IMG/VR virus record: IMGVR_UViG_3300020430_000008
Location: 1-64,000 of that record
Reading direction: 5' to 3' (one strand)
DNA length: 64,000 nucleotides
From: a virus
The notes below the pieces were generated by a model. It ran no database searches, was not told the DNA's origin, and saw only the letters and a list, made by a program, of their open reading frames with translations. The first letter of the stretch is position 1; each line of letters opens with the position of its first letter. Positions 1 to 64,000 of this stretch are shown piece by piece. Made by a program: the position numbers and the translations under genes.

Positions 1-1396
1 GGTCGATTTGGGCATCGGGAGCAAATGATTTACACGCCAACTCCATAATGTCACCAAAATAGACAAAGTAAATATCGTCATCTGAAACATCGCTTGGGTC
101 TGCGGACTCTGCTTCTTTCTGCGGGTTGCTGAACCATCCTTCGTCACCAATGGTGATTGTCGCAACACCACCAGTGCTGTCAGAGGTCAAAGGCACGCGC
201 TCATTCAATGTGTTCTCTTCCCATTTCTTGAGGAAGCCATTATCCAAGTCTAAGTGCCTGATCTTGCCGGACAAGTTTTTAGTAAAGTTTTCGTACGCCT
301 GTGAACGGTTCTTTGAGGTCAGCTTTTTCTTAGTCTCTGTAAGTTCTGCCAACTCGCCTACGATTTCAGACCTTCTTTCGTCGAGTTGCGGATCTTCCCC
401 GCCTGCACAACCAAGAGCAACGTCGGCATATTCTAAAGCCTCTTCCATTCGCTCGATCTCAGCATCAACATCTTCGATTGTGCGGTCATCCTCACCCACA
501 CCCAAGAACCCGCTACTAACAGTCGCACTTTGCGACGAGCCGTAGGGAAAAATCACATCAGCCTGACCAGATTCAAGCGCAATCTCTGTAGAGCCGATGT
601 ATTCTACATCGACCTCGATTGAGCCGTCTTCTTTGACCTTCAATTCGTGCGTGATCAAGTTAAGATACATGACCAACTGCGTGCCTCTGAGTTCGCGGAC
701 GAGTTGCTGGTCCATATTCTCAAAAGTGGGAGGAACAGACCACCCGACAGAAGCTTTAATCTTATAAAATTGTGGATTGTATTCTCTTGCCTCTCCGCAA
801 GGTCCAACCTTCATGCCGGGTGGGAGCAAAATCAACTCCATGAAACTGGGTCGTGATCCACGCGCAGTACCGGCGTCAAAACCAGTACCCGGATCCTGTG
901 TTTCGCCCCAACCTCTTTTAAGCTCTGACATGTTCTGAAAGAACAGTGTCATTTTTACATTGATGACTGCCTCTGCTTCTGCAGGGTTGGTCCCGGCGAA
1001 CTCCCACTCAAAACTTTTGATACCAGAACCACCAGCGCGGCTAGATGTACCAGCAGTAATAGCTTCGATTGTGTTTGGGTTCAGCGCGGTGTCAAAAATA
1101 AATTCATCTTCTGCCTCATCAATACCGCCGTCAGCATTGGCAGGGAACACTCTCCACAGGCGCAGTTGTGGCTGCAGAAAGCCTTGCTCAGATGGTTTCA
1201 GTCTGATCATTTTCTGCAGACCCATGCGACCGGTCAAAGAACTGATCACGTCATGCACACTTGCGCCATTGCCCAAGCCCATGGCATGAAAGTTTTCGTA
1301 ACCGCACTGCTCATTTAGTGGCGACAGAATTTCGTAGTTGTCCATCAGAAAGCACTGATGGTCAAAGGTTAATTTATAATCGTCTTCCTCAGCCAT
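1..1396 (-). CDS. Unknown virion-type protein, C-terminus cut off by window edge
   Basis: An open frame of 465 codons runs from the ATG at 1396 off the left edge without a stop. The start is supported by TTAGGAGATA just upstream and by protein-like sequence beginning MAEEDDYKLTFDHQCF. It lies 10 bases after the gp53-like wedge gene, so it is co-transcribed with baseplate genes. The N-terminal 280 residues look like a mixed beta-rich domain; around residues 300-370 there is a charged helical stretch rich in Glu and Lys that could be a coiled coil. I do not recognise the family. Its position after tape measure and wedge genes suggests a baseplate or tail-hub component, but that is inference from neighbours only. 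Confidence 0.8.
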   Translation of the reverse strand, partial: MAEEDDYKLTFDHQCFLMDNYEILSPLNEQCGYENFHAMGLGNGASVHDVISSLTGRMGLQKMIRLKPSEQGFLQPQLRLWRVFPANADGGIDEAEDEFIFDTALNPNTIEAITAGTSSRAGGSGIKSFEWEFAGTNPAEAEAVINVKMTLFFQNMSELKRGWGETQDPGTGFDAGTARGSRPSFMELILLPPGMKVGPCGEAREYNPQFYKIKASVGWSVPPTFENMDQQLVRELRGTQLVMYLNLITHELKVKEDGSIEVDVEYIGSTEIALESGQADVIFPYGSSQSATVSSGFLGVGEDDRTIEDVDAEIERMEEALEYADVALGCAGGEDPQLDERRSEIVGELAELTETKKKLTSKNRSQAYENFTKNLSGKIRHLDLDNGFLKKWEENTLNERVPLTSDSTGGVATITIGDEGWFSNPQKEAESADPSDVSDDDIYFVYFGDIMELACKSFAPDAQID

Positions 1397-1406
1397 AGCC
1401 TATCTC

Positions 1407-1751
1407 CTAACCGACAGAGTAATGATATAGAACAGTCTCCAAAGGCATCGGAATGTAGATAATATCTCCCAACTCGCAGTGAGACTCGGTAGGCTTCTTG
1501 TTGAACCATGCAATGACCCACCATAACTGTGAATCTCCGTAATGCTTTGCAGCTAGTTTCCAATACATGTCTTTCGACTTCCAAATATGTGTAACTCGCG
1601 TGATTTCGTCTGCAATAGCTTTAGGACTTGGGTACATCATCTTGGGCGTAGAGTATTGACGAATCTTCTTAACGCCACGCTGCTCCATGTAATCCTCATA
1701 AAAGCGTTTTGTGTTTGTAAGTTTTTTTCTCTGGTTATAACGACTGCTCAT
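1407..1751 (-). CDS. Baseplate wedge protein, T4 gp53-like (LysM-like fold)
   Basis: This 114-residue protein carries the pattern typical of gp53-type wedge subunits and LysM-like tail proteins: a positively charged N-terminus, then around residues 55-75 the segment KDMYWKLAAKHYGD followed by WWVIAWFNKKP, and near residues 90-105 GDIIYIPMP. In T4, gp53 joins wedge subunits together at the baseplate rim. T4 gp53 is longer, so this would be a compact version. It sits one base from the upstream 295-residue tail gene and ten bases before the open-ended gene to its left, consistent with a baseplate operon. A tail-hub LysM protein of the kind seen in other myoviruses is the main alternative. Confidence 0.6.
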   Translation of the reverse strand: MSSRYNQRKKLTNTKRFYEDYMEQRGVKKIRQYSTPKMMYPSPKAIADEITRVTHIWKSKDMYWKLAAKHYGDSQLWWVIAWFNKKPTESHCELGDIIYIPMPLETVLYHYSVG

Positions 1752-1752
1752 T

Positions 1753-2640
1753 CTATAATAATCCTAATAATGCGGCTTCGACTAATGCCCCATCGTCGCC
1801 GGGGTCAGTGCCCTCTGTTGCTTTTGTTTCGGGCGAGCGTGCTGCGCCTGTACCTGTAGCGCCGTCAGCACCCTTTCCAGACACGCCCTCGAATCCAGCC
1901 ATGTGACTTCCCGGTGTAGAATACGGATAGCCTGCCTGCGCAAGTCCGACTGCGCCGCCTGTAGAGGAAATATCCTCTGCCCACGATGGTGCATTAGTAG
2001 AGCCCGCAATCCAGCCCATGTCATGAGTGTGTAGAACAGTAAACTCTGCCGACAAGGTAAGCTTTTGCGGGTAAAATTCTCCCGGCTCAAATGGTGCAGT
2101 GGTAAAATCATCAGGTCCGTCAATAATACCAGATTCAAAGTCGGGCTCAAATGTAAAGCCTCCGATGTAGCCAGTGAGTCCAGCCGACTCTGCCCGAGCG
2201 CCAATGGCTGCCGAGCCTTTAGATGCGTCGTGTGCAAAGTTTCCAAATTTAAATTTGAACAGGGGTGAGGCATTGATCGTGTTTGATTTGCCGCCCTTAG
2301 CATATGTTGGATAAAGCATTGACATTAAAGTTTCGCACTTTTGCATGTTCAGCTTTGCTTCTTGAACTGTCGAAGCAACAACGTCCCATTCAATACTAAT
2401 AGTTCTGGCTGTGCCCTGAAAGGCAGAGATCGGATCCATACGACCATAAACTGATTCTGAATTCCATTCGGAGGAATACTCATCAGAGAAACTGTTGATC
2501 ATTCCCTTGAATGCGACCGAGTATCCACTAGGAATGTGATAAAAGTCGATCACCATTCCCTTGAAAACTAAGAATTTCTCATAGTCTACATAACCGGGGT
2601 GACCTAGATCTGGAAATTGCTTGGTCCAGTCAGATGCCAT
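1753..2640 (-). CDS. Tail tube-end or baseplate protein, possibly T4 gp48/gp54-like
   Basis: The 295-residue product has a central segment, about residues 60-110, reading GRMDPISAFQGTARTISIEW followed by a helix with EAKLNMQKCETLMSMLYP. This order (small Asp-Pro motif, beta strand, long helix ending in YP) is what I associate with tube-initiator or tube-terminator proteins of contractile tails, which share a fold with the tube subunit. The last 65 residues are Gly/Ala/Ser-rich and look flexible. It follows the tape measure gene and precedes the gp53-like gene, which fits a baseplate protein that starts tube polymerisation. The ribosome site GGGAGGATATT lies just upstream. Family assignment is tentative; a baseplate hub protein is also possible. 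Confidence 0.45.
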   Translation of the reverse strand: MASDWTKQFPDLGHPGYVDYEKFLVFKGMVIDFYHIPSGYSVAFKGMINSFSDEYSSEWNSESVYGRMDPISAFQGTARTISIEWDVVASTVQEAKLNMQKCETLMSMLYPTYAKGGKSNTINASPLFKFKFGNFAHDASKGSAAIGARAESAGLTGYIGGFTFEPDFESGIIDGPDDFTTAPFEPGEFYPQKLTLSAEFTVLHTHDMGWIAGSTNAPSWAEDISSTGGAVGLAQAGYPYSTPGSHMAGFEGVSGKGADGATGTGAARSPETKATEGTDPGDDGALVEAALLGLL

Positions 2641-2701
2641 TTAGAATATCCTCCCATGGGGCGATTTGCCCATAGTTTAACTAGTCAGCCGAGCAAGATT
2701 A

Positions 2702-5700
2702 TTAGAACGGCATATTGTGTTTGCTATCAATAGCAGCGGACACTGCTCTGGCAAACTCCTTGCCATCGATCTCAAGCACAACGTCTTGTCCCTTAGCGCC
2801 AGCGGCAGCGCTGCCCTTGGCAATCCCTGCAAGCTCCTTAAGAGCGGACACAAGAGCATCGTCTTCGCTGGTGCGCATAAGGCGGCTGGCAATACCATAA
2901 TCAATGGCTGCGTCTGCAAGGTTCTGCACATTCTCTACAGCCTCCGGGGTTAGATCGACAGCTTCTGCTGCAAGTTCTGCTAATGATTCAGCAGCGACTG
3001 AGAACTGTACAGCCTGAACGCCCTCTGGCATGTTTTTAAGTCCAGCGCCAATAGCCCAGATACCCCATCCTAAGCTTCTAAGTACTCCACCCACCTTTCC
3101 AAGTGCCGTGAACTTAGACAAGCTCTGGAACAGTGCTCCCAGTGCTAATGCCTTTTCCTCTGGAATGTTTGACACTGCTGCTGCGAACATTCGTAAGCCC
3201 CTGCCCAGTGTCTTAAGACCTGTCTTAAAGAATGGCATACTTGCGGCAATACCGAGTTGGAAAATGCCCCAACCAAGGCTTGGCAGAGCGTTTCCGATTG
3301 CGCGCAAGCCAACTCCAATAGCCGGCATCAGTGGTGCGACCGGTGCTAATACAGCTAACGTGTTCGCGAACTCTTTAAGAGGCTCATTCAACACCAACAA
3401 GCCCAGACTAATCAGCACAGCACCAAACAAGAATGGAATACCTGCATATGCCATGTATATTCCGGCAATTAACAAGCCCATTGAAAACTCTGCTAGTGCC
3501 CAGCCCAGAGTAGGTAACTGATCAAGGTTAATTGCCTCGGTCATCCACGGTGCCAGACCCAGCCAGAGCACGGCGAGTCCGAGCGCGACTCTCCAACCTC
3601 CGAACAGCAAGAATGCACCAGCAATAGCCATCTTAATACCAGCCCAAACCATACCATCTGTCATATCATACAATGCTGAACCAAGACCACGAAGCTTGTC
3701 ATAGTCCATCTCCATCCATGGCGCAAGAGCAACCGCCAACATAAGCAAGGCGGGGGTGGCTGTGACTGCGCCAATCAACAATAATGAGCCACCAATAGCA
3801 AGAGCAATACCAGCCGGAATCAAGGCATACCCAAATACCAACAGAGCTAGCGGCAACAGGATCATACCAACACTGACATCTTCAAATGCCTTGATGCCTT
3901 TCGCCAACAGTAACAGTCCAATTCCCAAAACTCCCACGGCGGCTCCGACCAAGAAAGTACCCTTTGTGATAAATGGTGCAGCAAGTATAAGCAAAGTGCC
4001 GAAGACAACCAAACCAGCGACCGCAGCGAAGGCTGCTCTCAAACCAACGTCATTCCACTCTTGTAAACCCTTGCCCAGAAGCAACAAGCCAAGCCCCAAA
4101 ATGCCAACAGCAATGCCAACCTTTTCAGCGCCCATCTTCATCACAAAAGCGAGAGGAATCAAAGCACCAGCAAATGCCCACAAGCTCACATAGGCGAGAA
4201 CTGCGTCATCTACACCCACATCGTTCCACTGCTTCAGTGCCATCCCAAGAAGCAGCAATGCTACAGCTAAAATACCGACATTGATACCCACCTTTTTAAA
4301 GCCTTTCTTCATGATTGGTCCGAGCATCACTAAGCCTGTGCCAAATGCAAACAGCGAGGCAAGAGCCAACACCATAGCTTCTGGCATGCCGGCTCCCACG
4401 AACTGTTGGATTGCTTTGCCCAAAAGCCACAGCGATATCGCAAGAATACCAAAGCTAACTGCCATGGTTGGCAGCACTGGCATTAAAATGCCCATCGCTG
4501 GAGCCGCAGTAGCCAAGATGTTAAAGAAAGAAGCGAATGCGAAGGCTAGTATTGGTAGCCCGATTGCAGCAACAGCGATGAATGCCGCCAAGCCCAGAAT
4601 AGCTGGGGCGATTGCTTCGGGCGCTTCCATAAATGCCAAGATCAACTCTTTCATCGACCAAATAATAACAGCCAATAACAAAATCGGAGCAGCGACTGCC
4701 ACAGCAATACCGGCAATAGGTCCAAGGGCTGCTGCAATCTTGGGTGCTGCTTTAGCTGCAGCCTTTCCTAATGCAGACATGCCTCTTGCCATCATGTACG
4801 AGCCCCTTGAGGCTGCAGGCGCGGCAGCAGTCTGTGCAGCAGTGGCAGTAGTCAAAGCGCCCTTAGCTGCAGCTAGTCCACCCTCTGCGCCGGCTTGTAT
4901 AATAGCTTTGCCGGTCATAATGGTGCTCCACATTGCCTGCAATTTAGAAGCGTGCTGGATAGCCATCATTGCGGCAGCTAATCCGATCAAGGTTGGAATC
5001 AGCATTCCACCGGTCATGTCATTGAGACTAAGCAATCCATCTAAAAGGAAATGTATAACGTTAATAATGGGCGTAACAGCCACAGCGAATTGCTCCATGA
5101 TTCTTTTAAGTTTGTCCTGCATATTCGCCGCTGCTGCAGCACGCTCTTCAAGTTTAGCTTGCGCTTCGGCGTTGTCTTCAACTTTTCTTTGCGCCGCATC
5201 ATACTCAGCAAGGCTTTGTCCAAACAGCTTATTCGCCTCCGTCATATCTGAGATGCCTGCAGCATTCATAACCGCTTGTTTTTCAAACTTGCTCATTTGG
5301 TTGAAGCTTTTACCCGACATTTCAACCGACTGGATCAACATGCGAACCCTCTCTTCTTCAGAGGCGTTCAAAAGATCCATAGAGTTTAATAATCCACCAC
5401 CAAGAACAGCATTTAACTGTCCTGCTGCCTTTGCCGCGCCCTCAAAAGTGTCGAACTGTGTAGTAATGCCGAGCAGGGCGTTCATCTCGATACCAGTAGC
5501 CTTGGCAGCGGCTGCTGTTTCTTTGAATACTCGCACCGCTTCATCGCCGTAGGCAGTGAAAACATCTGAATTTCTCTCAAAGTCTTTTGCAATCTTACCA
5601 GCACTAACACCCAAGTCTGCTGCCATGGCTGCGAAATCTTTCTGTACGTCTGCTGCGGCAGCAGAAGACATGCCCAATGCACCAGTCAGAATCTCAAAGT

Positions 5701-6532
5701 TTGCTGCAGTTGTCTGGGCATCGATGCCTAAACCTTTCAATTGTGCGGTGGTTTCTACTGCCGCAGCCTGAGCCTCCTTAGACATGTTGCTAAAGTTGCT
5801 CATCTCTGTGAAGAGCGCGTTCACAGACTCGGCAGCATCCTCAACACTAACGTTGTACTGCTGGTTGTTCTGCATGGTGTCCATGATCATATCATTGTAT
5901 TCACCAGTGCTGTTTGTTAATTTATTAACCTCTGCAAATTGCGCATCGGCTGAAACAACCATCATCATTGTAGACTCTTGCACCCTCATCAGCGCAGAGC
6001 CAAGCATATTGGCTGCTGAGAAGTTGTCTGTGAGCGCCATGGCAGTTCTTTGAAGGTTCGCTTCAAAATCGCCTTGGAAGAACGAACCAATAACTGTGCC
6101 TTTCCAAGCGCCGCTGACCCCGGTGAGGGCTTGGGCTACCTCTACGGACTTGTCAGCAGCCTGATCAGCTAGCGCATTCTCTTCATGAAGCTGCTTGATC
6201 CTTAGCTTGCCATTTTGCAACTCTTCTTCATCAATTTTGCCCTGCTCAAATGCGAGTTCAAGCCTCTCTTCTTCAAGCTGTATGAGAAGAGTCTGCTGTT
6301 GAGAAAAGTTTTCAGCCCATTGACCTTGTTGTTGCTGCTCTGCTGACACGCGGCGAAGCAGTTCTAACCTTTTCTCGATAAAGCCAATCTGCGAATTGGA
6401 TTCTTGTGCCGAACGCTTTTGCGCTTCGGTCATATTATCAATATGATCAATAATCTCCGCGAGGGTCATGCCCATCTCAGAGAATTGCTGTGTTAGTCTC
6501 CCTACTTCTTCGGCGGTAAGGTTAATTGCCAT
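2702..6532 (-). CDS. Tail tape measure protein
   Basis: At 1276 residues this sets tail length and is threaded inside the tail tube. Residues 1-130 are helical and charged with a coiled-coil look (Gln/Glu/Leu-rich); residues 130-480 resemble the alpha-helical phage-minor-tail region of tape measures, rich in Ala, Met and Asn. From about residue 500 to 1170 the protein is a long chain of hydrophobic helices. Four tandem units of 57-58 residues, each ending LLxLGKxLQxWNDVG-like, lie between about residues 700 and 885. The C-terminus is soluble and ends near EFARAVSAAIDSKHNMPF. Position directly after the tail chaperone genes and before baseplate genes is the usual one. Length, composition and position make the call robust without sequence searching. 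Confidence 0.85.
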   Translation of the reverse strand: MAINLTAEEVGRLTQQFSEMGMTLAEIIDHIDNMTEAQKRSAQESNSQIGFIEKRLELLRRVSAEQQQQGQWAENFSQQQTLLIQLEEERLELAFEQGKIDEEELQNGKLRIKQLHEENALADQAADKSVEVAQALTGVSGAWKGTVIGSFFQGDFEANLQRTAMALTDNFSAANMLGSALMRVQESTMMMVVSADAQFAEVNKLTNSTGEYNDMIMDTMQNNQQYNVSVEDAAESVNALFTEMSNFSNMSKEAQAAAVETTAQLKGLGIDAQTTAANFEILTGALGMSSAAAADVQKDFAAMAADLGVSAGKIAKDFERNSDVFTAYGDEAVRVFKETAAAAKATGIEMNALLGITTQFDTFEGAAKAAGQLNAVLGGGLLNSMDLLNASEEERVRMLIQSVEMSGKSFNQMSKFEKQAVMNAAGISDMTEANKLFGQSLAEYDAAQRKVEDNAEAQAKLEERAAAAANMQDKLKRIMEQFAVAVTPIINVIHFLLDGLLSLNDMTGGMLIPTLIGLAAAMMAIQHASKLQAMWSTIMTGKAIIQAGAEGGLAAAKGALTTATAAQTAAAPAASRGSYMMARGMSALGKAAAKAAPKIAAALGPIAGIAVAVAAPILLLAVIIWSMKELILAFMEAPEAIAPAILGLAAFIAVAAIGLPILAFAFASFFNILATAAPAMGILMPVLPTMAVSFGILAISLWLLGKAIQQFVGAGMPEAMVLALASLFAFGTGLVMLGPIMKKGFKKVGINVGILAVALLLLGMALKQWNDVGVDDAVLAYVSLWAFAGALIPLAFVMKMGAEKVGIAVGILGLGLLLLGKGLQEWNDVGLRAAFAAVAGLVVFGTLLILAAPFITKGTFLVGAAVGVLGIGLLLLAKGIKAFEDVSVGMILLPLALLVFGYALIPAGIALAIGGSLLLIGAVTATPALLMLAVALAPWMEMDYDKLRGLGSALYDMTDGMVWAGIKMAIAGAFLLFGGWRVALGLAVLWLGLAPWMTEAINLDQLPTLGWALAEFSMGLLIAGIYMAYAGIPFLFGAVLISLGLLVLNEPLKEFANTLAVLAPVAPLMPAIGVGLRAIGNALPSLGWGIFQLGIAASMPFFKTGLKTLGRGLRMFAAAVSNIPEEKALALGALFQSLSKFTALGKVGGVLRSLGWGIWAIGAGLKNMPEGVQAVQFSVAAESLAELAAEAVDLTPEAVENVQNLADAAIDYGIASRLMRTSEDDALVSALKELAGIAKGSAAAGAKGQDVVLEIDGKEFARAVSAAIDSKHNMPF
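3880..4435 (-). repeat. Four tandem hydrophobic 57-58 residue repeats in the tape measure gene
   Basis: The coding motif for LLLLGxxLQxWNDVG recurs near plus-strand positions 4412, 4235, 4063 and 3890, a spacing of about 171-177 bases. Each unit contains two hydrophobic helices separated by a short charged turn (for example KKGFKKVG or KMGAEKVG). The repeats are diverged at DNA level but clear at protein level. Confidence 0.7.
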
Positions 6533-6560
6533 ATACTAAAATCTCCCCGAGCAGCAAGGC

Positions 6561-6896
6561 TTATTTGAATGGCCAGTCAATCCCTGTACTACGTTCAAAC
6601 TTCTTGACAGCACCCTGTAAGGCGTACTTGCTGCGGTAAGTACGAGGATCATCTAATCCGTACTTCACATAATCCTTATAGTATCTCTTCTCGCCGGCAA
6701 GCGTGCGCGTAAAGTCCTTTACTTGGCGCTTGTTCCCTCTCACAACCAAGGGAATCTTGTCGCCGCCAAACATACGCTGGAGAATCATCTTAATTCCACC
6801 GCCAAACATAGTCAGCCAGCTTTCATTTAGTTCGCCATTTTCTGCTGCTGATAGGTCAATAACAATAGGCGCTAAGTCGCCATGATTTTCACTCAT
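6561..6896 (-). CDS. Small protein between tail chaperone and tape measure, unknown
   Basis: The product from the ATG at 6896 is 111 residues (MSENHGDLAPIVID...). A GGAGG site lies seven bases upstream of this ATG; an in-frame ATG at 6932 has no ribosome site, so the shorter start is preferred. The protein is basic in its C-terminal half, with KRQVKDFTRTLAGEKRYYKDYV around residues 55-75 and a final GIDWPFK. I do not recognise the family. It follows an intrinsic terminator and a copy of the ACTATTTAT motif, so it probably begins a new transcript that also carries the tape measure gene. A role in tail assembly, perhaps as a tape measure chaperone, is inferred from location only. Confidence 0.7.
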   Translation of the reverse strand: MSENHGDLAPIVIDLSAAENGELNESWLTMFGGGIKMILQRMFGGDKIPLVVRGNKRQVKDFTRTLAGEKRYYKDYVKYGLDDPRTYRSKYALQGAVKKFERSTGIDWPFK

Positions 6897-6932
6897 TCTT
6901 AATCCTCCAGTAAGATATACTACTGTTCTCAT

Positions 6933-6941
6933 ATAAATAGT
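6933..6941 (-). promoter_or_regulatory. ACTATTTAT motif upstream of the tape measure transcript
   Basis: ATAAATAGT on the plus strand reads ACTATTTAT in the direction of transcription. It lies between the terminator at 6954-6979 and the start at 6896, 36 bases before the ATG. It is one of four exact copies in intergenic gaps of this window. Confidence 0.4.
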
Positions 6942-6953
6942 TTGCTAAAAAAG

Positions 6954-6984
6954 AAAAAAGACCGGAAATACTTCCGATCTTTTT
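6954..6984 (-). terminator. Intrinsic terminator after the tail chaperone genes
   Basis: On the minus strand GATCGGAA and TTCCGGTC form an 8-bp stem with one G-T pair around a 4-base loop (plus-strand arms 6960-6967 and 6972-6979), followed by six T. A-rich sequence on the other side means it could also stop plus-strand transcription. It lies directly downstream of the chaperone C-terminal frame ending at 6999. Confidence 0.8.
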
Positions 6985-6998
6985 AAGATGCGTACCCG

Positions 6999-7196
6999 CT
7001 AACGAGGTCCGCGTGGCATGGAGGATGACTTAGAGCCCTTCTGGGCTTTCTTCATTTGCGCTGCTTCTTGCTTAAACTGCTTCTGCAGGCGTTTCATGAA
7101 CCATGTGCGTAGTTTTACTGGGAGGTTATATGCTTCTATGAAACTCCATCCACCATGATACTTAAGCAGAAAGAACTGCTCGTAGACGTTTTGCAT
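6999..7196 (-). CDS. Second product of the tail assembly chaperone (frameshift or re-initiation)
   Basis: This frame encodes MQNVYEQFFLLKYHGGW and a basic helical tail, 65 residues if started at the ATG at 7196. That ATG lies five bases after the TGA of the preceding gene and has only a weak ribosome site. The frame stays open upstream through a run of seven T (minus strand) inside the end of the preceding gene, giving FFGLSNEYMQNVYEQF continuous with the upstream protein after a +1 (or -2) shift. Many tail assembly chaperones upstream of the tape measure gene are made in short and frameshifted long forms. I therefore read it as the C-terminal extension of the long form, with re-initiation as the alternative. 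The end is followed by an intrinsic terminator. Confidence 0.6.
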   Translation of the reverse strand: MQNVYEQFFLLKYHGGWSFIEAYNLPVKLRTWFMKRLQKQFKQEAAQMKKAQKGSKSSSMPRGPR

Positions 7197-7200
7197 GTAC

Positions 7201-8106
7201 TCATTGCTTAGGCCAAAAAAAGTCCGCAGTAAACGGCACCTCCATGTCCTGCTCGTAACCACATGCATCGCACACAAAGTGCTGTCTAAGGTCGAAGTTT
7301 GGCATTAACGCTTGATAAGTTGCTCTTAAGAAGCGCGAATCGGATGCTGGCATGGCGTTCACAAATCCGTAGATGTGTGCCGTCTGTGAGCTTCCGTTAA
7401 CTGCTGAGATATAGCATCTCATTTGGTCAGTCATGCTAGTATCATGCCCAACAACACTGCTCTTATTCTTTTTGGTCATGCTCTGAGTCAGTCTAGCCTC
7501 GTCGCGACCGGTCATCATGCGAACCGTGACAGTTACTTCTGATTTTGGTAGCAAGATGTTGAACGTGTTGTCGCCATTGTCAGTGACGCGACCATCGAAA
7601 GAACCGTGGTCACAGTGCTCAGTATGGTAGCCTGTGATTACACCTTGCTCAAGGTCGAACTCGTATTGGTCTGTGGTGTTGCAGGCAGGACATGTGGTGT
7701 TGGTAGCGTATTCTGCACCGTAACCGGAAATACGCGCAGCGGTGAGCATGGCATTCTTATCTCCGATGAGTAAGTCTTCCACCTTCACGCGCTTGTCAAC
7801 AATGATGTTCTGCAAGAAACGGTTAATAGCCAAACCCTTCTTGAGCAAGGAACGTGAGGTAAGGATGTCTTCATCCTTAGCAGTCATGTACTTGATCTCA
7901 ATCGTAGTCTGACCATGTAAAGGGTGACCATCGGCGTAGTATCTACCGCCCGATGGCAACTCTACAAATTCTGTTGGGACGACAAAGTTAAGTCCCGGCT
8001 GGTTTGTTTCTCTTGGGTGCTGCGTTGCAGCTTGAACGGTTGCAGTCGAGTCGCCATCGTTGGCTGCTCTAGCTCCTGTCCGTTCGTCGTTATTACGACC
8101 TGACAT
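7201..8106 (-). CDS. Tail assembly chaperone / baseplate hub assembly protein, T4 gp26/gp51-like
   Basis: The 301-residue protein has a low-complexity N-terminus, then a conserved-looking domain with ELPSGGRYYADGHPL near residue 55 and MTAKDEDILTSRSLLKKG near residue 75. Two Cys-x2-Cys pairs (CPAC near residue 141 and CDAC near residue 282) can form a zinc site; each precedes an aromatic-acidic segment. I associate this combination with T4-type gp26/gp51 hub assembly proteins in marine myoviruses. The C-terminus VPFTADFFWP is encoded by a seven-T run where a shift into the next frame would replace the last four residues. It follows the tube gene and precedes the tape measure region. Ribosome site GGAGG lies close to the ATG. 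Confidence 0.65.
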   Translation of the reverse strand: MSGRNNDERTGARAANDGDSTATVQAATQHPRETNQPGLNFVVPTEFVELPSGGRYYADGHPLHGQTTIEIKYMTAKDEDILTSRSLLKKGLAINRFLQNIIVDKRVKVEDLLIGDKNAMLTAARISGYGAEYATNTTCPACNTTDQYEFDLEQGVITGYHTEHCDHGSFDGRVTDNGDNTFNILLPKSEVTVTVRMMTGRDEARLTQSMTKKNKSSVVGHDTSMTDQMRCYISAVNGSSQTAHIYGFVNAMPASDSRFLRATYQALMPNFDLRQHFVCDACGYEQDMEVPFTADFFWPKQ

Positions 8107-8156
8107 TAATCCTCCAATGTATGATTAGTATAACTTAAGTTGTCAGTTGTTTAAAA

Positions 8157-8164
8157 TATTTATA
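8157..8164 (-). promoter_or_regulatory. Possible T4-type late promoter box TATAAATA
   Basis: The minus strand reads TATAAATA, the T4 late promoter consensus, 50 bases upstream of the tail chaperone ATG. It overlaps the stop codon of the tube gene, so part of it is constrained by coding and chance is possible. It is the only perfect match I noticed in the sense orientation of an intergenic gap. Confidence 0.3.
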
Positions 8165-8669
8165 CGGTTTTCTGTGCGAAGTCGTAACGCATCTTAACGG
8201 TAATCTCGTTAATGTCATCCGACTCGTAATCCAAGTCGCCGAAGTTAACTTCCTTAACCCATGCGTTCGTAAGATCCCATTGCTCGATGATATTAGCGTC
8301 GGCGTCGATCTGCTGAATGTAACAGTGGTTCAAACGAGCAACTGCCTCACCCTTGGTGATCGTCTGCTTAGAGATCTCGAATGCCTCTGGCAATTCATAT
8401 CCTGAGCCCTTGATAATATCTAAAAGGTTTGCTGCCATGTCAGGGTCAACTGGGTCCACAAGCGTGAACTCAATCTCATTATATTCGACACGACCGGGAT
8501 AATAGAACGAGTGATTAATAAAGCTATGCTTAACCTCACTGATCGTAAAAGTAGGCTTGGTAACCTTCTTAATGACCCAAGCAGGAATATCGCTGTCTCC
8601 CACGCTCAAAATCCATCTAAATTTTCTTTTCGGTTCGACATCGGGTTCGTTCCAAAATCTATCTGCCAT
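8160..8669 (-). CDS. Tail tube protein, T4 gp19-like
   Basis: The 169-residue protein matches the size and layout of T4 gp19, the subunit that stacks as hexameric rings to form the inner tail tube. Recognisable segments are RKFRWILSVGDSDIPAWVIKKVTKP near residues 15-40, FYYPGRVEYNEIEFTLVDP near 55-75, and the late beta strand NEITVKMRYDFAQ at the C-terminus. It is the gene immediately after the sheath gene, as in T4. It is preceded by a terminator and an ACTATTTAT motif, so it may be transcribed separately from the sheath. Ribosome site CGGAGGATATTAATA precedes the ATG. Confidence 0.85.
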   Translation of the reverse strand: MADRFWNEPDVEPKRKFRWILSVGDSDIPAWVIKKVTKPTFTISEVKHSFINHSFYYPGRVEYNEIEFTLVDPVDPDMAANLLDIIKGSGYELPEAFEISKQTITKGEAVARLNHCYIQQIDADANIIEQWDLTNAWVKEVNFGDLDYESDDINEITVKMRYDFAQKTV

Positions 8670-8731
8670 TATTAATATCCTCCGAATATTCTATTGCTGG
8701 GGCATCTTTTTTACATGCCGGCGTTTCAATA

Positions 8732-8740
8732 ATAAATAGT
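8732..8740 (-). promoter_or_regulatory. ACTATTTAT motif upstream of the tail tube gene
   Basis: An exact copy of ACTATTTAT in the transcribed direction, 62 bases upstream of the tube ATG. It abuts the base of the terminator hairpin that follows the sheath gene, so it may also serve as a U-rich tail there. Confidence 0.4.
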
Positions 8741-8770
8741 AGAACGGAGAGGAAAACCCCCTACCGTTCC
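8735..8770 (-). terminator. Hairpin terminator after the tail sheath gene
   Basis: On the minus strand GAACGG and AGGGG pair with CCTCT and CCGTTC across a five-base loop (outer arms 8742-8747 and 8764-8769), with one bulge and one G-T pair, followed by ACTATTTATTATT. The G-T pair means the fold is better on the minus strand. It sits 14 bases beyond the sheath stop. Confidence 0.6.
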
Positions 8771-8783
8771 GCTATTTTATATC

Positions 8784-11700
8784 TTAGTCCTCAAACGCTG
8801 CACCAGAGTCGGTGATCACGAAATCGATAGCGATGAACTCGACTGCCTTAGCAGGCTTCAAGAAGATCTTAGCGTACATGATGTTTCTGTCGATAAGATC
8901 AGGGGTTGTCGTGGTGTTATCCAAGACTACCTTGAAGTCCATCAGACCAAGCCTTGACTTGATACTGGCAAGGAAGGGGTTCACGCGACCGGTGAAGCGA
9001 TCCCAAGTGGACTGAACGTTCTGGTCGAAGAGCAGGGTTGCTGCCATTCTGGAAATCTCTCTCTTGACGAAAATCATGAGGCGACGAACGTTGATTCGGT
9101 CCAGTGCCGACTCGGTAACCTGCAGGGTCTTCTGACCGAAGATCACAATACCTTCTGCTGGGAACTGAGCGATTGGGTTAATGTTTGCGTCGTAGAGATC
9201 GTCACGCTCCGATGAAGTCAGGCGCTCAGAGACTGCGATGACTGGAAGTCCACCGCGTCCCTCGGACAGTCCACCTCGGGTGAAGCCTGCGGGAGCAAAC
9301 CAAAGCTCCTGAGTCTTCTGACCGTAGGACATTGCGCCGAGAGCGACAACAGAGGGCGGTACCCAAACGCGCTGTGCAGTTTGTGGGTCAGAAATCTGTA
9401 CCCATGGGAAGTAAGCTGCGCCGTAGCTGGAGTTAAGTCCTCGGCTGCGCATGTTACTAACTGCGGTGCTGACGTTAGCGCCACGGCTTTCTGCAGCGGC
9501 GGTTGATTCTGTCTTAGGCGTGTATGCGTTAGCAAGGTCAATGATAGCCAGACAGTCACCACGATTCTCTGCAACGTTAATCATGTGGTTAGTAAGACCC
9601 TCATGAGTCAGACCGGGCATGCAGAGCAAGTCCATGTCTACAACCTCTGGGTCAGAACACATGTCGATAGCCTTCTTGACTGAGTAGTATGCGTAGTTAG
9701 TAGTGTCCGTAGCGGTCGAGCTAATAACAACGTTACTGAATGGCTCAGATTGTGTAACGTCTACACCCTCGAATCCACCGTAGAGTGGAAGGGTGAAGCG
9801 ATCTGCTCCTGCCAGAAGAACTGCCTTGTAGGAAGAGCTAACTGCGGTGATTGAAGTACCGGCAGCGCGAGATCCTGAAAGCCATGTAGACTCGGCGGGC
9901 TTGTAATCCGTAGGCGAAGAGTTGTTAATAATGTTATCAAGCGTGAAGTAGAAGGAAACTTCTGTATCCGAGCTAGAGTCTGCATCATGTGAACTAATTC
10001 CGTATGCAAGTGGGTATACAGTGTCGCTCCAACTGTCCTCAAGAAGAATCGAAGAATCTTCGCGAGTCGTGTCAACACCCCAGTAAGCATCACCTGCGTC
10101 CGAAAGACCACCTTGAGAAGCAGAAGCTCTCAAGTACAGTCTTGGGAAGGTGTACGAACCAGTGAAGCCGATTTCGTCGTTTCCTGCGGCGGCTGCATCT
10201 CCTGCTTCTGCACCATCGTCGGCGGTAGAGCCCGAAATGTAAACCAGTACATCACCACCAGTAACCTCGGAAAGCTCGACACTGCCGGAAAGCACATCGG
10301 TATCGCGACCGAACACGTTTTGGTACGTTCCAGCAGCAAGACCATTACCAGAGTTGGTAACCATGGTCACTCCACCATCAGATGCTACAGTGCTAGGCGC
10401 AGAGCCGGATGAGACTGTGAATCCGATATATCGGGGAGGTCCGAAGAAGCCGAATGGAAGCAGAAGCTGGTCTGCAGTACCGTTTTCGATGTCTCCGTTA
10501 AGCTCAACACGAACAAACTTGGACATGTTAGCGTGCTCGCCGTACTCTCTGTAACGGCGCTCAGTGTCACTCCAGCCAAGTCGTCTGTCACCAATCTTAC
10601 GACCGATGAAGTTTGCCGAGAATGGGTTAAGGTTACAAGCTGAGAAGCGCTCGACAATCGAAATAGAGTTGTCAAGGTCATCAACCTTACGAATAACAAT
10701 ATCGAAGGTTCCGTACTTGTTGTAGTCGTTGGGAGAAGTCTTAATGTTCTGGAGAGAAATCTTAAGATTCTTTTGCTCCCAGTCACCCGGCGAAAGCGTC
10801 ACGAAGCGGAACAGCTTTTGCATGTTAGCAGCGTCGTACGACGAGTTGTTGGAAGTCAAGTCCTGTCCGATAACCCAGCCAGACTTAGCCTCTCTTGCAC
10901 CCATGGTCATTGCACCGGGAGTGTTGCTTCCAAGCTTAAGTGGGGCTACGAAACCGTAGTATTCACCAGAAGCGCCATCAGAAATGTCTGCGGAGCCGGC
11001 TTGACCGTCATAACCAGAAGCCTCTTGACCACACTGCTCTACCAAGTGGCGGTCGTAAGTTTGACCAAGCCAGTAGGTTTCAACGTCAGAAGTAATCTGA
11101 GAGTTGGTAAGCATGGGGTTGGTGTTGAACACGTTTCTAATGTAAGTTGCGGAAGTTCTGTCAAAGTTAAATTGTGTCTCATGTACGACAGTAGAGCCTG
11201 TCATGATTTGTGCGGTGAAGCCAGCGTAGTTACCGTTCGACTCGACCATAACGTTAGAGCCGGAAACGGTAACGTCGTCAAGAGTAGAACCAGCAGCAGT
11301 ACCCTTAAGGGCAAGCTCGCCGCTCTTAAGATACCAAATTGCTGCAAGGGCACCCTTCTTGGCAGTAGCGCCAGAGCCAGAGTTTGCAATAAACAGACCG
11401 TAAGCGCCACCATCGGTGCCAACAGTACCTGCAGACCAACCAGCGGTGCCGGCAGTCGTTGCGTCCTCATGCTGCTGTCCAACCAACCTAACAAAAGTAA
11501 GTGCGTTGGTGTTGCGAAGCCATGCTTGCGCAGCGTATGCGGCATAGGTAGGACCGATCATGTTTCCATCACGCCAAACGTCGTCGCCCTTGCGACCTCC
11601 GATTGGGCTACCAAATACCTCGATAAAATCAGAAAATGAATTAATCTGAGTCGGACGCATCGACGGTCCTCTCTCAGAGCGTCCAATAATAACTGGACCA

Positions 11701-11789
11701 ATAGGATCACTCAAACGTGGTAACTGAGAATTATCGATCTCATTGATATACACACCGGGTGAAACAAACTTAAACTTAGTGATTGACAT
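8784..11789 (-). CDS. Contractile tail sheath protein, T4 gp18-like
   Basis: The N-terminus reads SPGVYINEIDNSQLPRLSDP, the standard opening of contractile sheath proteins, followed by IGPVIIGRSERGP. The C-terminal 200 residues contain the conserved sheath core: NPIAQFPAEGIVIFGQKTL near residue 880, then INVRRLMIFVKREISRMA and a final domain ending near VEFIAIDFVITDSGAAFED. At 1001 residues it is much longer than T4 gp18 (659); the middle third holds Ser/Gly/Thr-rich beta sequence, probably surface-exposed inserted domains. In infection the sheath contracts to push the tube through the host envelope. It sits immediately upstream of the tube gene. The ribosome site GCAGGAGATTAAGCAT precedes the ATG. 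Confidence 0.92.
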   Translation of the reverse strand: MSITKFKFVSPGVYINEIDNSQLPRLSDPIGPVIIGRSERGPSMRPTQINSFSDFIEVFGSPIGGRKGDDVWRDGNMIGPTYAAYAAQAWLRNTNALTFVRLVGQQHEDATTAGTAGWSAGTVGTDGGAYGLFIANSGSGATAKKGALAAIWYLKSGELALKGTAAGSTLDDVTVSGSNVMVESNGNYAGFTAQIMTGSTVVHETQFNFDRTSATYIRNVFNTNPMLTNSQITSDVETYWLGQTYDRHLVEQCGQEASGYDGQAGSADISDGASGEYYGFVAPLKLGSNTPGAMTMGAREAKSGWVIGQDLTSNNSSYDAANMQKLFRFVTLSPGDWEQKNLKISLQNIKTSPNDYNKYGTFDIVIRKVDDLDNSISIVERFSACNLNPFSANFIGRKIGDRRLGWSDTERRYREYGEHANMSKFVRVELNGDIENGTADQLLLPFGFFGPPRYIGFTVSSGSAPSTVASDGGVTMVTNSGNGLAAGTYQNVFGRDTDVLSGSVELSEVTGGDVLVYISGSTADDGAEAGDAAAAGNDEIGFTGSYTFPRLYLRASASQGGLSDAGDAYWGVDTTREDSSILLEDSWSDTVYPLAYGISSHDADSSSDTEVSFYFTLDNIINNSSPTDYKPAESTWLSGSRAAGTSITAVSSSYKAVLLAGADRFTLPLYGGFEGVDVTQSEPFSNVVISSTATDTTNYAYYSVKKAIDMCSDPEVVDMDLLCMPGLTHEGLTNHMINVAENRGDCLAIIDLANAYTPKTESTAAAESRGANVSTAVSNMRSRGLNSSYGAAYFPWVQISDPQTAQRVWVPPSVVALGAMSYGQKTQELWFAPAGFTRGGLSEGRGGLPVIAVSERLTSSERDDLYDANINPIAQFPAEGIVIFGQKTLQVTESALDRINVRRLMIFVKREISRMAATLLFDQNVQSTWDRFTGRVNPFLASIKSRLGLMDFKVVLDNTTTTPDLIDRNIMYAKIFLKPAKAVEFIAIDFVITDSGAAFED

Positions 11790-11822
11790 TATGCTTAATC
11801 TCCTGCATTAATACTTTATCCC

Positions 11823-11834
11823 TCGCACAAACAA
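11823..11834 (-). repeat. 12-base element TTGTTTGTGCGA upstream of the sheath gene
   Basis: The same 12 bases occur at 18385-18396 upstream of the gp13-like gene, and both copies lie about 31-33 bases before the start codon. It is not part of a stable hairpin. Function is unknown. Confidence 0.4.
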
Positions 11835-11881
11835 GGGCATATGCGTTCTTCATACAGCTTCTTTATTGCCATATTTCAGTA

Positions 11882-11890
11882 ATAAATAGT
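11882..11890 (-). promoter_or_regulatory. ACTATTTAT motif upstream of the sheath gene
   Basis: Exact copy of ACTATTTAT in the transcribed direction, 92 bases before the sheath ATG and about 58 bases beyond the strong terminator at 11948-11972. The surrounding sequence TATTTATTACTGAAA resembles the copies near 8732 and 21306. Confidence 0.45.
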
Positions 11891-11939
11891 CAATGGAAAC
11901 TCCAACGGACATGAAAGAATAGAAATCTTATTATGCAGA

Positions 11940-11972
11940 CAAAAAGAGGGGGGTCCGACCAGCGGACCCCCC
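11940..11972 (-). terminator. Strong intrinsic terminator after the 916-residue fibre gene
   Basis: A perfect 10-bp stem (GGGGGGTCCG with CGGACCCCCC on the minus strand; arms 11948-11957 and 11963-11972) around a 5-base loop is followed by TCTTTTT. It is preceded by a T-run on the other side as well and could act on both strands. It separates the fibre gene from the sheath gene. Confidence 0.92.
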
Positions 11973-12001
11973 AAAAAATGAGGATTAATACCTACGATGA
12001 A

Positions 12002-14752
12002 TTACTCACCAAGATACCAAACTCTGAGAACGTCGTCGCCGTCCAACTTAAGATCGGGGTGAAGCTCGATGGAACCAGTTGCAGTGGTGTAATCACCAGC
12101 AGCAAGGTCCGCAGCGGGTGCAAGCACCTGACCGTTAAGGAACACAAGCTCAGAACCACTTGCAGCATTCTCACTCAAGGTGTAGACGCCAGTAGTGCTG
12201 TTGTAGTTGTGTCCAGTGCTACCACGAACAGTGTCGATCTCGTAGTCAAGCGCAAGCTTACCTGCACTGTGTCTAAGACCGTCACCAGCCATTGGCTCAG
12301 CAAGACGTGATACGTCCATTCTCTTCAGAACACCACCATCACTAACCAAAAGCTCATCAGTAAGCTGAAGGGTTGCTCCGATGTCGTTTCTTCCAGAAAT
12401 AGCGTTGTCGTTAAGCATGGAACCTTCGACAGAAGCAGCAGAGATGGTAAGAGCACCTGCGTTAGAGACAGTAGCATCACCAGAAACCTTGCTGAATACC
12501 CAACCGTAAAGGTTAGCACCAGTAAGAGCCTTAAGAGCGCCGCCATCTGAGAACAAGAACTCATCAGCATCATCAACACCGGTAGAACCAAGGTTGGTGA
12601 AGCCGCTAATGCAGTTGTCGTTCAACATGCTGTGCTCAACAGCGTCAGCAGCGATAGTCAGAGCACCACCGTCAGCGATTGCAGCGTCACCGCTAACAAC
12701 ACCGAAGAAGTGATCACGAAGACTATCAACACCAACTCTCTTAACAGTACCAGCATCAGAGATCATCAACTCATCGGCATCTTCGATGTCAGCGTGAGCC
12801 AACTCGTCTTGACCGGAGATGATGTCATCGTTAAGCATGCTGTGGTGAACAGCAGCGGCAGCAATAGTGAGAGCACCGCCATCAGCGATTGCAGCGTCAC
12901 CGCTAACAGCGCCAAAGAAGTGATCACGAAGGCTATCAACGCCAACCTTCTTGATGGTTCCGTTGTCGGAAATCATCATGTCATCAGCGTCAGCGATATC
13001 AGCGTGAGCCAATTCGTCCTGACCAGAGATGATGTTGTCGTTAAGCATACCGTGCTCAACTGCAGCAGCACCAATAGTAACAACACCGTTAGCAGCCATA
13101 GAGACATCGCCACTAATAGCTACAGGGTTGTAGCTAGTACCGTCTGCAACAAGCATGTGACCCGAAGTGTTGGTGCCCATGATAAGATCATCGCCAGAAA
13201 TGGTAAGATCACCAAGGACAGTTACGTTACCGTTGGATTCTGCCACCAGTGGGCTGTTGTTCCCACCGCCTGAGCGAAGCTCGAAGCGCTCGGCTGCAGC
13301 CATAGCAACAAGTTGCCAGCGGTCACCGGGGTCGTCTGCTTCATCAGCAGCGAGACTAAGAACACCGTCAGCACCTTCTTCACCAAAGACAGAGAAGCCG
13401 AATGATGCAGTAGCCATTGAAACAATGTTCAATGAATCAGCACCATCAGAACCGAGAGTTGTAGAACCAGAAACGAAAAGATCATTTCTAGCAACGATAT
13501 CGTTGGTTGCGATATAGTCTGCACCACTTACAATGCCAAGACCAGCAACAGACTTGCCAGCGTCGAGAACGACATTCTTGGAAGCCACAGCGGTTCCAGC
13601 AGTAGAGCCATCAACGAAGTCGATCTCAGTGTTGGTGAGAGCCGCAAGCTTACTAAGCTTAGCAGCGGTAACATCAGCAGATGTACCATCAAGCTTGTTG
13701 AGTTCTTCTGGAGTGGAAGAAATTACGGTAGTCGAAGCTGCCGCAAAAGGAATAAGGAAACCTGCAGCGTCAGCAATCTGAACAATTCTGTCAGCGGTTG
13801 GATCAACAGCCTTCAGGGTAAGCTCGTTAGCGTCAGCGGTAGCGCCCTCAAAGATAACACCGTTAGCGGATTGAATAACTTCAACGTCAACAGTGGTGGT
13901 GGTGCCTTGAACAGTAAGGTTACCAGCAACAGTAACGTTATCGCCAAATGTGACCTCAGAAGTACTGTGTCCAATGTTCACAGCAATGCCAGAAGTCTGG
14001 TTAGCAATGTTCATGATACCAGTTTTGTTGGAAAGGAAGGAATCAGTACCATCGTGGTAAAGCTCCATGTCCTGACCAGAACCAATCTCGAACTTGACGT
14101 TATCTGGCGCAGCCAAAGCGTCACGGGATTCGTCCCAAAGCAAGTATCTGCCAGATGTTGCACCGAACATCTTGACATCTACACCAGTGTCATCAACACC
14201 GAATGTAGTAGCACCATCAACTTGGAGAGTGCCATCGATATCTACAGCGTCAAGGTTAGCAATTCCATCAACGTCGATGTTGCCGGAGAAATCTCCAGAT
14301 GCAGCATCGAGTTCACCAGAGATGGTGATGTGGCGAGCACCAGTGATGTCAGCGCTAGCATCAAGGACCATAGCCTTGCTTGCAGCAGCAGTACCGGGGG
14401 TTACAGAATCAAGAACTCCAAGCTCGGCAGCAGAAAGAGTCGTGCCGTCGATTGTGAGGCTTGTGTCACCTGAAATGGTGCCAACAACATCCAAGTTTCC
14501 TTGCATTACTGCGCCACCATAAAATTGGAAAGCTGAGCTTTCGTATGCGATGGAGCCGTCTACGCCGGTTGTTCCATCAGAGAAATAAATTGTACCCACC
14601 TCAGAAATAGAACCCGAAACCATGTTCAGAGATGCGTCTTTTGCGTCACCAGAGCCGGGACCGGGGAAAAGCCCAGAATCGACCTTGATTTGCACCGCAG
14701 TTGAACCGGAAAAGGGAGCTAACTGTTGTGAGTTTACTAAAGTTCGTGCCAT
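12002..14752 (-). CDS. Repetitive fibre-like or capsid/tail surface protein
   Basis: The 916-residue product is dominated by Gly, Ala, Asp, Ser and Thr with regular beta-type sequence. Phrases such as LTVQGTTTTVD, GDNVTVAGNLTVQG and MELYHDGTDSFLSNKTG are typical of trimeric fibre shafts in marine phages. Four copies of a 70-residue unit (SGDAAIADGGALTIAA, SMLNDNIISGQDELAHADI, DELMISDAGTVKRVGVDSL) occupy residues 560-800. The last 70 residues form a separate module with ELVFLNGQVLAPAADLAAGDYT, also seen at the end of the gp15-like protein. It lacks an enzyme motif. It lies between neck and sheath genes, so a whisker, collar or tail-surface fibre is plausible. Related repeat sequence occurs in the 1846-residue protein. 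Confidence 0.75.
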   Translation of the reverse strand: MARTLVNSQQLAPFSGSTAVQIKVDSGLFPGPGSGDAKDASLNMVSGSISEVGTIYFSDGTTGVDGSIAYESSAFQFYGGAVMQGNLDVVGTISGDTSLTIDGTTLSAAELGVLDSVTPGTAAASKAMVLDASADITGARHITISGELDAASGDFSGNIDVDGIANLDAVDIDGTLQVDGATTFGVDDTGVDVKMFGATSGRYLLWDESRDALAAPDNVKFEIGSGQDMELYHDGTDSFLSNKTGIMNIANQTSGIAVNIGHSTSEVTFGDNVTVAGNLTVQGTTTTVDVEVIQSANGVIFEGATADANELTLKAVDPTADRIVQIADAAGFLIPFAAASTTVISSTPEELNKLDGTSADVTAAKLSKLAALTNTEIDFVDGSTAGTAVASKNVVLDAGKSVAGLGIVSGADYIATNDIVARNDLFVSGSTTLGSDGADSLNIVSMATASFGFSVFGEEGADGVLSLAADEADDPGDRWQLVAMAAAERFELRSGGGNNSPLVAESNGNVTVLGDLTISGDDLIMGTNTSGHMLVADGTSYNPVAISGDVSMAANGVVTIGAAAVEHGMLNDNIISGQDELAHADIADADDMMISDNGTIKKVGVDSLRDHFFGAVSGDAAIADGGALTIAAAAVHHSMLNDDIISGQDELAHADIEDADELMISDAGTVKRVGVDSLRDHFFGVVSGDAAIADGGALTIAADAVEHSMLNDNCISGFTNLGSTGVDDADEFLFSDGGALKALTGANLYGWVFSKVSGDATVSNAGALTISAASVEGSMLNDNAISGRNDIGATLQLTDELLVSDGGVLKRMDVSRLAEPMAGDGLRHSAGKLALDYEIDTVRGSTGHNYNSTTGVYTLSENAASGSELVFLNGQVLAPAADLAAGDYTTATGSIELHPDLKLDGDDVLRVWYLGE
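12420..13130 (-). repeat. Tandem 210-bp (70-residue) repeats in the 916-residue fibre gene
   Basis: The sequence gagcacc plus its surroundings recurs at 12451, 12661 and 12871, with a weaker copy near 13080, an exact 210-base period. The two central copies, about 12630-12780 and 12840-12990, remain very similar at DNA level, suggesting recent duplication or gene conversion. Confidence 0.8.
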
Positions 14753-14774
14753 TCATTATACCTCCTAAAGTATG

Positions 14775-14809
14775 AAAAAAGCGCCGTGAGATAAACCTAT
14801 ACCCCACGG
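14775..14809 (-). terminator. Intrinsic terminator upstream of the 916-residue fibre gene
   Basis: On the minus strand CCGTGGG and CTCACGG pair (7 bp with one G-T) around a 12-base loop and are followed by CGCTTTTTT. An overlapping alternative hairpin, ACGGTG with CACCGT at 14804-14824, lies just before it. The element ends the transcript of the 132-codon gene. Confidence 0.75.
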
Positions 14810-14874
14810 TGTCTAAGACCACCGTTAAAGATGTAAATGAATACTACTGATTAAAGGACACAAATTAGAAGAAA

Positions 14875-15270
14875 TTAATCTTCATTAGTGCTGCGCACAA
14901 GGGAACCTGTGCCCCCATCCTCCGTAGGAAAGTTCAGTGCATAATCAACAGTGGGCTCGACATTATATATAGATCTGAGTTCCATGATTTGCTCTGCCAT
15001 CCTCTCATTTAATTTAGAATTTAATTCGACCGCTGCAGCACGTTCAGCTTCATGCCTAAGAAGCATCTCTCCAAGCTGCATTTTAAGGTTTTTCATGCCT
15101 TCAATTGTTGCAAGCAGGGGAGCGAAATCTTCTGTAGCAATTTCAACCACAGGGTCTGTGTTGTATTCTGGACCGCTCTCTTCTTCCACGGTTTCCTCCT
15201 GTTCTTCTTCAACATACTCTTCTGGCGCACTAAGAGCCGTCTTGAGTTTGTTCCATTGTTTTTTCCACAT
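14875..15270 (-). CDS. Small acidic coiled-coil protein, unknown
   Basis: The product is 131 residues from the ATG at 15270; a GTG one codon earlier is also possible, and AGGAG lies 8 bases before the ATG. The N-terminus is basic (MWKKQWNKLKTAL), residues 18-45 are very acidic (Glu-rich), and residues 55-100 form a probable coiled coil with LLATIEGMKNLKMQLGEMLLRHEAER. It follows the gp15-like gene and is ended by a terminator. I do not recognise it. Size and coiled coil would suit a small assembly factor or a neck or collar protein, but nothing in the sequence proves this. Confidence 0.7.
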   Translation of the reverse strand: MWKKQWNKLKTALSAPEEYVEEEQEETVEEESGPEYNTDPVVEIATEDFAPLLATIEGMKNLKMQLGEMLLRHEAERAAAVELNSKLNERMAEQIMELRSIYNVEPTVDYALNFPTEDGGTGSLVRSTNED

Positions 15271-15289
15271 CACTTCTTCTCCTTATTTA

Positions 15290-16567
15290 TTATGATGTTT
15301 TCACATAACTAGCTACAAGACGATCATTTTCATCTGGAGCAAATGCTAAAGTAACGGTTGTGCCTGAGATAGTATAGTCGGCACTGTCACCTTCTGATAA
15401 TACAAGACCATTATGAATCAAAGTCAACGTATTCGATCTAGCGGAGCTTTGCAAACTGAAAGTAGTGTTTGAACCATCCAGATCTCCGGTTACCGACTGT
15501 TGAATGATAAAGTCGTCGTGATGAATCACCTCGTCACGGTTGGCTGATGCGCCTGACGACGTTGCTCCACCAGATACCTTAACATTTCCTCTGGCACTGG
15601 CTTCCTGCAGGATCCTTCGTACTTCTCGGATTGCAGTATCGCTAGAAAGTCTTGCAAACTTCTCAGGAATCGTGAAATTGAAACCTGCGTCTGATACGAG
15701 AATTCCTTCTTGTGGGATTGCGATATGAACAGCGTTCTGTCTTCTCGCATATTTGGGTCTGGGATCGTTGGGTCCACCACCGATCAAGTACCCCTCAACT
15801 TTAATAGTCATCTCAGTGCGCAGAACACGATCTTCTTCTTCAAGAGTCGCCAAGTTATTATTGAACGAGAAGTCGTCCAAAAATGCAGTGAAACGATGCC
15901 CTTGGTGATTGATGAAAAATTCTTTGTGGTTTTTAAGCTTTGAATGGATCGCCTGCAGGATCTCATTCATTTGTGTGTGAAAGTCGGTCTGTACTGACAT
16001 CTTATATTCGATTAAGATGCGGCTTGGCATTGGCATGGTGATCGTTTCATAGATAACCTTACCGTCCTGCTTCTGTGTTTTGAACCTGCTTGACATGCTT
16101 GGTCTTTGTCCGTCACCATCATATTCATCGCCGCCCCATTTTCTCTTTGTTGCAGCATTACGAGAAATAGCGGTCTTGTCTTGTTTGATACGGCGTGCAA
16201 TAGTGATCGAGCCGCCCTGTTCGTCAGGGTTATCACGAATATTGGCGGGCATCATGCCCTTGCGAGTCGGGTCTTTGGTGATCGACATGCGCTCAATAGC
16301 AATCAGGGGCAGTACGAGCATGCCGCCAGAGTCTCTAATCTCTTTTCGCTCCTTAACTTGAAACGCTCGCTCTGCACCAACCCAAATTACTGGTACTTTC
16401 TTCCAGCCTTTATTGGAATTGACGTGGAAATTGCACTCTGAATCAATATAGTTGAACAAAGCAAAATCGTGCGTTTCAATGGTGGATGGTTGGAACTTAA
16501 TGTCTCCTAATTCCACCTCTCCAGCCATGGTGAACGCATCAGAAAAATGGTTTGAATCACTCGCCAT
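15290..16567 (-). CDS. Tail sheath stabiliser / tail completion protein, probably T4 gp15-like
   Basis: The 425-residue product has a central domain with MPMPSRILIEYKMSVQTDFH at about residues 175-195, followed by a helix QMNEILQAIHSKLKNHKEFF and beta strands ending MTIKVEGYLIG. This layout recalls gp15-type proteins that cap the tail and bind the neck, in which measured strands precede a long helix. The gene follows a gp14-like neck gene with an 11-base overlap, the T4 order 13-14-15. The last 75 residues are a distinct beta module (TLTLIHNGLVLSEGDSADYT near residue 380, then TLAFAPDENDRLVASYV) similar to modules at the ends of phage fibre proteins. T4 gp15 is shorter (272 residues) and lacks this appendage. 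Confidence 0.55.
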   Translation of the reverse strand: MASDSNHFSDAFTMAGEVELGDIKFQPSTIETHDFALFNYIDSECNFHVNSNKGWKKVPVIWVGAERAFQVKERKEIRDSGGMLVLPLIAIERMSITKDPTRKGMMPANIRDNPDEQGGSITIARRIKQDKTAISRNAATKRKWGGDEYDGDGQRPSMSSRFKTQKQDGKVIYETITMPMPSRILIEYKMSVQTDFHTQMNEILQAIHSKLKNHKEFFINHQGHRFTAFLDDFSFNNNLATLEEEDRVLRTEMTIKVEGYLIGGGPNDPRPKYARRQNAVHIAIPQEGILVSDAGFNFTIPEKFARLSSDTAIREVRRILQEASARGNVKVSGGATSSGASANRDEVIHHDDFIIQQSVTGDLDGSNTTFSLQSSARSNTLTLIHNGLVLSEGDSADYTISGTTVTLAFAPDENDRLVASYVKTS

Positions 16568-17054
16568 CGAAAATACCCTCTCTTACCTTGACGCACTTTG
16601 CGCTGATTTCCATCATGTGCTCAATTTGTCCGAAAAGTCTTTTAGGCTCCGATACAGTCACGATCTGATAGAACTGTTCTCCGTATCTCACCATGTCGCC
16701 TTCTCGCACAAACAGATCTTGATCCTCTGTGAGTCTTCTTTTGTGAAAATGTGCTGTAAATGCCGTCTTTCTATCGATACCCATGCTTTCTAAGTAAGCT
16801 GTCTGCACACCTTCCCACTCGATCAATGCTTTTACAGCAACTGGTGGTAAATATGTCTTATTCATAGCCTCGCCGTACAAGGGGTGATAGTTTGTGTGTT
16901 CAATGTCAAGCGGAAAGTACAGAAGCTCCTGACCAACGACTCTCTCGATAAGTTCGTCGTTGACTTGCTTGACCAAATCGCGCTCTCTCTGACCTGTAAA
17001 GAGTGGGCTGGGTGGCTGTTCTGGTTGTTTCCATTTATCTTTAGGATCCGACAT
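16557..17054 (-). CDS. Neck protein, T4 gp14-like
   Basis: The 165-residue protein contains ERDLVKQVNDELIERVVGQELLYFPLD near residues 24-50, then LYGEAMNKTYLPPVAVKALIEW, and FTAHFHKRRL near residue 100. T4 gp14 has the same order: a helix ending in a GQ-x-YY-P motif, a GED segment, a beta strand and a KRRF motif. In T4, gp14 with gp13 forms the neck that closes filled heads and joins tails. It is shorter than T4 gp14 (256 residues). The gene lies between gp13-like and gp15-like genes. The start ATG has TAGGAGTAAGCT upstream. Confidence 0.65.
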   Translation of the reverse strand: MSDPKDKWKQPEQPPSPLFTGQRERDLVKQVNDELIERVVGQELLYFPLDIEHTNYHPLYGEAMNKTYLPPVAVKALIEWEGVQTAYLESMGIDRKTAFTAHFHKRRLTEDQDLFVREGDMVRYGEQFYQIVTVSEPKRLFGQIEHMMEISAKCVKVREGIFDGE

Positions 17055-17063
17055 AGCTTACTC

Positions 17064-18353
17064 CTAAAATACGAAGATCGACAATGGGATCTTCTTTTGA
17101 ATGTTATTAACCTGATCAACTTTCTCTGCATCGCCAGTCATCATAGCATTATATGTCAACTCATCGAGCAATTCTTTCAGTTCTGTTCTCAAGCCTTCCT
17201 GCTCTTCCTTCGCTTGGGTTAGCAAAGCATCGCCATTGAGCGAAACAGCCTCGCCGGGAATCGGAATCTGAGCGAACTTGCTTCGGACTTGCCCCAATGT
17301 CTCTTTCGAGAGCGAAAGTGCGAATCTTCTAATCCACTGCTTACCAATCGAGTTGATACTGTTATAAGGCACGTTTTGGAACGGCACATTATTAAGGTTA
17401 TTTACACCGTCGATTCCGATATCTGCTGAGCCACTTGTTTCCCATGGTTCAGTAGGTAGCGAGAACGTAACCCAGAAATATTTGGGACTTGACGATACTG
17501 GCTTGGGGTACAATCTTAGCTTGTTCGCTTTAAGTTCAAACGAGTAGTGCGAGTTGCGCGTATAAATTGAATCCTCAAACGCCATTGACTGTGCTTTGTT
17601 CTGCCACGCTGGGATAACCTCAAATGTTGAGTCATCTGAGTATTGTCCGTAGTTGGACAAGTTGCCCACCGTGTTCAGTCCACCGTAATAGCCGTAGAAT
17701 CTCCACATTGCGTGCGGTGTCTTGTAAAAAACCTTTTTAATCAGCAGCTTCTTGTTTCCGACAAGCCCTGCAAAATCCACGGCATCGCCATTGGCACCCG
17801 TACCAGTGCTAGCAGCTTCTTGAATGATTGCGTCAAGGTCGTAATCTTGCTGATTTGTAACTGTTTTGATGGAAGCCGAATACTCGACAACGTTTCCACC
17901 AACGCCGGCATCCTGAGCCATACCCTCAGCGACTCGGCGTGCATATGCGAACTCGAATCGTGGGTATTTCAGCGATAAACCGCCTGCCCCGCTAAGACTG
18001 GACGAAAGCACGCCCGCCTTGAGTTCACCATCGTGATCAAATGTGCCCGTCATAGAGCCAAGATAGTCAGAAAGTGTGTTCTTGGCTTGATGCGAGTTAA
18101 TAATATAGGAATATTCTAGAACGGCTTCTTCATACGCTGCATATACGTTAGCATTAGTAAGCTCGATGTCCAACACATCACCACCAAGCTTCTTATATGT
18201 GTATGCTACTTGGTCGGCGGCTCCAGAAATAAAATCTGTGTTGGAGGTGTAGATGCCATACGGCAATGAAGCAGTAACATCATCAGTCGATCCTGTCGAT
18301 GATAAGATTACTTTGCTTAGGTTGCTTTTTGGCGTTAAATTGGGATGGCTCAT
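17064..18353 (-). CDS. Neck protein, T4 gp13-like
   Basis: The 429-residue product has an early helix with VYAAYEEAVLEYSYIINSHQ near residue 70, a long beta-rich middle, and a C-terminal helical region SIGKQWIRRFALSLSKETLG followed by VRSKFAQIPIPGEAVSLNGD and a Glu/Lys-rich helix. These features match the gp13-type head completion (neck) proteins I know from T4-like marine phages. T4 gp13 is 309 residues. It is the first gene after the major capsid gene, separated by a strong terminator, and precedes the gp14-like gene by nine bases. The ribosome site is GACGGAGGATATAATGA immediately before the ATG. Confidence 0.65.
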   Translation of the reverse strand: MSHPNLTPKSNLSKVILSSTGSTDDVTASLPYGIYTSNTDFISGAADQVAYTYKKLGGDVLDIELTNANVYAAYEEAVLEYSYIINSHQAKNTLSDYLGSMTGTFDHDGELKAGVLSSSLSGAGGLSLKYPRFEFAYARRVAEGMAQDAGVGGNVVEYSASIKTVTNQQDYDLDAIIQEAASTGTGANGDAVDFAGLVGNKKLLIKKVFYKTPHAMWRFYGYYGGLNTVGNLSNYGQYSDDSTFEVIPAWQNKAQSMAFEDSIYTRNSHYSFELKANKLRLYPKPVSSSPKYFWVTFSLPTEPWETSGSADIGIDGVNNLNNVPFQNVPYNSINSIGKQWIRRFALSLSKETLGQVRSKFAQIPIPGEAVSLNGDALLTQAKEEQEGLRTELKELLDELTYNAMMTGDAEKVDQVNNIQKKIPLSIFVF

Positions 18354-18384
18354 TCATTATATCCTCCGTCAATCGTAATTAGTT

Positions 18385-18396
18385 TCGCACAAACAA
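18385..18396 (-). repeat. 12-base element TTGTTTGTGCGA upstream of the gp13-like gene
   Basis: Second copy of the element at 11823-11834. It begins in the T-tail of the capsid gene terminator and ends about 31 bases before the start codon, nearly the same spacing as the copy before the sheath gene. Confidence 0.4.
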
Positions 18397-18426
18397 AAAC
18401 TCCCATCTGAACTTGCCAGATGGGAG
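18392..18426 (-). terminator. Strong intrinsic terminator after the major capsid gene
   Basis: CTCCCATCTG and CAGATGGGAG form a perfect 10-bp stem around a 7-base loop (plus-strand arms 18400-18409 and 18417-18426), followed on the minus strand by TTTTTGTTT. Its place right behind the capsid gene would isolate the high-level capsid transcript from the neck genes. Confidence 0.93.
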
Positions 18427-18453
18427 CTTTATTGCTTTTGGAGGTTTTAGTTA

Positions 18454-20193
18454 TTAAGCCCCAGACTCACCAAGAAGTCCTCGGACAATAACAAGACCGT
18501 ACATATCAGGACGCACCATCTTCTTAGCGTAGCGAGTCATGACACCCTTGCGTGGCACGAAGTCCTCGACACCAAAGATGGTGGGAGTAACTTGCAGTGG
18601 CACATAAGGAGCGTATACATAACCGCTCTCTAAGAAAGATCCACCCTTACGACCAACGAGGACGACGTTTCTTGGGAAGTAAGGATCGACATAAACGTCC
18701 CACTTCTTGGAAATGCTTCCAACGTTAACCGCTCCGACTTGACCCTTAGAGTCGTCGGCGGTGATCTTTGCGCGGAATCCACTAGTGAACTCAAGAATGT
18801 TGGCAACTTCTGGTCCGCAGACGATGAAGTTAGCGCCACCACGCAGAGTCTTGCGGTGGATTTGAGCCGACACGTCGTTGATAGTCTCAACCAAAGTCTC
18901 ATACCACTCACTGACAGTACCAGTGAAGTCGGGAGCCTTGGCAGATGCACCAATCTCAGCGCCAGTTGTACGCTTCACGAACAGACCGGGAGAGCGCGAC
19001 CAGTAGTAAGTACCGGCAGATGCACCCTTGATGAGATCTTCGACGATCTCGCGGTCAATCTCAAGAGCAATTTGCTCAGAGAGAATAGAGGTAAGCTCGA
19101 CCTCGGCGTCAAGGTTGTGATAGGCGTTAAGATCCTGTCCCAACTCTGGCGTCCACTTAGCCTTAAGCTTCTTCGTAACGGCGGTAACGCTGATCGAATC
19201 GACCTTAATGTCGATCTCGGCAATACCTTCGTTTGCCTCCAGACCCCAATCATCAGTACCAACAACAGCGCCGAGTGCTTGGTTAGAACCAGCGGCTGCA
19301 GTGCCAGTGAAGTCGTCAACAAGAGGGAAGGTTACCGTAGTGGTACCGTCACCTGTGCCGGGAGCCAAGCTGCTGAAAGATGCGGTCGCGTGGAACACAA
19401 CTTCAAGAATGGAACCGGACGCCTTAGAAAGACGACGTACTTGAGTAGAACCAGAAGGAGTTGAAGCACCAACTACGTTGGGTGGCTCAACCTTAATGGC
19501 TACGGGGTTTTGGTTGCTACCATCAAGACCCATCTGCTCACGCTGAGTGTCAGTGAGAGTCAGGTGAAGAACCTGTGCGTAAGTTCCTGCCGCAAGGTCA
19601 GGATCGAAACGAAGGTACTTGTCGGTAGCGTCGGCAGCACCGACCTCGAACACACCCTCACCAGAGTCAAGAACCTTCGCGATTGCGAGGCTGATAGAGC
19701 CTGTGGGAGAGCTAGAACCTTGGTTCATGGCGTAGAATGACTTCTCGCCGTGACGAGTAACATTGTCATCATCGATGGAAACACCACCAGTGATTTCTTG
19801 ACCGACAACATTGCCGCCGTAAAGCGACTCTTCTGCAGCAGCGTTAAGCTTAGCAGAGGTATGTTGGAAATCAAGGAAGAAAATGAGTCCACTTGGGAGA
19901 CTCATAGGCTGAACGGACACGAGGTCGTTCGCGATGAGGGAACCGAATACACGACGCACGATGGGGAATGCAACAGCGGCAAATCCTTCAACGTCACCAC
20001 CAGCCATGGTGGATGCCTCACGAAGTAGCTCCTTGGCTTGGTTCTCAAGAAGGCGAGCCATGGTATCCTTGGTTCGACTGTTCTCAAGACCCTCAAGAAG
20101 ACCAGTGCGCTCCCACTTATCAAGCAGAGCAGCGCCTTCCTTCGACACATCGCGAGCAACAATTCCTTCGGTCAACTTATTAATAATAGACAT
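18454..20193 (-). CDS. Major capsid protein, T4 gp23-like
   Basis: The 579-residue protein shows the gp23 signature FPIVRRVFGSLIANDLVSVQ at about residues 76-95 followed by PMSLPSGLIFFLDF, then an HK97-type capsid core with KLKAKWTPELGQDLNAYHNLD and a C-terminus with YAKKMVRPDMYGLVIVRGLL. The first 59 residues are helical and would act as the delta domain; L57-R58-E59 before A60 fits the (L/I)xE cleavage rule of the T4 prohead protease, whose homologue is encoded at 28544. The scaffold gene is immediately upstream and a strong terminator follows, both as expected for the most abundant virion protein. T4 gp23 is 521 residues; the extra length lies in the central surface part. Confidence 0.92.
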   Translation of the reverse strand: MSIINKLTEGIVARDVSKEGAALLDKWERTGLLEGLENSRTKDTMARLLENQAKELLREASTMAGGDVEGFAAVAFPIVRRVFGSLIANDLVSVQPMSLPSGLIFFLDFQHTSAKLNAAAEESLYGGNVVGQEITGGVSIDDDNVTRHGEKSFYAMNQGSSSPTGSISLAIAKVLDSGEGVFEVGAADATDKYLRFDPDLAAGTYAQVLHLTLTDTQREQMGLDGSNQNPVAIKVEPPNVVGASTPSGSTQVRRLSKASGSILEVVFHATASFSSLAPGTGDGTTTVTFPLVDDFTGTAAAGSNQALGAVVGTDDWGLEANEGIAEIDIKVDSISVTAVTKKLKAKWTPELGQDLNAYHNLDAEVELTSILSEQIALEIDREIVEDLIKGASAGTYYWSRSPGLFVKRTTGAEIGASAKAPDFTGTVSEWYETLVETINDVSAQIHRKTLRGGANFIVCGPEVANILEFTSGFRAKITADDSKGQVGAVNVGSISKKWDVYVDPYFPRNVVLVGRKGGSFLESGYVYAPYVPLQVTPTIFGVEDFVPRKGVMTRYAKKMVRPDMYGLVIVRGLLGESGA

Positions 20194-20218
20194 TTTAAAT
20201 TGTTCTCCTTGTTTTGTC

Positions 20219-21259
20219 TTATTTGATTCCAGCTAGTCTTTGCATACGGTTTACCGCATGTTCAGAACCAACTGTCTTTTGGGTTTTGCGTCTTGGTAAA
20301 GTGGTAGACTTTCTACTAATGGCTTCGCTAAGTGATTCTGGACCGCGCTTTGTCGGAGCGGATCCCACTGTGCTTTGAAGAGTTTCATAAATAACCTTCA
20401 CTTCCTCGACAGTACGTGAGTTAGACAGTGCTTCGACAATCTTATTCTTTTGTCGCTCATTCAAGGAGACACTATTCAATACACGATTTGTATAGACGAG
20501 CTTTGCGTTGGAGAGATTGACTTCCTCAAGGTTGTCCTTCATCTTCATTGCAATGCTCTTCAATTCATTGTATTCTTCGGCAAGCTTCTTCTTATCGGCT
20601 GTCAGTGCAGCAACTTGCTCTTCTAAATCTTTCTTTGATTTGCGCATGCCGTCAAGTTCTTCTTCAAGATCTGAATCGACCTCTTTCGCTGCTTCCATTT
20701 CAGAAGCTTCCTCGACTTCTCTGCGAGTGGCATCACCGGGATGCCCGTTGGGAACGACCTCAATATCCACAGTGGTCTTGACTTCTTCTGTCAACTCCTG
20801 CAGGATAGCTGCCAACTGTTCCTCAGTTAAATCAATACTTTCCTCTTCCTCGCCCTCTTCGAGTGCCATCATAGCGTCCTCGCGGGGCTCTTGGGCTACG
20901 GCACCCATGCCGCCAGCTTCTTCTTCGGCTGCAACAGCAGCGGCAAGCTGGTCTAAATCAAGCTCAATCTTCTCTTCCTCGTCGGGGCAGGGACAAAGCT
21001 TCTCTCCCTCGGCATAAGATGGGGGAGCGTCTAAATCAGAAACTGCTGCTTCCTCATCGCCACCCATGGGGTTCTCTACACCGGGCTCTTCTGGCTCCAG
21101 ACCAAGCTCTTCATCCTCGGGTGCCTCGTTCAACAGGCGATCCACAGCGTCCTTGATTTCTGGTGCGTATTTCTCAAGAATTTGAGTTTCGGCATTCTTC
21201 AAGGCAGCTTCCTTAAGAGCCGCTGCATCGACGATAGCCTGTTCAAGCATACTAGACAT
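20219..21259 (-). CDS. Prohead core scaffold protein, T4 gp22-like
   Basis: The chosen start at 21259 (MSSMLEQAIVDAAALKEAAL) has GAGAGG seven bases upstream, unlike the in-frame codon at 21274. The 346-residue protein is highly acidic between residues 45 and 185 and forms a coiled coil from about 190 to 265. The C-terminal part carries NRVLNSVSLNERQKNKIVEA and a terminal NRMQRLAGIK, which I recognise as the conserved end of gp22 scaffolds. In T4, gp22 fills the prohead and is degraded by the gp21 protease before DNA packaging. The acidic stretch offers many (L/I)xE sites. The gene is directly upstream of the capsid gene, the T4 order. Confidence 0.85.
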   Translation of the reverse strand: MSSMLEQAIVDAAALKEAALKNAETQILEKYAPEIKDAVDRLLNEAPEDEELGLEPEEPGVENPMGGDEEAAVSDLDAPPSYAEGEKLCPCPDEEEKIELDLDQLAAAVAAEEEAGGMGAVAQEPREDAMMALEEGEEEESIDLTEEQLAAILQELTEEVKTTVDIEVVPNGHPGDATRREVEEASEMEAAKEVDSDLEEELDGMRKSKKDLEEQVAALTADKKKLAEEYNELKSIAMKMKDNLEEVNLSNAKLVYTNRVLNSVSLNERQKNKIVEALSNSRTVEEVKVIYETLQSTVGSAPTKRGPESLSEAISRKSTTLPRRKTQKTVGSEHAVNRMQRLAGIK

Positions 21260-21305
21260 TAATAATCCTCTCAATTAGAATAGGAAATAGATACGGTTTT
21301 CCAAT

Positions 21306-21314
21306 AATAAGTAG
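21306..21314 (-). promoter_or_regulatory. Variant of the ACTATTTAT motif (ACTACTTAT) upstream of the scaffold gene
   Basis: One mismatch from the motif, 46 bases before the scaffold ATG; the flank TTATTATTGGAAA matches the flank of the copy at 8732 (TTATTATTGAAA). It lies in the 100-base gap between fibre and scaffold genes, where no terminator hairpin is evident. Confidence 0.35.
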
Positions 21315-21359
21315 TTCGTTCATTAGCAAAGTGCCAATTTTCTATTTTCGTGTAAAGGG

Positions 21360-24300
21360 CTATCCGCAGTTGTATGTACAAGCTGCAAGATATCTCTTGT
21401 AAGTCACTCCGTCGTGCTCAATCGTATCCGTTACCGAAGCCCAGTCGATTGTTTCAACACACTTCGCAACAGTATAGCTGTGTAGCAGATCATCAGCCTG
21501 CTTTCCACCGTAACCGGGTACAACAGTCGAGCAAATGTAATCGCCTCTCTCGACTTCTCCATTCTTGTTGGTTACCCACACAAGACCTTCGCCAGTTGAG
21601 TTGACAACGATGGGAGTTTCGTTTTCGCCAACATTTTCAGGCGCATGGTATCCACCATAGAAGTAGTCGTCAGTATCGTCGCTGGTTTCAATACGACTCA
21701 AGACGCCAAACACTGCCTTGTCATTGTCAGTTGATGCAACAGATACTTTTGGAAGTCCTGTGCTGACTGTTGACTCATTCTTCATCCAAATTTCTCCCGT
21801 AGAAGATACGATAAGCCCGACCACAAGACTGCCGATAGGATCTGCAGTGACTGTCGGGTGGCGACCAGTGAACGCATCCAAGTAGGATACGCCGTTTGAT
21901 CCATCGCCAATGATTTTTCCAACAGCGGCGGTGGCACTTCTCATTTGCAGGAAGCAATGACCAGAATCAATGTCGCCTGTTGAATCATTAACCTTAAGGC
22001 GAAGAACGTCGGCTTGGTTTCCGGTCGCTGCGTTCTCAAAGATACCGACAAAACTGCTAGCCTGTGTAGCTGCTACGTGCAATTTGTGATCTGGACTGTC
22101 AGTTCCGATACCGACGTTGCCCTGAACGACCATGCCACCCGTTGGTGCTGTGGAGCTTCCTGCGTAAGATGAGCCGATCGCAACAGCGCCATTAATATCG
22201 AGCAGGTTAGCGGGCGCATCCTCGCTGATACCAATGCGGGCTTCGCCGGAGATACCAGTAATATACAAGACCTCATCTATAGAGGTGCTGCCGTCAACAC
22301 CAACGGCAAACTTCATCATTGTACCCAGCGATGAGTTGTAGGTCCATGCTGCCTCATCGCCCTCGACAAGAATGTAAGCCGTTTGTGCGGGATTGCCGGC
22401 AATGCCGTCTGTCTCCGTACCGTACCAGCGGATTGAACCAATGTTCCCGCCATTAGAGATGGTTCCACCGGGTCCATAAAGCGCAAGCTTTGTTTCGCCA
22501 GTCTTGCTGGCTAGACTCAACTGGGCAGTGTTCGATTGAATAACAACATCGTTGTCGATGTAGCCGTCGTTGTCAAACGAAAGTACAGTATTTCCTGTGT
22601 TGCTCTTAATATCATTACCAGCCACCGTCAGATCGCCGATGATAGTAACATCTCCATCAAAATGAGCCCAAGAGCCAACCAAGAGAGAACCAGACTTAGC
22701 AATTGAAATACCGCCGTTGTCATAGCCGTCAACAATCAGAACTTGTTCATTGTTATCAGCACCGTCAATAAAGAATGCGTTTTGCTTTCCGTTTGATTCA
22801 ATACGGAAATTGGCAGAGTTGCTGCCCTCGTTAAAGACAACGCTATTCTGCGAAAGCTCAAGTAATGGTTGTGTGTTGTTACCTGCATGAAGGCTCATTG
22901 TGTTAGGCGTGAACTTGATCGCTGTGTCAACATCACTAACGTGTACAATGTTGCCTTTGATTGCGAGATCTGCAAACGTAGCAGAACCACTAGGAGTGAT
23001 GTTCCAACCTTCTGTGGTTCCTGCCGCCTCATAGCCTCTAAGTGTTTGTTCCTCGTCGATCATGATGGCTCTGACAGCTTCGGGTGCATCTTGACCCGCT
23101 GTCTTGAACACCAATGTTGTGTCGTTTCTGTCGGATGCGTGCGTGAATGATGCCGAAGCTTCTACGGAAGCCAACAAGTTTGCGGAATCTCCACCGCCTG
23201 CATCAGAACCCATGAAGTGGAGAGCGCCAATTGGATCTGCGTTCGCAACAGTACCGTCGCCGCCCTTTAAGATCAGGATTGCTTGCTGATTGTCGCCGTT
23301 GTTTAGATTCTCGATTCTAAGTCCCGTGTCTGGGATGTGCTGTAGTTTGATCTCGGCGTCAGTGCCCCACTCAATGAACGCGCCATCGTTAGTGTATGTT
23401 GACGCTGCCGTGTCAATCTTGATATTGTTGTTCGTGTCAAGCACAAGATAGCTGCCCGGTCCAGCGGCTGAGCCGCTCAGGGTCGCACCTGCACCAAGTG
23501 TTACCGAACCAGATACCTTGAGATCTCCAGATGTTCTAAGCTCTGTGCTAGAGTAGTGCGGATCCGAACCTGACATGTCTGGAGTTGTACCGTCAGACCA
23601 TGCGACCTTTCCACCGAGAGCGTCCCATGAAAGATACTGACCGTCACTCGGAGTGTCGTCACCAATCTTAGTAACCTTTCCGTTTCTTCCGAACGTCATA
23701 GCAACATCAGCACCCAAACCATCGTCAACTGAAAGGTTGACGGTGCCGGCTGAGGGCGAAACATTGAACTTGATTCCTGCTCCGTCAAGAGTCAACCCAA
23801 GCCCACCAATATGTGCGCCACCTTGAGCACTCAAAGTGCTGGAACCAGAGATGCTTTGCGCCTCAAAAGAACCGGTGACTTGGTGTGTGTGTCCATTCGC
23901 AGAACCAAGAATACTAGAGCCTGATGCGAGCAATCCGCCATCAGAAATAAGATTACTGGTTGCTTTGACATCCTTGAAGTACAGATCCTTAGAACCTGTC
24001 ACCGATGTAAGACCACCTGTGATAGATGCTGCATTTGATACGATGATTGCCTTGTCACCCTCTACAGTACCGGCTGTGCCCACATCTGTCTTGGTGTAAG
24101 TCTTGATGCGGCTCATCTCAGCCTTGCGATTGGTGCCGTTAGCGCCGTCATCAACAATAATAAGGTCGGAATCAGCTAAGGCTGCGCCGATGTCATTAGC
24201 GCCGTCAATCTCAAGAGCAGAAAGAGCAACCTTGCCTGCGGTTGAGATTGTGTTCAACTTGCTGTCGTCAATCGAACCTGCGAGCATACTGTTCTCAACA

Positions 24301-26900
24301 GCAGTGGCAGCGATAGTAAGAGCACCACCTGCAGCGATTGTAGCATCACCGGAGACATTGCCAAATACAGTGTCCTCCAAGTTTGAAATTGTGATAGCTT
24401 TTAATTTTTCGCCAGCATTGCCATCAGCATCAAAAATCAACAACTCATCTGACTGGGCAGCAGTGGCTCCTAAGTTTGTTGCGGAGCCGATAACGTTTTC
24501 ATTAACCATGCCATCTTCAACAGCGGCAGCAGCGATAGTCACAGCGCCTGCACTGGAAATAGTAACATCTCCTGAAACAGTAACCTCTTGATAACTTGTG
24601 CCATCTGCAACAAGAATCTTCGCAGCTTGGTTGTCGGGCATTGCAAAGGTGGTTCCAACGGTCAGAGAGCCGGAAGTTTCAATATCGTTTGCAACAACCT
24701 TAGCCACATGAACCTCACCAGAACCCGTAACTGGTCCGAGAGCAGCAGAGATATGCATCGAAGAGTTGACTTGAGGATGGGAAATGAAATCATCTTTGAC
24801 TCTTACATGAAATGCAAATTTCCCAAGATCCGTAGAATACATAACCATGTCAGTATCAGGAGTATTGGTGCCGGCATTAAAACTGATTAAGTTGTGACTA
24901 CCGGAGCCATCATAACTCGTCATAGTCATCATGTTGTTACTACCGGCGCGGAATTGAATAGTATCGTTGGCTAAGTGTATGTATGTATCTGAGTGACCGT
25001 CTTCACCATCACCTAGGTGACGAATGTAATCAGCGGCGTGAATCTCTCCACCAAAGATTGCGTTACTGCTTACTTCCAGCGAGCCTGTGACTTGGTGAGT
25101 TTCTGCAGCGGTAGAGCCAAGGATGCTTGAGCCAGAAACATACAGATATCCAGAGGTGTCGAATCCAACTGGGGAATATGTACGATTGGTTGTGAGACTG
25201 GAAGAAGCATAGTTTGATCTGTCAACTACAATGCCGTGTGCCGTACCTGAGATATAAAGGTCGTTAACATAAAGGTGCTCAGCTTTAATGTCATGGGAAG
25301 CCGACATACCACCTACGATATAAAGTGCATGGCTTGAACCAGAAGCATCGATTGTCGCGATACTATTGCCAACCGCCGCGCCAGCTACAGTGGCGGCGCT
25401 ACCGACAGCAAGTACGGGTCCAGTACCGTGAGCAGCGGCACCAGAGATCCACATATCATTGCCTACAAATTTAGCTGCGTGGATTTCACCGGAGCCTGTG
25501 ATTGGTCCGAGAGCAGCGGAGATGTGCATCGAAGAGTTGACTTGGGGGTGAGAGATGAGTGGATCGAGAGCGCGGACATGGAATGCAAACGTACCGTCAG
25601 TTGAATACATCGCCATGTCAGTATCTGGGTCGTTTGATCCGGCATTGAAGCTGATCAAATTCTGACTACCGGAGCCATCATAGCTCGTCATGGTGATCAT
25701 GTTGTTGCTACCAGCGCGGAATTGAATAGCATCGGTAGCTAGGAGCATGTATGTATCTGAATGTCCGTCTTCGCCGTCGCCTAGGTGACGGATGTAATTG
25801 GCAGCGTGAATCTCTCCACCAATGATCGTATTACTGCTTACTTCCAGCGTGCCCGTGACCTGTGTTCCTACAGAATCGACAACCATCCGTGTGTTCAGAC
25901 CGTCCGTACCGATGCGTAACTTCTTCGTGTTACCGGAATAATCAATCCAGCCTTCGCCATCGTTTGCGTTTGTATTTCCAGCAAACCTAATAGTACCGAC
26001 ACCGGTTGCAGTAGAGGCAATTGTCATTCCACGGTTGCCTGTTAAGTCACCAATAACAAGATCGTTCTTTTCATCGGGCTGTGCGAGAGGATTGCTCCCG
26101 CCAATGTGGACAGAGCCAGAAGTGTGGATATCGTTACTTACAAATCTAGCCGCGTGAATCTCGCCAGAGCCTGTGATTGGTCCGAGAGAGGCTGTGATAT
26201 GTAATGAGCCATTGGTTGCAACATCAGCGTCGTTACCTCTAAGATAGAAATGGTATTTTGGGGAATCACCATCATTGTAATGACCGTCACGCATAAAGAA
26301 ATCTGTATCGTTCGTAGTGCCGTCATCGTCAGCATTGCTGCTAGCATTCAACCCAATGAAGTTTTGGCTACCGGATGCGTCAGAGCCATATATTCGCAGC
26401 ATATTTGTGCTGCCGGCGCGGAAGGTCATCTGATCCGTGCCCAAAAGGATATATGTGTCCGAATGACCGTCTTCGCCATCACCATGGTGGCGAATGTAGT
26501 TGGCAACATGAACCTCGTCGCTCAAGATGGTTTTGCCACTAACTTCCAGCGAGCCTGTGCGCTGGTGAGTGTCGTCGCTGGTGTCACCGAACTGTGTACT
26601 ACCCGATACCTGAACCTCTGTGGAGGTCACCTGCCTGATTGTGTAAGTCTCAGCATGGACCGCGCCACTAATGTACATGTTTCCATACAAGTACAGCGCG
26701 GAACCGCTAGCGTCAGGAGCAGACTTGTGCCCATCTGTTGCGGCATAAAATACTAAATCTTCTGAGCCGCTGAACTGACCGGGTACTAAATCTTCACTAC
26801 CCCATCTAAACTGTAGTGAGCCGGATGGACCGTCAGCAGAAGCTGTTGCTCGCTGAGCGTCAATATACGCCCATCCATAATCATCGGGTGGTGGAGCCAT
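21360..26900 (-). CDS. Very long repetitive fibre-like virion protein with marine-type C-terminal domain
   Basis: The 1846-residue protein is built of beta-type repeats. Three copies of a module containing YIRHLGDGEDGHSDTY, FRAGSNNM, SGSQNLISFNAG and SLHITASLGPITGSGEIHAA occupy about residues 105-750. A middle section (residues 770-950) has the SGDATIAAGGALTIAA-type repeat shared with the 916-residue protein. Later segments read NVGIGTDSPDHKLHV, a common phage fibre phrase. The last 200 residues form a domain with NDKAVFGVLSR, EGLVWVTNKNGEVERGDYIC and a final YKRYLAACTYNCG; I have seen similar ends in marine phage and algal virus fibres, where they may aid trimerisation or autoprocessing. The start overlaps the bS21 gene by 20 bases, with its GGGAGG site inside that gene. 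Confidence 0.75.
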   Translation of the reverse strand: MAPPPDDYGWAYIDAQRATASADGPSGSLQFRWGSEDLVPGQFSGSEDLVFYAATDGHKSAPDASGSALYLYGNMYISGAVHAETYTIRQVTSTEVQVSGSTQFGDTSDDTHQRTGSLEVSGKTILSDEVHVANYIRHHGDGEDGHSDTYILLGTDQMTFRAGSTNMLRIYGSDASGSQNFIGLNASSNADDDGTTNDTDFFMRDGHYNDGDSPKYHFYLRGNDADVATNGSLHITASLGPITGSGEIHAARFVSNDIHTSGSVHIGGSNPLAQPDEKNDLVIGDLTGNRGMTIASTATGVGTIRFAGNTNANDGEGWIDYSGNTKKLRIGTDGLNTRMVVDSVGTQVTGTLEVSSNTIIGGEIHAANYIRHLGDGEDGHSDTYMLLATDAIQFRAGSNNMITMTSYDGSGSQNLISFNAGSNDPDTDMAMYSTDGTFAFHVRALDPLISHPQVNSSMHISAALGPITGSGEIHAAKFVGNDMWISGAAAHGTGPVLAVGSAATVAGAAVGNSIATIDASGSSHALYIVGGMSASHDIKAEHLYVNDLYISGTAHGIVVDRSNYASSSLTTNRTYSPVGFDTSGYLYVSGSSILGSTAAETHQVTGSLEVSSNAIFGGEIHAADYIRHLGDGEDGHSDTYIHLANDTIQFRAGSNNMMTMTSYDGSGSHNLISFNAGTNTPDTDMVMYSTDLGKFAFHVRVKDDFISHPQVNSSMHISAALGPVTGSGEVHVAKVVANDIETSGSLTVGTTFAMPDNQAAKILVADGTSYQEVTVSGDVTISSAGAVTIAAAAVEDGMVNENVIGSATNLGATAAQSDELLIFDADGNAGEKLKAITISNLEDTVFGNVSGDATIAAGGALTIAATAVENSMLAGSIDDSKLNTISTAGKVALSALEIDGANDIGAALADSDLIIVDDGANGTNRKAEMSRIKTYTKTDVGTAGTVEGDKAIIVSNAASITGGLTSVTGSKDLYFKDVKATSNLISDGGLLASGSSILGSANGHTHQVTGSFEAQSISGSSTLSAQGGAHIGGLGLTLDGAGIKFNVSPSAGTVNLSVDDGLGADVAMTFGRNGKVTKIGDDTPSDGQYLSWDALGGKVAWSDGTTPDMSGSDPHYSSTELRTSGDLKVSGSVTLGAGATLSGSAAGPGSYLVLDTNNNIKIDTAASTYTNDGAFIEWGTDAEIKLQHIPDTGLRIENLNNGDNQQAILILKGGDGTVANADPIGALHFMGSDAGGGDSANLLASVEASASFTHASDRNDTTLVFKTAGQDAPEAVRAIMIDEEQTLRGYEAAGTTEGWNITPSGSATFADLAIKGNIVHVSDVDTAIKFTPNTMSLHAGNNTQPLLELSQNSVVFNEGSNSANFRIESNGKQNAFFIDGADNNEQVLIVDGYDNGGISIAKSGSLLVGSWAHFDGDVTIIGDLTVAGNDIKSNTGNTVLSFDNDGYIDNDVVIQSNTAQLSLASKTGETKLALYGPGGTISNGGNIGSIRWYGTETDGIAGNPAQTAYILVEGDEAAWTYNSSLGTMMKFAVGVDGSTSIDEVLYITGISGEARIGISEDAPANLLDINGAVAIGSSYAGSSTAPTGGMVVQGNVGIGTDSPDHKLHVAATQASSFVGIFENAATGNQADVLRLKVNDSTGDIDSGHCFLQMRSATAAVGKIIGDGSNGVSYLDAFTGRHPTVTADPIGSLVVGLIVSSTGEIWMKNESTVSTGLPKVSVASTDNDKAVFGVLSRIETSDDTDDYFYGGYHAPENVGENETPIVVNSTGEGLVWVTNKNGEVERGDYICSTVVPGYGGKQADDLLHSYTVAKCVETIDWASVTDTIEHDGVTYKRYLAACTYNCG
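24680..26590 (-). repeat. Three long tandem modules in the 1846-residue fibre gene
   Basis: The segment coding for YIRHxGDGEDGHSDTY recurs near 26470, 25768 and 24997, giving periods of about 700 and 771 bases. The two copies nearest the 3' end of the gene are closest at DNA level, with long blocks of near-identical sequence around 24750-25090 and 25520-25860. Confidence 0.8.
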
Positions 26901-27258
26901 TTGAGCCGCCTCCCTTGGCTCTCATACGGCGCAGCTTACTTTGGCGCTTGCGCTGGGCTTCTTTCTTTCGTTCAGCCTTCTTGCGGAGCCTTTCTGCCTC
27001 TCGAATAGCCGCAGCGCGCTTGAGGCGCTTGGCGTCAGAGGGTTTTGTGTAATATCTATTCTCACGGACTTGTTCAACAATCCGCTCTTTCTTGCACTTA
27101 CGGACAAAGCGACGGATCATCTTCTCGGCAGGCTCGCCCTTGCGTGCAACGACAGTAACATTCGACTGTCTTGGTGGTCCCGGCACAACCTCTCTCTCGT
27201 AACGGCGAGGTCTGTGCGTACGGCGTCTGTTATGATTTCTGTTTCTACGGAATGCCAT
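26881..27258 (-). CDS. rpsU: Phage-encoded ribosomal protein bS21
   Basis: Residues 34-100 match bS21: VTVVARKGEPAEKMIRRFVR, a helix KCKKERIVEQVRENRYYTKP, then SDAKRLKRAAAIREAERLRKK. Bacterial bS21 is about 70 residues and sits on the 30S platform near the 3' end of 16S rRNA, where it influences initiation site choice. This copy is 125 residues, with an Arg-rich N-terminal extension (residues 1-25) and a Lys/Arg-rich C-terminus. bS21 genes are known from phages of SAR11 and from huge phages, so phage origin is credible. It lies between two virion genes, with only a weak AGGTAAC ribosome site in contrast to the GGAGG of its neighbours. It probably replaces host bS21 late in infection, which is inference. 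Confidence 0.85.
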   Translation of the reverse strand: MAFRRNRNHNRRRTHRPRRYEREVVPGPPRQSNVTVVARKGEPAEKMIRRFVRKCKKERIVEQVRENRYYTKPSDAKRLKRAAAIREAERLRKKAERKKEAQRKRQSKLRRMRAKGGGSNGSTTR

Positions 27259-27267
27259 TTAAGTTAC

Positions 27268-27732
27268 CTATGCGTCACTGCCAGCAGGGGCTTCGGTCAA
27301 ACCAGAGCCAGTCAAAGCGTACATTCTGCCGGCAGGAATGCCGGTAAGTTCAGCATAAACTCTGTAGTGTCCTTTGCCTCCACCATCGTTGGGCACAGAA
27401 ACATAGATACCAGTGCATTTAGCGCCAAGTTCAAGGACGCCGCCAGCAGAGCCTGTTACGGATTGTACTTCCAAATAGTGCAAACCACCATAGCCACTGG
27501 TCAAGCCGCCGGCAACATCGCCGCTAGCGGTAAGTGAGTTGTAGTGTACGCGAAGAACTCTATCGGAATAATTGTGGATGGTCACTTTAGACGCAACCCA
27601 TTGGAAACCGTACTCTACCTCTGTATTAACTGCTTGTGAATCCGAGCCTGAGATATAGGGATCTCCCGATACCATGTAGGATCCAACGTTTTGTAAGCCC
27701 GCTGAATAGCCGAATGTGCTGTTGTCTGCCAT
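27268..27732 (-). CDS. Small virion protein, possible head decoration protein
   Basis: The 154-residue protein begins MADNSTFGYSAGLQNVGSYM and continues VSGDPYISGS, an opening I associate with small structural proteins of marine phages. The rest is beta-rich and almost free of helices, with VEYGFQWVASKVTIHNYSDR in the middle and Gly/Ser-rich loops. There is no membrane segment or enzyme motif. It begins a possible transcript after an ACTATTTAT motif and precedes the bS21 gene by nine bases. A capsid decoration or fibre-base role is plausible from size and composition but unproved. Confidence 0.7.
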   Translation of the reverse strand: MADNSTFGYSAGLQNVGSYMVSGDPYISGSDSQAVNTEVEYGFQWVASKVTIHNYSDRVLRVHYNSLTASGDVAGGLTSGYGGLHYLEVQSVTGSAGGVLELGAKCTGIYVSVPNDGGGKGHYRVYAELTGIPAGRMYALTGSGLTEAPAGSDA

Positions 27733-27753
27733 CTTTTATATTCCTTCCCTTCG

Positions 27754-27762
27754 ATAAATAGT
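27754..27762 (-). promoter_or_regulatory. ACTATTTAT motif upstream of the small virion protein gene
   Basis: Exact copy of ACTATTTAT in the transcribed direction, 21 bases before the ATG at 27732 and six bases after the stop of the preceding gene. No terminator hairpin is present in this gap. Confidence 0.4.
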
Positions 27763-27767
27763 ATTGA

Positions 27768-28187
27768 CTAAATGAATTTGCCCCAAGCGTCACCAGCTAT
27801 ATTCAAGATTCCATCAATGTTTACGCCGGGATCATTAGGCGCTACATCTCCCAAGGGACTACCGGGCTGGGGCTCTGCTGATGATCTGCCTCCAGATGTC
27901 ATTGGCTCAACTCCCTCAAAAATATCGACGCCACCATAAGCATCTTTATTAATGGACTCAATTAATTCTTTTCGCGATCTTTCTGCTTGGGCAGATCGCT
28001 TAGGTGTTCTTTGTGGTTGGCGGCGCTCCTTAGCCGGGGGCGCTGATTCAACCAAAGGTGTGCCTGCGGTAAGCCCTTGAGCTACCTCAGTGATAATACC
28101 TGACAAAACCCCTTCCTCAAAAATTGCTTCTTTAATACACTCTTTGATTAGGGGTTTCAATACAGCCTTTAACTCGGCTTTGTTCAT
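27768..28187 (-). CDS. Prohead core-like protein with N-terminal amphipathic helix, unknown
   Basis: The start at 28187 is chosen because GGGGAG lies just upstream; the longer frame to 28226 would overlap the preceding gene more and has no ribosome site. The 139-residue product opens with MNKAELKAVLKPLIKECIKE, an amphipathic helix, followed by a Pro/Arg-rich linker and a Gly/Pro-rich C-terminus with GVNIDGILNIAGDAWGKFI. The N-terminus is of the same kind as that of the gene before it. The position between protease and scaffold genes is where T4 encodes small prohead proteins, so a core role is inferred. No known domain is visible. Confidence 0.65.
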   Translation of the reverse strand: MNKAELKAVLKPLIKECIKEAIFEEGVLSGIITEVAQGLTAGTPLVESAPPAKERRQPQRTPKRSAQAERSRKELIESINKDAYGGVDIFEGVEPMTSGGRSSAEPQPGSPLGDVAPNDPGVNIDGILNIAGDAWGKFI

Positions 28188-28188
28188 G

Positions 28189-28539
28189 CTACTCCCCTTC
28201 CGGCATATCGAGCGGCGGCTCGCCATCCTCGGCAGGAATAGCTCCCATCTCTCTGGCTAGGTCCATCATGAGTTGTGATGGCGTCATTCCCAGCGCGTCA
28301 GCGGCTGCATCCAAAGTAGGGGTTCCGCTATCGCGAGCGGCGACACGTCCGCGAACCGTAGCGGCTTGGTAGCCGGGACGATCACGGTGAGAAGGACCGG
28401 GCTTGGCTCCAGCATATGCTTCTTCCACAGCTTCGTCTTCTGTCTCAGTGTTCTCGGTCACTTCTTCCTCTTCTTCGTTCACGACTGCCTCAAGCTCTTC
28501 CTTAATAATCTGCTTAAGTCTTGCTTTACTAATCTTCAT
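28189..28539 (-). CDS. Small acidic prohead core-like protein
   Basis: The 116-residue protein starts MKISKARLKQIIKEELEAVV, a helix that I recognise as a recurrent opening of small proteins in marine T4-like phages, usually near the prohead protease gene. Residues 22-42 are almost entirely acidic. A short C-terminal domain with LDAAADALGMTPSQLMMDLA and a final acidic tail follow. Its stop lies two bases before the start of the next gene, and it follows the protease gene by four bases. It is likely a prohead core protein digested by the protease, by analogy with T4 gp67/gp68; this is not shown by the sequence itself. Confidence 0.65.
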   Translation of the reverse strand: MKISKARLKQIIKEELEAVVNEEEEEVTENTETEDEAVEEAYAGAKPGPSHRDRPGYQAATVRGRVAARDSGTPTLDAAADALGMTPSQLMMDLAREMGAIPAEDGEPPLDMPEGE

Positions 28540-28543
28540 TTGT

Positions 28544-29152
28544 TTAATCCTCGACGATATCGTTTAATAGGCGATTAATCTTATCTGCCTTTGTAAATAC
28601 ATTTGGTTCTTTGTAGGTCTTACCCTCGCTGAGCCCCATAAAGGCATTGGGAGTCGAAGGCTCTGATACGAAGTCGAAACAGATTAACTGAAAATCATCC
28701 TCTACAATCGTGCGCCCTTGAGCCTCGCTGACCGAACCAAGTCCGCGTGACGAAATCCCGAGTTTCACACCGTCATTGACAAGCTCTTGAAGAATCTTGC
28801 CGGATGGTGTATTTAAAATTTTGACCTTTCCCATAACATTAGGACCGTCCCACCACATGTCAGTGACCATGTGCGAAGCGTTCTTAAGGTTAATAACCGA
28901 ATCCTCGGGGTGGTCTAATTCCCCAAGGGCTCTTTTTTCTTGTACAAGCTTTTGATAGGTCTTCACCTCTCTCTCAAGAATCTTTCTTGGATAGATGCGA
29001 CCATTGCCATTCTGAACATCAGCTTCTTGCAGCTTGCCAGAAAGCATCATGCCACCTTGGTTGACATAGATCTTTTCCTCTTCCGTCAAGAGATCCTGAC
29101 AGACGCCGCCTTCGCATAGCTCATAATATTCTCGTAAAAGTACTTTCTTCAT
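28544..29152 (-). CDS. Prohead maturation protease, T4 gp21-like
   Basis: The 202-residue protein has the pattern of the T4 gp21 serine protease family: NGRIYPRKILEREV at residues 50-63, the catalytic His in GELDHPEDS (H81), and the nucleophile region GISSRGLGS (S134/S135), with an acidic residue near FDFVSEPSTPNA at about residue 160 as the likely third member. In T4 it digests scaffold, core proteins and itself and trims the capsid protein. It is encoded between the portal and the scaffold/capsid genes, as in T4. The C-terminus, ending INRLLNDIVED, could be the self-cleaved propeptide. Confidence 0.9.
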   Translation of the reverse strand: MKKVLLREYYELCEGGVCQDLLTEEEKIYVNQGGMMLSGKLQEADVQNGNGRIYPRKILEREVKTYQKLVQEKRALGELDHPEDSVINLKNASHMVTDMWWDGPNVMGKVKILNTPSGKILQELVNDGVKLGISSRGLGSVSEAQGRTIVEDDFQLICFDFVSEPSTPNAFMGLSEGKTYKEPNVFTKADKINRLLNDIVED

Positions 29153-29172
29153 AATATCTCTCTGGTGAATGA

Positions 29173-29189
29173 CGGGCGCTACCCGCCCG
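29173..29189 (-). promoter_or_regulatory. GC-rich hairpin upstream of the prohead protease gene
   Basis: CGGGCG and CGCCCG form a 6-bp stem around a 5-base loop. It lies between the stop of a possible 22-codon gene and the protease start at 29152. No T-run follows, so it is not a standard terminator; it may affect translation or message stability. Confidence 0.4.
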
Positions 29190-29191
29190 AG

Positions 29192-29260
29192 TCAGCAGCC
29201 CTTCTTGCAGTTACGCACTGGCTGCAGCATCCACTTAGCTGTCCAAATGTTAGTGTTCAT
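29192..29260 (-). CDS. Possible 22-residue peptide
   Basis: The frame reads MNTNIWTAKWMLQPVRNCKK then GC and a TGA stop. It is preceded by a strong site, AAGGAGTAACG then ATG, which lies within the end of the 102-residue membrane protein gene and so gives the same overlapping arrangement as proven neighbours. The peptide is basic, with two Trp and a Cys-x4-Cys pair. It occupies what would otherwise be a 97-base gap. Only the start signal and context support it; chance cannot be excluded at this length. Confidence 0.35.
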   Translation of the reverse strand: MNTNIWTAKWMLQPVRNCKKGC

Positions 29261-29558
29261 CGTTACTCCTTGCAATTTGAATGCCGTTATCTCCAAAGAC
29301 CGTGCAAAGCACATATGAAACGGCTGACGATACAAATCCACAAATCAGAAAATTAGCGGCTGTATACTCAAACGTAAATAGTTCTGTATTGTAGTTAACG
29401 CCGAACAAAAATAAGCCCACCCAGAAGCCCAAACACATCGGACACTGGAAGAGCTTTCCCATAGAACCTTTTGTCGGGCGAATATTATCAAAGATAGAAC
29501 CGTAGACTAACATCTGGGTAAGCCCATATGCGGCTAAACTAAACCATAATAAATCCAT
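29250..29558 (-). CDS. Small membrane protein with CPMCLGFWVG motif
   Basis: The 102-residue protein has two or three hydrophobic segments (about residues 3-22, 44-56 and 67-90) and the motif FQCPMCLGFWVGLFLFG near residue 38. This motif is characteristic of small integral membrane proteins of the DUF1360 type, found in bacteria and phages, whose function is unknown. I have the impression that similar proteins sit near head genes in marine phages. It follows the 191-residue core-like gene by nine bases and precedes the protease gene. A membrane role during head assembly, which in T4 starts on the inner membrane, is possible but speculative. Confidence 0.7.
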   Translation of the reverse strand: MDLLWFSLAAYGLTQMLVYGSIFDNIRPTKGSMGKLFQCPMCLGFWVGLFLFGVNYNTELFTFEYTAANFLICGFVSSAVSYVLCTVFGDNGIQIARSNDEH

Positions 29559-29567
29559 TAATACCTC

Positions 29568-30143
29568 TTATGCTCTGTAAAATCTGTTATGCATGTATGC
29601 GTTGCGATAAATACCGGGACGAATCGAGCCCTTCTCTCGCTTGTGCGGTACTTCACCAAGCTCAGTTGACTCTTCTGCATCGGGATTGAGAAGCCTATCT
29701 TCTTCCTGCTCATCGTACATACGCTGGTACATGAACCTCGGCGCTTCCTCTTCCATAAACTTAGTAATATTGAGAATCGCGACATTGATCGCATCTAAAC
29801 CTTCGCCTACTGGCTCTTCAAGTACTCCTTGCATAGCTCCGTATACATTCCCGCCTTCAACAGAGTCGCGCTTGATCACGCCTTTCTTAGAAAGGTAATC
29901 AAACAATCGACTCTGGGCGTCGTACACCATGTCGTTCACCTCGTCTTTCGCAAAAGCGATTACTTGCTTCTTGCTGGGTGACACAATGATATCGATATCT
30001 TCGTGATCATAGATAGCAAGATCCCCACCCATGGTCTTACGCACGTCAAGCGTAACAGTGGCTTGGGTTTCCCTTTCAGTGTCTACGCGATTTTCCTCAT
30101 CGTACTCGTCGCTCTTTCCTACCTTGATTACGAACTTTGCCAT
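29568..30143 (-). CDS. Conserved head-region protein, unknown
   Basis: The 191-residue protein is acidic, with a beta-rich N-terminus (MAKFVIKVGKSDEYDEENRV) and a helical middle containing VNDMVYDAQSRLFDYLSKKG and INVAILNITKFMEEEAPRFM. The C-terminus is basic and rich in Arg, Tyr and Asn. Its start overlaps the stop of the preceding gene by one base (TAATG), so the two are translationally coupled. It lies between portal and protease genes. T4 has gp67 and gp68 there; similarity cannot be judged by eye, so the core-protein idea is from location only. Confidence 0.7.
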   Translation of the reverse strand: MAKFVIKVGKSDEYDEENRVDTERETQATVTLDVRKTMGGDLAIYDHEDIDIIVSPSKKQVIAFAKDEVNDMVYDAQSRLFDYLSKKGVIKRDSVEGGNVYGAMQGVLEEPVGEGLDAINVAILNITKFMEEEAPRFMYQRMYDEQEEDRLLNPDAEESTELGEVPHKREKGSIRPGIYRNAYMHNRFYRA

Positions 30144-30961
30144 TAGCTTTCAATCTCCGCTACCAGTTCTTGAATCTTCATAACTTGCATAAGCATCTTG
30201 CGATCAATCTGGCGGTCCTTGAATGCATCGATAGTCTCCACCACCTTGTCAGTCTTTGCAAGCATAGCGTCATCAGACGAAATCTCGTTCAACGAGCGAG
30301 ATGAGACAAGCGCGCCCTTCAAGCGTGATAACTCTTCATTCAAAAACATTTTCAGCGCGATGCCATTGTCCGAGAAGGAAACAATGTATGCGCTGAGTAA
30401 CTTGTTCTGCTCTTCTCTGAGAGTGGATGAATACTGTTCATTAAACTTTTTAACAAACGTGTCGTACACAATATTATCAATTGGCTTCATCGTGCTTTCG
30501 GTCAAAGTCACGACGCCGGCAGTCATCTTATTAAGAACGTTATTCTCTAACAATGTGCGCTGCTTGATAGTTGTGCGGTTATCAAAAATCTGGGAGATGG
30601 TTGCAAGGTCTTTGTAGTTAGGGACAAACGTGTTGAATGTGTCCTTGCCAAGCTCCCTATTGATAGTGCCGATAAGCTGTGATTGCTGGTCAAATACTTC
30701 TTCCTGATTCAGCGCCATGTATACGCGCTTGACCTCTAACAAAAGCTTTTCAGCAGTCATGGGGTCAACATCAACGGTTTCGTACAAAGTTCTATACAAC
30801 TCAAGCTCAAGACCCAGCGGGGTATCGCGTCTGAAAAACTCTTTCATAATAGAAACGATTTTCTTGTTACGAGCAGAGTCGTTGCTAACTACGCTGCTGG
30901 TTAGCTCTCTAACCAGAGTTTCATACAAAAACGCTGTATTTCTTTTCTTATTGTGCTTCAT
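30143..30961 (-). CDS. Conserved helical head-region protein, unknown
   Basis: The preferred start is 30961 (MKHNKKRNTAFLYETLVREL), with GGAG ten bases upstream inside the end of the portal gene; a start at 30994 would overlap the portal gene further. The 272-residue product is almost wholly alpha-helical and charged, with KIVSIMKEFFRRDTPLGLEL near residue 38 and LYRTLYETVDVDPMTAEKLL after it. I recognise the N-terminus as one that recurs next to portal genes in marine T4-like phages, but no function is known to me. It may be a prohead core or portal-associated assembly factor. Confidence 0.7.
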   Translation of the reverse strand: MKHNKKRNTAFLYETLVRELTSSVVSNDSARNKKIVSIMKEFFRRDTPLGLELELYRTLYETVDVDPMTAEKLLLEVKRVYMALNQEEVFDQQSQLIGTINRELGKDTFNTFVPNYKDLATISQIFDNRTTIKQRTLLENNVLNKMTAGVVTLTESTMKPIDNIVYDTFVKKFNEQYSSTLREEQNKLLSAYIVSFSDNGIALKMFLNEELSRLKGALVSSRSLNEISSDDAMLAKTDKVVETIDAFKDRQIDRKMLMQVMKIQELVAEIES

Positions 30962-32939
30962 TCTTTTTAGACTCCAATCTTTGTAAACTCTCAATCAATG
31001 ACTTAGTTTCGGAATGGCTAGCGTGAACCTTCTTCTCTTCGGTATAATTAGGTTCAACATTCTCGTTTAGCCCATGTCCAAGTCTACTCAAGTCATTAAG
31101 TCCTTTGAAAAGATTCCTGTTCGATGTACTGGCAATCGACATTCCTGAATCGGCATGATGGCTGCGCTTACGAGCACCGCGCTTTCTACGGTCCCTCTTG
31201 ACAGGATAATATGCTTTGCCCTTTGAGCCGGGAGTTACATAGCCTCCATCTTCACGGCGACCGGGTGCTGCCAGAAGCGCTGTGTCTTCTTCCTCTCCAC
31301 CACCTTCATCGCCGCCGAGATCGCCACCAAGGTCATCACCACCCTCGTCGCCTCCGAGATCGCCACCAAGGTCACCGCCCAGATCGCCGCCTTCATCGCC
31401 ACCAAGGTCGCCGCCCAAGTCTCCGCCTAGGTCACCACCTAAGCCGCCGCCGCCACCTTGGTCAGCTTCTTCGGGAGGCTCTGCTGCTGCTTCAAGCATT
31501 GCCTGAATTCTCTTATCATAAAACATTTCACGCTGGTTACGCAGGAATTCTTCTGCCGACATGCCAAGCAGGTTCTCTGCAACCCAGCGGCGACTGAAAA
31601 ATCCTTCTGTTGCTGCCGATGCAGTGTCAAACTTGGTATTCCAGTGCTCAAGCTCTTGCAACTCTGCAATCTTAGAAGGATTGTTAAGCTGCAACTTGAA
31701 CGAGATGAGGTCATCGCCTCTAAAGCCAAGTGTAAAGAGATGAATGATGCCAATCTTCTCAAGTTCAGAGATAACTGAGCGCTGTAAGCGCTGAATGGTT
31801 CTTGCGAAGCGCACATCCTTCTGCGCTAGCGTGGTTTTGTCCTCTTCGCCGCCTTCACCGCGTGAAAGATAGGACATTGGAATCTTCAAAGCAGAAAATA
31901 GCTTGTCGCGAAGGTATTTAACGTCATCAATGTCGCCAGTGTACGTTCCACCGGGCAAAGACTCGACTCTGCTGCTCTCTCCACCACGTACAGGGATGAA
32001 ATAGTCCTCATCAATGCTCATTGGGTTGTATCGGAGGTCAACACGACCAGTTTTGGGGTCCACAACCTGATTTCTCTTCATCTGGGTCGTGACTTTCTGC
32101 ATAAACTGTTCTACATCGTGCGGTGGGATGTTACCAACGTCAATATAGAACACTCGACGCTCTGGTGAGCGCACAATACGGTATGCCATCATCGCATCTT
32201 CAAGCAAAGTAAGCTGACGCCAGATTCGGCGGGCTCCTTCAAGCACAGAAGTGCCGTATGGGGCAAATTTATCATTACCAAGGATGCGGAAGTGTGCAAT
32301 CTGCCAGTTCTCAAAGGTCAAACCGCCTGAGTTCCACTGATACTGCACATAATTGGGGTTTGTTTTGTCTTCGCCCTCTAATCTTTCAAGCTCTTCAAGC
32401 GGAATACCAACTGCATTCTTAATTCCATGGACTTCATCAATGTCCAAGTACAAAAAGTAGTCTCCAAACTTACACATCGTACGGCACCAGCCGAATAAGT
32501 TGGAGTCAATGTTCAAAATCTTGTGATATAAGTTGTCCAGTACGACTTTGATCTCATCGTTGGAGCAATCAATCTTTAAAAGTGGGCTGAGAATCGTAGA
32601 TGTTGTCATCTCGTCAGCATAAATGTCTAGCGCAGAGGCAATCTCTGGCATATATTCCATCTGGTCAAAGTCAAGATAGCGTTCTTGGCGGTTCTGGTTC
32701 GCCATAACCTGCGCGCTGAGATTGTCGTACGGATTGTACGACGTTCTCTTAAAGTTCAAGCCGCCTGCGGACGTAAAATTGAACTTGTCAAGTTGCGCAC
32801 GACGATATCGGCGCTGCATTTGCACGCGGCGATTGACAATCGGACCAGAAAGCAATCGAGTCAGCCGCTTGAATAACGGTGACTCTGGGTTTCTTGGATT
32901 TTTAAGATTTGGGTTTCCCCGCTTACTGTTATCAGCCAT
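30948..32939 (-). CDS. Portal protein, T4 gp20-like
   Basis: The 663-residue protein shows gp20 features: YRRAQLDKFNFTSAGGLNFK near the N-terminus, RYLDFDQMEYMPEIASALDIYADEMTT near residue 85, a central segment EDAMMAYRIVRSPERRVFYID and PPHDVEQFMQKV, then RDKLFSALKIPMSYLSRGEG near residue 330. The portal is the dodecameric ring at one capsid vertex through which DNA is packaged. T4 gp20 is 524 residues; the extra length here is mostly C-terminal. Residues 494-547 are a Gly-Gly-Asp-Leu/Glu repeat, followed by a basic, disordered-looking tail. The gene follows the terminase by three bases and overlaps the next gene by 14 bases. Confidence 0.9.
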   Translation of the reverse strand: MADNSKRGNPNLKNPRNPESPLFKRLTRLLSGPIVNRRVQMQRRYRRAQLDKFNFTSAGGLNFKRTSYNPYDNLSAQVMANQNRQERYLDFDQMEYMPEIASALDIYADEMTTSTILSPLLKIDCSNDEIKVVLDNLYHKILNIDSNLFGWCRTMCKFGDYFLYLDIDEVHGIKNAVGIPLEELERLEGEDKTNPNYVQYQWNSGGLTFENWQIAHFRILGNDKFAPYGTSVLEGARRIWRQLTLLEDAMMAYRIVRSPERRVFYIDVGNIPPHDVEQFMQKVTTQMKRNQVVDPKTGRVDLRYNPMSIDEDYFIPVRGGESSRVESLPGGTYTGDIDDVKYLRDKLFSALKIPMSYLSRGEGGEEDKTTLAQKDVRFARTIQRLQRSVISELEKIGIIHLFTLGFRGDDLISFKLQLNNPSKIAELQELEHWNTKFDTASAATEGFFSRRWVAENLLGMSAEEFLRNQREMFYDKRIQAMLEAAAEPPEEADQGGGGGLGGDLGGDLGGDLGGDEGGDLGGDLGGDLGGDEGGDDLGGDLGGDEGGGEEEDTALLAAPGRREDGGYVTPGSKGKAYYPVKRDRRKRGARKRSHHADSGMSIASTSNRNLFKGLNDLSRLGHGLNENVEPNYTEEKKVHASHSETKSLIESLQRLESKKNEAQ
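31300..31461 (-). repeat. GGDLGGD low-complexity repeat in the portal gene
   Basis: About 54 codons encode repeats of Gly-Gly-Asp-Leu/Glu, with the plus strand showing repeated gccaccaaggtcgccgcc-like units. The tract is strongly acidic and flexible and lies near the portal C-terminus. Simple repeats of this type can change length by slippage. Confidence 0.8.
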
Positions 32940-32942
32940 TTT

Positions 32943-34535
32943 TTATCCCTTGTACAGCCATGAATATTGGCGATATTCTTCTACTTGTTTATCAGCCTTT
33001 ATTTTATCAAATGTGCCGCCTTTTTTATAACCTATTTGACCTTCAATTGTCGTATTTAATTTAGTGTTAGTTCTAATCATCGACCCAAGACACGCCTTTT
33101 TGTATTCAATATTCCGTGCATTTGCTACAAATGCGGTATCTCGTACCCAACAAGCGATTGCGAGCGACATAACAAGGTCATCATTATAACCTCTCATAGC
33201 TTGCGGCTTGCCGTTGTTCCAAATGAAGGTCTGGATTTCTCGGTAGGTGCGGGTGGAATATATCGTAATTAGTTTGTTTCTGATAAACTCTTCCAATTTC
33301 GCAACAATCAAAGGGCGCGTTTTCATAGAAGTGGTAAAACCCGGCACCGAGTTAGACATTCCCTCAGCAATGTGCTGCTCAACATAATCATGCGTAGACT
33401 TGACTGAGTGGTAGATGTTGGGGTAACTTTTGTCAATAAGTTTTTCGAGCACAGAGAAGCCAACGTTATTATTCTCAACCACGATCATGCAGTTGCCGTA
33501 TTCTCTACCAGCACTGTCAAGGATTGTGGCATACATATCGATTGTGGGCTTGCCCTGATACTCTGCTACAACTTCTAAAGTTTCCAGCTTGACAATGTGG
33601 AACACAGAATAGTCTGCCCCATCGCCACGGGCAACGTCAGCTACAAGCACATAGGACGCGCCAGACTGGTGTTCTTCCCAGATCCAGTAGTTGCGGTCGA
33701 AGCCTGTGCGATACTTGGGCTCCATCACTGTGCCGCTGATCCAGCCGATATCATCAGGGTGGATGACAGTATCACCAGAAGTATTAAAGTTGCACTCGAA
33801 CTCTTGAGCAATCTCGCGGCGAGACATGTTGCGAGTTTCTTTATCGAACCATTCCTGATCACGGTCAGGGTGGAGATCCCACATCAGCTTAATGGGGTTA
33901 AAATCATTCTCGCCCGACTCTGCATTTGTGTAGATTGTGTGGAACCAGTTACCAACACCGTTTGGTGTAGAGAGCGCGATGCATCGACCACCGGTAGATA
34001 TTGTAGGATACAGACCCATCCACAGTTCTTCAAGCCCCTCAACGTGAGCAGCCTCGTCCAGCACCAAAAGAGACAGCGCCTCAGAACGACCGGCATCGCC
34101 AGAAGTCGAAGACGCTTTAATCTGCGAGCCGTTGGTAAGCTCAAACGATGTGCGGTTGTCAACGTGAATAGAAGAAATCTGAATGAACTCAGGCAACCCG
34201 CGCATCATTGCCTTCACTTTCTTGACCAAGTTAGCGGCAGTACCGAACTTGGTAGCCATAACAAGCACATTCTTGTCACGGTGAAACAACATCATCCAAA
34301 CGATGTAAGCCGCCACAATGGTTGAGATACCCATCTGGCGAGCTTTAAGGATCACATTGAATCGATGATCGTTGAACGACGACAGCAGGTCTTGCTGGAA
34401 GTCGTATGTAGCGAACGGGATCAAGCCGTGGATCGGGTGAGAGATCCTGCAGTAGTTGTTAATAAAATATACGGGATCTTTACCGGCTTTTAGAATTTCC
34501 TTAATCTGTTCTTCTTTAGAAAGTTGAAATGCCAT
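32943..34535 (-). CDS. Terminase large subunit, T4 gp17-like
   Basis: The 530-residue protein has both terminase domains. The ATPase domain has an adenine-type motif YDFQQDL near residue 44, Walker A KARQMGIST at 64-72, Walker B SLLVLDEAAH with D160-E161, and the coupling motif ALSTPNG at 187-193. The nuclease domain has VLVADVARGDGADYS with D300, IVVENNN with E354, and a late acidic pair in NDDLVMSLAIACW near residue 460. It translocates DNA into the prohead and cuts concatemers. T4 gp17 is 610 residues. The gene is just upstream of the portal gene as in many T4-like phages. No gp16-like small subunit is recognisable with certainty in the window. Confidence 0.95.
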   Translation of the reverse strand: MAFQLSKEEQIKEILKAGKDPVYFINNYCRISHPIHGLIPFATYDFQQDLLSSFNDHRFNVILKARQMGISTIVAAYIVWMMLFHRDKNVLVMATKFGTAANLVKKVKAMMRGLPEFIQISSIHVDNRTSFELTNGSQIKASSTSGDAGRSEALSLLVLDEAAHVEGLEELWMGLYPTISTGGRCIALSTPNGVGNWFHTIYTNAESGENDFNPIKLMWDLHPDRDQEWFDKETRNMSRREIAQEFECNFNTSGDTVIHPDDIGWISGTVMEPKYRTGFDRNYWIWEEHQSGASYVLVADVARGDGADYSVFHIVKLETLEVVAEYQGKPTIDMYATILDSAGREYGNCMIVVENNNVGFSVLEKLIDKSYPNIYHSVKSTHDYVEQHIAEGMSNSVPGFTTSMKTRPLIVAKLEEFIRNKLITIYSTRTYREIQTFIWNNGKPQAMRGYNDDLVMSLAIACWVRDTAFVANARNIEYKKACLGSMIRTNTKLNTTIEGQIGYKKGGTFDKIKADKQVEEYRQYSWLYKG

Positions 34536-34541
34536 GCCATC

Positions 34542-35099
34542 CTAGTCGTTCTTTCTCTTGACATTAGATGGCTTCTTTGCGCCGGGGTACTTGTCCTTGC
34601 CGATAGCCAGCCAGCTTTTGATAGCTGAGTCCACATCGCGTGGCTGTTCGTTGGTGGCGCTGAGGACATCGCCGATGCCGCCAATCTTAAAAAATTGACA
34701 CGCCTTGACTGATGTGCGAACGCGGGAGATGTATTCAACCATGATATCACAATCGCCATCCTTGGTCAGTGTAAGCCCGTTGCCAGTCACCTTCTTATAT
34801 TCACTGCGAAGATACTTGGCTACGTTGTTAACGCGCTGCTCAATCTCGCTTTCGAATCCGTTTTCGTGTACATGCTTAAGCTTGCAATCATACTGATAGG
34901 TGATGCAAAGCTTGTCGCCATGGAAGCGAACCTTGAATCCGTCCATAACTCTAGAGTCGGTGATGATGTCGCCCTCTTCTCTGAAAAGACCGACCTTGCG
35001 CTCTTCACCGTCGAGCGAATACTTCTTGTCGTGAGCACCGTCATAGCTGTTTGCTACAGCTTGCGAGATGCCTCTGATTACTTCAAGTGTCGTTGCCAT
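34542..35099 (-). CDS. Conserved protein upstream of terminase, unknown
   Basis: The start at 35099 (MATTLEVIRGISQAVANSYD) is preferred because AGGAG lies upstream and the longer frame to 35195 runs through the preceding gene. The 185-residue product has GAHDKKYSLDGEERKVGLFR near residue 22 and VMDGFKVRFHGDKLCITYQY near residue 50, then a basic helix AKYLRSEYKKVTGNGLTLTK. I recognise this sequence as one that recurs beside terminase genes in marine phages but I know no function. Position makes a small terminase or packaging accessory role worth considering; it lacks the clear central coiled coil of T4 gp16. It overlaps the zinc-ribbon gene by 17 bases. Confidence 0.7.
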   Translation of the reverse strand: MATTLEVIRGISQAVANSYDGAHDKKYSLDGEERKVGLFREEGDIITDSRVMDGFKVRFHGDKLCITYQYDCKLKHVHENGFESEIEQRVNNVAKYLRSEYKKVTGNGLTLTKDGDCDIMVEYISRVRTSVKACQFFKIGGIGDVLSATNEQPRDVDSAIKSWLAIGKDKYPGAKKPSNVKRKND

Positions 35100-35496
35100 T
35101 TGTTTGTTTATCTCCTGATTTTGGTCGCCAGCCTTTTGCCCATCTTTCTTCTCTATCTTCAACATGTTGAATGTAGCAGTTAAAACAACAATCAAACTTG
35201 TTCATATACACATCGTCTTTCGACTCAAATGAATACTTAGTGCAAACAGGACAGGACCGGTTTGTTTCTCTATTAAGTAGTTTCTGGGAAACTAAAACGC
35301 CATTGACTTCTATCTTCTCGATTTTACGTTCTAGCTCACGAATTCTACTGTTTGCAATCTTGAGTTGTTCTAAAAAATCTGCCTCCTTTTCGGGTGTCCA
35401 ATTCGCACGCGGATTTTGAACTGCCTCAGATCCGTATTTTTCAGAGATTGCCTTCTCAATTCTAGCGACATAATTAGGGTCTTTCTTTTTAGCCAT
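35083..35496 (-). CDS. Zinc-ribbon and coiled-coil protein, unknown
   Basis: From the ATG at 35496 the product has 137 residues, beginning MAKKKDPNYVARIEKAISEK. A probable coiled coil at about residues 35-70 contains LEQLKIANSRIRELERKIEK. A metal-binding region follows: SCPVCTKYSF near residue 81 and FDCCFNCYIQHVEDREERW near residue 100, giving two Cys-x2-Cys pairs. I associate this arrangement with a conserved hypothetical protein of marine phages. The start is two bases after the preceding stop. A DNA-binding role in packaging or late transcription is possible given the terminase neighbour, but is not shown. Confidence 0.65.
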   Translation of the reverse strand: MAKKKDPNYVARIEKAISEKYGSEAVQNPRANWTPEKEADFLEQLKIANSRIRELERKIEKIEVNGVLVSQKLLNRETNRSCPVCTKYSFESKDDVYMNKFDCCFNCYIQHVEDREERWAKGWRPKSGDKQTNGNDT

Positions 35497-35497
35497 G

Positions 35498-35956
35498 TTA
35501 CTTTCCCGACGCGGACAAAGCCGCGTATACAATTCCTAATGTTATAACTGCGCCGGCTGCAGCGCCACCAGCAATCCACCACTCTCTATTAGATGGCGAC
35601 TGTCGGTTGATAGCCTCTTGTAGTGCTGTGATTTCCATATTCTTTTGCTCCAGCACTAGAGCATACTCGTCTTGCAAAGCAAGATACTTTGTATCAGCAG
35701 CAGCGAGCCTGTAATGAAACTCCGTCGCCTGCTTGTCAAGCTGGTATTCCAACTCTAAATCAAACTGTAGTGTCAGGTTTTCGGGCATAGCCAACAACTC
35801 GGCGGTTGCTCGCGGATTGAATAAAGTGCCACGGAACGGAGCCGGTTGATTGTAATCGAGAAAAGTAAATTGTGGCATTTCTGCATCAGCAGGTTCATCG
35901 GCAAAAGCTGGGGACGCTGTTAAGAACGCAAAGGTTAATAATATCTTACTCCACAT
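35498..35956 (-). CDS. Exported, membrane-anchored coiled-coil protein in probable lysis cassette
   Basis: The start at 35956 gives MWSKILLTFAFLTASPAFAD, a textbook signal peptide with an AFA cleavage site, within an 11-base overlap of the preceding gene; the longer frame to 36034 lies in that gene. The 152-residue protein then has a periplasmic part with a coiled coil (about residues 65-120) and a C-terminal membrane segment WWIAGGAAAGAVITLGIVYA. Signal, coiled coil and C-terminal anchor resemble a single-protein spanin, but the lipobox Cys of that class is absent. It may work with the Rz-like protein encoded just upstream. A virion or host-envelope function unrelated to lysis cannot be ruled out. 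Confidence 0.6.
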   Translation of the reverse strand: MWSKILLTFAFLTASPAFADEPADAEMPQFTFLDYNQPAPFRGTLFNPRATAELLAMPENLTLQFDLELEYQLDKQATEFHYRLAAADTKYLALQDEYALVLEQKNMEITALQEAINRQSPSNREWWIAGGAAAGAVITLGIVYAALSASGK

Positions 35957-36365
35957 ACTCGAAACCAAATTCCTTCTTGATTTGTTCTGCCACGCCTTCT
36001 GGGTGATCTGCCCATTCGCGCTCAATCTCTTCAATGCGCTCTTCTGTACGCTGTTCTAATCTCTCGCGGGCGCGGTCACGCTCTTCCTCAATAACCTCAA
36101 GGTCTTCAAGTAGCGCATCCATAAGCACTTCCATCTCTCTCATTTGCACTTTATGAATCTCTTTCAGTCCCTCAAGCTGCGCTTCGGACGACTGGATTCT
36201 TGCTTCATAGGCTGTTTCCATAGCGCGGTAATCTGCGCGCATCTTTAAAAACAGCGCGGCAGAAAGCGCAAGAATCAACAACACCTTCCAGTGTTTGATG
36301 ACAAAGGGCAGTGCCTTGTCCCAAGCGGTAGAAAGCACTGCCCATATAGCTCTAAGCTTAATCAT
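35946..36365 (-). CDS. Rz-like inner membrane spanin candidate
   Basis: The 139-residue protein has one N-terminal membrane segment (about residues 25-42, WKVLLILALSAALFLK) and then a long periplasmic coiled coil to about residue 120, very rich in Glu and Arg. This is the architecture of Rz-type i-spanins, which help disrupt the outer membrane in the last step of lysis. The start codon overlaps the stop of the preceding small gene as ATGA, and the stop overlaps the start of the signal-peptide gene. No lipoprotein Rz1 partner is visible inside or after the gene, so the call rests on topology and cassette context. Confidence 0.5.
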   Translation of the reverse strand: MIKLRAIWAVLSTAWDKALPFVIKHWKVLLILALSAALFLKMRADYRAMETAYEARIQSSEAQLEGLKEIHKVQMREMEVLMDALLEDLEVIEEERDRARERLEQRTEERIEEIEREWADHPEGVAEQIKKEFGFEYVE

Positions 36366-36568
36366 TCAAGACCCTTCAACTTTGCGATGCCATCAATGAC
36401 TGTTTGACCGCCAATGTAGATTCCTGAAATAATCACCCAGTCCGATGACTCAAGCCCTGCCCAAACCATCAGCCCGGTCGCGGTAAGCCAAACCATGAAC
36501 TTGCGAGAAATCATCTTCTCAACAAGTCGGTCAATCTTAGCGCCCGTATATTTTACTGCTGTCATCAT
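36362..36568 (-). CDS. Small two-helix membrane protein, holin candidate
   Basis: The 68-residue product has a basic N-terminus and two hydrophobic segments, KFMVWLTATGLMVWAGLE (about residues 23-40) and WVIISGIYIGGQTVIDGI (about 44-61). Small size, two membrane segments, and placement next to an Rz-like gene fit a holin, the protein that times lysis by opening the inner membrane. Ribosome site TAGGAG lies six bases before the ATG and overlaps the stop of the 57-residue gene. Similar small phage proteins are sometimes annotated only as membrane proteins, and no functional motif proves holin activity. Confidence 0.5.
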   Translation of the reverse strand: MMTAVKYTGAKIDRLVEKMISRKFMVWLTATGLMVWAGLESSDWVIISGIYIGGQTVIDGIAKLKGLE

Positions 36569-36577
36569 AAATGTCTC

Positions 36578-36751
36578 CTATAACAGCCAGCCGCCAGCAA
36601 GAACTGCTAACGCCAGCAAGCCCCACCAACTAAGACGGTGGTGACCATCTACTACTTCGTCCCAAAGCGCACTGAGGACATCTCCTGCCAATCTCAACGC
36701 ACCCGGCACTAATGCCCAGACTCTGCCTGCTTGTCTCTTAAGCCAATCCAT
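36578..36751 (-). CDS. 57-residue single-span membrane protein
   Basis: The frame encodes MDWLKRQAGRVWALVPGALR, an amphipathic region, and ends with the hydrophobic helix LSWWGLLALAVLAGGWLL directly before TAG. The ribosome site GGAGGTTTG is ideal, and the stop region TAGGAG supplies the site for the next gene. It is the first of four membrane or exported protein genes. It could be a holin partner, antiholin or regulator of lysis; the sequence shows only topology. It follows the Mre11-Rad50 gene by 11 bases. Confidence 0.65.
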   Translation of the reverse strand: MDWLKRQAGRVWALVPGALRLAGDVLSALWDEVVDGHHRLSWWGLLALAVLAGGWLL

Positions 36752-36762
36752 AATCAAACCTC

Positions 36763-39700
36763 CTATTGATTAACGTGCGCATAGCCTCCCGTCTTATCAA
36801 TAGTAATCTGGGTATCTACGCAATCCTTCAAGCTGTCCAAGTGAGAAATCAAAAGAACTGTCTTGAAGTATGTCTTAATTAGTTCCAAGATACGAATAAA
36901 GCCTTCCATGTTCTCTTCATCGAGCGCAGTACCCGGTTCATCGAGGATAAAAAGATCGCCCTTTGGCAGTGACGACACGCTGAGCAAGGACAATCGGATT
37001 GCCATAGCTGCTAATGTTTTCTCTGCTCCCGAGCCCATTTCCAAAGGTCGGGCTTCGTGTCGAGGATGCTTAATGAAGACATTCATCTTCTTGCCATCAT
37101 CCTCAAAGAAGATCTCAAAATCTACGATGTTAGCCAAGACCTTGGCGATCTCTTCGTTGATCACTGGCAGCTTCTTTTTGATAATGTCGTACGCAATACC
37201 ATTGGAATGCATGCACCTCATGAACAAATCATACGCAGCATATCGCTTTTGCAGATCAGCCAACTCTTGTTGTGCTATCTCGTTAGACTCTACCTTGCTT
37301 TCGACCGAACCGTGTTCCTTATGTAGTTCAAGTAACTCTTCGTTAAGAGCGGAAAGTTTAATATTTGAATCATTGAGTCTCTTTTCGACACGGCTACGAT
37401 CTTTCAACAGCGCCTCTAAGTTCTCAATAGCATCGCGGTTGTCTTCGTACAATCGCTCATTTTCCTCAAGGTCGCCGATCTCCTTCTCAATGCGAATGAT
37501 TGCGGTCTTATTCTTCTGCACCTGCAGTCTGCAATCGGATATCTCGCCCGACAACTCAGCAGATTTGCGCATAAGCTCTTCATACCGCGTCAGATAGCGA
37601 GTCACCCTATCTGGCTCCAGATCGTCGATTTGAGTTTGAAGTGCTGCCATGTCTTCCATAATTGATGCGATTTTTTTCTGCGTCTTGGGCAAGGAAGCCT
37701 TGGCAACGTGAGCGTCTTTTACAAACTTATTCTCGCAACAGAACTTGCAGTCTGGATCGTACTCATGATCCTCAAGCATTCGTATCTTCTTTTCTTGCCG
37801 CGTAGCTTCTGACTGCTCAGTGTCCAGCTTCTTTTGAGAGTCTGCCGTGGATGCCACAAGTCGCTCGATCTGCTTCTGCCTCTCGCGATATGTGTCAATG
37901 TCAAACTCTTTAATGAAGCTGTCCATTCGGATACGAACAGATTCTTTCTGCGCGCAGTCCTTTGACAAGTTTACGTTCTCTGCGCGCAAAGCGCTGGCGC
38001 GCACTCGCTTGTCCGATAGTTTCTTTTTGATGCCGACAATATCGACGATGCCTGACGGCACGCTTTCGATCTTGTTAACAATGTCGTCAAGAGTGTCTTT
38101 GTAATCGTCGCGCTGAGTGCGCTCTGCTACAAGCGCCTGTTGGCACACTCCTAAGCTTTCCAGCACAGTTGCCTCAGCAGACCGCAACTCTTCCATCTCT
38201 GCTTCGTAGTCGCGCTCTTCAAGCCTTTTCAGTGCCCCCTTCATGTCGGCACTGTCTTCCTTTGCGAGCTTGAACTTTTTCTCAAAAACTTCTAGGTCGA
38301 GAAATTTTGCGAAGATTTCTTTGCGTCGAGTCGTGCCCTCGTTAATGAATTGAAGTGCGCCGTGCTGGGACGACATTGACGACAGTAAGAAGTCATCGAG
38401 CGTACCCACTACCTTGCGAATGTTCTTGTCGGTCTCATTACGAGTAAGACCATTTTGGCTAGTAGTGTCTCCCGTCACCAAGCACTCTGAGTTGAACTCA
38501 AGATTTGTCTTGGCTTCGATTGTCTCTTCGCCTTTTAGACGCTTTACATACTTCTCGCACTGGCGGTTGACTGTGTACAGCTTCTCTCCGATCAGGAACT
38601 CAACAGTTGCATCACAGCCGTTCTTGTGCTGATTAATCACGTTCAGGTTCTTGCGTTCGTTTTTCGACGTAGAGTTGAACATGGTGAACAACAGACCATC
38701 GATAATGCTGCTCTTGCCACTGTAGTTTTTGCCGAAGATACCGACAATACCATTGAGCTTTTCAAAGTCAATCGAGTTGCTTTCGCCGTAGTTGAACAGG
38801 TTATCCCACTTGAACGACTGTAGCTTCCAATTAACGTTCCGCGTGATCTCTTCTTCCTTTTCTACAATACGATTATAGTGTCCGTTGATCGAATGAACCT
38901 CGCTCATCAAATCGTCGTCAACCTCGTATTCCTTTAGATACTCTTCAATCAACTCTTCCTGCACAACAGGATCACGCAAGTCTTCCTTGACCAAGTTGTA
39001 CGTCAAAGCATCGACGTTTCCACGCTCGCCAGCCGCACGATTAAGGAAAGTAATTGACTCAGGTTTAAAGCGATGCTTGGCAACGTCAAGAGCCTTCTTC
39101 ATGCGGTTTAGAGGAAGATTATTATTTGACACCAACCGCAGGCGAGCGCCCTTTGTGATCTCAATATTCTTTGGCATACGTCCCTTTGGCGTCAACTCAA
39201 TAGTGACGAAAGGCTTAGGATTCTTGAACGCAACGTGCTTTACGTCCCACGTATCGCGGTCCTTAATATCCCATATCAGCAGCCCCTTGTCGTTTGTTTC
39301 ACCATGGTTCTGCTGGATAGTGGAGCCGGGGTAGCGAATGCGACCTTCATCATCGAGCACCTGATTCGTCTTGTGGATATCTCCCAAGAACGCAAAGTCG
39401 AACTTGTCGAAGATTTTGATATCGTGTTCGCCATGCTCCATGACCCAGCCAGCATCAGTCTTGACGCCAGAAATAGAACCATGATACAGAGCGATGTTAA
39501 TCTTGTCTGAGTCGGTCGGATCTGTCCAGTTATCCTCGTCGAACACAGATAACACGTTTAGCGTATAATCGGCGTTTAAAGGCGTTTCTCCGGCGTTCTT
39601 AAGCAGATGCAAGTCCTGCAAGTCAAGAGCCTCTACAATGGGCGTAATGGCGTCCTGACGGCTGCTGTTACGCAGGTTACCATCGTGGTTACCCAAGATA

Positions 39701-39924
39701 ACATATGTCGGAGCAATGTCCACAAGATTGCGAAAAAAGTCAGAACAAAGCTCCACAAACTCTGGAGAGATTTGCGTCTTGGTGTGTGCGATATCGCCAC
39801 AGTGTACGATGCAGTCTACCTCTTCATCGCGCAGCGCTTGATATAGCTGCTTGAACACTTCCTTGTATTCGTAATGGTACTTCAAATTTTTAATATGCGT
39901 ATCCGCAATATGAGCAAACTTCAT
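36763..39924 (-). CDS. Single-chain Mre11-Rad50 (SbcD-SbcC, T4 gp47-gp46) recombination nuclease
   Basis: From the ATG at 39924 (AGGAGG four bases before it) the protein has 1053 residues. Residues 1-330 are an Mre11-type phosphoesterase: D8 and H10 in IADTHI, D44 in HCGDIAH, N79-H80 in ILGNHDG, H148 in ALYHGS, and D182-H184 in LGDIHK. Residues 365-1053 are a Rad50-type ATPase: Walker A GIFGKNYSGKSS at 395-406, long coiled coils around a zinc hook CKFC near 725, signature MGSGAEKT near 964, and Walker B LFILDEPGTALDEEN near 994. Separate T4 proteins gp47 and gp46 form this complex for end resection in recombination-dependent replication. All catalytic motifs are present, so the fusion is probably active. 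Confidence 0.93.
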   Translation of the reverse strand: MKFAHIADTHIKNLKYHYEYKEVFKQLYQALRDEEVDCIVHCGDIAHTKTQISPEFVELCSDFFRNLVDIAPTYVILGNHDGNLRNSSRQDAITPIVEALDLQDLHLLKNAGETPLNADYTLNVLSVFDEDNWTDPTDSDKINIALYHGSISGVKTDAGWVMEHGEHDIKIFDKFDFAFLGDIHKTNQVLDDEGRIRYPGSTIQQNHGETNDKGLLIWDIKDRDTWDVKHVAFKNPKPFVTIELTPKGRMPKNIEITKGARLRLVSNNNLPLNRMKKALDVAKHRFKPESITFLNRAAGERGNVDALTYNLVKEDLRDPVVQEELIEEYLKEYEVDDDLMSEVHSINGHYNRIVEKEEEITRNVNWKLQSFKWDNLFNYGESNSIDFEKLNGIVGIFGKNYSGKSSIIDGLLFTMFNSTSKNERKNLNVINQHKNGCDATVEFLIGEKLYTVNRQCEKYVKRLKGEETIEAKTNLEFNSECLVTGDTTSQNGLTRNETDKNIRKVVGTLDDFLLSSMSSQHGALQFINEGTTRRKEIFAKFLDLEVFEKKFKLAKEDSADMKGALKRLEERDYEAEMEELRSAEATVLESLGVCQQALVAERTQRDDYKDTLDDIVNKIESVPSGIVDIVGIKKKLSDKRVRASALRAENVNLSKDCAQKESVRIRMDSFIKEFDIDTYRERQKQIERLVASTADSQKKLDTEQSEATRQEKKIRMLEDHEYDPDCKFCCENKFVKDAHVAKASLPKTQKKIASIMEDMAALQTQIDDLEPDRVTRYLTRYEELMRKSAELSGEISDCRLQVQKNKTAIIRIEKEIGDLEENERLYEDNRDAIENLEALLKDRSRVEKRLNDSNIKLSALNEELLELHKEHGSVESKVESNEIAQQELADLQKRYAAYDLFMRCMHSNGIAYDIIKKKLPVINEEIAKVLANIVDFEIFFEDDGKKMNVFIKHPRHEARPLEMGSGAEKTLAAMAIRLSLLSVSSLPKGDLFILDEPGTALDEENMEGFIRILELIKTYFKTVLLISHLDSLKDCVDTQITIDKTGGYAHVNQ

Positions 39925-39932
39925 TTTGCCTC

Positions 39933-40115
39933 CTAAAATCTTGGGTGATCCCACGAAGGTTTATGCACGTTTCGCATTTCTTCCTCGTAGTGTTTTCTGT
40001 ATTCTTTAATGTTCTTTGATTCTTTGCGCGCAGGTTCTGTCATGCCGATAAACATACCGAACAGGAACACAGCACCATAGCTGCAAAGCAAAGCCAACAA
40101 TAGACTCGCTGACAT
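39933..40115 (-). CDS. Small membrane protein, unknown
   Basis: The 60-residue product has an N-terminal membrane helix (residues 3-24, LLLALLCSYGAVFLFGMFIG) and a charged C-terminus with KEYRKHYEEEMRNVHKPSWD. AGGAGG lies four bases before the ATG, which strongly supports translation. It sits between the primase and the Mre11-Rad50 gene with gaps of only eight bases on each side, so it belongs to the same operon. No function is visible; a membrane link for early replication proteins would be speculation. Confidence 0.7.
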   Translation of the reverse strand: MSASLLLALLCSYGAVFLFGMFIGMTEPARKESKNIKEYRKHYEEEMRNVHKPSWDHPRF

Positions 40116-40123
40116 TCTTCCTC

Positions 40124-41068
40124 CTAAATACGAATAGAGGATACCGCATCGCTCAGAATGTACGATGTGTCCTCAATCCGCTTTGCCTCTATCTTTCTCT
40201 TGGCAAACTCTTCTTTTGTGATAGAGCCGATGTCTTCAATATCGTCAGTGTCAATCTTGTACACTTCCATGTCATACTGCAGCAGGCTCTTAATAATCTT
40301 ACGTTCCTTTTGTGATGCATCTGAGTCGAGCGCGATGTAGATGCGAGGGCTTTCATGCACCAGACGCGCAAACAATGACGTATTGCGATTCAATGTCGAG
40401 CCAAGAATCGGAATAGCGTTGCCAGCAACAATCGCGTCGAACACGCCCTCTACCAAAATAATGTCCTCATCCCAATCAAGGTACAACTCATTGAAAACAA
40501 TGTCTCTGCTGGCTGGTGGGTTTTTATACCTCATCCATGACCCGTCATATGCGCGTGCAATAAAGTAATTGACATATCCTTCCATGTCAAAGCTTGGAAT
40601 GAGAACGCGACCTGCATACTCACCTGACGGACAGTAGCCAATCTTCCATTTCAAAATCTCATCTTTGCCGATGCCGCGTGCTTTCAAATAGTTAAGCACT
40701 GGTATAGTTGCGGGAGAAAGCTCCTTGCGTGCCAAAGTCTTAAACTCAGGCGGCAGTGGTACACGCTGGATTACTTGTGGATCTTCATCCTCGTTTGCAA
40801 AAATGCTATCAAAATCCGTAACGTCGTGGCGACCAGTGATTCGATCCCACTCGGTCACCTGTGCATAACTGCCGAACTTACGAATCAAACGGCGAATGTT
40901 CTTGCCACGCGCATCACAAATCCAGCACTTGTAAACGTTCGCCCGAACATTCACAGAGAGCTTGTGCTTGTGGTGCTTGCAGAACGGACAATAAAACAAA
41001 GTCTCATCGCCCGCAACGCGGTAGTCGCCCAAGCAGGACGCAACAATCTTTAGCTTTTCGTTATGCAT
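40124..41068 (-). CDS. DNA primase, DnaG-type (T4 gp61-like role)
   Basis: The 314-residue protein has an N-terminal zinc-binding domain with C27-P-F-C30 and C48-W-I-C51, and a TOPRIM domain with IILVEGVFDAIVAGN (E207, D211) and YIALDSDASQ (D248, D250). Between them WKIGYCPSGEYAGRVLIPSF matches the RNA polymerase core of short phage primases. It would lay down primers for lagging-strand synthesis with a phage helicase, which is not encoded in this window. The start ATG has no ribosome site; a consensus promoter ends nine bases upstream, so the message may be leaderless. It heads an operon with the membrane protein and the Mre11-Rad50 gene. Confidence 0.88.
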   Translation of the reverse strand: MHNEKLKIVASCLGDYRVAGDETLFYCPFCKHHKHKLSVNVRANVYKCWICDARGKNIRRLIRKFGSYAQVTEWDRITGRHDVTDFDSIFANEDEDPQVIQRVPLPPEFKTLARKELSPATIPVLNYLKARGIGKDEILKWKIGYCPSGEYAGRVLIPSFDMEGYVNYFIARAYDGSWMRYKNPPASRDIVFNELYLDWDEDIILVEGVFDAIVAGNAIPILGSTLNRNTSLFARLVHESPRIYIALDSDASQKERKIIKSLLQYDMEVYKIDTDDIEDIGSITKEEFAKRKIEAKRIEDTSYILSDAVSSIRI

Positions 41069-41076
41069 GCAGGTCT

Positions 41077-41105
41077 ACTATACCCCATAGAATAACTGCT
41101 GTCAA
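41077..41105 (-). promoter_or_regulatory. Consensus sigma70-type promoter of the primase operon
   Basis: The minus strand reads TTGACA, 17 bases, TATAGT (boxes at 41100-41105 and 41077-41082). A start about seven bases beyond the -10 box would fall at or very near the primase ATG at 41068. The -35 box overlaps the stop codon of the RuvC-like gene. The quality and spacing make chance unlikely. Confidence 0.8.
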
Positions 41106-41638
41106 GAGTTTTCTTCAAAAATCTTTATGCCACCAAGTGCGATAACCACAGCATCAGCCCTGTCGTCTGTTCCCGGCTGTGGGTTGCCCTTGTATGTCAG
41201 GGTGTATTGAAAGTTTTCAAACAATGCCTCAACGTGATCAATGACCACCTTTTTGGCAAGACTCTTTGTGCCCTTGCCGCGTGGAATCTTGATGCCCAGC
41301 GCCTTACGTGCTTGGCGCACATCTATAAGCTCTGGGTTTTCTTTGAATACCTTTCTACATGCATAGCTGCACATGCCATTGAATCTCTGCAACTTTGCCA
41401 TAACATGCGCGGTAGAGCCTGAGCGAAAGTTAATTGCTGGCTTTTCAATAAACACGTAGAACGGGGTGTACTTTGTGTTTACCTTGCGCATGATTGACTC
41501 AAAAATAGCAGCGCGATCCTCAAGCGGAAGCTCTGACTTGAACTTGATCAAATCACTGTGTAGCAGTTTGTCGTCGGCATCAAGCACAGCGATGCCTATT
41601 CTTGTGGTGCTGATATCCAGCCCCAATGTATTACTCAT
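41102..41638 (-). CDS. RuvC-like RNase H-fold nuclease, probable Holliday junction resolvase
   Basis: The 178-residue protein begins MSNTLGLDISTTRIGIAVLD, the first strand of RuvC-type nucleases with D8. A second acid lies in FYVFIEKPA (E65), and the C-terminal GTDDRADAVVIAL supplies D158/D159/D162. A basic segment KIPRGKGTKSLAKKVV at about 117-132 could contact DNA. Such enzymes resolve branched DNA before packaging, the role filled in T4 by the unrelated endonuclease VII. It lies two bases after a virion gene and its stop codon overlaps the promoter of the primase operon. A related RNase H-fold regulator is less likely given the intact acidic residues. Confidence 0.8.
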   Translation of the reverse strand: MSNTLGLDISTTRIGIAVLDADDKLLHSDLIKFKSELPLEDRAAIFESIMRKVNTKYTPFYVFIEKPAINFRSGSTAHVMAKLQRFNGMCSYACRKVFKENPELIDVRQARKALGIKIPRGKGTKSLAKKVVIDHVEALFENFQYTLTYKGNPQPGTDDRADAVVIALGGIKIFEENS

Positions 41639-41639
41639 C

Positions 41640-42926
41640 TTAAAAATCTACTTTTAACTTAAATGTGAAGTCGCGTTCTGGCGTCTTCTTTACTGGTTTT
41701 GCTAGCTTAGCAATCCCGATGCAGTTCATTTGATCATCATAAATCTTAACTTCTGTGATAAACGTGGTTTTCTTGAAGCTGCCCGTGATGCTGTTGTAGG
41801 CGCTGTATACAACATTATTAATTTGTTGTTTGTCGTGCTCTCTGTAAATCGTAGAGCCCGTAATCGTTGCAACTGAACCTGACTCATCCCACGAAGACGA
41901 GTGTGCAATGTATGTCGGGTTGTTGGAGTGGTTTAGTTTGTTCTTGGGAGCGCGGCAAAACATTGTGACCGTAGGAATGTAGTTTGTTCCTCGGAATGAG
42001 ATCGAGTATGACGAACCAGTAACATTGTCACTCTTCATGTCAACATACTCAAGCACCTTGTTTACTGCCTGATCCATGCCCTCTAATGTTCCTTCATCTC
42101 TTTCTTCCAATGCTCTGGTGGGGATTCCATATCCGAAGTTGACCCACTGAGATGTGACTAAATCGCCGGCACCTGCACTTCGATAGTTCCTCTCAATACT
42201 ATCAATATCCCACGAACCTGTCAAGAGAAAAATGCCGGCTTCATATAAAACTACGCCCGCAACAGAACCGGAACCAACCGATCCTGTAGGTCCAATCTGG
42301 ACTAATTCGCCATCTCTGTAAATATCAGAAAGTTCTCCAGCGAGCGTTCCAGAAATGTAGTAGCGCAAATTGATGGTGCCTTTCTTAATCGACGAGCCAT
42401 AAAAAATCGATGGCACATCAATAAGGTTCATCTCTTGCGTGCTCTTGTCCCACGTACCAATCGAAGCATCAGAACCGGTAAAGGCGAAATGCGCGCTGGT
42501 AGTGGAGGCTTTGTTTAAGATGCTTTTGAGCGCGAACACATGCTTGCGACTGTCGTTCTCGCGATAGTAAATGCGCTGGATAGATGCGGTCAAGGGGTAG
42601 CTGCCGGTAATCTCGTCACCGTACTGCATACTATGAAAGCCTGTAGAACTGACTGTGCCGAACGTGTGCATCGAACTGCCCTTGACAATGAAAGGATACG
42701 TGAAGTTATTAGAACCACTAAGCTTGTCAACATTTTTCTCGTAAAGCGATACATAGCCAGACTCAGGGCTACCTAAATCAAACTGTCCAAGAATCTCAGG
42801 ACGATTGTTATAATAAACTTTGCTAGTCGTATCGCCCGGTCCACGCGCAATAGTAAACTCGACTTTCGGATGTGTCTTGATCCGATTGTAAATCAGATCT
42901 CTTTTCTTAAACTTGTAGTATGGCAT
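41640..42926 (-). CDS. Virion protein, paralogue of the 387-residue protein
   Basis: The 428-residue protein is beta-rich with many Gly-Ser turns. Its C-terminal third (VTMFCRAPKNKLNHSNNPTY, later TEVKIYDDQMNCIGIAKLAK and a terminal FTFKLKVDF) aligns in order with the end of the 387-residue protein encoded at 43572 (IYFCRLNHNEFNYSSNPTYL, VGLYSSDNELMAVAKLSEPL, LTLRVRLDY). I associate this C-terminal pattern with virion proteins of large marine phages. Function is unknown; baseplate or tail-surface location is inferred from the block of large structural genes upstream. It is the last virion gene before the DNA metabolism island. Confidence 0.75.
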   Translation of the reverse strand: MPYYKFKKRDLIYNRIKTHPKVEFTIARGPGDTTSKVYYNNRPEILGQFDLGSPESGYVSLYEKNVDKLSGSNNFTYPFIVKGSSMHTFGTVSSTGFHSMQYGDEITGSYPLTASIQRIYYRENDSRKHVFALKSILNKASTTSAHFAFTGSDASIGTWDKSTQEMNLIDVPSIFYGSSIKKGTINLRYYISGTLAGELSDIYRDGELVQIGPTGSVGSGSVAGVVLYEAGIFLLTGSWDIDSIERNYRSAGAGDLVTSQWVNFGYGIPTRALEERDEGTLEGMDQAVNKVLEYVDMKSDNVTGSSYSISFRGTNYIPTVTMFCRAPKNKLNHSNNPTYIAHSSSWDESGSVATITGSTIYREHDKQQINNVVYSAYNSITGSFKKTTFITEVKIYDDQMNCIGIAKLAKPVKKTPERDFTFKLKVDF

Positions 42927-42935
42927 TTTAAATAA

Positions 42936-43559
42936 CTAGTCTAAAGCGCTATATCCAATCGCTTTGGCAAATTCCTTGAACAGATTTTTCTTTGATGCTT
43001 CGTTGGGCATCATCTCATAAACCATAGGATATGTCTTTTTGATACCTTCAATCGTCAATCGCAATTCTTTGTTCTTTGCCTCAAGCATCATGATATGCTC
43101 TTTAGTTGGGGTCGGCAAACTAATGCCGAGATCGGTGGCAATACACAACAGTCGATACCACTCGCGCTTGGAAGACGCATCTTGTGCATCCTTGAACATA
43201 TGCTCACGGCGCTGTTGCTCTTCTTCCGACATATGCATGATCTTGTCAGGATGAGTGGCTTTCGCAATCTTTTTGAACACAGAATTCGCAACAGCGTTCA
43301 TTCGCTTTCTTTTGTCTTCGTTCTCTGTTGGCTCTAGCTCGGTGAACTCTTCTTCGGGATCATCGCCGATATCGCCTGTTTTTAGAATACGCTCTTCGGG
43401 GCTGATAAGCTCTTTTTCGACAGCGTACTCTTCAAACGCCTCTGAAAACTTTCTTTGCGCTGACTCATATGCCATCCTGTGATAGTCATAATCAGCAGTA
43501 AGATACCGAAGCTCTAAGATTAGCTTCTCGTATTTCTTCTTAAGTTTAGGTGTGATCAT
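42936..43559 (-). CDS. J-domain (DnaJ-like) protein
   Basis: The 207-residue protein carries VFKKIAKATHPDKIMHMSEE at residues 94-113, with the invariant HPD of J-domains at 103-105 and following helices (EHMFKDAQDASSKREWYRLL, then CIATDLGI). Helical charged regions flank it: residues 1-58 and a C-terminal coiled segment from about 150. J-domains stimulate the ATPase of DnaK-type chaperones, so it may recruit host DnaK to fold or assemble phage proteins. It lies between two paralogous virion genes. No good ribosome site precedes the ATG; instead a hairpin at 43569-43586 overlaps the stop of the previous gene. The domain is atypically placed in the middle of the protein. Confidence 0.7.
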   Translation of the reverse strand: MITPKLKKKYEKLILELRYLTADYDYHRMAYESAQRKFSEAFEEYAVEKELISPEERILKTGDIGDDPEEEFTELEPTENEDKRKRMNAVANSVFKKIAKATHPDKIMHMSEEEQQRREHMFKDAQDASSKREWYRLLCIATDLGISLPTPTKEHIMMLEAKNKELRLTIEGIKKTYPMVYEMMPNEASKKNLFKEFAKAIGYSALD

Positions 43560-43568
43560 GAGAAAGCC

Positions 43569-43586
43569 CGCCTAGTAATCTAGGCG
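43569..43586 (-). promoter_or_regulatory. Hairpin spanning the stop codon before the J-domain gene
   Basis: CGCCTAG, ATTA, CTAGGCG forms a perfect 7-bp stem with a 4-base loop that contains most of the stop region of the 387-residue protein gene. It is followed by GGCTTTCTC and the ATG at 43559. It is too weak in T-run for a clear terminator and may reduce read-through translation or stabilise the upstream message. Confidence 0.5.
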
Positions 43587-44735
43587 AACTCTCAGTGTCA
43601 ACTCGTTTGTTGGGTCTTTCTTCAACGGCTCTGAAAGCTTTGCCACAGCCATTAGCTCATTGTCTGATGAGTAAAGTCCGACACCAGTAACATAAGCAAC
43701 TGGAGTATCGCCTGCAACGTTCTTAACTCGAATCTTAGAGCTATTCAAGTACGTTGGGTTAGAACTGTAGTTGAACTCGTTGTGGTTCAAGCGACAGAAG
43801 TAAATCGTTGAGTTAAGCTCTGTCGTGTTGTTGAAGGACATGTTATACATACGGCTTCTGAGGGCTGTACACGAAGACGAAATCTCCGAGCCAGTCAACA
43901 TTTGATTGACATAAAAAAGTTGCCCAATCTCTGGACCCATGTGTACACTGGCGCTTGCAGCAATATCATCGCCCAAAATTCCACCACCGCCGGCAGTAGA
44001 ACCGTCAGATGATGCTGAGTGATGATCGAAAACTGACGCCGTAAGAACTGCCACACCAGCTTGATAATAAAGCAAACCAGCCTTAACTCTTTCGGTGCCT
44101 CCAGATGTACCGGGACCATGAACGAAAGTGCTGCTACCATCGCCGTCATAACTTGTCTCTGCATAAAGCACAGCATAATCTCCAGCAGGAGAGTTTACAC
44201 GATAGTCATTTTGAGCATTGTAATCAGTAAGCTTAATGCGTCGATGGAAAGAAGCAGAAAGACCGGGAGCAACGCCAAGCTCTAAAGAGAACGAGCCCTT
44301 CTTGATCTCGTCCTTGGTAAGCAAGCGCGCCATGTTAATGAAGAAACACTCACGCAGCTTAGTTCCACCAGTCAAATCACCGTCCTCGTCAAACTCTTGA
44401 ATGACACCAGAAGAGCTATGCCCAACAAGCACCTTAGCCATTTGGTTATAGATATTAATCTTCTTAGCGTTTTGCGTGCTCGTAGAAGCAGACAAATCAG
44501 AATTAGCTGAGTAGCCCATCGTAATATCAAAAATGTGGTTTGCAGAAGAACTGAGGTATGGGTAATCGTATACGCTCTGGAACATTCCGTGAGCATAGTT
44601 CTTGATATTAACCTCGGAAGTACCTTCCATGTATGTACCGGAAATCACCGTTCCAGTAAGAGGGATAGCTTCGTTCAGAAGCGTCTTGGTTGAAACAATA
44701 TCATTGTTTGAAAAAGTCTTATATGTTGTCGCCAT
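43572..44735 (-). CDS. Virion protein, paralogue of the 428-residue protein
   Basis: The 387-residue protein begins MATTYKTFSNNDIVSTKTLL and is beta-rich. Middle segments include FFINMARLLTKDEIKKGSFS and VLYAETSYDGDG, followed by LLYYQAGVAVLTASVF, matching VVLYEAGIFLLTGSWD in the 428-residue protein. The C-terminus NELMAVAKLSEPLKKDPTNE then LTLRVRLDY is of a type that recurs in marine phage virion proteins. The gene pair and intervening J-domain gene probably arose by duplication with insertion. Function is unknown. Ribosome site AAGGAATAAGAC precedes the ATG, and a hairpin spans the stop codon. Confidence 0.75.
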   Translation of the reverse strand: MATTYKTFSNNDIVSTKTLLNEAIPLTGTVISGTYMEGTSEVNIKNYAHGMFQSVYDYPYLSSSANHIFDITMGYSANSDLSASTSTQNAKKINIYNQMAKVLVGHSSSGVIQEFDEDGDLTGGTKLRECFFINMARLLTKDEIKKGSFSLELGVAPGLSASFHRRIKLTDYNAQNDYRVNSPAGDYAVLYAETSYDGDGSSTFVHGPGTSGGTERVKAGLLYYQAGVAVLTASVFDHHSASSDGSTAGGGGILGDDIAASASVHMGPEIGQLFYVNQMLTGSEISSSCTALRSRMYNMSFNNTTELNSTIYFCRLNHNEFNYSSNPTYLNSSKIRVKNVAGDTPVAYVTGVGLYSSDNELMAVAKLSEPLKKDPTNELTLRVRLDY

Positions 44736-44745
44736 GTCTTATTCC

Positions 44746-45699
44746 TTATGCCTTCTTAACAAATCTCACTGGAATGTCCAAGCTGTATCCGGTAGTAGCG
44801 CCGGTTACGCGCACAATAGTATCAATGTAATTCGTGAAGCTTGAAGCGACCGGTCCATTGTCAGTGCTACGGTTAATGCTGACCGTGCCTGTTCCACCGA
44901 TAAGGTCAAACAGATATGTGCTGGTATTCAACTCCAAACTTGCTTGGATTCTGAACTTAAGGATTGTACCGCGAGGTCCAGTGATGACCTGCGTGTTATC
45001 CTGTGTAGAAGTTGAAGTGCTCTCGTTAGAACTCACGTACCCACTATCGTTGAGAGTCAGGTAATAGCTTGCAATGTTGTCATCATCAATAAACGATGGG
45101 TCAGCGAGCGAAGTCTTTGTGGGGTGAGCGATTCGACCGAGGCGGTTGTCAATCTCGACAATGTATGCAGTCTCAGCCAAGTCGGAATCAATAGTGAACG
45201 AAGGGGGAATCTCACTGGTGTTGAGCCCTTGATCAATACGAATATGGGACGGAGAGTTAAGCGACTCACCAGCAAGTACACCGTTGGTTTGCGATGCATT
45301 TAAGCCACCAGTTGAGTTTGCTTCTGTATCGGCATCAACTGCCACAACAAACGTGGACACGCTATCAAGCGTGGTCAACGACGCATCAGGAGCGTTGTTG
45401 TTAAGCTTTAGAATCGGCAGATAAAGCAAGTTGGTACGAGAGATGGAAAGCAGCTTGCTCTTCATCATAGAGCCATTGTTAGTAAATGCCTCCATTACCG
45501 GTGATTGCAAAATCTCCAGATCATAGTATGCGCTACCATTAGCGTGATCTTTATTATAAAGTGAGTAATCAATCTCATCGTCGCAAAGTGCGAACTTACT
45601 GATTTTGAAGGAGCCGTCGCCCTTCGCGAGTCGAAATCTGCCCGTGTCAGTCAAAACTGCATCGAGGATAATATCGCCCGAATTATCTAAGAATCCCAT
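44746..45699 (-). CDS. Conserved virion or baseplate-region protein, unknown
   Basis: The 317-residue protein opens MGFLDNSGDIILDAVLTDTG, then RFRLAKGDGSFKISKFALCD, a start I recognise as recurring in large marine phages. The rest is beta-rich with Thr/Ser loops and ends in a compact strand-rich domain (IDTIVRVTGATTGYSLDIPV). No membrane or catalytic motif is visible. The related opening of the 377-residue protein (VEIILTSYGKYKLSRGEWKP) suggests that both belong to one family in which a short N-terminal domain is shared. The gene begins a new transcript after a sigma70-like promoter and precedes the paralogue pair. Confidence 0.75.
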   Translation of the reverse strand: MGFLDNSGDIILDAVLTDTGRFRLAKGDGSFKISKFALCDDEIDYSLYNKDHANGSAYYDLEILQSPVMEAFTNNGSMMKSKLLSISRTNLLYLPILKLNNNAPDASLTTLDSVSTFVVAVDADTEANSTGGLNASQTNGVLAGESLNSPSHIRIDQGLNTSEIPPSFTIDSDLAETAYIVEIDNRLGRIAHPTKTSLADPSFIDDDNIASYYLTLNDSGYVSSNESTSTSTQDNTQVITGPRGTILKFRIQASLELNTSTYLFDLIGGTGTVSINRSTDNGPVASSFTNYIDTIVRVTGATTGYSLDIPVRFVKKA

Positions 45700-45730
45700 T
45701 AAACTCTTGTCTCCGTTTCTTAATTAGTTT

Positions 45731-45759
45731 ATTATACAGTAAATAGTGCTTTCTCTTAA
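45731..45759 (-). promoter_or_regulatory. Possible sigma70-like promoter upstream of the 317-residue protein gene
   Basis: The minus strand reads TTAAGA, 17 bases, TATAAT (boxes 45754-45759 and 45731-45736); the -10 box is perfect, the -35 box matches four of six bases. The spacer contains a one-mismatch copy of the ACTATTTAT motif. The start codon is about 25 bases beyond the predicted transcript start. Confidence 0.5.
45739..45747 (-). promoter_or_regulatory. Variant of the ACTATTTAT motif (ACTATTTAC) upstream of the 317-residue protein gene
   Basis: One mismatch from the motif, 39 bases before the ATG, in a 78-base gap that follows the 1047-residue protein gene. It overlaps the spacer of a sigma70-like promoter, so the two signals could compete or be used at different times. 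Confidence 0.35.
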
Positions 45760-45777
45760 AACATTCTTTTCCGTGCG

Positions 45778-48700
45778 TTAACGCCTGTGTTTGGAGTGAC
45801 CAGCAGTATTGTCCTTTGTCTTAGTCCTTACGCCGGTTTCCTTGTCCACCACATCTCCACCTTCGATTTCGGTCGTTGATTTCTTATGCTTCTGATTAAA
45901 CTGAATATTCAAATCTGCCGACTTTCCTGTTGTAGTGGAAGTGATGCGAACTTTGTACTTCTTGCCCCAGATGTTGGTATCTGCAGCACCTAACTGAATG
46001 GCTCCGTTTGCTGCGTCAAACGCAGATGTAGCCTCTGTATTAGTAATTAGTACCTGCTGAACCGTTGGGGCAATTTTAATATACTTGTTGAAATATTTCT
46101 TATTCGTTCTTGGAATAGGGTCTTTGAAGATGTACTCCTTAATCAACGGATAGATAACCTCTTTTTGTTTGACCATCTCAACCTCAAAAACGGGAGATGG
46201 ATTAGAGAAGTTGCCGTGTACATCGACTTGGCGAATCATATAGTAATACTTTCTGTTGGGCGCAATAATGTCAACCATGCTGGCAGAGTCTCCATACTTT
46301 GGCATGATGTCACTAGCAGGATAAGTTGACTTCTCACTTGGAATTCTTGTTGTCACCCTCGCATACAACTGACCGTCGAAATCCTTATAACTGTATGGCG
46401 CTTTCGTAAGGCGGTAAACCTCAAAAAACTCAGGACGGTCATCAGATTCATACAATAAGTTTTCGCCGGGTAGAATCTCATTCTTCTGATATTTGCGCTG
46501 CAGATTGACTGCCTGCTCTTCGGTCATTGCAAAGTTAGGACCGTACGCTTTGCGATCAGAGTTAATCATGATTGTCGGCATTTGCGAACGTCCCACGCTA
46601 CCCTTGAAAACACAAAGAATCTTGTGATCGATACCCTTGTATGGCACGAACTCTACCTCTGGCACGATAGGTGCGCTGTCAAACATCATGATTGACTCTG
46701 CGTGAATACGAGTTTTAACAATCTTCAAAGCTGGTGTGTACCAAACTGCCTGAGAATATGGACTGTCTTGGAACGTCATCGTTTTTAAGCTTTGATCGTT
46801 TGCCTTCAACATGCTAGACAGCTTATCTGTAGATTTGATAAGCGGGCTCATGTCGAGACTTCTGTTGCCGATGTCGTAACGGGTGCCGATAACAAGCGTG
46901 TGAGCAAAAATTTCATACACATACTCTTTGCCATAATGCACTTGAGTGTCCATGAAGTTAATGTTTGTAATGTCTGTCGAGTTGGCGAACCAGAAATTTT
47001 GAACGAATCGACCGTTGCGATCACGGGCATCGCGTACGCTCTTTCTAACTTGGTACACGACAGTTTCAGCATATGCAGTTTCACCCTTGAGGATCTGTTC
47101 GTAGCTGCGAACATAATCTGATACCATGTCTTTGATTTTGCCTAAAGCAATGATAGTTTTGATTTGCTTTTCTAATGTGTTGACCATCCCATCGCCAGCG
47201 ATTACAGAAGCATGCGCGTGCAGGCGACCAGTCATCTTTTGTGTGTCCTGTTCGTCATTTAAAAGCTTATACAGCCATGTCTCTACGTCGAAAACTCTTC
47301 GCTTCATGGGCGCAATATCTTGTTTTTGATTCATGCTAATGCCGCCATCAGATCGATGTACAACATGCATCTTTGGCTGACCTTCAAAGATAGACTTTAT
47401 ACTGGAGCGTTTGGGTCTTTTCTTTCGCGGTACGTCTTGTAACAAAGGCACGTTGCCAGTTTCAGAAGCAATAAGTGAATCAATCAAATCCGGCATAAGA
47501 CCAGCAAAGTCAATAAAATCAGAGAACATAGCAAACTGGTCTGCTGTGAAGTTGATGTCTGCATACATTGGATAGTTTTCTCTATTTCTGTCAGTGTCTG
47601 AAATGAGTCTTCCGTAGTCTCCGCTGAAAACAAGATTTCTCATTTTATCAGCAGCATATGCTGCAGCGGGACTGGAGCGCAAAATGCGACCAAGCACTTG
47701 CCGTGTTGAAGCGGCATCAGCTAAATCATCCAAACTCTTGGGTATGCCTCTCGACTGACTGTCAGATGCTGCTTTCGCAACTCTGGAAAGCACTGAGCCG
47801 AATTCATGCCAGTACATGCTGGAAATCGTCATAGCCTCTGCAGCATCGGCATCTCTCTTTTTCTTTCTGCCGATTAAGTTGCCCGCAGTTGCAGATTTGA
47901 TAGCTCCACCAAGCGTAACATTGTCGTTGGCAATCTTGATAGTCTCTGGATCTCCCAGTTCTGAATCTGCCGCAGTTTGTAGAAGCATGCACGGCAGAAG
48001 CAGTTCTGGTGCGTGCTTTGAAAACTTTTCGTAAAGCATAGAGTAGAAATTGTACTCGGAAGCACAACTTGCATATGCGGTGGTGCCGTCAAAAGACATC
48101 ACTTGCGACTCAAGCATGTTGAATGGCGCGTTAACGTATGTGGAGAAATCTTCATAAGCAGCGTCACTAGCTGCAACAGTCCTTGCGTTCTTGCCAATAA
48201 AGTTTCTCATAAGATGCCATGCATATACAGAACCTTCCTTCTGGAACTCAGACCCTACTTGCGTCTTTTTGATCTGCTCTCCGTATTTTGGGTTTTGTGC
48301 CATCTCATCTGCCTTGGCAATCTGCTCGGGAGTTAAGCCGGTAAGCGTCAAATAATATTGATTGAACGCGCTCTCAATCGGTAAAAGTTTAATATTTTGC
48401 TGGTATACTGGAAACAAGCCTGATTGAACGACCCCGCCGTTTTTGCTGTCGCGCCACTTTGTCATCTTATCCTCGACTGCATCAGGGATAACTCCGTCAC
48501 CAGTTTTGGCAACATGATCCGAAAACACGATATCGAATGGGACTGACTTATACACTTCATCATCAGCCTCTTGCGACATAGCGCCAGAGCAAAAAATCAT
48601 CTTAGTGTCTGGCTGCGCGCCCTGCACAGACCACACACGATTTGACAATGTGCGAATCGGATCGATAGGGGTTAACCTTCCCTCTCCAAGCTCCTTGTCC

Positions 48701-48921
48701 TCTAGAAATTTATCTGAGCGTTGTAGTGTGTTGAAGAAGTCCATTGTCTCTTTTTGACGACTTGTAGAATCAAGCGTAGTTCCGCGCTTAGACTGCTTCT
48801 GTTCTGATGGCTTGCGAGCGCGCATCTTGTCGGCATGTGATTTGAAACGATTATTTCTTGCAGCGTATGTAATGCCATATGCGGCAGTTGAAATTACATA
48901 TTGCTTTTTTCCGTTTGCCAT
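45778..48921 (-). CDS. Large virion protein, unknown, with fibronectin-type segment
   Basis: The 1047-residue protein begins MANGKKQYVISTAAYGITYA and has a long mixed helical N-terminal half with several charged helices. Around residue 890 the segment PNRKYYYMIRQVDVHGNFSN then PSPVFEVEMV has the pattern of a fibronectin type III domain (strands F-G with a Tyr-x-Tyr corner), common in phage surface proteins. The C-terminus is basic and rich in Lys and Thr. The start overlaps the stop of the 1186-residue gene as TAATG, showing translational coupling and suggesting the products are needed together. I cannot assign a T4 counterpart; baseplate or tail-fibre network location is likely from size and neighbours. 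Confidence 0.75.
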   Translation of the reverse strand: MANGKKQYVISTAAYGITYAARNNRFKSHADKMRARKPSEQKQSKRGTTLDSTSRQKETMDFFNTLQRSDKFLEDKELGEGRLTPIDPIRTLSNRVWSVQGAQPDTKMIFCSGAMSQEADDEVYKSVPFDIVFSDHVAKTGDGVIPDAVEDKMTKWRDSKNGGVVQSGLFPVYQQNIKLLPIESAFNQYYLTLTGLTPEQIAKADEMAQNPKYGEQIKKTQVGSEFQKEGSVYAWHLMRNFIGKNARTVAASDAAYEDFSTYVNAPFNMLESQVMSFDGTTAYASCASEYNFYSMLYEKFSKHAPELLLPCMLLQTAADSELGDPETIKIANDNVTLGGAIKSATAGNLIGRKKKRDADAAEAMTISSMYWHEFGSVLSRVAKAASDSQSRGIPKSLDDLADAASTRQVLGRILRSSPAAAYAADKMRNLVFSGDYGRLISDTDRNRENYPMYADINFTADQFAMFSDFIDFAGLMPDLIDSLIASETGNVPLLQDVPRKKRPKRSSIKSIFEGQPKMHVVHRSDGGISMNQKQDIAPMKRRVFDVETWLYKLLNDEQDTQKMTGRLHAHASVIAGDGMVNTLEKQIKTIIALGKIKDMVSDYVRSYEQILKGETAYAETVVYQVRKSVRDARDRNGRFVQNFWFANSTDITNINFMDTQVHYGKEYVYEIFAHTLVIGTRYDIGNRSLDMSPLIKSTDKLSSMLKANDQSLKTMTFQDSPYSQAVWYTPALKIVKTRIHAESIMMFDSAPIVPEVEFVPYKGIDHKILCVFKGSVGRSQMPTIMINSDRKAYGPNFAMTEEQAVNLQRKYQKNEILPGENLLYESDDRPEFFEVYRLTKAPYSYKDFDGQLYARVTTRIPSEKSTYPASDIMPKYGDSASMVDIIAPNRKYYYMIRQVDVHGNFSNPSPVFEVEMVKQKEVIYPLIKEYIFKDPIPRTNKKYFNKYIKIAPTVQQVLITNTEATSAFDAANGAIQLGAADTNIWGKKYKVRITSTTTGKSADLNIQFNQKHKKSTTEIEGGDVVDKETGVRTKTKDNTAGHSKHRR

Positions 48922-51900
48922 TAGTACTTCAATCCTTCTCTAATAACTTGTGTTGCTGGGTTGACAAATCCCATCTTGCGTCTGATACCTGAAAGTGGCT
49001 TGTCGTTGTTGCCGACTAATAAAAATGTGTTATTCCAAATCGGCATCTGTAGTGCCTTTGGAAATGCGATGCGAAGTGTCTCGTTGTTGTACGGACGCAA
49101 TCGACATAAGATTTGTTGCCCTTCTGCTCTGTGTAGATCTCTGACGACATCTCCAGTTAGGGGTGCCCAGATTTCAGAACCAATAGTCTTATCATATTTA
49201 GGCTTTAAGTTGGATTCTCTATAGCCGACCAAATATTCTACACGTACATTCAACATAAAGTAAAGTTGATATATCGTGTTGACAACTGGGTGATTCCAAT
49301 ACTCTGATCCTACTCTGCCCTTGATGCTTGCATTGACATTTGACGTTGGTGCCAAGCTCCAGCCAGCGGCTTGAATACTGATCGGCAACGTGCTAAGGAT
49401 TCTATTTGCGATAGTCTCAAACGATGCGGAATCATAGCCACCTGCCGCAAGAGCAGCCTCAACCAAATACATGATAACAGCTTGCGGAGTGAAGTTGGCT
49501 TCTGTAGAGCGCGCAGGATTCTTCTCTGTAGAGTGCATAAAGTCTCTTTTAGTGTTGATCACAAGCTGTGTCAAGAATTCTGTTTCTTCCGACTTCTCAA
49601 AACCGGCAGCAAGGTTAGTAAATGCGTCTAAAAGTTCTTCGCCTGTCTGTTGTGCAGCCCATTCCGAAGTTGCCATGGCAGAAGGGAATACGTTAAGATA
49701 ATCAATCTCTTCGTCCTCTGCTGCATTCTGATTAAGAGCAAGTCCTATAGCTGTAGGTGATGCAGAGATGGCTTCGTCAGCCCCAAATGATAATCTTGAA
49801 TTAGAGTTTTGTTGCAACGTTACGCCGCGCAGAGCATTTCCATATTCTTCGCCAGTCATCAGTGTCAAACCAAACTCAGGAGCAATTGCCTGACCAACAC
49901 GCTGCTTTGAATCAATCGTCAAAACGCGAGTAGTGCCGGCTTTTCTATTTGATCCCATCCACTGCACGACGCTCTTGAAAGCTTCTTTCATCTCGACTCT
50001 TTCTGAGAATGTGCCATCATAGCTTCTAAGCGTCTGCAGATTCACAGTGTTTTCCGGCGTCAGCATGTTCACAGATTGCGCCGACAAGCACTTGAACGAT
50101 GCGTCTACGTTGGGCGCAGCGGTAGGCGAAGTGAAGTACTTTACAACCTCGCTTTCTGCTCTGGAAAGGTAGTCAGTAGTTGACACCATGCCGATAGATG
50201 TGGTTGAACCACCCGACGACATGTTCAAAAACGAAGCTCCGGTAGACGGCGGGGCATCAGCATTGAATGCGTCGTTGCTAAACCACGTCTGATAGGTCAC
50301 AGTGCGGTTTGTAACGCCAGAACCACCGTTGGGTGTGTTTGGGTTTGACGCTGCTGATGAGTTAGTTGTAGGCGGCTCTGACGATATCAGACTTTCAACA
50401 ATCTTAATGTAAATCTCTAATGTCTCGATTACAGCATTGATACCGCGTGGCGTACCAGAGTTTGGATTGCACACGCTTGTCATGTTGTCTCTAATCTTTT
50501 TCTTTGCAGTATCGCTCATGTTGTCGTTTGAAATCAAATCAAGCAACTCAACAAATGCACGGGGTGCTCGACGCCATGGACGTGTACGAGCATATCGACG
50601 TGCTGCAAATCTTCTGAAATCGGTTGTGAATCTGTTGATGGTTGGATCGTAAAAGCCGACTTGCGTTTGCTTTGGTGAGTTGGTGTTTGCAGTGGATACG
50701 CCTGCTACAATATTGACAACTGCTTCTGCCTTATTTGTTTGTTGATCCATTCTCTTGTTGCCGACGTGCGGATCTTTATAAGTCTGCTGATAACGGTTGA
50801 CAACGGGAATCTGCGAAAATACCTCGTACTCTTTCAAGCGTGCAACGTGCCGCCTCAAGATACGCAGTTGGTTTCCAATATAAACTGGCACGTAATCTCT
50901 CATGGTGATTTCTACACCGTATTGGTAAATGCCATCGGTTTGTCTTTTGACGCTGATGTCTTTGCCTGTGAAATGGCGAACTCTAAAGTCTTTGCCGTTG
51001 GTCGCGTTCGTCTTAAGTTCGATCTCACGAATGCCTGCGCTGTTGGTTCTGCCATCTTCTGTGGGGGCTCCGGTTTTTTTCTGGATGATTCTGCGTGTTG
51101 ATTGGAGTTTGCCAGATCTCTTCTTGGCTCTGCTGCTAACAATAACGTCCTCTCTTTCTTCGTTAGAAAAAGGCTCGTAAACGCTCGGATATCCTCTGGC
51201 GTAGGAGCCTTGCTTAAAGTGCTTGACTCTCCTTCTCAGAATCTTGATTTCTTCAATAGTGCATTTCTTAAGCACATCGTCTGCAATATCGTCAGCGACA
51301 TTATCAAAGAATCTGCCGTAAACAGAGTTGTCTTTCATAAAGTCAAGCTGACTGAAAGCAAAAAGAAAACCACAAGTACGGTTTGGCATTATCGAAAGAT
51401 GGATGTCGCTGAAATACTTGTGTTTGTATGCGGGTAAAGTTGTAAAGTTTTGTGCGGTCCCAGAAGCCAACTCATCGAGCATATTAATTTGTGATAAGTC
51501 TACTGAATGTGCAGGTACAACATTATTAACATCTCTGAAATCTGAGATTCTGCTATCGCCGCTAAGTTCACCGTCTGCTAAGGCAGTGATCCATTCACCA
51601 TTATTAGCATACTGGTTGGCAGTCATGTTGACTGTATTGGTGGTAAGACCGTTATCTTCTAGCAGCTTCTCGATATCAATGTACGAACAGATGTAGTAGG
51701 CTGCGTGACTGGGTGACGAACTGTCGATTTCAAACTGAAACTTAGCAGGAAACTCGTAGATAGTGTCGCCGTTAGTATCGATGCTAGAGTAGCCAGCAAG
51801 CATGAGATCTTGTTCTGTGATTGCCTCACCCGATGTGCTGCTGTCAATTGAGTTTACAATGTCTTGTGCGGATCTGATATCGAACGTAATGTCGCTTTTT

Positions 51901-52481
51901 GATTTAATAAGGTTTCCGACGCCGGGAATATTCTGCTTCTTTGCTTGAGCCAATAGCTCTTCTTTTGAAATCTTGTTTGCCAAATAAGCGTGAGCAATTT
52001 GCATAACCGGACCAGTTGCCTTACCGATGAGAGTACGGTATGTATTAACGGCGCGCTTGCTCTTGAACTGAATGCCGATGATGAAAAGATACTTTGTGAT
52101 GTCTCCGCTCATGAACCACTGTCCAGCAACGTCTTCACGATCTAAAGTGTCTTTCAGTGCAACATCAAGGGTAACCATGGTAGTTTCCTTGTTGCTCGTT
52201 GCCATGCCCATGGCTGCGCCAATTTCTCCAAGCTGAGCGCCGCTATAAGACACACTGCCAAGGTCGGCACCAAACTGCTTCATAAGCGCTTCAAACTGTG
52301 CTCCACCTTCTGCGCCCATTGTTGCTTGAAGCTCGGCGCGCTTATAGACTGGCACAGTTTCTTCGACAATGTGCGGGTTTGATTCAAGCAATACAGTGCC
52401 ACCAACAGTCTCAATTGTAAGAACTTTGATGACTGATGAAGGAATCAGATCCTTGAGGAAATTCATGTCATTAGAAGCCAT
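48921..52481 (-). CDS. Large virion protein, unknown
   Basis: The 1186-residue protein begins MASNDMNFLKDLIPSSVIKV followed by LTIETVGGTVLLESNPHIVE. It has alternating helical and beta segments, an Arg-rich stretch near residue 635 (FRRFAARRYARTRPWRRAPR), a Ser/Asn/Thr-rich linker near 710-760, and a C-terminal region with LNVRVEYLVGYRESNLKPKY and FPKALQMPIWNNTFLLVGNN. No enzyme or membrane motif is recognised. It is coupled by one-base stop/start overlaps (TAATG) to genes on both sides. A baseplate or tail-tip role is inferred from the cluster of very large structural genes; I know no characterised homologue. Confidence 0.72.
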   Translation of the reverse strand: MASNDMNFLKDLIPSSVIKVLTIETVGGTVLLESNPHIVEETVPVYKRAELQATMGAEGGAQFEALMKQFGADLGSVSYSGAQLGEIGAAMGMATSNKETTMVTLDVALKDTLDREDVAGQWFMSGDITKYLFIIGIQFKSKRAVNTYRTLIGKATGPVMQIAHAYLANKISKEELLAQAKKQNIPGVGNLIKSKSDITFDIRSAQDIVNSIDSSTSGEAITEQDLMLAGYSSIDTNGDTIYEFPAKFQFEIDSSSPSHAAYYICSYIDIEKLLEDNGLTTNTVNMTANQYANNGEWITALADGELSGDSRISDFRDVNNVVPAHSVDLSQINMLDELASGTAQNFTTLPAYKHKYFSDIHLSIMPNRTCGFLFAFSQLDFMKDNSVYGRFFDNVADDIADDVLKKCTIEEIKILRRRVKHFKQGSYARGYPSVYEPFSNEEREDVIVSSRAKKRSGKLQSTRRIIQKKTGAPTEDGRTNSAGIREIELKTNATNGKDFRVRHFTGKDISVKRQTDGIYQYGVEITMRDYVPVYIGNQLRILRRHVARLKEYEVFSQIPVVNRYQQTYKDPHVGNKRMDQQTNKAEAVVNIVAGVSTANTNSPKQTQVGFYDPTINRFTTDFRRFAARRYARTRPWRRAPRAFVELLDLISNDNMSDTAKKKIRDNMTSVCNPNSGTPRGINAVIETLEIYIKIVESLISSEPPTTNSSAASNPNTPNGGSGVTNRTVTYQTWFSNDAFNADAPPSTGASFLNMSSGGSTTSIGMVSTTDYLSRAESEVVKYFTSPTAAPNVDASFKCLSAQSVNMLTPENTVNLQTLRSYDGTFSERVEMKEAFKSVVQWMGSNRKAGTTRVLTIDSKQRVGQAIAPEFGLTLMTGEEYGNALRGVTLQQNSNSRLSFGADEAISASPTAIGLALNQNAAEDEEIDYLNVFPSAMATSEWAAQQTGEELLDAFTNLAAGFEKSEETEFLTQLVINTKRDFMHSTEKNPARSTEANFTPQAVIMYLVEAALAAGGYDSASFETIANRILSTLPISIQAAGWSLAPTSNVNASIKGRVGSEYWNHPVVNTIYQLYFMLNVRVEYLVGYRESNLKPKYDKTIGSEIWAPLTGDVVRDLHRAEGQQILCRLRPYNNETLRIAFPKALQMPIWNNTFLLVGNNDKPLSGIRRKMGFVNPATQVIREGLKY

Positions 52482-53614
52482 TATTCACATTCCTCGCACA
52501 GCGAACCAAGCAGGTCAATGTCATCTGTATTATACAACACTGAGCCGGGATCTTCAACTGCGTCATAGCAATCTAATACCCTTGTCCACTCTCTTCTTGT
52601 TCTGTCATCAGTTGCGACATAGTTGCAAACTGTTGAGTCGTCGATCTCTTCATCGGCTTGAACGTCCATAAAATATTCAACATATGTGTCATCCAACAAC
52701 GCAAGATTGTATTGTGGGATTTCCGAAGGGTCGAGCAAAATGTTGTCCACGATTTCTTCTCCGTACTTCACAAAACTCATTCTTGTCAGCGTCTGTCCGG
52801 TTCTGTCTCTGGGCTGCATTGTTTCGTCTTCTTCGACTTCCCACACTTCAACATAAAACTGGTCAACCGATCTGGCAGAGTTCATTTCGTTGACTTCTAA
52901 AACTAAGTAGTTATCATCAACAACTATATATGTGCCGTCAGGATAATATGTTGTAAGGTACATGTCGCGAGGCAAGCCCGTACCGGGAAGCGCTTCGCCT
53001 TTGACATCATCGTCAAACTCGGTCGCGGGATGATTCAGCCCCTCTTCCCATGCAGCAGGATCAACACCAGTTTCAGATTTATGAATCTCTGTTGTGTAAT
53101 CAATATGCACTTCAAGTTGCGGGATTTTTGTAATGTTCTCGTAAGAACTGCTAGCGTATGCCATGCTAGCCGTAAACTCGTTCTTGAGCGCTTTGATTTC
53201 CCATGCAGGCGCGTACAACATCTTCTCAGACACAATAGTGGAGTTACCCAATGGAAGCATATAAGGCGCGCGAGTCACGCTGGAGCGTATCGCGGTTGCG
53301 TATGCATCTTGAGCGCCAACGCCAAACTGTGCATTCTGAGGCGTGTTGTTTTTGACAGCGCGGGTCAGCTTCTTTACTTGCTTTTCAAGGTCGGAATGCG
53401 AAGTTTGAGCGCGCATTGATGGAGTTTCTTCTTGGATTCTCGCCTCTGCAGCACCAGAAATTTCAGGATTGCCTGCGTATCTGTTGTCATAAATAATGTC
53501 TTCATCAAAGAAGGCGTAGAATGTAGGCTTCCACTCGCCTCTGGAAAGTTTGTATTTCCCATATGACGTTAGGATAATCTCGACTACCTCTTCCTTCTTA
53601 TCAAAAAACGACAT
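52481..53614 (-). CDS. Conserved virion protein, unknown
   Basis: The 377-residue protein begins MSFFDKKEEVVEIILTSYGK then YKLSRGEWKPTFYAFFDEDI, followed by IYDNRYAG. I recognise this opening as a conserved start in marine phage genomes, next to other large virion genes. A helical region at about residues 75-90 (LEKQVKKLTRAVKNN) is followed by beta-rich sequence and an acidic C-terminus ending LLGSLCEECE. Start and stop are tightly coupled to the flanking genes (two-base gap upstream, one-base overlap downstream). Function is unknown; the N-terminal domain resembles that of the 317-residue protein in general form. Confidence 0.75.
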   Translation of the reverse strand: MSFFDKKEEVVEIILTSYGKYKLSRGEWKPTFYAFFDEDIIYDNRYAGNPEISGAAEARIQEETPSMRAQTSHSDLEKQVKKLTRAVKNNTPQNAQFGVGAQDAYATAIRSSVTRAPYMLPLGNSTIVSEKMLYAPAWEIKALKNEFTASMAYASSSYENITKIPQLEVHIDYTTEIHKSETGVDPAAWEEGLNHPATEFDDDVKGEALPGTGLPRDMYLTTYYPDGTYIVVDDNYLVLEVNEMNSARSVDQFYVEVWEVEEDETMQPRDRTGQTLTRMSFVKYGEEIVDNILLDPSEIPQYNLALLDDTYVEYFMDVQADEEIDDSTVCNYVATDDRTRREWTRVLDCYDAVEDPGSVLYNTDDIDLLGSLCEECE

Positions 53615-53616
53615 TA

Positions 53617-56600
53617 TTAATAACCTCCCCTAGTCGGTCCTGATAACGTAGGACCGCTGGATGGCGTGACTCCTGCCGCTGGGCTGGGTGTGCCATAAGT
53701 CGCGGAGATTGCTGCCGTCGCCATCGATGTGGTTGCGTTTCTTGCCGCTGTTCTGACAGTTGTTTCGGAGATGGAAATAATGCTCATGCTTGTGGATGAT
53801 CTCAAGCTGAGGTCTGCGATAGATGATGCTCTGGTTCCTAACTCAAGGCGCTCATTAAGCTCTTGAAGTTGAATGTTTTCGATAAGTTTTTTGTTTCGTA
53901 AAGTAACAGACATGTCAATCTTGGCAGTCTCAACGAGCGAGAAGAAGTCGTATGGCCAGTTGTAACTATACTCTGTTGCTCTTCTTGCCTCTCCTGCCTT
54001 GAACTTGAACTTAAATCTATCGTCATCAAGGCTATCTGTTGTTTGTGCAAAATAGTTAATTTCGGCGCGCTGCTTAACCTTGAAGACCATAAACCTAAGC
54101 TGATTTGGCAAATCACCACCGTCTTCTGCTGCCGCCCCAAGAAGTTCCAACACATTAAGCTTGTGAGAAACTTGCTTAGTAACTTGCTTCATGATCTTGC
54201 CAGAATCGGGATACAGCCCCTGCCACATGTCAGCAAGATCTTGAGCAGAAAACTCATGTTCATACTCAAAAATGTACATTGCGTATGGCTTGGCTGTGGT
54301 TGTTCTGGTAAAGTCGAGGTGAGGTGGGATGATGTAATCTTGCATGAGCGTGATTTGGCGTAACACGGAAGCACCTAAGTTGACCTGCAAACCACTTACC
54401 GGAGAAACCGCTGTGCCCTCTAAACCTCTCAGCTTCTCAAGCGATGCCCAGTATGCGGTGTTCGAGAAATCGTTACGACCGAAGTAGCGATCAATCTGAT
54501 CTCTATTAAGCTCCACAAATCGACGGCGGCTTCTGTTTGGACCAGCCATGACATAAGGCATTACGATAACCGCTTCTTTAACCTTTTTAGTTTCTGCAAC
54601 TTGTCCAAGCTTTTTGGCACCGATATTGAAACCAACCAAACTACCAAGGGATCTTGTTAATGCCGGGACACCAGCGCGTGGCAAGAACTTGCCAGAAGGT
54701 ACAGTTCTTGGGGAGTTTAGTGCTGCTTCAAGATCGGGGAATTTTGCCATAATCTTTTCTGAACTGAAATAGTCAAGAGTGGAGTCTGTGCCAGCATGAG
54801 TAACTGAGCCGCCGCCGCCATTCGGGTGACGATAAAGATTATCAGCATAACGAAGGTTGGCAATGTGAACCGGATTGGTATACCAAAGCTTGATCGGGTC
54901 CATTCTTTCGATCTCTTCGTTATGGGTGCTTCCTTGTGCATAGCCCATCATTCCCAATGGATAAATATCTTGCAGATCTCCCGCTTCCGTAGCATCTGAT
55001 GCAACCGTGTCATTGTGGAACCCGAATACGTTAGATTTGTTAGATGCACTACCTGCCGCTTCTCCATAGTAATCAGAGGCATAGCGCTGATATGAGGTTT
55101 CTCCGTGTGTGTATCCAGAATATGCGAAGTTCGTATTCGGATAACGGGGGTGATTGCCACTCAAGGGACTGTCAATGGACCTAGCGTATCTTTCATATCT
55201 AGGAGCAATTGCTTTTTCAAAATTACCATCTGCGTCAACACCGTAAATGCCTTCCGAGCCGGTGTAACCGCAAATGATTTCAGCGCGCCCGACGCCAATA
55301 GAGTTAGAAAGTGGAACTTGGTAGTCAGCAGCACCTGCTTCAAAGCCGTTAGCGGGAAGACCGCGACCGGTACCCGGACCCTTATGTGTAACAGTGTTAA
55401 GGTGTGTGTTGTGTGAGCCCGTGTTCTCAAAGTAATAAACAGAATAGCCAATTTTACACGTCTGGTAGGGGTGCGTATTCATAAGTTGGTGAGTGTATAA
55501 AGTTGCACCCAAAGCATCTCCAAAAGAGCCGGTACTAATATTATTTGAGAAGTGTGGCGGATTCGGAATCACACCGCGCTTGTTTTTGTGAAGCTCGCTT
55601 TGGTACGACGCTGCAAGATTCTTTTTATCGACATTGGGGTTGTTTGGAACATCAAACTTCCATTGTGTGTAATAGTTTCGGAATGGAATTCCCATAAGTT
55701 GTATTGCCCTGTTTGCATCTTCTGAGTAAGTGCTTGGCAGTTTTCCAATGCCCATGAGCTTTTGTCTAAGAGAGGAAGTGCCGGGATAGCCTCTGTTCAA
55801 GTAAGTCATCTGATCGGCATGAGCGGGTGGTCCGTACTCGCCATCACCATGTACAACGTTGTCACCGCCGGCATGCGCGGAGCCTGACATAATGTTAGAG
55901 CCTGTAACGCTTGCGTCAATATAAAACCCTCTTTCAAATGCAGGCATGTTGCTGCCAGAAAGACCGGGCGTAGAAGCATTTGGATGAAGCGTCACTCCCC
56001 ATGTAGTATCCAAAATAGTGCCGTCGTCCGCAGAAAGAATTTGCAAGTGTGTGTGATCTGCAATGATGCCAGCTAACGAACCAGTAGACATAAGACGCCA
56101 TCTCATATACTGTTGGCGACCACCTCGTTCAAGTGTACCATCGGCTACCTTGTCTGGGAATCTGATCGTATCTCTGCCCACAACATACGCTTGTTCTGAA
56201 CCTGAGAAAGAGCCACTTTGTCTGTAGCCCATTCCCAACAACAGCCTCTTACTAGCTGAACCGCCGTTAACGATGGAATCCGTGAATGTGCCCGATTGAT
56301 GACCGTCCCAGTCCAAGCCGCCACGATATATGACCGGATCTCCTGAGCCATCGGCACCATCACCCCACTTGACAATGTTAGCACCGGCTCCAGCGTTGAA
56401 ATCAGGCGAGCCTGTGATGTGTAGCCATTTCGGATTAGGAATGGTCATCTCTGTGCCGTTTTGCAGATAACTCAATGGAATGTCAGAAACTTCTAAGTAG
56501 ATTCCCTGTGATGCAGATGGGATCTCGCCGTATTGATGCCACATTCCGATAGGCTCGCACAAGCCAGCATAACCATGATGATAACCGTTTGATTCAGAAA

Positions 56601-59600
56601 ATGCTGCGGTTGAAATCGAGCCCGAAAGTGTCGGGGCACTTTGATTGTCGGTCAAGCCATATCCAAAATGTAGAATCGGAGTTTCAAGCTTAGTTTGAAT
56701 AACCCAAGCTGAGTTTCTGGCGGTAGTTTGGTTTGAGTCTTGCACAGTTTGGGGCAAGCCAGTCGTTGCATCATAAGCAACTTCCTTAATTTGCGTTCTG
56801 CCCTTAATGTTTACAGCAGCATCAATCTGCATTGCGTTAACATTGATTGCATAACCTTGTGGTCCGATTGTTCCCCAGTCGCCATATGCGCCGGAAACGT
56901 AATCAAGTTCGTATCTCAAGAAATTGATAGTTGACTGTTCCCAAATATCATCAAGGTAATGTTTACCGGTACGAGTAGGCTTGAACGTAATGAATGCCCA
57001 AGCTTGACCATCATAGTAAGGCGGGGTGAACGGAGCATTATATCCAGTTGTTCCATCTTTCATGCCATGTGTTGTTCCGTGGTGCCATGAGACCTTTCCT
57101 ACAGTTCCAGAGCCGGGGACATGAGAACCAGCAGGAACATCTGCATCTGACGTTGCGCCATAAGACATAGACATGGGAGCGACAGAGCCTGTGTAAATAT
57201 AGTGCAATTCTGGTTCGAAGGCATACCCACCCGCACACGGCGGTCCAAATGCGCTTGGGCGACTGTACATCGTGATTGTCTCTGGCGCATCGTTCTGCGG
57301 GCGCGGGTACAGTGACTCTTCTCTGCTATAATTAACACCGTCTGGGCTTCTATATAAATCAATCATGTAGCCCGGTCCAGTACCGCCTTCAGAGCCAAAC
57401 CCCATTCGTTCCATTTGAATATAATCAGTCGTGTAGCAAGGCTGGTACCCGCCGTTGAAGACCAACGTTCCACTGTTACTGTTGTCAAGTGCCGTAGTTG
57501 TAAGCGGCTTGAGTGGACCACGATGGTTTTGCCAATGATTACTCGCGCTTGGCGTCAGCTTGCGCTTAGCTAAAGCCTGAGACTTCCAAAGCTTAACCAT
57601 CATTCGGTACTCAGGAATAACTTGTTCTCCGTTGTGAACAACAGCCGAAACTTGTCCAAAGTTGTTATCTGACTCAGGCAGAGACACAAACGATTGCATA
57701 GACTGTTCAGCCAAGTAAAAGTTTGGAATCTCAGCCAAGAAGTTGTGCATCATCATTTTGTACAAAGGATCACCTTGACCGTTCCACGAAGCTGTAACAT
57801 TAATAGATGCGCTTGGGTGTGGCTCCATATCAATCAACGGCACATTAGTAAGGTATTTCTCTGGCTCAACCAATGTCTCAAACGGAAGCCTGTTATCGAA
57901 ATACTCATTTAAGATTTGATAGTTTCTACCGCCGTCGCGATCAACAGATGCAGTAGTAGCAAGCTTTCTGTGAAGGACCGGGTAGTCTACCGCAATGCCC
58001 GATTTGATAGTGTTGAAAAGAATACCGGGTGCCATAAACGGACCATAGAACGGACGCTTAGCAGCAGCAGGATTGCGACCGTGAGTTTCATAACCTTCTG
58101 CGGTTAGTTTGCCAGAGCCGCCAACGCGCTGGTTTGTTGGATCCTGAATCTGATCAATGTCAAAGTTGTATGCGCTAAAGTCTTCGTCACTGTAAAAGTT
58201 TGCGCGCGCAAAGCCGGCATCGATCGTGGCGAGAGCCGACTCACCATTCTCAAAGTTTTTCCAACTAGTTATAGACCCGAAGAAGCTGGAAGGGGAGCCT
58301 TCTGTCGATGTAATTCCTTTTGTTCGAAACTGGCATGCGTTCCCGGCTGTACCGGGTGTGCCGTCCGCGTCTGGGGATCCATGATCTGTTTCGTACATGA
58401 TTTTTATCGCGACTTGGAACCCACCGATGAGGCTAGCCTGATAGGGCGCGTAAACATTTATATATCCGTTGCCATGGGCGTCGTTGATCGCGTTGCGCAG
58501 GACCGTTGCCGTAATATAAGGACGATTTAGTAACACGTTATTGTCTACTGTATTCATAACAGGACCACGCCATCTATAAAGCTTGTTGATGCCGGAGTAG
58601 CTATCCGGTACAGGAGAGATCTCTGCAAAAGAGTTAAAACTTCTCGCCGTGTCATACTCAAATCTTACAACTACATCATCATCATCCTTAATGTCAAAAG
58701 AATTGCCGTCATCAAGCTCGAAGTAACTATTCCATTTTAAATAAATGAACCCGTATGCTGCAACATCGGAGCTATTACCTCCTGTATAACCCAAAAAGCC
58801 GCCGTGGAATCCAAGTTCAGCGGACCACTCGAAAGGACTGAAAGCAAACCATGGAGTCGAATCCGAGCGCGCAGATCCGAATGCGTCGAATGTATTACTA
58901 ACAGAGCCGGATGTGTCTGCACGTACGAAGGACGAGGGCAAATCATTGATACCCAGATCTGACTCAAAAGTTACATGTTCATCATAACTATCAATAAACT
59001 GCTTGCACAGATCAACTGTACGAAGTTGCGGATAGAACCCTTGATATGGCAAGAACTTCACAACAGCATCGCAAGTCAAGGTAAGCTCGTAAGGTTCTGC
59101 AATGCCAGCATTTTCTGTCTTGATTGCATCTAACAGGCTGGCATTTGCGGTCACAGCATAATCACTCATAAAGGAGCCTGTGATGGTGCCAGCGATAGAC
59201 GTTGTGTCTGACGAACTGGTGAGTGCGCCGACAGAAGAGCTTGGGTTACCGTGAATCGAAAGCCATTGCGAATCTCTTGAAGTGAACCGACCCTGCTTAT
59301 CTAACACAAAATATGGGATTCTATCACTGATTCGATATTCTGGCAAGACTTGACGATCTTGTGATTTGCCGCGAAGCTCTTCAAACCACTTAGCGTAGTT
59401 TTCGTAAAACGGAGCCTTGCCTGATTGCTCGGGAGCCTTCCACTTCCAATCACTCACATACAAACCTTCAACGTCGTGTCCGATAGATCTTGTTAGTTGC
59501 GACACGATTCTGTCGCCAAAGTTAAGAACCGCACTGGCAATCGAAGATGTGAATGGGATAGTTGCTTTGTTGGTGTCTAACGCAGTAAAGAACGGCGCGA

Positions 59601-62600
59601 TGCCATCGCCCTTACCGTATGAAGCCGCGCCGCTAAGTGTTGCGGTTTCAGATGTAAAGTTAAATCTTCTACTGTATGCTGCCTTGCCAGCAGATGGCGA
59701 GCAATAACTGTCACGCCCAACAAGCATATGGGGGCGGGCATAACTAGGTCCGAATGCCATACCAGCAGCCGGTCCTTCGACGTAACGTTCAGTAATTTCG
59801 TTTTGAAACAAATCTTCTTTGTAAATACCAACCTGTTGTGCGATATCGTTGAAATCATCTTGCGACAATGTACTAGAAGACACTACAGCAGCACGATTAA
59901 GGTTATTAATGTATTCTGCGTCGAATCCATATGCCATACCATTATGAAACCAAGTGTGTTGATTTTGCAAAATACCGGGTGCGCCCAAAGTATATGCGTC
60001 TGTAACGCCCACATTCATAGTAAATGGCTCAGACCTGTTAATATTAGCTGCAGAGGCTGATGCTCGATATTGGGCTGGTCCAATTCCTATTGTCCCTTGA
60101 TACCCGGCTATTGTTCCAATGTCAACAGCGCCATCCATTGGCCATACACTTGCTGAAGCTCTAAGGGCAACTTTGTTTTCTGCTTTTAAGGCTTCTTGGA
60201 TTTCGCCCTCAGAAACCTCGAATGCGTCTACAAAGTGCCATGCACCACCGCGATAAATGGTTCTGCGGAAATTGGCACCGTCACCACGACTGAACTTCCA
60301 TACTCCGCGAGCGTTTCTCGTATCGGGATGATCATAATAAGTTCTTCTACCAACGGGATCAACAAAGCTGCGTCGTGAAGCGTGATCATCAGGGTCTACG
60401 TGAACAGCACTTTCATCAGCAGCCCAGAAGCCCGCAACATAGTTGGCGCGTTTGCGCATATCGGTGTGTGAGGCATGATGTGATTGGGGGAATACGGTTT
60501 CGCGGTATGTTAAATCAACCAGCGTGTACGCATCATCACCGCCAAGATCTGTCATCTCTGTGTACATTTCATACAAATCATTGTATGCTGTTCTGTCTGT
60601 CTTAAAGTTGCGAAGCCCCACGTCTTCATTAAGCTGACTGTCGGGGAAGTATTTCAAGTTATTAACGTGTGTGACGTTTGCATATAACATCTTGTCAGGA
60701 TCAACAGAGTATGATACGCTAGGTGCGCTTGAAGGAGTGATGCCACCGGGTGACAGAAGATCTAATCCTTGAGCTACCTGCGCAGATGACCAAGTTGCGG
60801 TCAAAGCTCCCCTGTGAATTGCGGCGAGCATAGTCTTTGCGTTTGTTTCAACAACAGGCACGTAGTAATGGTGATGCTTTCTTTCTGCTGTGTTAATGTG
60901 CCCAAGTTTGCGGAATGCAGCAACAGCATCACTGCCTTGCATTCGACGTAAGGAGCGTACGCGCCCAACAAAACCGGGCTTTGGCGGTACTACTCTGTCA
61001 GAGCGCGGATCGACAACGACATAGCGGTTGTTTTTGCGCATAGTTTGCGCAAGTTCGTGTTCTCCACCGCGAATCTGTTTCCAAGTTGGATATCCATAAG
61101 GTCCATTACGCTTCCACATTAATGAATTGAAAATGCTGCCAACAGACTGTCTAATGGCATACTCTTCATGGTAATCTGTAGAATCAGTGTAGTTTGGACC
61201 GGTGAGTGAGACATCACTCCAGTAGCCGCTTGAGCCTGACCAGTATTGCGGCAAAATATCCCAACGAATAGGTTCGTTTCGCCACAGCCCAGTACCATCA
61301 TTATCTTGTACGAAAGCTCCTTGCAAGTAGAGCGGATCTTCGTTAGGCACGATAGAACTCAGCATAATGGCATCGCCGTTTTTGTCGCTGCTAAGCACCC
61401 TGAGTCCTTTGCCAAACTGAATTGCAAAGTTTACATAATTGTGTAAGTTGGCGATTCGGGATGCGTACGCAAAGCCGCCGCGACTTTCGCCTGTATTGTG
61501 TCCAATTGGGAGAGGATCGTCTGCTGGCAGAATACCGCCACTGGCGTAGAAGCCGAGCGCAACAGCACCTGAGCCGTCTGTTAGCCAGTTGTTTTGAGTC
61601 TCACGGATATTAAGGTTGAGCCTGTGAACATTAGGTATATGTTCTGTACCCAGCCCCTTGGCAATTCCAAAGTAGCGGAACCCTTGATCAGCACTAGTTG
61701 CGTGAGTGTCTTCGCCAGCAATTGAGCTACCTGCGTCAGAAGCACTAATGAAAATAATCGGATCGACTGGACGAGAACCTGATGGCGTGGGGTGGTTAAG
61801 TCCTTGGATGTTATACCCGTGACCTAAATTGAAGTATGTGGAGTTAGCTCCAGAAGGCGCTAAGGATGCGGAAATCCAAGCATATTGATATTCGTTTTGT
61901 GGAATCGGTCGCGTGACGTAATCGTTGTCATAAATGCGCTTTTCGACCTTTTCAGTGTTAATGCCGTGAAGCGGCGTCACATTACGATGCTCAAGTCTTC
62001 CATTTCTGTGAACCTTATGCCACGAAGGACTAACACCATAATCGTGTGAGTGGTCTTGAATCTCAGTGTCTTGTCCAACAACATTCTCGACACCGAATCT
62101 GCCAGATGGCATAGCACGCAATGAGCGCAGACCCAAACGTGGGTGGTGACTAGAAGAATGAATTTCTGCTTTTGTGCTTAAATACTCGCCACTCGACGAG
62201 CCCAAAACTTCAAGGTTACGCCATGGGTATGCATTATATACTGAGTATTCTTCTGCTGCTAAATCAAGAAAGCCCTTCGATTGGTTTCGTGGACCACCGG
62301 GAGCCGAGAACCTATTTGCAATAATAGTATTAAGGTTGGTGCTGCCCGACTCTCTGCTCTGGACTTGGAAATTGGTGTAAATAAACGCATGTTGGTCTTC
62401 ACCATCGCCAAAATCAGTCCTTCTGAGCTTTGGAATTATCTTGAAATGGATCTGCTGAGCGCCAGTCTGAGAGTAGTCAAAACTGGCGTGATTGATTTTA
62501 TCTTGCAAGTCATGAAGAAGCAAATTGCCATCTTGGTCTTTATCAGTCCAAAAACGTTGGGGCATAGTCAAAATTGTCTCAACATGAGTAGTAGCCAACA

Positions 62601-64000
62601 AATCAATGGGGCGTGCTCCGCTGTCGGCACCGGTACGCACCGAAGAGCTAACCTGACCTAACTTTGTGAGATCTGTGTCGTCTGGAGCGTACCAAGCTCC
62701 GTAATCTATTTCGCCGTCAACAACGCCATCGATAAGCTGCCATCTGCCGCCGACAGCAGGATTAGAGCCGATCTCGTATGCAGAGCCCGTTTGGGAAATA
62801 TTACGAACAGACTGGTTATCTCTTAAAAATGGCTTCTGATTTGAGCGACCAACCGTGTGTACAACCTCATAGTTGTGTCGGTAGTTACCAAGCACTGTGA
62901 TAGCCGAACCGGTTGCAATCTGCTCATGATAATGCTTTGTCCATGAAGACTCGTCATCGCCATCGCTAGCAATAACATCGACTCGATGCTCACCAATCAC
63001 AGCAGTCTTGGCAGACGATGTTACCATCTGAATATTTCTAATGTTTACCGGGCGCTTAGCAACTTCGTCACGATAGTAACGTCCACCAATCGGACGCCAG
63101 TGAATTGAATTGCCGCCGCCGCCGTCATCTGCTTGGAACGGATAAGGACCATGTGGGAAAGGATAATCAGGACCGGTCAGACCAACACCACCACTAGTCG
63201 CATGCAAGATACCCGACGATGTACTGAGCGCTGTATTGATCAGAACCAGCCAACCTTCCATACGATTCTTAAGAGTGTCTGTTCCATCGTTGATTGCTGC
63301 GTGTCTGTACTTGCGACCACCAACATACTTCTCTGTGAACGGTCCCTGCATTGGGGTTTCTTTGTCTTCACCGTATGTGTCAGTGTGCAAGTTGACTAAG
63401 TTGACGCCTCGACCAAGACCGCCAAGCTCTGTAGCTGTGGCAGAACCATCGTCATCGTCACCAGTGCGTGATTCGTGAAGTCCATATGCATGGCTTCTTT
63501 TGTTAATATATGTTCCTGCGTCAGTCGAGTGTCCGACGCCAGTGCCTCCACCCCAAACAGTCAGATCTTGGTTAATAAGCTTGGTATAACCTTCATTGAC
63601 ATCATCAGCGCTGGATGAAATGACGTTGAACGGCATGACCAAGTTGCCTCGGAAATGAATGTACGAGCCAGAGCCCCAGCTAGGAGTTGGCGTAACACCT
63701 TCTTGACCACCTTGAAGTGGTGTGCTCTCTAATCCGTTAGTTTCAAAAGTTGTAGACGAACCCGGTACTGAGCCTGTAAGGATGATCGAACGATTACCTG
63801 AAATGCCGGCTTCAGCTTGGGTCACCGTTACGAAGGGGAACGCACCACCAACTTCGCCAGTAAATGCTGCTGTGAGTTTGGGGTGATTATTTAAAGCTTC
63901 AAAAATCCGATAACCATACCCTTCACGCCATGAATCGCTGTTAATGCTCGCGTCGATTCTTTCAATTATTGGATTGTTAGCGTCTGTAAAGTCTTTTGCG
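53617..64000 (-). CDS. Giant virion protein, N-terminus beyond the right edge
   Basis: The frame is open from the right edge to the stop at 53617, giving at least 3460 residues; in-frame codons upstream of 63825 encode SWREGYGYRIFEALNNHPKL, so the GTG at 63825 is not the real start. The sequence is rich in Tyr, Gly, Asn, His and Ser, with many aromatic beta segments and few long helices. The last 300 residues form a more regular domain: RRFVELNRDQIDRYFGR, then LMQDYIIPPHLDFTRT, AMYIFEYEHEFSAQDLADMW, LRFMVFKVKQRAEINYF. I associate this domain with very large structural proteins of marine phages. No catalytic or membrane motif is evident. It starts the block of coupled large virion genes and probably forms a long tail or baseplate appendage. 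Confidence 0.8.
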   Translation of the reverse strand, partial: AKDFTDANNPIIERIDASINSDSWREGYGYRIFEALNNHPKLTAAFTGEVGGAFPFVTVTQAEAGISGNRSIILTGSVPGSSTTFETNGLESTPLQGGQEGVTPTPSWGSGSYIHFRGNLVMPFNVISSSADDVNEGYTKLINQDLTVWGGGTGVGHSTDAGTYINKRSHAYGLHESRTGDDDDGSATATELGGLGRGVNLVNLHTDTYGEDKETPMQGPFTEKYVGGRKYRHAAINDGTDTLKNRMEGWLVLINTALSTSSGILHATSGGVGLTGPDYPFPHGPYPFQADDGGGGNSIHWRPIGGRYYRDEVAKRPVNIRNIQMVTSSAKTAVIGEHRVDVIASDGDDESSWTKHYHEQIATGSAITVLGNYRHNYEVVHTVGRSNQKPFLRDNQSVRNISQTGSAYEIGSNPAVGGRWQLIDGVVDGEIDYGAWYAPDDTDLTKLGQVSSSVRTGADSGARPIDLLATTHVETILTMPQRFWTDKDQDGNLLLHDLQDKINHASFDYSQTGAQQIHFKIIPKLRRTDFGDGEDQHAFIYTNFQVQSRESGSTNLNTIIANRFSAPGGPRNQSKGFLDLAAEEYSVYNAYPWRNLEVLGSSSGEYLSTKAEIHSSSHHPRLGLRSLRAMPSGRFGVENVVGQDTEIQDHSHDYGVSPSWHKVHRNGRLEHRNVTPLHGINTEKVEKRIYDNDYVTRPIPQNEYQYAWISASLAPSGANSTYFNLGHGYNIQGLNHPTPSGSRPVDPIIFISASDAGSSIAGEDTHATSADQGFRYFGIAKGLGTEHIPNVHRLNLNIRETQNNWLTDGSGAVALGFYASGGILPADDPLPIGHNTGESRGGFAYASRIANLHNYVNFAIQFGKGLRVLSSDKNGDAIMLSSIVPNEDPLYLQGAFVQDNDGTGLWRNEPIRWDILPQYWSGSSGYWSDVSLTGPNYTDSTDYHEEYAIRQSVGSIFNSLMWKRNGPYGYPTWKQIRGGEHELAQTMRKNNRYVVVDPRSDRVVPPKPGFVGRVRSLRRMQGSDAVAAFRKLGHINTAERKHHHYYVPVVETNAKTMLAAIHRGALTATWSSAQVAQGLDLLSPGGITPSSAPSVSYSVDPDKMLYANVTHVNNLKYFPDSQLNEDVGLRNFKTDRTAYNDLYEMYTEMTDLGGDDAYTLVDLTYRETVFPQSHHASHTDMRKRANYVAGFWAADESAVHVDPDDHASRRSFVDPVGRRTYYDHPDTRNARGVWKFSRGDGANFRRTIYRGGAWHFVDAFEVSEGEIQEALKAENKVALRASASVWPMDGAVDIGTIAGYQGTIGIGPAQYRASASAANINRSEPFTMNVGVTDAYTLGAPGILQNQHTWFHNGMAYGFDAEYINNLNRAAVVSSSTLSQDDFNDIAQQVGIYKEDLFQNEITERYVEGPAAGMAFGPSYARPHMLVGRDSYCSPSAGKAAYSRRFNFTSETATLSGAASYGKGDGIAPFFTALDTNKATIPFTSSIASAVLNFGDRIVSQLTRSIGHDVEGLYVSDWKWKAPEQSGKAPFYENYAKWFEELRGKSQDRQVLPEYRISDRIPYFVLDKQGRFTSRDSQWLSIHGNPSSSVGALTSSSDTTSIAGTITGSFMSDYAVTANASLLDAIKTENAGIAEPYELTLTCDAVVKFLPYQGFYPQLRTVDLCKQFIDSYDEHVTFESDLGINDLPSSFVRADTSGSVSNTFDAFGSARSDSTPWFAFSPFEWSAELGFHGGFLGYTGGNSSDVAAYGFIYLKWNSYFELDDGNSFDIKDDDDVVVRFEYDTARSFNSFAEISPVPDSYSGINKLYRWRGPVMNTVDNNVLLNRPYITATVLRNAINDAHGNGYINVYAPYQASLIGGFQVAIKIMYETDHGSPDADGTPGTAGNACQFRTKGITSTEGSPSSFFGSITSWKNFENGESALATIDAGFARANFYSDEDFSAYNFDIDQIQDPTNQRVGGSGKLTAEGYETHGRNPAAAKRPFYGPFMAPGILFNTIKSGIAVDYPVLHRKLATTASVDRDGGRNYQILNEYFDNRLPFETLVEPEKYLTNVPLIDMEPHPSASINVTASWNGQGDPLYKMMMHNFLAEIPNFYLAEQSMQSFVSLPESDNNFGQVSAVVHNGEQVIPEYRMMVKLWKSQALAKRKLTPSASNHWQNHRGPLKPLTTTALDNSNSGTLVFNGGYQPCYTTDYIQMERMGFGSEGGTGPGYMIDLYRSPDGVNYSREESLYPRPQNDAPETITMYSRPSAFGPPCAGGYAFEPELHYIYTGSVAPMSMSYGATSDADVPAGSHVPGSGTVGKVSWHHGTTHGMKDGTTGYNAPFTPPYYDGQAWAFITFKPTRTGKHYLDDIWEQSTINFLRYELDYVSGAYGDWGTIGPQGYAINVNAMQIDAAVNIKGRTQIKEVAYDATTGLPQTVQDSNQTTARNSAWVIQTKLETPILHFGYGLTDNQSAPTLSGSISTAAFSESNGYHHGYAGLCEPIGMWHQYGEIPSASQGIYLEVSDIPLSYLQNGTEMTIPNPKWLHITGSPDFNAGAGANIVKWGDGADGSGDPVIYRGGLDWDGHQSGTFTDSIVNGGSASKRLLLGMGYRQSGSFSGSEQAYVVGRDTIRFPDKVADGTLERGGRQQYMRWRLMSTGSLAGIIADHTHLQILSADDGTILDTTWGVTLHPNASTPGLSGSNMPAFERGFYIDASVTGSNIMSGSAHAGGDNVVHGDGEYGPPAHADQMTYLNRGYPGTSSLRQKLMGIGKLPSTYSEDANRAIQLMGIPFRNYYTQWKFDVPNNPNVDKKNLAASYQSELHKNKRGVIPNPPHFSNNISTGSFGDALGATLYTHQLMNTHPYQTCKIGYSVYYFENTGSHNTHLNTVTHKGPGTGRGLPANGFEAGAADYQVPLSNSIGVGRAEIICGYTGSEGIYGVDADGNFEKAIAPRYERYARSIDSPLSGNHPRYPNTNFAYSGYTHGETSYQRYASDYYGEAAGSASNKSNVFGFHNDTVASDATEAGDLQDIYPLGMMGYAQGSTHNEEIERMDPIKLWYTNPVHIANLRYADNLYRHPNGGGGSVTHAGTDSTLDYFSSEKIMAKFPDLEAALNSPRTVPSGKFLPRAGVPALTRSLGSLVGFNIGAKKLGQVAETKKVKEAVIVMPYVMAGPNRSRRRFVELNRDQIDRYFGRNDFSNTAYWASLEKLRGLEGTAVSPVSGLQVNLGASVLRQITLMQDYIIPPHLDFTRTTTAKPYAMYIFEYEHEFSAQDLADMWQGLYPDSGKIMKQVTKQVSHKLNVLELLGAAAEDGGDLPNQLRFMVFKVKQRAEINYFAQTTDSLDDDRFKFKFKAGEARRATEYSYNWPYDFFSLVETAKIDMSVTLRNKKLIENIQLQELNERLELGTRASSIADLSLRSSTSMSIISISETTVRTAARNATTSMATAAISATYGTPSPAAGVTPSSGPTLSGPTRGGY

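Follow-up and report, generated by a model that had tools for sequence, protein, structure and literature searches.

A ribosomal protein bS21 gene predicted within the head-assembly operon of a T4-like phage clade

Ribosomal protein bS21 binds loosely and can be exchanged (PMC9578407), and in Flavobacterium it helps to control the choice of messages at initiation (PMC9976891). It is also the commonest ribosomal protein in phages. The bS21 of Pelagibacter phage HTVC008M, the sole phage bS21 tested in vitro, enters E. coli 70S ribosomes and brings their activity down to about 5% (PMC6375957), so that incorporation need not help translation. Huge-phage rpS21 with basic N-terminal extensions, for which RNA binding was proposed, was described together with tmRNA by Al-Shayeb et al. 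2020 (PMC7162821), and Chen et al. 2022 showed that bS21 is transcribed late with structural genes, suggested its encapsulation and found structural genes within ten genes of bS21 in 388 of 900 other bS21 phages (PMC9723584), a count in which some phages of the clade considered below may be included. In view of these papers (Mizuno 2019, PMC6375957; Al-Shayeb 2020, PMC7162821; Chen 2022, PMC9723584), the ideas offered in the initial annotation of the present locus, namely a late bS21 retuning host initiation, N-terminal extensions and possible packaging, are sensible and already in print.

The DNA analysed here, referred to as the window, is a stretch of 64,000 nucleotides (47% GC) of a T4-like, 141,217-base IMG/VR virus record. 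Its minus strand carries, in this order, TerL, the gp20 portal, a gp21-type protease, the small ORFs p116, p152 and p154, bS21, an ORF of 1846 aa, a scaffold-like gene and the gp23 major capsid protein (MCP), followed within the same block by neck, sheath and tube genes (Table 1); a large ORF is taken as TerL through its homology to annotated terminases. The block is T4-like in character (portal, protease, MCP, sheath, tube). Neither p154 nor the 1846-aa ORF, which flank bS21 directly, matches a known family, so that the earlier designation of these two as virion genes follows from position. The fold of p154 is a weakly predicted beta-sandwich with no convincing relative, and a decoration-like role is only a guess; the 1846-aa ORF may be fibre-like. 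Across the clade p154 travels with bS21, sometimes before and sometimes after it.

Table 1. Features of the bS21 locus and of the surrounding head block (positions in the window)
Feature	Position	Strand	Basis
Major capsid protein (gp23)	18454..20193	-	homology
gp22-like scaffold (putative)	20219..21274	-	position; homology to the ORF that precedes MCP in relatives
Repeat-rich ORF of 1846 aa immediately following bS21, length-variable in relatives	21360..26900	-	ORF, relatives
Overlap, 20 nt, of bS21 3' end with start of 1846-aa ORF	26881..26900	-	ORF coordinates
Phage bS21 gene, 125 aa, ATG start	26881..27258	-	ORF translation, S21 profile matches
Arg/Asn-rich N-terminal extension of bS21, codons 1-32	27163..27258	-	comparison of relatives
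Gap, 9 nt, between p154 stop and bS21 start	27259..27267	-	ORF coordinates
p154, small predicted beta-sandwich protein, conserved bS21 neighbour in clade	27268..27732	-	predicted structure, locus comparison
Prohead core protease (gp21, Peptidase_S77)	28544..29152	-	family match
T4-type portal protein (gp20)	30948..32939	-	family match

The bS21 ORF exceeds the curated cut-offs of both Pfam PF01165 (Ribosomal_S21; 47.9 bits against a cut-off of 27, E=1.1e-12, residues 35-87) and the NCBIfam equivalog TIGR00030 S21p (43.6 bits against 28.95, residues 34-90), and it matches the bS21 chains of solved ribosomes over residues about 36-98 (best E=1e-7), so that the match over about 65 residues claimed previously was a fair description. 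The residues EP, RRF.R.C.K and KP of the core are common to phage and enterobacterial bS21. AlphaFold places helices at 44-57, 60-69 and 73-115 and predicts the two-helix bS21 fold with a pLDDT of about 72-90 in the core and a whole-chain pTM of 0.36; over 22 relatives the bS21 helices and a long C-terminal helix are likewise predicted, the N tail being of low confidence. The top eight PDB matches returned by Foldseek are all bacterial or plastid bS21 (probability up to 1.00), and the best E-value of only 0.02 is expected, since the fold is so short. With profile matches above cut-off and a bS21-like predicted fold, the assignment made in the initial annotation therefore stands and the ORF is predicted to encode a genuine bS21 domain. 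An antisense ORF at 26941-27537(+), 198 aa long, was considered and rejected, in that the family match and the purifying selection belong to the bS21 frame; open stretches on the antisense strand persist among relatives with varying lengths (154, 129 and 120 aa). No second S21 copy was found in the 141-kb contig. A tblastn comparison of the window bS21 with 50,697 phage records gave no match, the search being so insensitive that the S21 of Microcystis phage Mel-JY01 was missed.

The protein consists of an Arg/Asn-rich N tail (residues 1-32), the S21 domain (approximately 34-90) and a basic C-terminal helix and tail. With 125 aa as compared to 71 aa in enterobacteria, and with lysine and arginine making up 11 of 32 residues of the N tail and 16 of 38 of the C tail, it is indeed nearly twice the usual length by virtue of basic ends. 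Apart from the window, the N tail occurs solely in the relatives closest to it (L002/L006, L003/L007/L008/L049, L005, L009 and L051), and in the window's subclade the C-terminal helix is expanded and accompanied by basic tails; the other members of the clade have plain bS21s of 66-90 aa with the same core residues. The long N-terminal extensions of two further loci (L110 and L057) were rejected as longest-ORF artefacts arising from upstream TTG/GTG starts, the real starts being near the core. The sequence at the end of the C tail is partly set by the overlap with the ribosome-binding site of the next gene: its KGGGS coincides with that Shine-Dalgarno and this portion is therefore not independent evidence of function.

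The conservation of the slot was surveyed in the best 80 portal relatives, which were chosen by their portal protein so as not to select on bS21. In all 17 of these loci that span the region from protease to scaffold/MCP, bS21 lies in between and in the orientation of the head genes. Of the 37 loci that extend 400 bp or more beyond p152, 36 contain the gene, the exception (L045) ending just after p154, inside the block. The portal-selected hits, which comprise 30 distinct proteins, all lie on the head-gene strand and the gap separating bS21 from the preceding gene is usually 0-20 nt. A profile search gave 29 relatives from viruses, with few exceptions encoded in this head block. Exactly one S21 copy is present in 22 of the 23 records searched whole; the remaining one, the more distant T4-like Flavobacterium phage immuto, has no S21 between protease and MCP. 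From these comparisons of sequence, bS21 is to be counted among the core genes of the clade, and both this status and the existence of a clade with a universal, same-strand and operon-embedded placement of the gene are new here.

Compared with its closest relative, the bS21 gene displays a dN/dS of about 0.08 as a whole and of about 0.01 in the core, the tails being less constrained; its conservation and the former value indicate that the ORF is not a chance one. The pairwise divergences of bS21 and protease are correlated (Mantel r=0.67, 0/2000 permutations), which shows that bS21 has been inherited together with the head genes, and the dN/dS values denote purifying selection. In a tree of the core, 51 slot bS21s, that of Mel-JY01 included, form one group (86/84) from which that of the huge phage LR756508 stands apart, a grouping only indicative in that it relies on 57 columns and on a limited cellular sample of two phyla plus one Salmonella gene. 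The LR756508 protein (L155:5714-5953), a divergent bS21, falls on a long branch among cellular sequences and may have reached this slot independently. Among isolates, the closest portal proteins show only about 42% identity. As to cellular sequences, a small phylum (G022, G138-G145) that includes a MAG labelled Bacteroidetes HKST-UBA01 has two bS21 genes in eight of nine genomes, and its RKC-motif bS21 type outscores most of the sampled Verrucomicrobiota bS21s on the phage profile. AGRM01000002.1 (L133), filed among phage records, is a 691-kb Salmonella genome contig with the host rpsU-dnaG and may give rise to spurious S21 matches among phages.

The translation signals of the gene set it apart from its neighbours. 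On a scale that assumes the standard anti-Shine-Dalgarno, which may not be that of the host, the AGGT site of bS21 scores -3.7 kcal/mol compared to a window median of -6.6, -8.5 for MCP and -11.3 for the 1846-aa ORF; some three quarters of the phage genes have a stronger site and that of bS21 is near background, as anticipated from the contrast previously drawn between a weak site of its own and strong virion-gene sites. Indeed, 26% of random 20-mers reach -3.7 kcal/mol, so that bS21 can hardly be said to have a site of its own. Over the whole clade, bS21 sites have a median of -4.8 and MCP sites one of -10.9. The strong use of Shine-Dalgarno sites argues weakly against a Bacteroidota host. 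The weak site overlaps the p154 stop codon, and the Shine-Dalgarno of the 1846-aa ORF (AAGGGAGG) lies just upstream of the overlap, inside the bS21 codons for KGG; the coupling of start and stop to the neighbouring genes that had been proposed is thus borne out by the gap on one side and the overlap on the other. Given a ribosome-binding site that hardly differs from background and an upstream gap of only 9 nt, bS21 is probably translated by ribosomes leaving p154, and a coupling of its translation to that of the preceding gene is likely.

As to timing, late synthesis had been postulated. The position of bS21 in the head operon of every relative covering the slot is in keeping with it, and so is a candidate gp55-type late sigma factor outside the window (L037:2085-2771 (-), contig 86085-86771; PHROG 234, E=3.5e-5), on account of which the phage likely encodes such a factor; on the other hand, the T4-type late promoter TATAAATA occurs only twice in 64 kb and never near the head block or bS21, and the support for late synthesis is indirect. 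PhoH is also encoded outside the window.

The reading that we favour, with a probability of roughly 0.7, is that a phage-encoded bS21 paralogue, fixed in the head operon and made late, exchanges onto the host 30S and favours the phage late messages. The gene would have been acquired once or a few times in the ancestry of the T4-like clade and then fixed within the head-assembly operon, where ribosomes translating p154 would carry on into bS21 and the protein would be co-made with the capsid proteins late in infection. It would then bind to the host 30S, or replace the exchangeable bS21 on it, near the anti-Shine-Dalgarno end of 16S rRNA, and initiation would be kept on, or biased to, phage late messages, the basic tails possibly helping to hold rRNA or mRNA. 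The fixed, same-strand slot speaks for selection maintaining the joint production of bS21 and capsid proteins.

The same incorporation into the 30S could have the opposite purpose, the phage bS21 mainly impairing initiation on host messages rather than aiding those of the phage. Such a shut-off would be in line with the activity of about 5% displayed in vitro by E. coli ribosomes carrying HTVC008M bS21 (PMC6375957), and the strong Shine-Dalgarno sites of the virion genes might escape the block. That experiment, however, made use of a mismatched host; furthermore, the phage would profit more from a pure inhibitor early in infection, whereas the gene is in the late block, and active ribosomes are needed for virion synthesis, so that we consider host shut-off unlikely. 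Still less probable is the packaging alternative raised in the initial annotation, according to which bS21 would be built into the head, injected and already active on the ribosomes when the next infection begins. The position of the gene, fixed next to those of core protease, scaffold and capsid, would suit a packaged protein. T4-type packaged internal proteins have an N-terminal capsid-targeting peptide that ends at the gp21 site (L/I)XE. Residues 1-32 of the window bS21 contain neither Leu nor Ile, hence no targeting peptide of this type, and the N-terminal tail is absent from most relatives; the sequence thus lends no support to encapsulation as proposed by Chen et al. 2022 (PMC9723584). 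Finally, the S21 fold might have been reused in head assembly, in a basic protein that binds nucleic acids or belongs to the core. A basic protein within the head block with an expanded C-terminal helix and basic tails might point to such a use, which is nevertheless very improbable, given that constraint is strongest in the S21 core (dN/dS about 0.01) and that relatives keep plain bS21s with the same core residues.

The contig also encodes, outside the window, a full one-piece tmRNA (L038:17354-17687 (-), contig 121354-121687; 127.6 bits) with the tag ANNNNHFDSARLAA, adjoined by an FKBP-type prolyl isomerase with a Lys/Ala/Thr-rich start (L038:16678-17274 (-)); an AhpC/thioredoxin-like protein is found at L038:5888-6397 (-). 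Eight clade contigs are 130 kb or longer, and seven of these have a tmRNA, with related tags in several of them, e.g., ANNNNHFDSVRLAA in two others. In other phages the tmRNA matched over no more than a 32-34-nt 3' end, and in plasmids not at all; SmpB was absent from the phage records tested. Phage tmRNAs are known but uncommon, a survey of phage genomes having found them in about 2% (PMC9004378). It is a tentative and rather doubtful extension of the favoured reading that this T4-like lineage keeps a translation kit in which the head-operon bS21, possibly virion-borne, would steer initiation and the tmRNA with its conserved tag would free stalled ribosomes; shared ancestry alone could explain the pairing.

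The known phage bS21 systems resemble the present one to different extents. In the freshwater Bacteroidetes huge phages of Chen et al. 2022, as here, bS21 is a few genes away from protease, portal, TerL and MCP, but in those five clades bS21 and the structural genes are on opposite strands and do not share an operon, whereas the window bS21 is on the same strand (as in all 37 portal-selected hits), embedded and overlapping the next gene; furthermore, those genomes are of 293-331 kb with about 31-34% GC, as opposed to a contig of 141 kb with 47% GC in the window. Pelagibacter phage HTVC008M and the pelagimyophages (PMC6375957, PMC7029224) share with it a bS21 domain in a T4-like myovirus; nevertheless, the HTVC008M protein, of 67 aa, is too short for such tails and its gene is beside CobS and a heat-shock gene, near replication genes and about 16 kb from MCP, from which it follows that the late slot is not general. 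The rpS21 of Al-Shayeb et al. 2020 (PMC7162821) has a basic N-terminal extension, comparable to the 32 residues with 11 K/R found here, but in phages of >200 kb, the likeness being taken from their description. In the uncultured 484-kb phage LR756508 a plain bS21 of 79 aa immediately precedes scaffold and MCP. The closest counterpart is Microcystis phage Mel-JY01 (PP395634), the annotated RpsU of which (75 aa) lies between protease and scaffold/MCP on the same strand, although it is only 30% identical in the core and devoid of the N-terminal Arg-rich tail, and no full tmRNA was found in this phage. A clade with a universal bS21 gene in a fixed operon slot on the capsid-gene strand represents a clean comparative system and, since Mel-JY01 has both a named host and the same arrangement, the role proposed here is testable.
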